Assembly (NCBI GenBank): GCA_028875185.1
Contig: JAPPFH010000075.1
Span: 1-32,343, forward strand
DNA length: 32,343 nucleotides
Source of the DNA: Chloroflexota bacterium
GTDB lineage: Bacteria > Chloroflexota > Anaerolineae > Aggregatilineales > Phototrophicaceae
Reading direction: 5' to 3'
Part shown: positions 1-32,343 of the stretch, piece by piece
Layout of the letters: each line of letters opens with the position of its first letter
Numbering within the stretch: position 1 is the first letter of the stretch
Notes under the pieces: model-generated
Told to the model about the DNA's origin: nothing
Seen by the model: only the letters and a program-made list of their open reading frames with translations
The model's database searches: none
Position numbers and translations under genes: made by a program

Positions 1-461
1 CTACCATTTTGGACATCAGCCCATTTCTGGCAAATCCATTTCACATAAGACGTATAATACGAGTCCTGATGAAATCCCTGCCCGCTTTGACCCGGCTGCT
101 TGAAAAAGAGCATGGTTTGCAAAGCCAGTATGTCGGGCCCGATCAAAGCCTCCAGCACATCGACGACACGCGGGTGCAGCAAAAAGCGCTCGGCAATTTC
201 GCAGGTGCGATGGGGCATGTGGATGCGCTCGTAGAAGCCCCGGCGTTCAGCCTCGGTCGCGTCACCCGGCGGCGTGGGCAAGCCGGGCATGGCGCGCCGC
301 CCCGCCATCATGTCATCGGTGAATTCCGCCCATTCCCGCGCTTCCGCCGGCGCGACCAATCCGCGAACGACCAGATAACCATCGCGGCGGAATGACTTGT
401 ATTCGTCCACCCGTACTTGATAAGGCTCATGCGCTCGCGCTGGCGCCTCTGCTAGAACCAT
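1..461 (-). CDS. Phytanoyl-CoA dioxygenase (PhyH) family protein, 3' end cut by window edge
   Basis: This reading frame opens at an ATG (461) and stays open for 153 codons to the window edge, so the C-terminal part is missing. The protein reads as a PhyH-type Fe(II)/2-oxoglutarate oxygenase. It has an early FRRDGYLVVRGL segment typical of the family N-terminus, and GFHQDSYY near residues 129-136, where H131 and D133 form the first two ligands of the HxD...H iron triad. The distal His and the 2-oxoglutarate-binding Arg would lie outside the window. A GAGGG ribosome-binding site lies about seven bases before the ATG. The gene is divergent from the aldo/keto reductase at 618. Family members hydroxylate varied small molecules; the substrate cannot be told here. 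Confidence 0.85.
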   Translation of the reverse strand, partial: MVLAEAPARAHEPYQVRVDEYKSFRRDGYLVVRGLVAPAEAREWAEFTDDMMAGRRAMPGLPTPPGDATEAERRGFYERIHMPHRTCEIAERFLLHPRVVDVLEALIGPDILALQTMLFFKQPGQSGQGFHQDSYYTSYVKWICQKWADVQNG

Positions 462-480
462 GCTGCTACCCTCGATATCC

Positions 481-498
481 AATCTATATCATTAGATT
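481..498. promoter_or_regulatory. 18-bp palindrome, possible operator
   Basis: AATCTA-TATCAT-TAGATT is a perfect 6-bp inverted repeat with a 6-bp spacer. It lies about 20 bp upstream of the PhyH start (461) and 53 bp upstream of the reductase -35 box, in the short divergent region. Position and symmetry suit a regulator-binding site, but no regulator gene is nearby. Confidence 0.35.
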
Positions 499-550
499 AT
501 CGTGTTCTCGCAAGATTTGAAAGTATCGCGAAAGAAAACTTCGCCGGCGC

Positions 551-579
551 ATGACGTGGCGACGACGCGTCGCTATACT
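551..579 (+). promoter_or_regulatory. Sigma-70-type promoter for the aldo/keto reductase
   Basis: ATGACG (551-556) and TATACT (574-579) are separated by exactly 17 bp, 4/6 and 5/6 matches to the -35 and -10 consensus. This would start transcription near 586 and leave a leader of about 32 nt before the ATG at 618. Confidence 0.55.
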
Positions 580-617
580 TGTCGAAACCCGCGAATCGCA
601 AGCGAAAGGAATTGAAC

Positions 618-1658
618 ATGGAACAGCGAACCTTCGGCAACACGGATTTGACCTGCTCGGCGATCGGCTTCGGCACCTGGGAGCTGGGCACTACGCAGTA
701 CGGCGAGATAGACGTTGACGAAGCGGTGCGCGCCGTCCACATGGCAATTGACCATGGCGTCACCCTTTTCGATACGGCTGAAGTCTATGGACCCTACACG
801 TCTGAGGAGTTGCTGGCGCGCGGGCTAGGCGAGCGGCGCAAGGATATCGTGCTGGTGACCAAAGTGGGCTTCGTCTTCCATGACGATCCGTCCATCGTTG
901 GCGACGCCGCCATCACCGGGCGGGACGCCTCCGCCGCCTATATCACCGAACGGACCGAAGGCTGTCTGAAGCGCCTGAACACCGATTATGTCGACCTCAT
1001 GCTGATCCACTGGCCCGATCTCAAGACGCCTCATGATGAGACGATTGGCGCGCTGGAAGCGATGAAAGCGGCCGGCAAGATCCGCCACTACGGCGTATCC
1101 AACTACGATGTGCCAATGATGGAAGCCTGCCAGCAGGTGGGCAGCCTGGCTGCAAATCAGGTCGGCTACAACTTGTTTGACCGCCGTGTCGAGGGGGCGG
1201 TATTACCCTATTGCCGCGAGGGTGGGATTGGCTTCATGGCTTACGGCAGCCTGGCATTCGGCTTGCTGACTGGCGCGCTGAAGCCCGACACTGTTTTCGC
1301 CGAGAATGACTGGCGCGGGCGCGGCATGGCTTTTGGCTTGCCGCTCTTCGAGCGCGAGAATTTCTTGAAGGAACTCCGCGTCACCGAGCGCCTGAAGGAG
1401 ATGGCAGCCGGCTACGGCAAGTCCGTGGCGCAATTGGCGCTGGCATGGGTGCTGAGCCATCCAGCGGTGACTGTCGGCTTGGTGGGCATGCGCAACGAAC
1501 GCGAACTGGAAGAGAATATCGCCGCAGTCGATTGGCGCTTGACCGCTGAAGATCGCGATGCGATCAACCGCATCTTCGCCGAAGAAGGCGTACCGACGCA
1601 TGCGGAGTCCAGGCAGATGACGGATACCGGCAAAGGGGGCGAGTCACACGCCAAGTAG
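618..1658 (+). CDS. Aldo/keto reductase
   Basis: A 346-residue NADPH-dependent oxidoreductase of the aldo/keto reductase superfamily with a (beta/alpha)8 barrel. The catalytic tetrad is visible: D52 in FDTAEVYG, Y57, K82 in VTKVGF and H131 in LIHWPD. The N-terminal FGNTDLTCSAIGFGTW and C-terminal GLVGMRN segments match the AKR family that includes YajO/Tas-like enzymes. The frame is open from 579, but I place the start at 618 because GAAAGGA lies seven bases before that ATG and the protein then begins at the usual family N-terminus. The gene is monocistronic, ending in a hairpin repeat before the convergent desaturase gene. The substrate is unknown; sugars or small aldehydes are typical. Confidence 0.92.
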   Translation: MEQRTFGNTDLTCSAIGFGTWELGTTQYGEIDVDEAVRAVHMAIDHGVTLFDTAEVYGPYTSEELLARGLGERRKDIVLVTKVGFVFHDDPSIVGDAAITGRDASAAYITERTEGCLKRLNTDYVDLMLIHWPDLKTPHDETIGALEAMKAAGKIRHYGVSNYDVPMMEACQQVGSLAANQVGYNLFDRRVEGAVLPYCREGGIGFMAYGSLAFGLLTGALKPDTVFAENDWRGRGMAFGLPLFERENFLKELRVTERLKEMAAGYGKSVAQLALAWVLSHPAVTVGLVGMRNERELEENIAAVDWRLTAEDRDAINRIFAEEGVPTHAESRQMTDTGKGGESHAK

Positions 1659-1673
1659 CTCTCCGACGTGTAG

Positions 1674-1694
1674 GGGCGAGCCACTGGCTCGCCC
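1674..1694. repeat. REP-like hairpin, copy 1
   Basis: GGGCGAGCC-ACT-GGCTCGCCC forms a perfect 9-bp stem with a 3-nt loop, preceded by GTAG. It lies 16 bp after the reductase stop, between convergent genes, and could act as a terminator or mRNA 3' stabiliser. It belongs to a hairpin family found throughout the window. Confidence 0.8.
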
Positions 1695-1727
1695 TCTGTT
1701 GCATATAGTTTACCCACCCTTTCTAGT

Positions 1728-2906
1728 TCAGCCTTCCCGCAGTCCCGCCGGCGCCAGCTCGCCGATTGAGCGTTCCAATTCAGTGGATGAATGACGGGAT
1801 TCGTCTTCGTCGATCGGTTCCGGATTGGCGGTCGCGGGCAGTGGTGTATCGTACTGATAATCCGGCTCGGACTTCTGCCGATCCCAGGCCAAGCGCATTT
1901 CCCGCCAGGCGCCCAAGAGCGTTCGCGGGGCCGGCATATCATCTTTTATCTCCTGGTAGAGCTTGCCGAGGTTATAGCAAGGCACACCGGCGTACATGTG
2001 ATGCTCGATATGCCAGTTCATGCGCCAGTACAAGAACGAGAATAGCGGATTCAACTTTATTGATCGCGTGTTTTTACGGAAGTCGCGACTGTAATCGCGC
2101 AAGCCGCAATGCTGCGTCAAGCCGACAAAATACGAAAGCCAGTTGCCGATGAAAGCTGGCAAAATAAGAATGAGCGGCAGCACCCACCAGCCGCTCGCGA
2201 TGGCGATGATCAGCACAGCGCCGTGGAACGCGAGCAAAAAGCGCGACCACATAATCGACCGCCGATGCTGATCGGGTTGATCGGAATGCAAAGCCGTCAG
2301 CCACTCGTTGATCGGTGCCCGCTCATCCGCCGGCACGCGCCCAACGGCGCCAAGCGCGGTGATGATCAAGGTCGAGATGAAGCCGCCCTTGCCGAAGGTG
2401 CGACCGCGCTGCGTCAACAGGTTGATGGTGAACATTTGCAGCATGAAGGACGACGCCAGCGATGGTTCCAGCGGCAGCAGATTCTCGCGATCGCCTTCCG
2501 GGTGCAGCGTGTAGCGATGGTGATAAGTGTGGCTGCTGGCGTAATCGAAGGCGTCCCACCAGCCGATCAGACTGAAGAAATACAGGAAGGCTTTGTTGAG
2601 CCACTTGGTCTTGAAGACGGTGCCATGCCCCAATTCATGCGGCGCTGTGCCGGTGAAAAAGCTCGCCACTGTACCATGAAAAAACAGCGCGGCCAGCATC
2701 GCTAGCCAAAGCTCATTCCACCAGAAAGCGAACACCAGCGCGCCGGTCACGACAAATAGCGCGGCATGCCCGCCAGCCTGAAACCAGCCTTGGGCGTCGC
2801 TCCGCCGCGATAGCTCGCGCAGCCGCCCCGGCTTCATCGGGCAACGATACCAGTCGACGCGCAGCGTCTTCCTTATTTCAGAAAGTGGTTGATAAGTCAT
2901 CGCCAC
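1728..2906 (-). CDS. Membrane fatty acid desaturase-type protein
   Basis: A 392-residue integral membrane di-iron protein of the fatty acid desaturase superfamily. The three histidine boxes are present: HELGH (about 90-94), HTYHH (126-130) and HIEHH (299-303), with an extra QHCG at 265-268. Hydrophobic segments lie around residues 48-90, 104-118 and 225-262, as expected for two membrane hairpins with cytoplasmic His clusters. The charged C-terminal 50 residues are family-variable. The start may be GTG at 2906, with AGGA about ten bases upstream, or ATG at 2900. Such enzymes desaturate or hydroxylate lipid acyl chains or related substrates at the cytoplasmic membrane. The electron donor is not encoded nearby, so the substrate stays open. 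Confidence 0.85.
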   Translation of the reverse strand: MAMTYQPLSEIRKTLRVDWYRCPMKPGRLRELSRRSDAQGWFQAGGHAALFVVTGALVFAFWWNELWLAMLAALFFHGTVASFFTGTAPHELGHGTVFKTKWLNKAFLYFFSLIGWWDAFDYASSHTYHHRYTLHPEGDRENLLPLEPSLASSFMLQMFTINLLTQRGRTFGKGGFISTLIITALGAVGRVPADERAPINEWLTALHSDQPDQHRRSIMWSRFLLAFHGAVLIIAIASGWWVLPLILILPAFIGNWLSYFVGLTQHCGLRDYSRDFRKNTRSIKLNPLFSFLYWRMNWHIEHHMYAGVPCYNLGKLYQEIKDDMPAPRTLLGAWREMRLAWDRQKSEPDYQYDTPLPATANPEPIDEDESRHSSTELERSIGELAPAGLREG

Positions 2907-2940
2907 ACTCTGCTATTGTCCTAGATCTTTGACTGAATGT

Positions 2941-2946
2941 ATTCTA
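2941..2946 (-). promoter_or_regulatory. Possible -10 box for the desaturase gene
   Basis: On the minus strand this is TAGAAT, a 5/6 match to the -10 consensus. It would start transcription about 28 nt before the GTG at 2906. No good -35 box accompanies it, so the call is weak. Confidence 0.3.
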
Positions 2947-3065
2947 GCCTTAATTGTCGGTTAATTCATCTTTAACTGCGCGGCGCCGGCATTTGTAGCG
3001 GCGCGTAGACATTCTGTGTTACCATTTAGGCGAGTGAAGGTCATAGACAAAGGAATGAGTTCGAT

Positions 3066-4409
3066 ATGATCCGCAAACTAAGTATCACAGCGCTTTTTGT
3101 ACTGATGTTGGGATTGTTGGCGGGCTTCGCCGTCGCGCAAGACGCCGTCAGCATTACCGTCCGCTGCAAAGCCAGCCCGCCGGAAGAAGATTGGCGCTGC
3201 AACAGCTTCGCCGTGGTCGAAGAGCAGGTCGAAGCCGATCTGGGCATCGAGATTGACTTGAATCTGATTCAAGACAATGCTGGCTGGGGCGACTACAAGA
3301 ACGAATTCGTGCTGGCGTCGGAAGCCGGTGAAGCGCCCGATATCATCCTGTCCGGGCATGAAGACATTGGCGCCTGGGCGCCGGCCGGCTTCATCATCCC
3401 GCTGGATGACGTGATCCCCATGCACAGCGAATTTGATGACATTGTGCCTTCGCTTTGGGATTCGCACGGTTACGCGGGCCAGATCTGGGGCATCCCGCAA
3501 GATGCCGAAGCGCGCCCGATCTTCTACAGCAAGCTGCTGCTGCGCGACCTGGGCTGGAGCGAAGATGACATTGAATCGCTGCCCGACCGCGTAGTCGCTG
3601 GCGAATGGACCTTCGCCGATATGCTGGCGACAGCCGAAGCCGCCATTGACGAAGGCGTCGTTGACGCTGGCAATGGCTGGTGGCATCGCCCGAGCAACGG
3701 TCCCGACTTCCTCTATTACTACTACGGTCATGGCGGCGAAGTCCTCGATATGGAAGGCAACCTGGTCGTCGACCGCGACGCCTTGGTCGCGACTTATGAG
3801 CTGCTGGGCGGGGCGGTTGAGTCTGGCGTGCTGCGCTCGGATATCATCGGTCTCGATTGGGGCGAAGTCTGGCATCCGACAGTGGGGCAGGCTGAAACTG
3901 TGCTCTTCGCCGCTGGCGGCACCTGGAATTGGCCCAACTGGGCGATCAATTATGTTGCCGACAAAGGCGGGGATGAATATCTCTTCGAGAATATCGGGCT
4001 GACGCTCATTCCGGCAATGGCAACGGGCAAGGCGATCACCTTGACGCACCCGCTGACCTATATGATCAGCAGCGGCAGCGAAAATCCCGATGTCGCTCTG
4101 GCGCTGATCGCGGCGATCACCACGCCTGAGCACAATAACAAGCACGCCATCGACAGCTTCCACCTGGGCATTTTGAACGCGCAGTTGGAATCGGAGGCTT
4201 ACGCCAACAACCGCTTGCTGAGCAGCGCGCACTACATGCTTGATCACACGACGGCGCTGCCCAACCATCCGGGCTGGAACGCCTGGTCGGGCGCCTACTT
4301 CCTCGGCATCCAAGCCGTTGAGACGGGCGAAGCCGACGCGGCCGGCGCGGCTGACATCGCCATCGCGCAGATGCAGAACGAACTGGGCGACGGCATCGCC
4401 GTGCGCTAA
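3066..4409 (+). CDS. Extracellular sugar-binding protein of ABC importer 1
   Basis: A 447-residue solute-binding protein of the MalE/UgpB type. It starts with a Sec signal peptide (charged MIRK, hydrophobic core 5-22, cleavage probably after AVA before QDAV) and has no lipobox Cys. The mature part shows the family pattern: an early NSFAVVEEQ segment, then EAPDIILSGHED, WGIPQDAEARPIFYSK and YMISSGSENPDVALALIA. It would capture a carbohydrate or related solute outside the membrane and deliver it to the permeases at 4576 and 5556. AAAGGA lies 11 bases before the ATG. A possible extended -10 (TGTTACCAT, 3017-3025) lies upstream. It is followed by a small hairpin (4411-4422) and two REP-like hairpins before the permease. 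The ligand cannot be deduced; a phosphodiesterase gene downstream suggests glycerophospho-compounds as one option. Confidence 0.88.
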   Translation: MIRKLSITALFVLMLGLLAGFAVAQDAVSITVRCKASPPEEDWRCNSFAVVEEQVEADLGIEIDLNLIQDNAGWGDYKNEFVLASEAGEAPDIILSGHEDIGAWAPAGFIIPLDDVIPMHSEFDDIVPSLWDSHGYAGQIWGIPQDAEARPIFYSKLLLRDLGWSEDDIESLPDRVVAGEWTFADMLATAEAAIDEGVVDAGNGWWHRPSNGPDFLYYYYGHGGEVLDMEGNLVVDRDALVATYELLGGAVESGVLRSDIIGLDWGEVWHPTVGQAETVLFAAGGTWNWPNWAINYVADKGGDEYLFENIGLTLIPAMATGKAITLTHPLTYMISSGSENPDVALALIAAITTPEHNNKHAIDSFHLGILNAQLESEAYANNRLLSSAHYMLDHTTALPNHPGWNAWSGAYFLGIQAVETGEADAAGAADIAIAQMQNELGDGIAVR

Positions 4410-4434
4410 TCCGCAACTGCGGTAACCAGGGTAG

Positions 4435-4455
4435 GGGCGACCGATCAGGTCGCCC
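4435..4455. repeat. REP-like hairpin, copy 2
   Basis: GGGCGACC-GATCA-GGTCGCCC, an 8-bp perfect stem preceded by GTAG. It starts 26 bp after the binding-protein stop inside the operon, between the first and second genes. Confidence 0.8.
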
Positions 4456-4536
4456 GTTGCGCCCGCAGCCGGGTGATCTTGCAGGGTATACCCAATTGGG
4501 TTGCCCGCCGCGGCCGACACAGCGTTGACATGGTAG

Positions 4537-4557
4537 GGGCGGCCCACTGGGTCGCCC
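4537..4557. repeat. REP-like hairpin, copy 3
   Basis: GGGCGGCCC-ACT-GGGTCGCCC, a 9-bp stem with one G-T wobble, preceded by GTAG. It lies just 19 bp before the permease ATG at 4576, so it could affect both mRNA decay and access to that start. Confidence 0.8.
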
Positions 4558-4575
4558 GCAAGCCAGTTGCAACTT

Positions 4576-5559
4576 ATGTCCGAATCAGACACTAAAGCCA
4601 AACCGTCAGCCGCTTTCTTGCAGAGCCGGCGAAACGCCCTAAGATCTTACTTGGGCGCTTACGGCTTCATGGCGCCGGCCGGCGTCCTCGTCATTATCTT
4701 CTTCTTGGTCCCGGTCGCCATTGTTCTTTACCTCAGCGTCACCAACCTGGCCAGCTCCAACTTCACGTCTGACCTGGCCAGGATGGAGTTTATTGGCTTA
4801 AAGAATTATGAAACGCTGCTGAACGATCAGTTCGCGCGCAAAATATTTTTCAATACAATTTTCTATGTCCTGGTCACGCTCTCTATTTTTAACGTCTCGC
4901 TGGCGTTGGTGGTGTCGCTGCTGACGACGCACATCGACCGCAGCGCCGGCTTCGTCTTTCGCGCTCTGTGGATTCTGCCGCGCATCACTTCCCCGGTCGT
5001 CTACATCTTGATCTGGAAGCGCATGATGGCGGAGGCGCCATTCGGCATCCTCAATCAATTCAACGAGCTCTTGGGGCAGCCGACTTACAACTACGTCTCG
5101 ACCAATCCCTGGGTCTTCGTCGTGGTGGTCAACGGCTTCATCGGCGTGTCTTTCGGCATGATCATCTTCACCTCAGCGATCGAGTCGATACCCAAAGATC
5201 TGCTAAACGCCTCGCTGGTCGATGGCTCGTCGCGCATGCAGCGCATCCGGTATGTGATCTTGCCTTTGATCCGCTGGCCCCTGCTATTCGTCGTCACCTA
5301 TCAGACCTTGTCGCTCTTGACCTCCTTCGTCGAGATTCAGCTTTTGACCGATGGCGGACCCGGGCTTTATCGCACCGAGGTCTGGTCGCTGACGGCTTTT
5401 CATCGAGCGCTCTCCAATTATTTCGGCAATGCCCAATGGGGCTATGGCTCGGCTTTTGCCGTGCTGTTGGTCATGATTGGCGTGGTGCTGGCGGTGATCT
5501 ATATGCGCGTCTTCCGCTTTGATGAGTTGGTGGCTGAACCGCGGGTGGAGGCGCTATGA
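4576..5559 (+). CDS. ABC importer 1 permease, MalF type
   Basis: A 327-residue six-helix inner-membrane permease. The first helix is around residues 28-53 and the EAA loop that contacts the ATPase reads LLNASLVDGSSRMQRIRYVI with the following LPLIRWPL. It would form the translocation pore with the MalG-type partner encoded next. I use the ATG at 4576 rather than the TTG at 4567; neither has a clear Shine-Dalgarno sequence, and the REP-like hairpin just upstream suggests weak or regulated initiation. The stop overlaps the next start (ATGA, 5556-5559), indicating translational coupling with the second permease. Confidence 0.88.
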   Translation: MSESDTKAKPSAAFLQSRRNALRSYLGAYGFMAPAGVLVIIFFLVPVAIVLYLSVTNLASSNFTSDLARMEFIGLKNYETLLNDQFARKIFFNTIFYVLVTLSIFNVSLALVVSLLTTHIDRSAGFVFRALWILPRITSPVVYILIWKRMMAEAPFGILNQFNELLGQPTYNYVSTNPWVFVVVVNGFIGVSFGMIIFTSAIESIPKDLLNASLVDGSSRMQRIRYVILPLIRWPLLFVVTYQTLSLLTSFVEIQLLTDGGPGLYRTEVWSLTAFHRALSNYFGNAQWGYGSAFAVLLVMIGVVLAVIYMRVFRFDELVAEPRVEAL

Positions 5560-7133
5560 CGGCGCGCGCGAGCCTGTTCGACGCGGGCAAGCTCAAAATC
5601 GACGAGACGCCGCCCACCCTGGCGCAGGATTTGTTCAGCGCCCTGCGTTTGGGCCTCATCGGAATACTTGTCATGCTGGCCGCCGCCTTTTTCTTCAGCG
5701 GCGTCGTGGGCCCGCTCTTTGCGCTGGGCAATGTCGAAGAGACGGTGATGGATGTCTTGACCCGTCTCGCGTTGCTGGCGCTGCCCTTCGTCGCCTACAT
5801 CGCCGCCGCCAGCGTGGCCCGCCGCTATACCGCTGCGGATACGGGGAGAGCGCTGGGCTTGGCGTTTACGACCACCATCATATTGTTTGCCGCCATTTCA
5901 GCGGGCCACTATGCCTTTAGTTACGGCGCCTTCGCGCCCCGGCCATCGCTTCAGATGACGCTGAGCCAGACTGAGGCCGGCATTCGCGTCGAATCAATTG
6001 TCCCCGGTGGCGCCGCCGACATAGCCGAAATGCAGGTCGGCGATGTCATCACCGCGATTCGGCGCGATAAGGTGGATTTGGCGGCTTTCAACAAACGCGT
6101 CGGCCAATCAGAGGAAGATGCGCCGCTCCGTCTGCGCTTCATCCGCGGCGCTGAAGAAATGCAGGAGACTGTCCGCGTCGTCGTGCAATCCGATAAACAG
6201 TTGAACGCCATAATTCCGGGCCTCGCCATTGCGCTGGTCTTCACCGCGATCATCGTATTCTTGCCCGGTCACTGGGCGCCGTATATTGCGCTGATCGGTT
6301 TGCTGTCGCCACTCATTGTCGGCTATTTCTGGGTGATCGTCGCCACCTTCTCTTACCGCACGGAAGGGCTTGTCCCCCTTGACAGCAACGACAATTTCGG
6401 CGGCTTCACCTTGAAAAACTGGGAGTCGATCTTCGCCGGCAACATCGCTGGCTTGGAGTTCAATATATGGCCCATTTTGATGACCTCGCTGGCGATCGCC
6501 TTGGTTATGACTTTTGTCGTCTTGTTGGTGTCGTCAATGGCTGGCTATGCCCTTTCGCGCATGCACTTTCCCGGTCGCCGTTTTTTCTTGTCCTTCACCT
6601 TGATCCTGCATGGCTTTCCCGCCATTACGCTCTTGATCCCCATCTTTTTTGTGCTGCTGCGCTTGGGCGAGCTGCCGGTCATCGGCGAGTTGATCGGCTT
6701 CAACAGCATCGGCGGAATCGCCTTGGTCATGGTCGCTTTTCAACTGCCGCTCGGCGTTTGGCTGATGAAAGGCTTTTTCGATAACATCCCCTGGGATATG
6801 GAGCGCTCGGCGCTCATTGACGGCGCCTCCCGCTTCCGCACTTATTGGGAGATTCTGCTGCCGCAGATCCGGCCGGGTTTGCTGGCGCTGGGCATTTTCG
6901 CTTTCATCGGCGGCTGGAACGCCTATATCATCCCAGCCACCTATTCGATTGGATCCGGCGTCAGCAATTTGCCGGTGTTCTTGAATGAATTGATTGACGA
7001 GACCGCCCCGGTCGATTGGAATCAGGTAGCGGCGGTCGGGCTCTTCCAATTGATTCCGATCTTCATCTTCTTCATCTTCGCTCAGGAATATCTCTTGAAT
7101 ATCTACGCCGGCGGCACGAAGGGAAGCTCCTAA
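5556..7133 (+). CDS. ABC importer 1 permease, MalG type, with extra N-terminal membrane + PDZ module
   Basis: At 525 residues this is nearly twice the usual MalG length of about 280. The C-terminal part (about 240-525) is a standard permease with a YALSRMHFPGRR segment, the EAA loop ERSALIDGASRFRTYWEILL (416-435) and FIGGWNAYIIP. The first 240 residues are unusual: three predicted helices (about 31-56, 66-87, 99-118), then a PDZ-like domain at about 131-212, then a fourth helix (219-238) leading into the canonical first helix. The PDZ part shows GIRVESIVPGGAADIAEMQV, then GDVITAI. Charge distribution (RR and R between helices 2 and 3, acidic residues between 1 and 2) and the known cytoplasmic N-terminus of MalG place the PDZ domain outside the membrane, near where the binding protein docks. 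The ORF is continuous with no frameshift. Confidence 0.88.
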   Translation: MTARASLFDAGKLKIDETPPTLAQDLFSALRLGLIGILVMLAAAFFFSGVVGPLFALGNVEETVMDVLTRLALLALPFVAYIAAASVARRYTAADTGRALGLAFTTTIILFAAISAGHYAFSYGAFAPRPSLQMTLSQTEAGIRVESIVPGGAADIAEMQVGDVITAIRRDKVDLAAFNKRVGQSEEDAPLRLRFIRGAEEMQETVRVVVQSDKQLNAIIPGLAIALVFTAIIVFLPGHWAPYIALIGLLSPLIVGYFWVIVATFSYRTEGLVPLDSNDNFGGFTLKNWESIFAGNIAGLEFNIWPILMTSLAIALVMTFVVLLVSSMAGYALSRMHFPGRRFFLSFTLILHGFPAITLLIPIFFVLLRLGELPVIGELIGFNSIGGIALVMVAFQLPLGVWLMKGFFDNIPWDMERSALIDGASRFRTYWEILLPQIRPGLLALGIFAFIGGWNAYIIPATYSIGSGVSNLPVFLNELIDETAPVDWNQVAAVGLFQLIPIFIFFIFAQEYLLNIYAGGTKGSS

Positions 7134-7159
7134 TGCCGCATCGGCGGGAGCGCTAGACA

Positions 7160-8242
7160 ATGGAAATCAGAATCGACAATCTGACCAAGAAATTCGGCGA
7201 TGTGGTCGGCGTCGAAGACTTGACGCTGCATATCGATGATGGCGAATTTGTGGCTTTTCTGGGTCCCTCGGGCTGTGGCAAGACGACCACGCTCTTGACC
7301 CTGGCGGGCATCTACAAGCCGACGGATGGTCTCATCCGCTTCGGCGAGCGGGTCGTCAACACCGTGCAGCCGAAAGACCGCAATATCGGCATGGTCTTCC
7401 AAAGCTACGCCCTCTATCCCCACATGACCATCTTCCAGAATATCGCTTATCCGCTGAAGCTGAAGAAAACGCCGAAGAATGTTCAGAACGAGCGCGTGCG
7501 GCAGGTCGCCAATGTCATGGGCATCGGCGAATTGCTCGATCGCCGGCCCGGGCAGTTATCCGGCGGGCAGCAGCAGCGCGTCGCCTTGGGGCGCGCCTTG
7601 GTCAAAGAACCGGATGTCCTGCTATTTGACGAACCGCTTTCCAATTTGGACGCGCGCCTGCGCCTGACCATGCGCGGGGAGATCAAGCACTTGCAGAAGA
7701 ACCTGGGAATCACCTCAATTTACGTGACCCACGATCAACTGGAAGCGATGACCATGGCCGACCGCATCGCCGTGATGAACCGCGGGCGCCTGCAGGCTTT
7801 TGACGCCCCTGATGAATTGTATGATCGACCGAAGACGCTATTCGTCGCTGGCTTTGTCGGCAACCCGCCGATGAACTTCCTCAATGTCTCCGTTTCGCAA
7901 TCGAATGGGCATTTTCTCGCTGAAGCGGAGACGATTCAGCTGCCCTTGGGCGCGGACCGTGGCGAGCCTCCGGCGCGTCATGGCGGGGCGGTCGTCATGG
8001 GCATTCGGCCTGAAGATATTCAGATCGCCGCTGACGGCGATGTGACCGGCGAGATCTTCGTGGTGGAACCTCTCGGTCGCGAAGACTTGATCGATGCGCG
8101 CGTGGGCGAGCACAGTTTCATCTTGCTCGCCGATACCGAAAAGCAGCACCGCGCCGGCGAAAGCGTCTCGCTGAAATTCGATATGACGCAGGCGCAGTTC
8201 TTCGATCCCCAGACTGAACGTTCTCTGCTTTGGCATCATTGA
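7160..8242 (+). CDS. ABC importer ATP-binding protein, MalK/UgpC/MsmK type
   Basis: A 360-residue cytoplasmic ATPase. Walker A is GPSGCGKTT (35-43), the Q-loop lies in GMVFQSYALYP, the signature is LSGGQQQR (133-140), Walker B is VLLFDEPLSNLDARLR, and the H-loop is YVTHDQLEAMTMADR. A C-terminal regulatory/TOBE-like region (about 235-360, with VMGIRPEDI) is typical of carbohydrate importers. GGGAG lies ten bases before the ATG. It follows the permease by 26 bp and is overlapped by the next gene by 13 bp (4 bp if the TTG at 8239 is used). It is the only importer ATPase in the window, so it may also serve the importer at 17174-20944, as MsmK-type ATPases do elsewhere; that sharing is inference. 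Confidence 0.93.
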   Translation: MEIRIDNLTKKFGDVVGVEDLTLHIDDGEFVAFLGPSGCGKTTTLLTLAGIYKPTDGLIRFGERVVNTVQPKDRNIGMVFQSYALYPHMTIFQNIAYPLKLKKTPKNVQNERVRQVANVMGIGELLDRRPGQLSGGQQQRVALGRALVKEPDVLLFDEPLSNLDARLRLTMRGEIKHLQKNLGITSIYVTHDQLEAMTMADRIAVMNRGRLQAFDAPDELYDRPKTLFVAGFVGNPPMNFLNVSVSQSNGHFLAEAETIQLPLGADRGEPPARHGGAVVMGIRPEDIQIAADGDVTGEIFVVEPLGREDLIDARVGEHSFILLADTEKQHRAGESVSLKFDMTQAQFFDPQTERSLLWHH

Positions 8243-9681
8243 TCGCCCCCACGCTAGATGCGCAGCTCGACAGCCTCCGGCGCTCGCCAGCGGCTGACGC
8301 GGATTTTGCGCTTGCCCGGCAGTACGCGCCGCTGATTCGCTTTGACGCGCGCGAGCCCTTCCTCCCGTCAGTCGTCGGTTACACCGTGCTGCGGAAAGAC
8401 GCGCCATCCGTATCGTTTCCCCGAGAAATTCAGCTGGCGGATAATATCGCCTTCGCCATCGAATACGCCATCTGGTGGGATTGGGACATCCAGCATCTTT
8501 ACGAGCTGGAACATGTTTGGGTTTATGTTGACGGCGCCGGCGACATTGCCGCTGCGGAAGCGAGCTGGCACGGGCGCTACCACCAGATGCGCGACGAGGC
8601 GGGGCGGCCGCCCCTCGAGGACGATCGGCTGGCGCTCTATTCAGAACCGGGCAAGCACGCCTTCGCGCCATCGCCGGCGTGGCTGCTGCAAAGGAAGGCG
8701 AAAACGCTCGCCAGTTGCGGCGTCCGCGCGGGCGCAATGGGCCTGCACGTGACGCCTCTATTTGACGGCATCATCCACGACGAGGGACCGCTGAATAATC
8801 GCCTGGTTCACACCTACATGGAGCGCCAGCAGTTTGAGCCTTCATATTCTTTTTCCCTAGCGTTCGACCTGCGGCGCGCCGTATTCGTTCCCTGGCGCCA
8901 GCTATTCGAATGGATACCGGCGCGCGTTTCCGCCTGGCTCGCCCAACTAGCGGCGACCATCCCGCCCGGGCAGCGGCGCGTCTTGCGCATCGCCCATCGC
9001 GGCGCATCCGCTTATGCCGCGGAAAATTCGCTCGCCGCCATTCGCGTGGCGGCTGAATTGGGCGCCGATTTTGTCGAAATTGATATCCGTATGACGGCGG
9101 ATGATGTCCCGGTCGTCATCCATGATGGCAGCTTGAAGCGCACTCACGGCATCAATGGCGATGTGTCGGACTTGACGATGGGCGAGCTGCGTCAATTGAC
9201 GGCGAATGCTAGCGGGATTGTCAGCTTTGATGAGGCCGTCAAGATTTGCCGCGAACTCGGATTGGGGCTCTATCTCGATATCAAGCGCCTCACATCTGGC
9301 GGGGCGCGTTCAATGTTTGCATCGCTCGATGCCCATCACTTCATGAAAGGCACGATCTTCGGCGCCTTCCGCCCCGATTATCTCGCTGATATAAAGGCGG
9401 CGCGCCCCGATGCCAAGACTGCGATCCTGTTCGGCGCGGTCGATATAGACGCGGTCAAGCTGGCGCAATCCATCAATGCCGATTACGTCCATCCCTGCTG
9501 GGAGAATCGCGCAGAGCAGCCGCATCGCCTGCTGACGCCCGCTTGGATCGAGGCAGTGCGCAAGGCGAATCTTGGCATAGTCTGCTGGCACGAAGAACGC
9601 CCATCAGAGATTGCCGCCTTGAAGGCTTTGGGCGTCGATGCGATTTGCTCGGACAAGCCCGAATTGTTGGTAGAAATCTGA
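8230..9681 (+). CDS. Two-domain protein: Vps62/DUF946-like N-terminus plus glycerophosphodiester phosphodiesterase
   Basis: Residues about 252-483 are a GDPD (UgpQ-type) TIM barrel: IAHRGASAYAAENSLAA (H256, R257, E265), E283 and D285 in VEIDIRM, and H298 in VVIHDG. These residues bind the metal and phosphodiester and release sn-glycerol 3-phosphate from glycerophosphodiesters. Residues 1-245 form a separate domain with YAPLIRFDAREPFLPSVVGY and ELEHVWVYVD. I think it resembles the Vps62/DUF946 family, but this is from memory and uncertain. No signal peptide is seen, so the protein is probably cytoplasmic. Starts are TTG at 8230 or TTG at 8239; the latter overlaps the ATPase stop as TTGA. It lies in an ABC operon, much as ugpQ does in ugpBAECQ. 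Confidence 0.82.
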   Translation: MASLIAPTLDAQLDSLRRSPAADADFALARQYAPLIRFDAREPFLPSVVGYTVLRKDAPSVSFPREIQLADNIAFAIEYAIWWDWDIQHLYELEHVWVYVDGAGDIAAAEASWHGRYHQMRDEAGRPPLEDDRLALYSEPGKHAFAPSPAWLLQRKAKTLASCGVRAGAMGLHVTPLFDGIIHDEGPLNNRLVHTYMERQQFEPSYSFSLAFDLRRAVFVPWRQLFEWIPARVSAWLAQLAATIPPGQRRVLRIAHRGASAYAAENSLAAIRVAAELGADFVEIDIRMTADDVPVVIHDGSLKRTHGINGDVSDLTMGELRQLTANASGIVSFDEAVKICRELGLGLYLDIKRLTSGGARSMFASLDAHHFMKGTIFGAFRPDYLADIKAARPDAKTAILFGAVDIDAVKLAQSINADYVHPCWENRAEQPHRLLTPAWIEAVRKANLGIVCWHEERPSEIAALKALGVDAICSDKPELLVEI

Positions 9682-9698
9682 GCGAAGGCGAGGGCGCT

Positions 9699-10823
9699 AT
9701 GACAGCGGATACCTTGTTTCCAACCAGCGTCATTGGCAGCTTGCCGCGGCCGAAGTGGGTGATTGATTTGCTGATCGCGCATCAAGACGGCCTGATTGAC
9801 GATGAGGCTTTGGACGACGCCTTGGACAGGGCGATCACGTATGCAATTGGCTTGCAGGAAGCGGCCGGCATCGACATCATTTCCGACGGCGAGTGGCGCC
9901 GCATCGGCTATTTTGAAGTCTTCGCTCAGATGGTCGATGGATTCCGGCAGGCGGAATATCAGACGCAAGCGCTGGCGCCCGATGTCTTGCCCGATACCGG
10001 CTTGTCCCCACCTCAGCAATGGACGCTGCAAGAATTCAAACAGGCGCTGGTGGTGGAGCCGATGATGTATGCCCGCCCGATTGCCGCCCAGGGCGCCGGC
10101 TTTCTTCAACAGAGCACCAAGCGCATGACCAAGGTCGCCTTGCCATCGCCCCACATGATTGGCGGGCGCTTGTGGCACGCGGAATACTCAAGCGGGGCTT
10201 ATCCAACGCGCCGCGATTTTATTGAAGCCGTCATTCCGATCCTGCGCGCGGAAGTCGCCGCCCTGAGCGCCGCCGGCGTCGATGTGATTCAGTTTGATGA
10301 TCCCTGGCTCTGCTTTTTTGTAGACCCCGAACACCGCGCCAGATTTGACGATCCGGATGCCGAGATTGAGCAGGCAATCGACGATCTCAATCGTGTGCTG
10401 GCTGGCATCGACGGGGTCAAGACCGCCTTGCATGTCTGCCGCGGCAATCGCGCCCGAACGGTTTACGCCAACGGCGACTACGAGCCGATAATGCCCCATC
10501 TGCTGCGCGCGGAAGTCGATCAACTGGCGATGGAGTTCGCCGTGTCGCAAGCGGGCGATGTCGCGATATTTGAACAATACCCGACGGAAAAGGAGATCGG
10601 CTTGGGCGTAGTTGATGTGCGCGGCGAAATTGCTGATACGCCGGAACTTATCGTCGAGCGGGTCGAAAAGGCGCTGCGCTATCTGGCGCCGGAACAAATT
10701 ACACTCAACCCCGATTGTGGCTTCGCGCCGACCAGCACCAACCCGATCTCGCTGGAAGAAGCCTACCAGAAGCTGAAGGCGATGGCGCAGGCGGCCGAGA
10801 TTCTGCGGCATCGTTATGTGTGA
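9699..10823 (+). CDS. Core MetE-like zinc methyltransferase (cobalamin-independent methionine synthase C-terminal family)
   Basis: A 374-residue protein matching only the catalytic C-terminal half of MetE. It begins with TSVIGSLPRPKWV and has FDDPWL around 199-204. The zinc ligands are visible as H245 and C247 (LHVCRGN), E279 (AMEFA) and C340 (NPDCGF). The N-terminal MetE half that binds methyltetrahydrofolate is absent, so the methyl donor is not folate in the usual way; stand-alone core MetE proteins have been linked to corrinoid methyl donors. I use the ATG at 9699, 17 bp after the previous stop, although the frame is open upstream into the phosphodiesterase gene. It is the last gene of the ABC importer 1 operon. 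It could make methionine or act on another thiol. Confidence 0.82.
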   Translation: MTADTLFPTSVIGSLPRPKWVIDLLIAHQDGLIDDEALDDALDRAITYAIGLQEAAGIDIISDGEWRRIGYFEVFAQMVDGFRQAEYQTQALAPDVLPDTGLSPPQQWTLQEFKQALVVEPMMYARPIAAQGAGFLQQSTKRMTKVALPSPHMIGGRLWHAEYSSGAYPTRRDFIEAVIPILRAEVAALSAAGVDVIQFDDPWLCFFVDPEHRARFDDPDAEIEQAIDDLNRVLAGIDGVKTALHVCRGNRARTVYANGDYEPIMPHLLRAEVDQLAMEFAVSQAGDVAIFEQYPTEKEIGLGVVDVRGEIADTPELIVERVEKALRYLAPEQITLNPDCGFAPTSTNPISLEEAYQKLKAMAQAAEILRHRYV

Positions 10824-11286
10824 GAATCGCCCTCCAGCCGCGCGCAACGTGTAGGGGTGTTACGCCGCGAGGCGCGCTGGTCGCCCGCGTTCGCCCAAGT
10901 CAGCGCGGCCAAACCTTGGAAGTGGTGGATTTCACGGATATGTTTGTTCCTGATGACGAACACCGCAGGTTTATTTCACCACCGAGGGCACCGAGGACAC
11001 CGAGTTGTTCTTGTTTGAATGACGAAGTTTACGTGTCGGCTAAATTCGCCAGCCTCGTTGCAAGGGAAGTGATGAATTGCGAAGATATAATGCCTCAACG
11101 CGGTCAAACAAGAATTCTCTGTGTTCTCTGTGTATCCTCTTTTTCCTCTGTGGTGAAAAATCCTTATAATGCCCGGCAAAGGCGAAAACCTGCAAAATTC
11201 ACCACTCCCCAAACCTTTCCCATTAGACAGTCTCCACGCCATGTGTTAGATTCTGTGTGCGACACAAGCGAATCCGATAGCGCCAA
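10824..11286. other. 463-bp intergenic region with degraded hairpins and repeat arms
   Basis: No gene is supported here. It contains a decayed REP-like copy (GTAGGGGTG at 10851 with GGTCGCCCG at 10879-10887), a half copy (GAATCGCCC at 10824-10832), the inverted GAGG-rich arms listed separately, and a 14-base ATTCACCACTCCCC (11197-11210) that matches 13 bases of the terminal repeat of the element at 21075-21285. The region separates the importer 1 operon from the diol dehydratase operon and should contain the latter's promoter, although I see no convincing one. Confidence 0.6.
10975..11157. repeat. Inverted GAGG-rich repeat arms, about 183 bp end to end
   Basis: The left arm begins TTCACCACCGAGGGCACCGA (10975) and ends GTTCTTG near 11013. 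The right arm (11109-11157) is its imperfect reverse complement, ending CCTCTGTGGTGAA. Both are built from degenerate CACNGAGGA units. Such units are a recurring kind of intergenic repeat in bacterial genomes; no coding sequence lies between them. Confidence 0.65.
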
Positions 11287-13521
11287 ATGGAACGCTCCAA
11301 ACGATTCGACCTGCTGGCAAAGCGGGACATCAACAAAGAGACTTATGTCGAGCCTTGGCCCGAAGCCGGCTTGATCGTCGCCGATAGCCCCTACGACCCC
11401 GCGCCGAGCCTCACAATTGACGACGGCCGCATCATCGAAATGGATGGCGTCGAGCGTTGCGACTTTGACGCGCTTGATATCTTCATCGCTTCTCAAGCCT
11501 TGGACCTGGAAACAGCGGAAGCGGCGATGGCGCTGCCGTCGCAAGATTACGCCCGCATGTTGGCCGATATCAACCGGCCGCGCGCCGACATCGCCCGCTT
11601 GATCGCCGGCTGCAGTCCCGCCAAGCTGACCGACATCATCCGCCACATGAATGTGCTGGAGATGATGATGGGCTTGGCAAAGATGCGCATAAGGCGGACG
11701 CCAGCCAATCAGGCGCACGTCACCAATTGGCGCGAGCACCCGGCGCTGCTGGCGGCTGACGCGGCTGAAGCGGCGCTGCGCGGTTTCGCCGAGGTCGAGA
11801 CCACCGTGCGCGTCGCCCGCTTCGCCCCCTTCAACGCTCTGGCCATCCTGGTCGGGACGCAGACTGGCCGCGGTGGCGTGCTGACGCAATGCTCGGTTGA
11901 GGAGGCCTTGGGCTTGCGCCTGGCGATGAAGGGCTTGACCAGCTATGCGGAGACACTGTCCGTCTATGGCACCGAAAAGACTTTCGTCGATGGCGACGAC
12001 AGTCCCTGGTCGAAGGCTTTCCTCGCCTCCGCTTACGCCTCGCGCGGCGTCAAAATCCGCTTCACCTCCGGCACCGGCTCGGAAGCGCTGATGGGCCGCG
12101 CAGAGGGCAAATCGATGCTCTACCTGGAAGCGCGCTGCCTGCTGGTGGTCAAGGGCGCTGGCAGCCAAGGCGTGCAGAACGGCTCGATTTCTTGCATCGC
12201 CCTGCCAGAAGCCTTGCCCGGTGGCGTGCGGGCGGTGCTGGCCGAAAACCTGCTGGCCTCCATGCTCGGCTTGGAAGTGGCCGCCGGCAACGATGCGCTG
12301 GCTTCCCATTCGAGCATTCGCAAGACCGCCAAGCTGATGCTGCAATTCATCCCGGGGGCGGATTTCATCTTCAGTGGCTACAGCGCCATCCCCAAGCGCG
12401 ACAACCTCTTCGGCGGCGGCAACTTCGATGCCGAAGATTTCGATGATTACAATGTCTTGCAGCGTGATATGCAGATTGACGGCGGCGTCCGCCCGATTAC
12501 GGAAGACGAGGCGCTATCCATCCGGCGCAAGGGCGCGCGCGCGATTCAAGCGGTCTACCGCGAGCTGGGCTTGCCGGCGATCAGCGATGCCGAGATTGAC
12601 GCGGCGGCCGTGGCGCATGGCAGCGACGACATGCCCGAGCGCGATATCGTACCCGATTTGGAAGCGGCTGACGCCTTTATGGCTGGCGACGCCGATTTCG
12701 TCGCTGTAATCCGCGCCTTGCAGAACGCTGGCTTCGGCGATGTCGCCGATAACATCCTGGAGATGGGGCGGCAGCGGATCGCGGCCGATTACTTGCAGCC
12801 ATCAGCGATATTCGACGCCGACTTCAAAGTGCGGAGCGCGATTAACGATGCCAATGATTATGTCGGTCCCGGCACTGGATATCGTCCAGCCGGTCAGCGC
12901 TGGCGCGAGATGCAGGCTATCCCGCAAGCCAAGTCGCCCGAAGGCTTTGTCGACCCGCATGTGGGCGAACCATTGCCGCGCCTGGTGGAGTTAGGTCCCG
13001 CAGCGAAGGGGGCGCAGCGCGAAGTAGTTCTGGCGCTGGGTCCCGCTTTTGGCGGCGCGCTTGCGACGACCATCGGCGGCTTGGACCACGAAGACGTGCT
13101 GGAAGCAATCTTGGGCGGCGTCGCCGCGGAGGGCTTGGTGGCGCGCATCGTCCGTGTCTATCACTCGTCGGATTGCGCCGCCATCGGCTACGTGGGCGCC
13201 CGCCTGAGCGGCAGCGGCATCGGCATCGGCTTGCAATCGCGCGGTACCGCGGTCATCCATCAGAGAGACCTGGCGCCGCTGAATAACCTGGAGCTCTTCC
13301 CGCAATCGCCCAGCCTGACGCTGGCGACCTACGAAGCCATCGGAAGAAATGCGGCGCGTTACGCCTTGGGCGCCCCCACCGTGCCGGTCGCGGTCGAGAT
13401 CGACAATGGCGCCCGCCTGCGCCTCATCGTGAAGACCGCTTTACTGCATCGGCGCGAGACGGACGAGGTCTGCCCTGATCGGCCGCCGATGGAATTGCGC
13501 TTCGACTGGGAGCCGGCCTGA
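11287..13521 (+). CDS. B12-dependent diol/glycerol dehydratase, large and medium subunits fused
   Basis: Residues 1 to about 545 match the large subunit (PduC/DhaB1) and about 560-744 the medium subunit (PduD/DhaB2), joined in one open frame. The enzyme converts 1,2-diols or glycerol to aldehydes using adenosylcobalamin radical chemistry. Compared with Klebsiella diol dehydratase numbering as I remember it, the active site is conserved at an offset of +1: Q142, H144, E171, E222, Q297, D336, S363 and F375. The start MERSKRFDLLAKRDINKETY matches the beginning of PduC, which fixes the ATG. The small-subunit gene starts on the last base of the stop codon (TGATG). No reactivating factor or microcompartment shell gene is in the window. 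The linker (about 546-560) is short and the medium part lacks the microcompartment-targeting tail of PduD. Confidence 0.93.
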   Translation: MERSKRFDLLAKRDINKETYVEPWPEAGLIVADSPYDPAPSLTIDDGRIIEMDGVERCDFDALDIFIASQALDLETAEAAMALPSQDYARMLADINRPRADIARLIAGCSPAKLTDIIRHMNVLEMMMGLAKMRIRRTPANQAHVTNWREHPALLAADAAEAALRGFAEVETTVRVARFAPFNALAILVGTQTGRGGVLTQCSVEEALGLRLAMKGLTSYAETLSVYGTEKTFVDGDDSPWSKAFLASAYASRGVKIRFTSGTGSEALMGRAEGKSMLYLEARCLLVVKGAGSQGVQNGSISCIALPEALPGGVRAVLAENLLASMLGLEVAAGNDALASHSSIRKTAKLMLQFIPGADFIFSGYSAIPKRDNLFGGGNFDAEDFDDYNVLQRDMQIDGGVRPITEDEALSIRRKGARAIQAVYRELGLPAISDAEIDAAAVAHGSDDMPERDIVPDLEAADAFMAGDADFVAVIRALQNAGFGDVADNILEMGRQRIAADYLQPSAIFDADFKVRSAINDANDYVGPGTGYRPAGQRWREMQAIPQAKSPEGFVDPHVGEPLPRLVELGPAAKGAQREVVLALGPAFGGALATTIGGLDHEDVLEAILGGVAAEGLVARIVRVYHSSDCAAIGYVGARLSGSGIGIGLQSRGTAVIHQRDLAPLNNLELFPQSPSLTLATYEAIGRNAARYALGAPTVPVAVEIDNGARLRLIVKTALLHRRETDEVCPDRPPMELRFDWEPA

Positions 13522-13931
13522 TGACAGAAACGATGAGCGACTATCCGCTGCGAGACAGCAAAGCCGACGAACTCCGCACTCACAGCGGTCGCGCGCTGAG
13601 CGACATCACAGCCGAAGCCATCGCCGCGGGCGCCCTCAACGGCGATGACCTGCGCACCCATGCCGATACCTTGCGCCAACAAGCGGACATCGCGCGCCAA
13701 GGCGGTTACCCGCAGCTGGCGGCCAACCTCGGGCGCGCCGCGGAATTGACCGATGTGCCTAACGAGGAGCTGCTCAAGATATACGAGCTGCTGCGCCCCG
13801 AGCGCGCGTCTTATAACGAACTGCTGCGGCTGGCGGATTACCTGGAAGCGACCTACGGCGCAAAAGAGAACGCCGCTTTCATCAAAGACGCGGCCGAAGT
13901 CTACAAGGAGCGGAATCTGCTGCGGCGCTAG
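13521..13931 (+). CDS. pduE: B12-dependent diol/glycerol dehydratase small subunit
   Basis: A 136-residue helical subunit that completes the dehydratase encoded just upstream. It shows SDYPLRDSKADELRTHSGRA near the N-terminus, then LRQQADIARQGGYPQLAANL and RAAELTDVPNEELLKIYELL, all typical of PduE/DhaB3, and ends in LLRR. PduE of Salmonella is about 173 residues; the missing part here is the N-terminal extension that helps target that enzyme to a microcompartment, which fits a free cytosolic enzyme. The start is fixed by the one-base overlap with the preceding stop, although an internal ATG four codons later is possible. Two hairpins follow the stop. Confidence 0.92.
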   Translation: MTETMSDYPLRDSKADELRTHSGRALSDITAEAIAAGALNGDDLRTHADTLRQQADIARQGGYPQLAANLGRAAELTDVPNEELLKIYELLRPERASYNELLRLADYLEATYGAKENAAFIKDAAEVYKERNLLRR

Positions 13932-13954
13932 AGGATTGGTTTTGGAATCTGTAG

Positions 13955-14047
13955 GGGCGATTCTGTGAATCGCCCTCCCGCGCTGTCGAATGCCCGAAGG
14001 CTTTGTTATAAATTTGCTGTGCGTACGGGCGAGTTGGTGGCTCGCCC
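13955..14047. repeat. REP-like hairpin pair in inverted orientation, copies 4 and 5
   Basis: Copy 4 is GGGCGATTC-TGT-GAATCGCCC (13955-13975), preceded by GTAG. Copy 5 is GGGCGAG-TTGGTGG-CTCGCCC (14027-14047), preceded by GTAC and followed by CTG, so it points the other way. The pair fills the gap between the dehydratase small subunit and the next gene and resembles the paired arrangement of REP/BIME elements. Confidence 0.8.
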
Positions 14048-14076
14048 CTGCAAGCAATCGAATTGGGAATTATGAT

Positions 14077-15351
14077 ATGACCAACCAACCCCTCGAATCC
14101 AACATCAACACGCACTCGCGCCCAAGCGACTTGCGCATCACCGACCTGCGCATCGTCAATCTCGAGCCGCTGCCCTTCAACGTCACGCTGCTGCGGCTCG
14201 ATACCAATCAGGGCATCAGTGGTTACGGCGAAGTCCGCGATGGCGCCAGCCCGACTTACGCGCTGCTGCTCAAATCGCGCCTGCTGGGCGAGAATCCTTG
14301 CAATATCGACAAGCTCTTCCGCAGAATCAAGCAGTTCGGTTATCACGGGCGGCAGGGCGGCGGCGTCTGCGGCATTGAAATGGCGCTCTTCGATCTGGCG
14401 GGCAAAGCCTACGGCGTTCCCGCCTATCAACTTGCCGGTGGAAAGTTCCGCGATAAAGTGTTGATTTACAGCGATACCGATACGGTCGCTGACGGCGCGG
14501 CCATGGGCGAGCGACTCAAAAGGCGCATGGACGATGGCTTCAAATTCCTCAAAATGGATATCGGCATCGGCTTGTTGGAAGGGATTGAAGGCGCGATTGC
14601 GGCGCCGCCGGGCGCGCTCGAAAGCCGTGGTGTCATGCACCCCTTCACCGGCATCCAAATCACCGATATTGGCATTGAGCATCTGGTCGAGTACGTGCGG
14701 CAGGCGCGCGCGATCATCGGCTATGAGATCCCGTTGGCAGCCGATCATTTCGGGCATATCAATGTCGAATCTTGCATCCGGCTGGGTCAGGCGCTCGATC
14801 AGTTTTCGCTCGCCTGGTACGAAGATATGATCCCCTGGCAATTGACCGAGCAGTGGCGGCAGCTGAAACAGTCGGTGCTGACGCCGGTCTGCACCGGCGA
14901 AGACATCTACCTGAAAGAGGGTTTTCTGCCCCTGCTGGATGCTGGCGCCGTCTCGGTGATCCACCCTGATCTGGCGACATCGGGCGGCATCATGGAGACC
15001 AAAAAAATCGGCGATCTGGCGCAAGATTATGGCGTTCCCATGGCGATGCACATGGCTGGATCGCCGGTGTCATTCCTGGCTAATGTCCACTGCGCTGCCG
15101 CGACCGAGAATTTCTACGCGCTGGAGAATCACTCGGTCGATCTGCCCTGGTGGAGCGATCTCATCGATGGCGTATCAAAGCCGCTGATCATCGATGGCCA
15201 CGCGCCCGTGCCGGAAGGTCCCGGGCTGGGCTTCGGCGAGCTCAACGAAGAGGTCATTCGCGCGCGCCTGGATCCGACGCGCCTCGATGGCTACTTCGAG
15301 CCGACCGACCGCTGGGACGACGAGCGCTCGCAAGATCATTTGTGGAGTTGA
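14077..15351 (+). CDS. Enolase-superfamily dehydratase (mandelate racemase / mannonate-gluconate dehydratase type)
   Basis: A 424-residue enzyme with an enolase-superfamily capping domain and barrel. Metal ligands are D223 (LAADHFGH), E249 (WYEDMIPW) and E275 (CTGEDIY). H325 in MAMHMAGSP and H225 next to the first ligand are the likely acid/base pair, a pattern of acid-sugar dehydratases such as mannonate or gluconate dehydratase; K159 in KFLKMD is also placed in the barrel. Such enzymes abstract the proton alpha to a carboxylate and eliminate water. I use the ATG at 14077 because the frame upstream runs through a hairpin repeat and lacks family similarity. The next dehydratase gene starts one base after its stop. 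The exact sugar acid is unknown. Confidence 0.85.
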   Translation: MTNQPLESNINTHSRPSDLRITDLRIVNLEPLPFNVTLLRLDTNQGISGYGEVRDGASPTYALLLKSRLLGENPCNIDKLFRRIKQFGYHGRQGGGVCGIEMALFDLAGKAYGVPAYQLAGGKFRDKVLIYSDTDTVADGAAMGERLKRRMDDGFKFLKMDIGIGLLEGIEGAIAAPPGALESRGVMHPFTGIQITDIGIEHLVEYVRQARAIIGYEIPLAADHFGHINVESCIRLGQALDQFSLAWYEDMIPWQLTEQWRQLKQSVLTPVCTGEDIYLKEGFLPLLDAGAVSVIHPDLATSGGIMETKKIGDLAQDYGVPMAMHMAGSPVSFLANVHCAAATENFYALENHSVDLPWWSDLIDGVSKPLIIDGHAPVPEGPGLGFGELNEEVIRARLDPTRLDGYFEPTDRWDDERSQDHLWS

Positions 15352-15352
15352 C

Positions 15353-16630
15353 ATGCGCATCAGCGAAATCCACATCACGCCGGTCGCCGTCCCGGACCCG
15401 CCGCTGCTGAACGCGGCCGGCCTGCACGCGCCCTACGCCCTGCGCATCATCATTGAGCTGGTCAGCGCTGACGGGCTCTCCGGCTGGGGCGAAATCCCCG
15501 GCAGCGACGCGGCGCTCTCCGCTTTGAAACAGGCAGCCAAGCATCTCATCGGCATGGATCCCTGGGGACTCAATGCCATCGACGCGAAACTGGAATCATT
15601 GGCGAAACCGGACGAGCGCGGCGCCACTCCCTGGGATCAGCGGACCGGGGTGCACGTGCGCAGCGCCATTGAAGTCGCCTGTTTCGACTTGCTGGGGAAA
15701 TCCATCGGGCGGCCCGCCGTTGATTTGCTCGGCGGGGCCGTTCGCGAGCGCGTGCCTTTCAGCGCTTATCTCTTCTACAAATACGAAGGCGCTGGCGGAG
15801 ACTTCGGCTTCGGGCGCGATGCGTCCGCGACCGGCTGGTTTGCGGCGCGGGCTGATGCGGCGCTGGATCCGGCCGGCGTCGTTGCCCAGGCGCGGGCGAT
15901 GATAGAAAATTACGGCTTCAAGTCGATCAAGCTCAAGGGCGGCGCCTTCGAACCGCAGCAAGAAGTCGATGCCATTCTGGCGCTGCGCGATGCCTTTGGT
16001 CCCGATATGCCGCTGCGGCTCGATCCCAATGCTATCTGGCGCGTCGATACCGCCATCGCCGCCGGAAAGCAGTTGGAAGGGCTGCTCGAATACTATGAAG
16101 ACCCGGTGCGCGGGCAAGCGAACATGGGGGCGGTGTCGCGCGCGCTCGATATCCCGCTGGCGACTAATATGTGCACCACATCATTCGCCGATCTGCCGGG
16201 CAGCATCGCCCATCAATCGGAGGCGATCATCTTGTCGGATCATCACTTCTGGGGCGGCTTCCGCGCAACGCTGGAGCTGGCGCGCTTTTGCGCTGTCTTC
16301 GGGCGCGGTTTGTCAATGCATTCCAACAGTCACCTGGGCATATCGGTGGCGGCGATGACGCATCTGGCGGCTGCTGTGCCGGAATTGACCTATGATTGCG
16401 ACACGCATTATCCTTGGCAAGACGGCTACGATCTGCTCGCCGAGCCGCTGCCATTTGAGGACGGCGCCATCGCAGTGCCACGCGGGTCGGGCTTGGGCAT
16501 CGAAGTCGACCGCGCTAAACTTGCGCAGTTGCATCAGCAATATCTCGCTTGCGGTTTGACCGAGCGCGATGACGAAGCCGAAATGCAAAAGGTTCAGCCC
16601 GGCTGGACCTTCCAAGCGACGCGCTGGTAA
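15353..16630 (+). CDS. Enolase-superfamily dehydratase, glucarate dehydratase type
   Basis: A 425-residue enzyme. The KxK motif (K193, K195 in IKLKGGAF), D224 and N226 in LRLDPNAIW, E249 in YYEDPVRG, N272 in ATNMCTT and H323/H327 in SMHSNSHLGIS fit the glucarate dehydratase (GudD) group, which turns D-glucarate into 5-keto-4-deoxyglucarate. DHHFWGG at 296-302 is also typical. Its ATG lies one base after the preceding stop, so the two dehydratases are co-translated. The two genes, with the B12 dehydratase upstream, form a locus with three water-eliminating enzymes. A related sugar acid or lactone could be the true substrate; the aldolase and dehydrogenase of a complete pathway are not in the window. 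Confidence 0.85.
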   Translation: MRISEIHITPVAVPDPPLLNAAGLHAPYALRIIIELVSADGLSGWGEIPGSDAALSALKQAAKHLIGMDPWGLNAIDAKLESLAKPDERGATPWDQRTGVHVRSAIEVACFDLLGKSIGRPAVDLLGGAVRERVPFSAYLFYKYEGAGGDFGFGRDASATGWFAARADAALDPAGVVAQARAMIENYGFKSIKLKGGAFEPQQEVDAILALRDAFGPDMPLRLDPNAIWRVDTAIAAGKQLEGLLEYYEDPVRGQANMGAVSRALDIPLATNMCTTSFADLPGSIAHQSEAIILSDHHFWGGFRATLELARFCAVFGRGLSMHSNSHLGISVAAMTHLAAAVPELTYDCDTHYPWQDGYDLLAEPLPFEDGAIAVPRGSGLGIEVDRAKLAQLHQQYLACGLTERDDEAEMQKVQPGWTFQATRW

Positions 16631-17173
16631 CGTTTTGCATCTCCGGCTGCGTAATCTGTATGGCTTGTCCGATACTGTGGCAAATCAGGATACTCATGAA
16701 GCAAATTGCCCGCATACCCCCAGCCCAAACCCCTCCCTGACGACAGGACAGGTTTTCAGCGAGCAAAATATCGTCCCGAATTCTACAATTTTTAGGGCTT
16801 TTTCGGGCGACCCGGTGGGTCGCCCGTACATCTTTTGCGCTCCGTCGGGCGACTCACCGTGTCGCCCCTACAGTTTTCGCCAGGAAAGATGCCTTTAGCG
16901 TCTAAGGCGGGCCCATTATGTACCATTAGACCAAACCTGTCCTGTCCTCAGAAACCCCTCCCTGACGGGTCGGTGTCGGCGGTCGGTGTCTACGCGACCT
17001 ACGCGACCTAAGCGACCTAGGCTCGGCGGTGAGCCGCCCACGTAAGTACAAGAAAATTCGGAATTCGCGCCGATTTTTTGCGCGCGGGAAAACTGACTTG
17101 TCGTCAGTTGACGCTTAGGGGAGGGACCGCGCCGCGTACACACAGGCAGTCCGGGGAGGTATTGGCCTACACC
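16631..17173. other. 543-bp intergenic region between convergent operons
   Basis: No gene is supported. Besides the repeat-bounded segment at 16727-16967, it contains three tandem 9-bp units, (TACGCGACC) twice and TAAGCGACC (16991-17017), a GGCTC/GAGCC hairpin (17020-17035), and AACTGAC-TTGTC-GTCAGTT (17091-17109), a perfect 7-bp stem that may help end transcription from one or both sides. There is no long T tract after these stems, so a factor-independent terminator is not clear. Confidence 0.6.
16727..16967. repeat. Composite repeat segment with direct and inverted ends, including two REP-like hairpins
   Basis: AAACCCCTCCCTGACG occurs at 16727-16742 and again at 16952-16967 as a direct repeat. 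Just inside, ACAGGACAGGTTT (16743-16755) and AAACCTGTCCTGT (16933-16945) are perfect 13-bp inverted repeats about 203 bp end to end. Between them are the hairpins CGGGCGACCC-GGT-GGGTCGCCCG (16804-16826) and GGGCGAC-TCACCGT-GTCGCCC (16847-16867). The structure resembles a small non-autonomous element carrying REP-like units. Confidence 0.7.
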
Positions 17174-18055
17174 CTACCCCTTCACCGCGCCGAAGGTCAG
17201 CCCGCGCACGATGAAGCGCTGCACCATCAGCGACAAGATTACCGGCGCCGTCACCGCGATCAGCATCCGCGTGGTCACAAAGCCGAAGTCGATGCCGCGC
17301 ACTGTGTCCGAGCCCGCCACCAACATCGGATATGGCTTCCAATCGCGGTTGGCGAGCACGCTGGCGAAGAGGAATTCGTTCCAGGCGAAGGCGAAACAAA
17401 TCAAAGTCGACGCGACCAAAGCGGGCCGCGCCAAGGGCAAGGCGATGCGCAAAAAGGTGGTGAACTCGCCCGCGCCATCCACCAGCGCCGCCTCGCGCAT
17501 TTCCGGCGGCAAATCGGCGAAATAATCGCGCATGATCAGCACGGCAAAGGGCAGCGTAAAGGTCGCGTTGACGATGACCATGCCGGGCAAGGTGTCCAGC
17601 AGCTTCAAATCGCGGAACATCAAGACAAAGGGGATGAGCGTCGCCACCGGCGGCAGAAAGCGCTGCGACAAGAACCAGGAGACCAGATTGCGATTGCCCA
17701 CGCCGTACTTGAAGCGCGCCAAGCCATAACCCGCCAGCGTGCCCAGCGTGGTCGCCACTAGCGTCGCGCCCAGCGAGATCAGCGTGCTGTTGCGCAGCGC
17801 CTTGAAGGTCTCAGGTCCGCCCGAGCCGAATTCCGTCTGCCAATTCTGCAAGTCTGGCTCGAACTGGACAAAGGGAATTATCGAGCCGTCTTTCCACTGC
17901 GACTTGAAAGAGGTCAATATCGCATAAGCAAAAGGCGAGAAGGCGATGAAGGTACAGATAATCGCCAAGGCGACGATAAGGCGGTCGCCGAATGAGGCGC
18001 GCGCCTTTGGGCTTTGCGGCGCGGTCAGCGGGAGAGAATTGGTTTCTGCTGCCAT
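17174..18055 (-). CDS. ABC importer 2 permease, MalG type
   Basis: A 293-residue six-helix permease for a carbohydrate-type importer. The first helix covers about residues 27-50, a 70-residue extracytoplasmic segment with QWKDGSIIPFVQFEPDL follows, and the EAA loop reads MREAALVDGAGEFTTFLRIA with LPLARPAL next. FAFAWNEFLFASVLA is the typical late helix. Unlike the MalG-type protein of importer 1, it has no PDZ or extra helices. A GGAAT ribosome-binding site lies about eight bases before the ATG at 18055. It is the last gene of the minus-strand operon 20944 to 17174, separated from the MalF-type gene by a 120-bp repeat-bearing spacer. Confidence 0.92.
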   Translation of the reverse strand: MAAETNSLPLTAPQSPKARASFGDRLIVALAIICTFIAFSPFAYAILTSFKSQWKDGSIIPFVQFEPDLQNWQTEFGSGGPETFKALRNSTLISLGATLVATTLGTLAGYGLARFKYGVGNRNLVSWFLSQRFLPPVATLIPFVLMFRDLKLLDTLPGMVIVNATFTLPFAVLIMRDYFADLPPEMREAALVDGAGEFTTFLRIALPLARPALVASTLICFAFAWNEFLFASVLANRDWKPYPMLVAGSDTVRGIDFGFVTTRMLIAVTAPVILSLMVQRFIVRGLTFGAVKG

Positions 18056-18070
18056 TTCATTATTCCTGTG

Positions 18071-18174
18071 GTCTACCCCCTCGGTCCCCCCATTAAAATG
18101 GAGGGAGGCTAACCCAAGCTTTGGCTACCCTCTCTGTCTCGACGGAAAGGGGCTGGGGGAGGGGTCTCCCGCCC
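18071..18174. repeat. Intergenic repeat copy related to the element at 21075-21285
   Basis: CCCCCTCGGTCCCCCC (18076-18091) is the exact reverse complement of 21215-21230, and the rest (GGAGGGAGG, then GGGGCTGGGGGAGGGG) parallels the CCCCATCCCCCGGCCCC part of that element in the opposite orientation. It lies between the two permease genes of importer 2. A shorter relative, CCCCATCCCCCGGCCCCTTC, lies at 19069-19088. Confidence 0.6.
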
Positions 18175-18175
18175 T

Positions 18176-19054
18176 TTACGCAAAGCGTTCACGCACGCGA
18201 TAGAAATATATTGACGAAACCACAATCGCCACCACCACCATGAGATAAGCCAGGGCGGCTGCTTCGCCCAGTTGGAAGCTGCCAACCAGCCCCTTCTCAT
18301 AGGCATAGTAGACATAAGTCTGAGTGACCGAGCCGGGCCCGCCGCGCGTCAAGCTATAAGGGATGTCGATGATCTTCAGCGATTCGACCATGCGCAGCAG
18401 CATCACCGTGCCCAAAGCCGGCGCAATCATCGGGAAGGTGATCGAACGAAACAGTACCCAATTGGACTTGGTATCCAACCGCGCCGACTCATACAGATCA
18501 TCCGGCACCGACTGCATCGCCGCCAGCACAACGATGAAAACAAAAGGAGTCCACTGCCAGACATCGGTGAACATCACGGCGAAGCGCGCTGGCATCGGCT
18601 CGATGAACCAATTCACGCGCCCCAAGCCCAAGCCTTCCAAAACGTTGTTGATGGGACCCGATTGCTCGTTGAAGAGCACCACGCCCAGCCAGCCAAGGGC
18701 AATAGGCGCGGCGAACAAAGGCATGGTAATAATCGCCCGCATTTGTCGCAAAAATGGCAGATTATGATTGAAAACCCAGGCGACAAACGTGCCGAAGATC
18801 AGCGTCGCCGCCGTGCTGCCTAGGAAGAGAAAGGCGCTGAAGCTGGCTGTGCTCACCGCCTTCTTGTCGACCTTTTCATCGCCGATGCCCAGGATCTCGG
18901 CGTAGTTCTCAAAGCCGATGTATTTGGGATTCTTGCCCAGGCGATAATTGGTCAGGCTCAAGCCGAAAGAATACACCAGCGGAAACAGTGTGAAGGCCAG
19001 GATCCAGCAGACGCCGGGCATCAAGAAGAGGTATTTCGCGCGGCTGTTGCTCAT
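18176..19054 (-). CDS. ABC importer 2 permease, MalF type
   Basis: A 292-residue inner-membrane permease. Its first helix is LFLMPGVCWILAFTLFPLVY (about 10-29), followed by SFGLSLTNYR and the FENYAEILG segment common to MalF-type sugar permeases. The EAA loop is LYESARLDTKSNWVLFRSIT with FPMIAPAL next; the Gly of the usual DGA motif is replaced (DTK). It pairs with the MalG-type protein at 17174-18055. The ribosome-binding site is weak (GGA about ten bases upstream of the ATG). The spacer to the upstream binding-protein gene holds two large hairpins, so its expression may be lower than that of the binding protein. Confidence 0.92.
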   Translation of the reverse strand: MSNSRAKYLFLMPGVCWILAFTLFPLVYSFGLSLTNYRLGKNPKYIGFENYAEILGIGDEKVDKKAVSTASFSAFLFLGSTAATLIFGTFVAWVFNHNLPFLRQMRAIITMPLFAAPIALGWLGVVLFNEQSGPINNVLEGLGLGRVNWFIEPMPARFAVMFTDVWQWTPFVFIVVLAAMQSVPDDLYESARLDTKSNWVLFRSITFPMIAPALGTVMLLRMVESLKIIDIPYSLTRGGPGSVTQTYVYYAYEKGLVGSFQLGEAAALAYLMVVVAIVVSSIYFYRVRERFA

Positions 19055-19132
19055 GGTGTGTATTCCACCCCATCCCCCGGCCCCTTCCCCAGCAAGCTAA
19101 GGAAGGGGAGGTAAGGAAAGTGCCTTGCGTAC

Positions 19133-19243
19133 GGGCGAGCGACCTGCAGTGTCTACGCGCAGCGGTGGCTCGCCCCTATTGCTGTTTCCGGTTGCGACGC
19201 GGGCGACCTGATAGGTCGCGTAGACACAGACCGCCGGTCGCCC
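19133..19243. repeat. Two composite REP-like hairpins with inverted 11-mers in their loops
   Basis: GGGCGAGC (19133-19140) pairs with GCTCGCCC (19168-19175), and GGGCGACC (19201-19208) can pair with GGTCGC (19214-19219) or GGTCGCCC (19236-19243). The first loop contains GTGTCTACGCG (19149-19159); the second contains its exact reverse complement (19217-19227). The array begins 27 bp downstream of the binding-protein stop and precedes the permease genes. Confidence 0.75.
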
Positions 19244-19270
19244 TACAATTGTTGACGAGCGGATGAGTCC

Positions 19271-20944
19271 CTACATCCCGCCCATGTAACCGATAGCCTG
19301 CTGGTAAATCTCCAGCTGGCTGTCGATATCGAGATCGTCCGTGACTTCTTCCCAGTCTTCGGCAGTGTTGTCCAGCGCTTCTTGCGCCGACGACTGCCCG
19401 GTCATCGCTTCCGACAAGCGAATGTCGAGCGTTTCCTGGATGTATTCCAGCGTGCCCGGAATACGAAGGTAGGTCACCGAAGTTGGCTTGTCATATACGT
19501 TCGAGCCATAGGCGTTGATGTAGCGTTCCATGTCAGCCGCATCGAAGCCAACGGCGGTGTAGTCTTCGGAGACGGCGGTGCCGCGCGGCGCGTAGAGTTG
19601 GTAGGTGCAGCAGGGATCGACGCCTTGCCAGCCGGTGGTGGCGTTGTAAAAGTTGATGGACGGGTTGGCGATCAGCGCCATATAGAAATAGGTCAGCTCG
19701 GGATTTTCGGTGAATGCCGACATGGTCGGGTGCCAAGAGCCGCCGGTGGTGTTGCCGACGCAGTTGGGATTTTCGGTATCCACAACCACCTCGCCGATTT
19801 CGCGGTCGTACCATTCGCTGGAGCAGGGCGTGACGTCCGCGCCCAGGCTGCCGCGGATGGCGGAGCGCTCGGTGTTCTGCGACAGCGAGCCGACATCGCC
19901 CCAGCTGAAGGTGGCGATGGCGTTGCCGCCAAGGAAGTTATCCCAAGCTTCGCCGAGCTGCCAACCGAACTGCGCTTGCTGGCCCGTCGCCGCCAACTCT
20001 TGCAGGAATTCCAGCGCCATAACGTGGCCTGGCTCGTTGATCAGCGGGGTCATATCGTCCGGATCGAACCAGAAGACATTGTCGTATTTGCTTACCGCGC
20101 GCGAGTCATCACCTTCGCCCGGCGTCACCGCAAAAGAAGCGGCCAACGTCGCATAGTGGAAGTGCCCCTGCCCGCCCGGCGCCAGGTGGAGGCTGATGCC
20201 GTCATCGGGATCGCCATCGCCGTTCCAGTCCTTGCCATTGAAGAAGCTGGTGATCGCCAGCAGATCCTGCCAGGTAACGATGGGATAAGGCATCGGCGAT
20301 CCAACCTCGGCTTCGAAAGCAGCCTGCCATTCGGGATCGCTGAGGATGTCGTGGCGATAATAGAGCAGCTGCGCATCGCCGTCCATCTGTGTGCCGTAGG
20401 TCTCGCCGCCCCATTGCAGCAAAGCGCGGAAAGCGGGCGCCGTATCTTCCGGCGACCAGTGGGCGAAGCGTTCATCGCCAATCCATTGGTCGACCGGTTG
20501 GATCCAGCCGTTGCTGATCCAATCGCCATATTGCCAGGCGGCGCCGATGAAGACATCGTAGGTATACTGCTCGGTCAAGAAGTCTGCCGGGATCGTCGTG
20601 CCCAGCTGATTGTAGGGAATCTCAACGATCTCCAACTCGGCGCCGGTGGCCGCTTCAAAAGCGTTGCGCCAGAAGTAAATGGTGCCGGAGATGCCGCCGC
20701 GCGAGCCTTGACCCAGCACGCCGAAGGTGATCGTCTTGCCTTCGCCGAGGGCATGGCCGTCGGGGATGTCGGCATTCATCAGCGCCTCAAAAGCGAGCGT
20801 CTGCTCCAACTCGGTCTCGGCGACTTCGGGAATCGGAAAGAGATCTTCAGCCGTTTTGCCGAAGAAGGTGTCCTGCGCCGAAACGCCGAACACGCCGGTC
20901 AGCAAGACCAGTATCGAGATAATTATGACTGCTTTGGTTCTCAT
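19271..20944 (-). CDS. Extracellular solute-binding protein of ABC importer 2 (large form)
   Basis: A 557-residue binding protein, longer than the usual 400-450 residues. It starts with a Sec signal peptide (MRTK, hydrophobic core, cleavage likely after VSA before QDTFF) and has no lipobox Cys. The mature chain shows TITFGVLGQGSRGGISGTIY, an early-domain strand pattern, and NPSINFYNATTGWQGVDPCC late. The C-terminal region of about 100 acidic residues ends in AIGYMGGM. I use the ATG at 20944 because AGGAGCG lies six bases upstream; the frame is open further but the upstream part lacks a signal peptide. It is the first gene of the minus-strand operon with permeases 18176 and 17174. The ligand is probably a carbohydrate but is unknown. 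Confidence 0.88.
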   Translation of the reverse strand: MRTKAVIIISILVLLTGVFGVSAQDTFFGKTAEDLFPIPEVAETELEQTLAFEALMNADIPDGHALGEGKTITFGVLGQGSRGGISGTIYFWRNAFEAATGAELEIVEIPYNQLGTTIPADFLTEQYTYDVFIGAAWQYGDWISNGWIQPVDQWIGDERFAHWSPEDTAPAFRALLQWGGETYGTQMDGDAQLLYYRHDILSDPEWQAAFEAEVGSPMPYPIVTWQDLLAITSFFNGKDWNGDGDPDDGISLHLAPGGQGHFHYATLAASFAVTPGEGDDSRAVSKYDNVFWFDPDDMTPLINEPGHVMALEFLQELAATGQQAQFGWQLGEAWDNFLGGNAIATFSWGDVGSLSQNTERSAIRGSLGADVTPCSSEWYDREIGEVVVDTENPNCVGNTTGGSWHPTMSAFTENPELTYFYMALIANPSINFYNATTGWQGVDPCCTYQLYAPRGTAVSEDYTAVGFDAADMERYINAYGSNVYDKPTSVTYLRIPGTLEYIQETLDIRLSEAMTGQSSAQEALDNTAEDWEEVTDDLDIDSQLEIYQQAIGYMGGM

Positions 20945-21030
20945 GGATCGCTCCTGTCTCAATAGACGAATTGTGCAAATGAACACGAATGCGCGACATA
21001 TCGCCACGGTTCCGCGCCAAAGCGCTCGCT

Positions 21031-21039
21031 AGTATAACA
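21031..21039 (-). promoter_or_regulatory. Extended -10 promoter for the importer 2 operon
   Basis: On the minus strand this reads TGTTATACT: a TGn extension plus TATACT (5/6 consensus). Transcription would start near 21024, giving a leader of about 80 nt. The -35 region is poor, as is common for extended -10 promoters. The same nine bases occur upstream of nagA. Confidence 0.5.
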
Positions 21040-21074
21040 AGTCTCGGAGAGAATTACGACAGGCGGATGCGGCG

Positions 21075-21285
21075 GGGAGTGGTGAATGTGTTGATACCGC
21101 GACAAACCCCCATCCCCCGGCCCCTTGCCCCCACAAGGAGGGAAGGGGAGTTTTTCAAGGAATTACGGGCTTTTGAAGTCCCTCCCTCATTTTGGGAAAC
21201 ATCCCCCGTGAGGCGGGGGGACCGAGGGGGAACAAGATTTAGGGTGGGGGGAAACGAGGGATATATCAACACATTCACCACTCCC
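21075..21285. mobile_element. MITE-like element with 22-bp perfect terminal inverted repeats
   Basis: GGGAGTGGTGAATGTG followed by TTGATA (21075-21096) is repeated exactly as its reverse complement at 21264-21285, giving a 211-bp unit. The inside is non-coding and GC-rich and includes CCCCATCCCCCGGCCCC and GGGGGGACCGAGGGGG. Parts of the interior recur at 18071-18174 and 19069-19088, and 13 bases of the end recur at 11197-11209. No transposase is present, so mobility would depend on enzymes elsewhere. Target-site duplications are not obvious. Confidence 0.6.
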
Positions 21286-21361
21286 TGAACCGGCGCGCGT
21301 CGCTAGCGTTTTCGCGGCAACTGTAGTCTAATCAGCGTCGGATTGGAGAAAGGCGATCCTC

Positions 21362-22120
21362 ATGAACATGCAAACGGCACTTTCAGCCTTCGGCGTCACT
21401 AGCGCCAGCTTGACCGCGGGCGAAATGCGGCAGCTCGACGAGAACGGCTATCTTCCGCTGCCGGATCTCATTCTACCGACTCAGGTTGTGGCTCTGCGCG
21501 CGCGCTTTCAAGAGCTCTTCCGCGAAGAGGGTGACGACGCCGGGTTGGAGGTGCATCAGGAAGCCGGTACGCAGCGCCTGGCCAACCTCGTCGACAAAGA
21601 CCCGCTCTTCGATGTCTGCTTCACGCATCCGCGCGTTTTGGCGGCGATGGATCACGTGCTGGAAAGCGACTTCAAGCTTTCGTCGCTCAACGGACGCGCG
21701 TCCCTGCCCGGCGCGGGACATCAGGCATTCCATACCGATTGGGGTGAAGCGGTCCCTCCAGGCAGCTATGAGGTCTGTAATTCTATCTGGCTGCTGGTCG
21801 ATTTCACCGAAGAAAACGGCGCCACGCGGCTTGTTCCCGGTTCCCACCGAATGGGAAAGCAACCGCAAGACGCCCTCTCAGACGCCCGGGCGCCTCACCC
21901 GGACGAGATCCTGCTAACCGGAAAAGCCGGCACGGTCGTGATATTCAATTCGCATCTTTGGCACAGTGGGACAGTCAACCGCACGGAGGCGCCGCGCTAT
22001 GCGCTGCACTCTTATTTCACCCGGCGCAAGCATAGACCGCAGACCGACCTACAAGGTTTGATCAGCGAGGCGACTTTGGCCCGCTTAAGCCCGGAAGCGC
22101 GCTTCATTCTGGATGTCTGA
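21362..22120 (+). CDS. Phytanoyl-CoA dioxygenase (PhyH) family protein
   Basis: A complete 252-residue Fe(II)/2-oxoglutarate oxygenase. The triad is H124 and D126 (AFHTDWG) and H201 (HLWHSGTVN); R212 in PRYALHSYF would bind 2-oxoglutarate. NSIWLLVDFTEENGATRLVP and GSHRMGK are classic PhyH segments. AAGG lies eight bases before the ATG. It is distinct in sequence from the partial PhyH gene at the start of the window, although both keep the HxD...H design. Its 3' end overlaps the convergent HNH gene by 17 bp. Members hydroxylate diverse metabolites, including aminosugar-like or phosphonate compounds; the target here is unknown. Confidence 0.9.
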   Translation: MNMQTALSAFGVTSASLTAGEMRQLDENGYLPLPDLILPTQVVALRARFQELFREEGDDAGLEVHQEAGTQRLANLVDKDPLFDVCFTHPRVLAAMDHVLESDFKLSSLNGRASLPGAGHQAFHTDWGEAVPPGSYEVCNSIWLLVDFTEENGATRLVPGSHRMGKQPQDALSDARAPHPDEILLTGKAGTVVIFNSHLWHSGTVNRTEAPRYALHSYFTRRKHRPQTDLQGLISEATLARLSPEARFILDV

Positions 22121-22496
22121 ACGAGCGGCAATCGATCATCAGCTTGCCTTTAATGCGATTGCATACCGCGCATAGCAACTGCAGGTTTTCAAGCTTTGAC
22201 GCCCCGCCTTTGGCGACAGGGATTACGTGATCGAGGACGAGGTCATCTTCGCCGCCGCAGTTGGCGCAGCGCTCGGCGCCGCCGGCCGCCAGGCGCCGAT
22301 ACCAATCGCGGTAGTTTCGCTTCAGCGTCTGACGCTCGCGCCGCTTGCTCTGCGGCGGCACTGCCCACTGGGGAGCGCTCTGCAATAGCTTCGGGACGAA
22401 TGCTCGTCCGCCGCGCGCCAGAAATCGCGCTATATCGCTATCAGCTGCCTGGCAAGCACAGCGGTGATTCACCCGTCCGCAATAACCGCAATACAT
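22104..22496 (-). CDS. HNH endonuclease family protein
   Basis: A 130-residue protein ending in a clear HNH domain: C77-x2-C80 (CANCGG), D89-H90 in LVLDHVIPVAKGG, N104 in LENLQLLC, and C109-x2-C112 (CAVCN). The two CxxC pairs would bind a structural zinc and the DH...N set the catalytic metal. The N-terminus MYCGYCGRVNHRCAC has another Cys cluster, a possible second zinc site. I use the ATG at 22496; a longer frame reaches 22565, inside nagA. It overlaps nagA by 28 bp upstream and the PhyH gene by 17 bp downstream. No mobile-element or restriction partner lies next to it, so whether it works in DNA repair, defence or as a solo nuclease is unknown. Confidence 0.82.
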   Translation of the reverse strand: MYCGYCGRVNHRCACQAADSDIARFLARGGRAFVPKLLQSAPQWAVPPQSKRRERQTLKRNYRDWYRRLAAGGAERCANCGGEDDLVLDHVIPVAKGGASKLENLQLLCAVCNRIKGKLMIDCRSFRHPE

Positions 22497-23656
22497 TCGC
22501 CTGCCGCCTGATAAACCAGTTCGCCGCCGACAAAGGTCGCGCGCAGGCCTGTATTCTCGTCCCAAAGGATGACATCAGCATCGGCGCCGCGCTCCAGCGA
22601 ACCCTTGCGCGGGTAGACGCCTATCGAGCGCGCTGGAACGCGCGTCAGCATCGGCAGCGCTTCCGCCAAGGACAAATCACAAAAGCGCATCATATTCCGC
22701 AGCGCCTCGTCCATCGTTAGCGTGCTGCCAGCCAAGCCCCCGGATGCCGTGCGCGCTTGCCCATTCAAAACTGTGACAGCGACATCGCCTAGCGCATACT
22801 CGCCATCGCCCAGCCCAGCCGCCACCATCGCATCGCTGATCACCAGAACCCGTTCAGCGCCGACCAGCCGCAACAACATCCTGATGACAGCCGCATGCAC
22901 ATGGATGCCATCGGGAATAATCTGAAAGGTGACGTCGGGGCGCTCAAGCGCCGCGACGAAAAGACCCGGATGGCGATGATGAACGCCGGGCATACCGTTG
23001 AAGGTATGCGTCACCTGGCGCGCGCCCACGGCGAAGTAGCGTGCCGCCGCGTCATAATCGGCGCCGCTGTGCCCGATCGAGACGGTCGCCCCATGCGCCA
23101 GCGCGTCTCGCATCAAGCCTTCGCCGCCGGCGATTTCCGGCGCTAAGGTGATTAACTTTACCGTTCCGCTCTCCAGCCAGGGCATGTACTCCGCGCGATT
23201 GGGCGGGCGCAAGTGGTTTTCTGGCTGCGATCCGCGAAATGCCTGGTTGAGGTAAGGTCCCTCGATATGCGCGCCGAGAAAGGGTGAGCCGGTCCGCCAA
23301 GCGGCAAAGCTGGACATCGCCTCCAGCGCCGCGTTGATTCGCTCGGTCGAATCGGTCATGGTCGTGCCGAGGAAGCCGGTCACGCCCCTAGCGACCATAA
23401 AATCACAAAGGCGTTCCAAGGATGCGGAAGCCCCATCCATCACATCAAAGCCCAGGCTGCCATGAATATGCAGATCAATGAAACCGGGCAGGGCAAAGGC
23501 GCCGTTTCCATCTATCCGCCGGTCGCCGGGCTGGCAGCCGGTTTCCGCTTTAAGCCTCAAACTATCAATCGCGCCGTCGCGCAGGACTAGCGTGCGCCCG
23601 CAGACGAATGCGTCTTCTTGCCAAACTCGGCAGTTTTCGATCAGCGTACGGGGCAC
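22469..23656 (-). CDS. nagA: N-acetylglucosamine-6-phosphate deacetylase
   Basis: A 395-residue amidohydrolase that removes acetate from GlcNAc-6-phosphate to give glucosamine-6-phosphate. Motifs, numbered from the GTG start: DLHIHG (H63, H65), GAHIEGPYLN (E132), SIGHSGAD (H196), THTFNGM (H217) and VISDAM (catalytic D275). I use the GTG at 23656, which has GGTGA seven bases upstream and gives the usual family N-terminus (LIENCRVW...); a TTG at 23674 in the same frame would add six residues and has no ribosome-binding site. It is divergent from the SIS gene at 23912 and shares a regulatory region with it. The substrate would come from GlcNAc phosphorylation; no kinase or PTS gene is in the window. 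Confidence 0.92.
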   Translation of the reverse strand: MPRTLIENCRVWQEDAFVCGRTLVLRDGAIDSLRLKAETGCQPGDRRIDGNGAFALPGFIDLHIHGSLGFDVMDGASASLERLCDFMVARGVTGFLGTTMTDSTERINAALEAMSSFAAWRTGSPFLGAHIEGPYLNQAFRGSQPENHLRPPNRAEYMPWLESGTVKLITLAPEIAGGEGLMRDALAHGATVSIGHSGADYDAAARYFAVGARQVTHTFNGMPGVHHRHPGLFVAALERPDVTFQIIPDGIHVHAAVIRMLLRLVGAERVLVISDAMVAAGLGDGEYALGDVAVTVLNGQARTASGGLAGSTLTMDEALRNMMRFCDLSLAEALPMLTRVPARSIGVYPRKGSLERGADADVILWDENTGLRATFVGGELVYQAAGECIAVIADG

Positions 23657-23701
23657 CAGGAATTCACCAAACAACTAGCGCAAATCTGCATTGCCGGCGC
23701 A

Positions 23702-23710
23702 AGTATAACA
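23702..23710 (-). promoter_or_regulatory. Extended -10 promoter for nagA
   Basis: On the minus strand this is TGTTATACT, identical to the box upstream of the importer 2 binding protein. Transcription would begin near 23695, about 39 nt before the GTG at 23656. Confidence 0.5.
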
Positions 23711-23870
23711 TTGATTGTCAGCGGTTCGTCGCCTCGGTTGCATGGCCGCTTGCGATCCCAAATCTGCAATTCATGAGACACGCTTCTCAAAAAACGCCAT
23801 TGTTCGGGCGAGGAGAACGCAAGTTAATCTGAATGAGCGCGCTTGATTCTTTTCGCTGACGCCGCGCGGC

Positions 23871-23879
23871 TGCTAGAAT
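23871..23879 (+). promoter_or_regulatory. Extended -10 promoter for the SIS-GH20-SIS operon
   Basis: TGCTAGAAT combines the TGn extension with TAGAAT (5/6). Transcription would start near 23886 and leave a 26-nt leader that includes the GAGGA ribosome-binding site before the ATG at 23912. The upstream -35 position (TTTCGC) is weak. Confidence 0.45.
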
Positions 23880-23911
23880 GGTGGGGAACGCGCGGAATCG
23901 AGGAACAGCTT

Positions 23912-24952
23912 ATGGCTGTTGGGCGGCACACCTTGCGGGAAATCATGAGCCAACCCGATGTCTGGGTTGAAGCGCTCGCGGCCTTCGATCCCCAAGATCG
24001 GCTTTTCGAATCATGGCTCGAGACCCGCGCATTCGACCGTGTAATTGTCACCGGCTGCGGCTCGACCTACTATCTGGCTTTGACGGTTGCCCGCCTGCTG
24101 CGCCAGGCCGGCCGCAATGCCATCGCCTGCCCCGCTTCCGAACTGCTGCTGCATTCACGCTCGATTTGTATTCCGCGCCAGCGCTACCTTTTGCTTTGCA
24201 TTTCACGCTCCGGCGCAACTACCGAAACTCTACGCGCCCAAGAACTCTTCAAAGCGAAAGTCGGCGGTCCGGCAGTCGCCATCACCTGTGACAGCGGCAG
24301 CCCGCTCGCCAGCGAATCCGACTATGTCTTGGCTATTGACGCCGCCCAAGAGCAAAGCGTCGCCCAGACGCGCTCTTTCAGCAGCATGTTGGTAATGGCG
24401 CAGCAGCTTGTCGCCGCCGTCGCTGGTCACGACTTTGCCGCGGGCCGCGCATTGCCCGCTGTCTGCCGCCGCCTGTTGGAGCGCTACAGCGATCTGGCGC
24501 GCTCGCTGGGAGAAGACGGCGCCATCTCGAAGTTCTTCTTCTTGGGCTCCGATGCGCTTTACGGCATCGCCTGTGAAGCCATGCTCAAAATGAAGGAGAT
24601 GTCGCTCGCCTACAGCGAAGCCTATCACAGCTTGGAATTCCGCCATGGCCCCATGTCGATGGTCGGCGAGGACAGCCTGGTCATCGGCTTGATTACGCCC
24701 GAAGCGGCCAAGCAAGAAATCCGCGTGCTGGACGAAATGGCGGACTTGGGGGCAACCGTATTGGCAATAGCGCGGGCACACATCGAGACTCACCAGCATA
24801 TCAGACTGCCGGTCGATCTCCCCGCGCGCTGCGCACCGGTCTTATATCTTCCCTTCCTGCAGTTGTTGGCTTTCCATCGCGCAATCTATAACGGCTGCGA
24901 TCCCGACAGCCCGCAGCACCTCAGCGCTGTCATCTCGCTAGACGACATATAG
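23912..24952 (+). CDS. SIS-domain sugar-phosphate isomerase/deaminase, AgaS/GlmS-isomerase type
   Basis: A 346-residue protein with two SIS domains. It begins HTLREIMSQPDVWVEAL, the usual linker-helix start, then VTGCGSTYYLALTVARLL, SRSGATTETL (phosphosugar-binding Ser/Thr loop), AQTRSFSSMLVM, FFLGSDALYGIACEAMLKMK and YHSLEFRHGPMSM. Families with this pattern deaminate or isomerise amino-sugar phosphates, so a glucosamine- or galactosamine-6-phosphate role next to nagA is likely. It lacks the glutamine amidotransferase domain of GlmS, and I see no MurQ etherase signature. The start is set by GAGGA seven bases before the ATG. The GH20 gene follows by 30 bp. Confidence 0.85.
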   Translation: MAVGRHTLREIMSQPDVWVEALAAFDPQDRLFESWLETRAFDRVIVTGCGSTYYLALTVARLLRQAGRNAIACPASELLLHSRSICIPRQRYLLLCISRSGATTETLRAQELFKAKVGGPAVAITCDSGSPLASESDYVLAIDAAQEQSVAQTRSFSSMLVMAQQLVAAVAGHDFAAGRALPAVCRRLLERYSDLARSLGEDGAISKFFFLGSDALYGIACEAMLKMKEMSLAYSEAYHSLEFRHGPMSMVGEDSLVIGLITPEAAKQEIRVLDEMADLGATVLAIARAHIETHQHIRLPVDLPARCAPVLYLPFLQLLAFHRAIYNGCDPDSPQHLSAVISLDDI

Positions 24953-24982
24953 GCTTGACGGCCGCAACTCGAAGGAGGATTC

Positions 24983-26533
24983 ATGGCAGAAATCACGCTC
25001 TTCCCCCAACCACAGCAATTGGAGCAAAAGCCGGGCGCCTTCAAGCTGAATAGGCACACACGCGTTTTCGCCGCGGATGGCGCCCTTGGCGATATGCTCG
25101 CCGATTACCTGCGCCCGGCCACCGGCTTCGGCTTGCCGGCGCACCCGCTGGACGATGACATTCTCGCCGACGCAACCAACGCGATTGTGCTCGCCCCTGC
25201 CGATGACGATATGGCAGCCGAAGCCTATACGCTTGATGTTGCGCCCGAGCGCATCCTGATCCGCGCCAGCCAGCGTAACGGATTCCTGTACGCGATGCAG
25301 ACCCTGCGCCAGCTCTTGCCCCGCCAAATCCTGGCTGATGGACCGCAAGCCGATGTCGCCTGGTCAATACCGTCTCTGCGCATCAGCGACGCGCCCGCAT
25401 TCGGCTGGCGCGGCTTGCATCTCGATGTCGGCCGACACCTGTTCCCGGTCGACTTCATCAAGAAGTTCATCGATACAATGGCATTCTACAAATTCAATAT
25501 CTTCCACTGGCATCTCACCGAAGATCAGGGCTGGCGCTTGGAAATCAAAATGCATCCCCGCCTGACCGAGATCGGCTCGCAGCGGGCGGAGACGCCGATA
25601 CCGGCCAATCCGAAGCAGGGAGACGGACAGCCCTACGGCGGCTTCTACACACAAGACGAGGCGCGTGATATCGTCGCTTACGCCGCCGCGCGGGGCATCA
25701 CGGTCATGCCTGAGATTGAGTTGCCCGGGCACAGCCTCGCCGCGCTCACTGCCTATCCTGAATTAGGCTGCCTCGGCAGCGGATATGAGGTACGCGCGAG
25801 CTGGGGCATCGACGCCAATATCTACTGCGCCGGCAACGACAAGGTCTTCACATTTTTGCAGGATGTATTTGAAGAGGCGCTGGAGATTTTTCCCTCAGCA
25901 TACATCCACATCGGCGGCGACGAGGCGCCAAAAGATCGCTGGAGGACTTGCCCCAAGTGTCAAGCGCGCATCAAAGCCGAGGGGCTGGCCGATGAAGACG
26001 AGCTGCAAAGCTGGTTCATCCGGCGAATCGAAAGCTGGCTCAATGAAAAGGGGCGAAGGCTGGTCGGATGGGACGAGATACTGGAAGGCGGATTGGCGCC
26101 AAACGCGACGGTGATGAGTTGGCGCGGCAGTGATGGCGGCATCGCCGCGGCAAATGCCGGGCATGATGTCATCATGACGCCGACTACCTATTGCTACCTG
26201 GATTACTATCAGCACGAGGACTGGACGCGCGAGCCACCAGCAATCCCCAGCACGCTAACGCTGGAGCAAGCCTGGCAATTTGTCGTCGTGCCTGAGCAAA
26301 TAGCCAAGGAACGAAAACATCACGTCCTAGGCGGGCAAGGCAATATCTGGACCGAATACATTCCATCAACCGATCAGGTGGAATATATGGCTTTCCCGCG
26401 CGCCATTGCCATCGCCGACATCCTCTGGAATCATCCGGTCGATCGGAATTACGACGACTTGGCCGCGCGGCTGAGAGCGCATCTGCCCTGTCTTGACGCG
26501 CTGGGCGTGAACTATCGCCCCTTGGACAACTAA
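24983..26533 (+). CDS. Beta-N-acetylhexosaminidase, GH20
   Basis: A 516-residue glycosidase that removes terminal beta-linked GlcNAc/GalNAc by substrate-assisted catalysis. The N-terminal GH20b-like domain covers about 1-135 and the catalytic barrel about 138-516. R143 (GWRGLHLD), H250 (ELPGHS) and the catalytic pair D313-E314 (HIGGDEAPKDRW) are present, as are FHWHLTEDQGWRLEIK and a late W in WTEYI. No signal peptide is seen, so it should act in the cytoplasm on imported oligosaccharides. GGAGG lies six bases before the ATG. It is the middle gene of a three-gene operon, 14 bp before the next SIS gene. Confidence 0.92.
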   Translation: MAEITLFPQPQQLEQKPGAFKLNRHTRVFAADGALGDMLADYLRPATGFGLPAHPLDDDILADATNAIVLAPADDDMAAEAYTLDVAPERILIRASQRNGFLYAMQTLRQLLPRQILADGPQADVAWSIPSLRISDAPAFGWRGLHLDVGRHLFPVDFIKKFIDTMAFYKFNIFHWHLTEDQGWRLEIKMHPRLTEIGSQRAETPIPANPKQGDGQPYGGFYTQDEARDIVAYAAARGITVMPEIELPGHSLAALTAYPELGCLGSGYEVRASWGIDANIYCAGNDKVFTFLQDVFEEALEIFPSAYIHIGGDEAPKDRWRTCPKCQARIKAEGLADEDELQSWFIRRIESWLNEKGRRLVGWDEILEGGLAPNATVMSWRGSDGGIAAANAGHDVIMTPTTYCYLDYYQHEDWTREPPAIPSTLTLEQAWQFVVVPEQIAKERKHHVLGGQGNIWTEYIPSTDQVEYMAFPRAIAIADILWNHPVDRNYDDLAARLRAHLPCLDALGVNYRPLDN

Positions 26534-26547
26534 GCGACGGGTTTGCT

Positions 26548-27579
26548 ATGTATCTGCAAAAGGAAATCGCGCAACAACCGGCTGTCATTGAACGACTGCT
26601 CAACGACAGCCAAACCGTGACCGAAGCAGTCGCCGCCGCGATACGCGATTTCGATCCCGTCTTCGCTTGCATCGCCGCGCGCGGGACCTCCGATAACGCC
26701 GCTCATTACGCCCAGTACATGTTTGGAGGATTGCTGCGCAGGCCGGTGATGCTGGCGACGCCGTCGCTGCATACCGTATACGGGACGCCGCCGGATTTAT
26801 CCAAGGCGCTGGTCATCGGCATATCGCAATCGGGGCAGGCGGAGGATGTGCGCGCGGTTTTGAGCGACGCGAATCAGCAGGGCGCTCTCACGCTGGCTAT
26901 CACAAACTTCGAGGATTCGCCGCTGGCGCAGACCGCGAAATATCATCTGCCGCTGCTTGCCGGGCGGGAGTTAAGCGTGGCCGCCACCAAAACCTATACC
27001 GCCCAATTGACCGTTGTCGCCATGTTGACGAGCGCGCTGGCGGAAAGCGACGCGATGCGGCAGGACTTGATCGCGCTGCCCCGGCTCGCGGCGCAGGCGC
27101 TGCGTCTCAGCGATGATATCGAGGATTGGGCGCAGCGTTATCGTTACATCAATCGTCTGGTATCTCTGGGACGCGGTTTCAATTTCGCCACCGCCTGCGA
27201 AATCAGCCTCAAGGTCAAGGAATTAAGTTATATCGCCAGCGAAGGCTATAGCGAAGCCAACTTTCTTCACGGGCCGATCGCCGCTATTGATCGCGGGCAT
27301 CCGGTCATTTTGGCCGCGCCACACGGCAGGAACCTGGCCGGGATGGTGGATATGTGCCAGCGGCTCAACGATTTGGGCGCCGAGACCTTGGTCATCAGCA
27401 ACAACAGCGACTTGCTCGGTCATGGCAGGCAAGCAATGACGATTCCGTCGACGCCGGAATGGCTCAGCCCGATCCTCGCGGTGATGCCCGGGCAAATCTT
27501 CGCCATGCAGCAGGCGCTCGCGCGCGGCTACGAAGTCGACAAACCGCGCGGCTTGTCGAAGGTGACGATCACGGAGTAA
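26548..27579 (+). CDS. SIS-domain glucosamine-6-phosphate deaminase-like protein (NagB-II/GlmD type)
   Basis: A 343-residue double-SIS protein, clearly different from the one at 23912. It has YLQKEIAQQPAVIERLL, CIAARGTSDNAAHYA, GISQSGQAEDVRAVL, SVAATKTYTAQLTVVAML, the mid-protein SLGRGFNFATACEISLKVKE, LHGPIAAID and the C-terminal DKPRGLSKVT; the last is a hallmark of GlmS-like deaminases (NagB-II). It would convert glucosamine-6-phosphate to fructose-6-phosphate plus ammonia, following NagA. The genome thus has two SIS proteins flanking a GH20 gene in one operon; the second may handle a different amino sugar. Its 3' end overlaps the convergent HAD gene by 11 bp. Confidence 0.88.
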   Translation: MYLQKEIAQQPAVIERLLNDSQTVTEAVAAAIRDFDPVFACIAARGTSDNAAHYAQYMFGGLLRRPVMLATPSLHTVYGTPPDLSKALVIGISQSGQAEDVRAVLSDANQQGALTLAITNFEDSPLAQTAKYHLPLLAGRELSVAATKTYTAQLTVVAMLTSALAESDAMRQDLIALPRLAAQALRLSDDIEDWAQRYRYINRLVSLGRGFNFATACEISLKVKELSYIASEGYSEANFLHGPIAAIDRGHPVILAAPHGRNLAGMVDMCQRLNDLGAETLVISNNSDLLGHGRQAMTIPSTPEWLSPILAVMPGQIFAMQQALARGYEVDKPRGLSKVTITE

Positions 27580-28336
27580 GGTTGGGCAGCAGAATCGAAA
27601 TAAGCTCGGTCAATTCCGTTATTCGGTAACGCGTGTTCGGCAGCGGGTCGGCGGTCTCGCCGCCCGGGCGGTAGTGGCAGAAATCGATTCCCGCTCGCAG
27701 ACAGCCCGCGCGATCGTGGCTGATGGAATCACCGACATACAAGACCTCATCCGGACGAAGCCGCAGTTTGGTCAGCGCCAGTTCAAAGATGCGGGCATCG
27801 GGTTTCGCCACGCCAACTTCCTCCGAGATCAGCAGGGGATCAAAGACATGCAGCAAGCCCGCCGCTTGCAGCCGTCCGCGTTGAGAATCGCTATAGCCGT
27901 TGGTGACGATACCAAGCCTATAGGACAGCGACAAGCGCCGAAGCGTTTCCCGGGCGCCAGGATTGAACCCGGCCGATTGACAGTATTCCGCCCAAAACCG
28001 GTCGGCCAGCCCAGTGGACAATGCCGCATCCAGTCCATGATGCGACAGAAAGTCACGCCAACTCAGTTCGATGACCTGTTCGCGGGTGTATTGCGTATAG
28101 CCATCCGTAGTCCGCGCGGCCCAATACGCGGAGCTAATGGCTGCGTAGCGTTCGGCATAATCCGTGGGCAAGCGCGAAAGAAGCCCGGCGTATTCCAAAG
28201 TCCGCTGCAAGGCTTCCGCTTCGCAGCCGCGCAAGCTGAACAAGGTGTCGTCCAGGTCGAAGAGGATGGCTTGGTAAATGACGGCGTTTTCTCCCTCTAA
28301 GGCAGCGCAATCTGATTCTAAGGTAAGAAACGGCAT
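27569..28336 (-). CDS. HAD-superfamily hydrolase, YjjG-like phosphatase
   Basis: About 255 residues. Motif I is ILFDLDDTLF (nucleophile and general-acid Asp), motif II is GIVTNGYS, motif III is the Lys in GVAKPDARIF, and motif IV is VLYVGDSISHD. A helical cap sits between motifs I and II (C1 cap). The sequence best matches the YjjG/pyrimidine-nucleotidase-like branch, which dephosphorylates small phosphomonoesters in the cytoplasm. The start is uncertain: the ATG at 28336 gives an extra 20-residue N-terminus without a ribosome-binding site, and the family core starts at YQAILFDLDDTL, so a rare start near 28288 is possible. It is divergent from the M24 gene at 28419. Confidence 0.8.
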   Translation of the reverse strand: MPFLTLESDCAALEGENAVIYQAILFDLDDTLFSLRGCEAEALQRTLEYAGLLSRLPTDYAERYAAISSAYWAARTTDGYTQYTREQVIELSWRDFLSHHGLDAALSTGLADRFWAEYCQSAGFNPGARETLRRLSLSYRLGIVTNGYSDSQRGRLQAAGLLHVFDPLLISEEVGVAKPDARIFELALTKLRLRPDEVLYVGDSISHDRAGCLRAGIDFCHYRPGGETADPLPNTRYRITELTELISILLPNLTP

Positions 28337-28418
28337 GAATGAAGGACGCGGTTTGCTGTCATATCGGCGCAAACGCGTTACTATCGGTACATTGCGTAAA
28401 AGCCATAAGGAGCGACCC

Positions 28419-29561
28419 ATGTCCAGCGACCGCCTGCAGCAATTTCAGCAAATCCTCGCCGAGCGCGCCGATCTCGCCTTCTTCCCCATTTCGTCCGACC
28501 TGCAATACTTGACCGGCGTCCCGCGCGACTTTCCAAATTACGGCAATACGATCCATCCCGGTGACTGGCTCGAGGGCGCGTGGATCACGCCACAGCATGC
28601 GCCGGTGCTGCCCTTGCCGCGCATGACGGCAGAGTTCGGCGGCTTGAGCCGGCTGGAAGGCATCGACATCCGCGTCCTGGGCGATTGGGATGAACCAGCC
28701 GAGATGCTCAAGGGCATCCTCGATGGCTTCGATTTGCCCGATAACCCGCGCGTGGCGATAAGCGACTTCGCCACTGGCGAAACGGTCTCCCACTTGCAGC
28801 CGCTGCTGCCCGACGCCACATTTCTCTCCGGAACAGCGCTGCTGCGCCCGATGCGCGTCATCAAGACAGAGGCGGACATCAACCTGATGCGGGAGGCGGG
28901 GCGCATCACCGAAGCCGCGTTCGCCGATACACTGAAAGCGATGCGCCTGGGCATGACCGAGCTGGAGATCGTCGAGGAGGTCAACTACCAGCTGCGCAAA
29001 CATGGCTCGCTGGGCCAATCCTTCACCACCTCGCTCTACAATTCAGGACCGAATCACCCGCTGCTCTTCGGCGCGCGCATGGAAAGCTGGCATCGAACGC
29101 TGGACCCGCCGGTGTCCATCCTCTTCGATTTCGGCGGCATCTATAAGGGCTGGTGCTATGACTTCGGGCGCACGGTCTTTTTTGGCGAGCCGGACGAAGA
29201 GGCGCAGCGCGTCTACGATGTGATGATGGCATCGCAGGCTGCAGGTGTGGCCGCGCTGAAAGCGGGCGAAGCCACCACCACTGAGGCTGACCGCGCGGCG
29301 CGCCAGGTGATCGAGGATGCCGGCTATGGCGAGGCATTCCGTCACCGCCTCGGGCACGGCATCGGCATGGATGTGCACGAGCCGCCCTTCCTGACCAAGG
29401 GCGATGAGACGCCGTTGCAAGAGGGCATGCTCTTCACCATCGAGCCGAGCATCATGCAGATCAACAGCTACTCGGCGCGGGTCGAGGATGTGGTGGTCGC
29501 CAGACCGGGCGGCGGCGAGAAGCTCACGAACGGCTGGCAAGAGTTGATTGTTATAGCTTGA
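28419..29561 (+). CDS. M24-family Xaa-Pro peptidase
   Basis: A 380-residue metallopeptidase of the pita-bread fold. Metal ligands are D237 (LFDFGG), D248 (YDFGRT), H313 (HRLGHGIGMDVHEPPF), E342 (IEPS) and E356 (ARVEDVV). The N-terminal 130 residues form the creatinase/prolidase-type domain. The ATG at 28419 has AAGGAG seven bases upstream, whereas the frame is open from 28278, so I use the former. It is a cytoplasmic Xaa-Pro dipeptidase/aminopeptidase candidate; release of proline-containing dipeptides is the usual job. It lies between the HAD and NamZ genes, with only nine bases to the convergent NamZ stop. Confidence 0.92.
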   Translation: MSSDRLQQFQQILAERADLAFFPISSDLQYLTGVPRDFPNYGNTIHPGDWLEGAWITPQHAPVLPLPRMTAEFGGLSRLEGIDIRVLGDWDEPAEMLKGILDGFDLPDNPRVAISDFATGETVSHLQPLLPDATFLSGTALLRPMRVIKTEADINLMREAGRITEAAFADTLKAMRLGMTELEIVEEVNYQLRKHGSLGQSFTTSLYNSGPNHPLLFGARMESWHRTLDPPVSILFDFGGIYKGWCYDFGRTVFFGEPDEEAQRVYDVMMASQAAGVAALKAGEATTTEADRAARQVIEDAGYGEAFRHRLGHGIGMDVHEPPFLTKGDETPLQEGMLFTIEPSIMQINSYSARVEDVVVARPGGGEKLTNGWQELIVIA

Positions 29562-29570
29562 GCATCTCAA

Positions 29571-30731
29571 TCACGGATACAGCAGATAATCCGCGCGAAG
29601 TCGCTCAAATTCGCGCAGGTCCGGCTGCCAGCTCTCGATGAGCGCCTCGACCGGCTCGTCCGCGTCCATATGCCGGCGCAAGCGGTCGCTGCCCCAGAGC
29701 AGATCGATCGGCGGGCGCGCGCCCTCGCTCCAAGCTCGGCGCCAGGCGAATTCATCGGGATAGCGCCGCTTAAGCGTCTGGATAACATGCAGCATCGCGC
29801 TCACAGGCTGGCAGGTTTCCCTATTGGTCACATAAATATGCGCTCCGGCGCAGAGTTCGCCTTGATGCTTGCTGAAAGTCGGCACGAAATAAACGGGCCT
29901 AAAGCGCAGGCCAGCCAGCGACAAATCATTCAGCTGACAGGCTAGCGCATCCGCATTGATCCAAGGCGCGCCGATGTATTCAAAGGGGCGGGTGGCGCCG
30001 CGCCCTTCGGATAGGTTCGTGCCTTCGATTAAGCAAGTGCCCGGATATAGCGTCACAGCAGCCAGCGTCGGTAGATTGGGCGAGGAAGGGATGAAGGGCA
30101 GCCCCGTCTCATCAAACCATTGCGACCGCGACCATCCGCGCAGCGCGATTACCTCCAAGTCGCAGCCGATGTCCCGCTCGTTCACCAGCCGAGCGACTTC
30201 ACCCAAGGTCATGCCGAAGCGTATCGGCAAGGGATAGGGACCGACGAAGGAAGTATAGGCGGGATCAAGTATGGGACCTTCGATGCGATTTCCATTAATC
30301 GGGGCGGGACGATCCAGCAGAATCACGCTGACGCGCGCCGCTTTCGCCGCCCGCATGACGTGGAGCGCGGTCGCCAAGAAGGTGTAGAAGCGGACGCCCG
30401 CGTCTTGCAGATCAATGATGATGACGTCGACGCCGCTTAGCATCTCGGCTGTCGGCGCCTGTGTTTCGCCGTACAAGCTGTAGACGGGCAGCCCGGTCCG
30501 AGAGTCTGTAGCGGAGGCGACCGCGCTGCCGGCTTGCGCGTCGCCGCGGATGCCATGCTCGGGACCGAATAGCGCCACCAGGTTCACGTCGGGATGCCGA
30601 TGCAAGCGCTCGACGCTGCTGCGCAGATGGCTATCGACGCTGCTGGGGCAGGCGAGCAAGCCTACGCGCAGGCCGGCGACAAGATTGACATGCGACTCAA
30701 GAAAGTGATCGATGCCCAGTTGAATGCTCAC
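29571..30731 (-). CDS. namZ: NamZ/DUF1343 (GH171) exo-beta-N-acetylmuramidase family protein
   Basis: A 386-residue protein of the DUF1343 family, known through Bacillus subtilis NamZ (YbbC), which releases MurNAc from non-reducing ends of glycan fragments. Family landmarks are GLLACPSSVDSHL, LFGPEHGIRGDAQAGS, YSLYGET, IIIDLQDAGVRFYTFLATAL, LLDRPAPINGNRIEGPIL and NLSEGRGATRPFEYIGAPW. No signal peptide is visible, so it may work in the cytoplasm on imported muropeptide sugars; the Bacillus protein is exported, making this a difference worth noting. It is convergent with the M24 gene and divergent from the third binding protein. It fits the amino-sugar cluster, but MurQ etherase for MurNAc-6-phosphate is not in the window. 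Confidence 0.88.
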   Translation of the reverse strand: MSIQLGIDHFLESHVNLVAGLRVGLLACPSSVDSHLRSSVERLHRHPDVNLVALFGPEHGIRGDAQAGSAVASATDSRTGLPVYSLYGETQAPTAEMLSGVDVIIIDLQDAGVRFYTFLATALHVMRAAKAARVSVILLDRPAPINGNRIEGPILDPAYTSFVGPYPLPIRFGMTLGEVARLVNERDIGCDLEVIALRGWSRSQWFDETGLPFIPSSPNLPTLAAVTLYPGTCLIEGTNLSEGRGATRPFEYIGAPWINADALACQLNDLSLAGLRFRPVYFVPTFSKHQGELCAGAHIYVTNRETCQPVSAMLHVIQTLKRRYPDEFAWRRAWSEGARPPIDLLWGSDRLRRHMDADEPVEALIESWQPDLREFERLRADYLLYP

Positions 30732-30788
30732 GCACTTTTCCTTCCACCATGTGATCCAACGCCATTATTGTCGCCGTTGCCGGCGCTT

Positions 30789-30817
30789 TTGACAAAGCGA
30801 TGAATACAAGCCATAAT
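30789..30817 (+). promoter_or_regulatory. Near-consensus sigma-70 promoter for the third binding-protein gene
   Basis: TTGACA (30789-30794), a perfect -35, then exactly 17 bp, then CATAAT (30812-30817), a 5/6 -10. Transcription would start near 30824, leaving a leader of about 77 nt before the ATG at 30901. This is the best match to the housekeeping promoter consensus that I noticed in the window. Confidence 0.75.
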
Positions 30818-30900
30818 CGTCGATGATAGCAGCCTTGCGCTGGCAGCGGAATCAACGATATCGGCAAAGGCATTAGTTTCGAATAGGAGGAAAAACAGTC

Positions 30901-32193
30901 ATGAGCGAGAGAAAAGTATCGCGGCGGGATTTCTTGAGGGCGAGCATGGCGGCGGGCACGGCGGCGGCGATATCCGCGATGCCGGCCGGCTTAACCTACG
31001 CCCAGGAGCAAGCCTTCCTCAATTATTGGACGGGCTGGAGCGGCTTCGAGTTTGATGTGCTGCAAGGCTTGGTCGACCAGTTCAATGAAGAGCACGAGAA
31101 TAGCTACGTCAATATGACGACGGTTTTCGGGCAATACGAGAAAGTGTTGACGGCGATCGCCGGCGGCAATCCGCCCGATGTCGTCTCGGCGGTTTGGCTG
31201 CATCAACTGGTGCAGATCGCTTCTCAGGGCGCGCTCACACCCTTGACCGCCTACGCCGAAGCGGCGGGCATCGACGGCTCCGAATACTTCCCGCAACTAT
31301 GGGAGAACTGGTGGTACAACGGCGAGCTTTGGGGTTTGATGTGCACCTCAAACGCGCGTGTCCTGGCGTTCTCGCCGCCGGCTTTGGAAGAGCTGGGCGT
31401 CAGCCAACCGCCGACCAGCATCGATGAATTGGACGAGGTTGCGCAAGCCTTCGAAATCGTCGACGGCGATGGAAATATCGAGCGCGTTGGTTTGCTGCCG
31501 GCCAATCTCACCTGGTGGGCGCATGTCTTCGGCGGCGGATTGTATGACGAGGACAGCGGGACCATTACCGCGAACGACCCGGCTAACGTGGCGGCGCTGG
31601 AGTGGATGGCTGGCTATTGGTCGCGGCTGGGGCCGGACAGGGTGGCGGCTTTCACCAGTGGCTTCGGCGATTATCTCAGCACGCAGAATCCCTTTTTCGT
31701 CGGCAAGGAAGGCTTCAAGCAGGTCGGCGAATGGTTCATCCAATTCCAGAAGAAGTTCGCCCCCGATCTCGAGATGGATATGATCGCGGCGCCCTATCCC
31801 GATGGCGGCCGCCCGAATTGCACCACTTTCGGCGGCAGCGTCTTCACAATTCCGACCGGCGTCATCAACCCGGACGCCGCATGGGAATTCATCCGCTGGC
31901 TCAGCGAAGACGAGCACATGGGCGAGTTCTGCTTCAATATCCAGAATATCCCGCCCAAGGTAGGCGCGGCGACAGCCGAGCGCTTCGTCAGCGATCATCG
32001 CTTCCAGTTGGCGCTGGACTTGCTAAACGGACCCAACGCCTTTGGACCGGCGAAGATTCCGGTGAACGACTTCTATAATTCGCGCTTGGGTGAAGCCGAG
32101 ACATCGGTCAAAGCCGGCATGCTCAGCGCGCAGGAAGCGCTGGACCGGGTGACCGAGGAGGTCCAACGCGAGCTCGATATGGCGATGATGTAG
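30901..32193 (+). CDS. Extracellular sugar-binding protein of a third ABC importer, Tat-type signal
   Basis: A 430-residue solute-binding protein. The N-terminus has the twin-arginine motif SRRDFLRAS followed by a hydrophobic stretch and AQEQ, so export by the Tat pathway is likely, unlike the Sec-type signals of the other two binding proteins. The mature part has NYWTGWSG, VVSAVWLHQLVQIA, LWENWWYNGELWGLMCTS, TTFGGSVFTIP and INPDAAWEFIRWLSED, the family pattern of MalE-like proteins. AGGAGG lies ten bases before the ATG, behind a near-consensus promoter. Two REP-like hairpins follow 33 and 75 bp after the stop. No permease or ATPase is seen before the window ends; they may lie just downstream. 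Confidence 0.9.
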   Translation: MSERKVSRRDFLRASMAAGTAAAISAMPAGLTYAQEQAFLNYWTGWSGFEFDVLQGLVDQFNEEHENSYVNMTTVFGQYEKVLTAIAGGNPPDVVSAVWLHQLVQIASQGALTPLTAYAEAAGIDGSEYFPQLWENWWYNGELWGLMCTSNARVLAFSPPALEELGVSQPPTSIDELDEVAQAFEIVDGDGNIERVGLLPANLTWWAHVFGGGLYDEDSGTITANDPANVAALEWMAGYWSRLGPDRVAAFTSGFGDYLSTQNPFFVGKEGFKQVGEWFIQFQKKFAPDLEMDMIAAPYPDGGRPNCTTFGGSVFTIPTGVINPDAAWEFIRWLSEDEHMGEFCFNIQNIPPKVGAATAERFVSDHRFQLALDLLNGPNAFGPAKIPVNDFYNSRLGEAETSVKAGMLSAQEALDRVTEEVQRELDMAMM

Positions 32194-32225
32194 CATCGGC
32201 CTGCGCCAACTCTGTCGAATTGTAG

Positions 32226-32288
32226 GGGCGACCCGGTGGGTCGCCCGTTTCAAAAATGCGCATACTCGGGCGACCTAATAGGTCGCCT
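32226..32288. repeat. REP-like hairpin pair in inverted orientation, copies 10 and 11
   Basis: GGGCGACCC-GGT-GGGTCGCCC (32226-32246), preceded by GTAG, and GGGCGACC-TAATA-GGTCGCCT (32268-32288), followed by CTAC so pointing the other way. The pair sits behind the third binding-protein gene and parallels the pair at 13955-14047. Confidence 0.8.
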
Positions 32289-32343
32289 CTACAAGGCTTG
32301 ATTGGTATTAGCAGATGAGCGTCTCCATAGCTCCATCTGGTCT

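Follow-up and report, generated by a model that had tools for sequence, protein, structure and literature searches.

An N-terminal membrane-PDZ module on a MalG-type ABC permease of one Anaerolineae order, a possible extracytoplasmic docking domain

The window (the whole stretch of 32,343 nucleotides of contig JAPPFH010000075.1 that was analysed) derives from a Chloroflexota bacterium of the family Phototrophicaceae, order Aggregatilineales, class Anaerolineae, and these are the family, order and class referred to below. It harbors an operon which encodes, in this order, a solute-binding protein, a UgpA-type permease, a MalG-type permease fused to an additional N-terminal module, an ATPase of the UgpC/MalK type and a glycerophosphodiester phosphodiesterase (GDPD) (Table 1). 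A binding protein, a second permease and a MalK/UgpC ATPase are the partners expected for a type I importer. The reading frame of the fused permease is unbroken and starts with an ATG that shares the sequence ATGA with the stop codon of the preceding permease gene. Among 34 loci with a fused gene (L039-L072) the UgpA gene is present in all 34, the ATPase gene in 32 and the binding-protein gene in 31, while 25 of the 27 close loci (L039-L065) show a GDPD relative and the seven others (L066-L072), some of them short, show none. The protein of locus L070 is the same as one on contig C153 of genome G015, which belongs to the family, and the title 'Bacteroidetes bacterium' of that locus is probably wrong. 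Further along the window a B12-dependent propanediol/glycerol dehydratase is encoded with its large and medium subunits fused in an ORF of 744 residues (11287-13521, plus strand), directly followed by its small subunit (13521-13931). Two adjoining enolase-superfamily (MR_MLE) ORFs lie at 13990-15351 and 15194-16630 on the plus strand; their overlap may reflect start choice.

Table 1. Importer operon and parts of the fused permease, with positions in the window and residue numbers of the encoded protein.
Feature	Position	Strand	Basis
Solute-binding protein (SBP_bac_1), signal peptide without lipobox	3066-4409	+	Pfam; signal peptide about 3066-3137, AVA↓QD
Partner permease, UgpA/MalF type, no added domain	4576-5559	+	Pfam, NCBIfam
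MalG/UgpE-type ABC permease with N-terminal membrane-PDZ module, 525 aa	5556-7133	+	ORF, Pfam, NCBIfam, structure alignment
Three added transmembrane helices, residues 22-120	5619-5915	+	AlphaFold helices 22-57, 62-91, 96-120; hydropathy peaks
PDZ domain, residues about 129-211, probably outside the membrane	5940-6188	+	Pfam, profile, AlphaFold, Foldseek
SLQM, residues 131-134, in the place of the PDZ carboxylate-binding loop (X-phi-G-phi)	5946-5957	+	Gly replaced
RRD turn, residues 169-171	6060-6068	+	Alignment of module-bearing proteins
Fourth added transmembrane helix, residues 216-237	6201-6266	+	Hydropathy, AlphaFold; returns to the cytoplasm ahead of MalG helix 1
Ordinary MalG half with BPD_transp_1 domain, residues 243-525	6282-7130	+	Pfam, alignment to solved structures
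ATP-binding subunit, UgpC/MalK type	7160-8242	+	Pfam, NCBIfam
Glycerophosphodiester phosphodiesterase (GDPD)	8230-9681	+	Pfam; no signal peptide or strong helix seen

The C-terminal half of the fused permease matches the BPD_transp_1 domain (PF00528) at residues 326-513 (E 1.1e-13, 51.8 bits against a Pfam cut-off of 26.4) and aligns to SugB (E 1.2e-26) and MalG (E 3.6e-20) of solved transporter structures. The scores against the NCBIfam equivalog models of MalG (96.1 bits, cut-off 261), GlcU (70.1 bits, cut-off 340) and UgpE (67.2 bits, cut-off 297) are far below the cut-offs, and the protein is thus kin to these permeases at the family level only. The MalG, UgpE and SugB permeases of type I carbohydrate importers resemble it in the C-terminal half and in the operon partners, whereas they have six helices and the permease of the window has ten inferred helices plus the added, probably outward, PDZ domain.

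The N-terminal 242 residues comprise three transmembrane helices, an HtrA-like PDZ domain and a fourth helix. Hydropathy analysis located the four helices at residues 33-51, 67-85, 99-117 and 218-236, ahead of the MalG helices, and they are also present in an AlphaFold model of residues 1-245 (mean pLDDT 82.6), in which the ten-residue blocks of the PDZ domain score 87-91. This model of the module is the sole basis of the structural reading, as a model of the full protein (mean pLDDT 59.4) was set aside because of the poor scores of its MalG half. The PDZ_2 match of the window's own sequence (residues 134-206, E 1.7e-4) is under the Pfam cut-off; in an alignment of the module, however, each of the 22 sequences hits PDZ_2 with E <= 1e-3 (best E 2e-12), and a profile of the module matches DegQ (E 8.4e-17). 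A Foldseek search with the module model retrieved PDZ domains of the HtrA family at probability 1.00, with an rmsd of 1.5 for 2z9i and 3stj over 88 and 97 columns, respectively.

The orientation of the MalG half in the membrane is established, and since a single helix separates the PDZ domain from MalG helix 1, the domain would be located outside. The loop assigned to the outside (residues 57-66) has no basic and three acidic residues, and the loop assigned to the inside (88-97) has two basic residues and one acidic residue; the N-terminal tail, with three basic and four acidic residues, is uninformative for topology. Helix parity and loop charges thus indicate that the PDZ domain probably faces outward. 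The sequence-only reading had proposed a MalG half preceded by four extra helices and an outward-facing PDZ domain. Of these elements, the MalG half is confirmed by the domain match and the alignments to SugB and MalG, the helices by hydropathy and the AlphaFold model and the PDZ fold by structure prediction and family profiles, while the orientation is supported by the topology analysis. The same reading had called the module inserted. The module is indeed present, but its position is better described as an N-terminal addition, in view of the close module-less orthologue L073, which starts about 20 residues before the place equal to residue 243 of the protein described here. For a conclusion drawn from sequence, the architecture is about as firm as possible.

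A search for the same combination of PDZ and MalG parts in other Chloroflexota, as suggested earlier, was successful, and within the genomes searched the combination is restricted to the order. The MalG half has an orthologue in 51 of 154 genomes of the order (E <= 1e-65), of which 49 are fused, one is without the module (G133) and one is cut by the end of a contig (G047). The fused set consists of 41 cases from the module search, six from fetched loci and two (G099 and G113) recognized by the length of the reading frame only. Within the family the whole module is found in 41 of 98 genomes at E <= 7.4e-28, and within the genus in 28 of 34, including that of the window; the tally for the family at E <= 1e-3, 51 of 98, takes in ten genomes with PDZ-only matches. 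In G133 the first outer loop of the orthologue (L137) contains an insert of another kind, which includes hydrophobic stretches. Among 396 genomes drawn from the class, 55 have an orthologue, including 13 order members. At the 44 orthologue places outside the order the frame is 231-409 residues long; 42 of these places were fetched (G269 and G357 were left out), the frames of L099 and L102 are open at a contig end, and the module is absent in all 40 with a complete start, as indicated by a stop codon upstream of the frame. When the module profile was compared to 400 genomes of the phylum, including few order members, the whole module was found only in the window's own genome among the matches listed, the others covering mainly the PDZ part. 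Within that genome one of the 76 MalG-like matches carries the module.

The module-less orthologues from other Anaerolineae orders share 50-63% identity over the permease part and the same gene order where this was seen. They differ in having no module, and the binding protein of their operons is a lipoprotein and has a linker. A tree of 92 permease parts requires one change of label between fused and module-less proteins; it was made by a quick method and has long outgroup branches, and in a FastTree the node uniting the fused proteins received a support of 0.166, a value possibly misplaced by rerooting. As the tree needs one change, a single switch between the module-less and fused states is likely, with an uncertain root. 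Comparison with 15 orthologues from the genus gave dN/dS ratios of 0.045-0.183 for the PDZ domain, 0.103-0.249 for helices 1-3 and 0.027-0.056 for the MalG half, which are approximate because several dS values exceed 1. By these ratios the module evolves faster than the MalG half; it is under purifying selection, and no ratio suggests decay.

The nearest fetched relatives of the permease PDZ domain are signal-peptide proteins with several PDZ domains in a row (L257-L269), which occur in many genomes of the order. A Pfam scan of ten of the proteins L257-L270 detected two to four PDZ_2 stretches in nine of these, and L270 is an S41 peptidase. The HtrA/Deg proteases and the tandem-PDZ proteins have the PDZ fold in common with the permease, whereas the permease has no protease domain (Pfam detected no trypsin-like one in the ORF), has lost the loop glycine and possesses an RRD turn. 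In a study of PDZ domains, the motif X-phi-G-phi is given as the carboxylate-binding loop; its third residue is nearly always Gly in human PDZ domains, while CAR11 and CAR14 have Gln and LNX1-1 has Ser (PMC7138185). This motif is not kept in the permeases: of 46 module sequences, 30 have Gln at the third position, 15 have Glu and just one has Gly. The glycine is retained in the first PDZ domain of all 14 PDZ relatives that were fetched from the order (L257-L270; L264 and L265 by eye). Conversely, R170 of the RRD turn is present in all 46 module-bearing proteins, while an arginine occupies this position in only one of 35 repeats recognized by motif in the same 14 relatives.

Fused and module-less operons also differ in the anchoring of the binding protein. 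The signal peptide of the binding protein encoded in the window has no lipobox cysteine, and a lipobox is absent in all 40 distinct fused operons for which this N-terminus was available. Thirty-nine of these proteins fit the signal peptidase I motif; that of L070 reads LSA↓QE. In contrast, a lipobox occurs in all 32 module-less operons with an intact N-terminus of the binding protein (in L081 by a laxer rule only). The other loci of the module-less set of 47 are three unclear ones in which the contig begins inside the binding-protein gene (L075, L104 and L111), three with proteins starting further in, seven without a binding protein and two duplicates. Fused-operon binding proteins also have no N-terminal linker, and apart from this UgpA and the binding protein show just a few gaps of 1-5 residues. 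Co-evolving inserts in these two proteins were considered and dropped in view of these small differences; neither UgpA nor the binding protein of fused operons contains an insert matching the module.

The split in anchoring is perfect, but the lack of a lipobox extends to other binding proteins in two genomes of the lineage. Of the 70 other SBP_bac_1 matches in the window's own genome (G000), 42 were examined and none has a lipobox; 33 have signal peptidase I sites, seven have Tat signals and two are unclear. In a second order member (G059) the lipobox is absent in all 30 binding proteins examined out of 36, the orthologue included. On the other hand, the 30 binding proteins examined (of 70) in G433, a module-less genome outside the order, are all lipoproteins, 17 by rule and 13 by reading of the sequences. 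Non-lipidation is thus common to the other binding proteins examined in two order members, and the anchor swap was discarded as specific evidence for a tether. The lack of lipidated binding proteins seems to belong to the lineage and carries little weight for the fused importer. Loss of the lipoprotein pathway was likewise dropped as an explanation, because each of the ten order members drawn, the window's genome among them, has matches to Lgt and LspA. No literature account clearly addressing a lack of lipoprotein binding proteins was found in the open-licence PubMed Central literature. A search for Omp85 gave no match in six genomes tested, while seven of 14 controls matched. This agrees with one source, according to which Chloroflexota are without BAM genes and which also mentions that tomograms of some members have been read as diderm (PMC13319060). 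The result for Omp85 is as expected for a cell without an outer membrane, in which a soluble binding protein would need holding.

We suggest that one permease of a type I importer of the carbohydrate/glycerol-3-phosphate class may have gained the N-terminal module within one Anaerolineae order, and that the outward PDZ domain could serve as an added extracytoplasmic docking surface on the translocator. The substrate may be a glycerophosphodiester or glycerol-linked compound, which is a guess from the neighbouring genes. The PDZ domain would hold or position a partner beside the gate, as P2 of MalF does in the E. coli maltose importer. P2 lies outside the cytoplasm, between later helices of MalF, and the binding protein docks there. 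MalF likewise has extra N-terminal helices in addition to this docking domain, whereas the PDZ module is on the other subunit, has another fold and occupies another place in the chain. Titles among the references of one paper state that the binding protein of MalFGK2 contacts MalF-P2 and MalG-P1 (PMC3150292). The first candidate partner would be the binding protein from the permease's own operon, which is secreted and not lipidated, and the second some envelope protein, with a grip that is probably mediated by a non-canonical surface and not by a free C-terminus. A P2-like role of the PDZ domain, acting through a non-canonical surface and with its own operon's binding protein as the most likely partner, is our tentative choice, possible rather than probable by analogy with MalF. 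Several observations speak against this role: only one of the 76 MalG-like matches of the genome has the module, and the remaining importers with a soluble binding protein work in its absence; UgpA and the binding protein have no matching insert; the C-terminal tail of the binding protein is similar in module-less operons; and G133 retains a module-less orthologue. The idea that an acidic binding protein docks electrostatically on arginines of the PDZ domain was dropped, as the charge of the orthologous binding protein is ordinary for its genome (rank 7 of 30 in G059).

Instead of the binding protein, the PDZ domain may bind a different secreted or envelope protein, such as a protease of the HtrA type, a protein of the wall or surface layer or an enzyme outside the cell that supplies the importer. 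The nearest relatives in the order, mostly tandem-PDZ proteins with signal peptides, and the HtrA-type domains among solved structures are compatible with this, as are the occurrence of the module on one importer only in the genome, which fits a partner special to its substrate, and the restriction of the invariant R170 to the permease version of the domain. However, the few flanks sampled from other genera encode GntR and DeoR regulators, an aminotransferase and others, with no recurring extra secreted gene beside the operon, and the linked GDPD was dropped as a partner since its product looks cytoplasmic. A partner of this kind is conceivable but somewhat doubtful. It appears rather unlikely that the module is structural, with a PDZ fold that stabilizes or gates the permease, or aids its assembly, and has no separate ligand. 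The loss of the loop glycine in 45 of 46 sequences suggests that peptide binding may be gone, and the module evolves faster than the MalG half, but purifying selection on the PDZ domain and an invariant arginine nearly absent from its relatives argue against a mere scaffold.

A receptor-type tether, by which one importer compensated for the loss of lipid anchors in the lineage through capture of its own soluble binding protein by the permease PDZ domain, is in our view unlikely; that both changes coincide within one order may be meaningful or a matter of chance. Tethering of the binding protein, sensing of its occupied state and recruitment of a protease, the three roles offered in the sequence-only reading, are hypothetical. 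There is only a slight chance that the PDZ domain grips the binding protein by its free C-terminus in the canonical manner. The tail is strongly conserved, and 17 of 41 binding-protein ORFs in fused operons end in ITVR. However, the last residue of these 41 ORFs is Arg in 36, Lys in two, Gln in two and Gly in one (L124, with the end out of register), thus never hydrophobic, and the tails in module-less operons are much alike. Together with the replacement of the loop glycine by Gln or Glu, a deviation from the human pattern cited above, this makes canonical binding of the C-terminus disfavoured. An assembly or sequencing error that joined two genes, already judged improbable from the window, has nothing in its favour and practically no likelihood, as 45 distinct sequences besides the window's, from many assemblies, share the continuous frame.

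The permease with a PDZ domain truly combines two known and individually ordinary parts in a new way; no description of a PDZ-bearing sugar-type permease was found in a limited search of the open-licence PubMed Central literature. It represents an importer architecture that is conserved within one lineage. Roughly fifty orthologues carry the module and some forty lack it, in the same kind of operon, and together they form a natural experiment, which bears on how non-lipidated binding proteins stay near the membrane in cells that seemingly have no outer membrane. The retention of soluble binding proteins in members of an order with Lgt and LspA and no Omp85 match is a puzzle raised here, and the fused permease offers a non-canonical PDZ domain, apparently on the outer face, for which a ligand can be searched directly.
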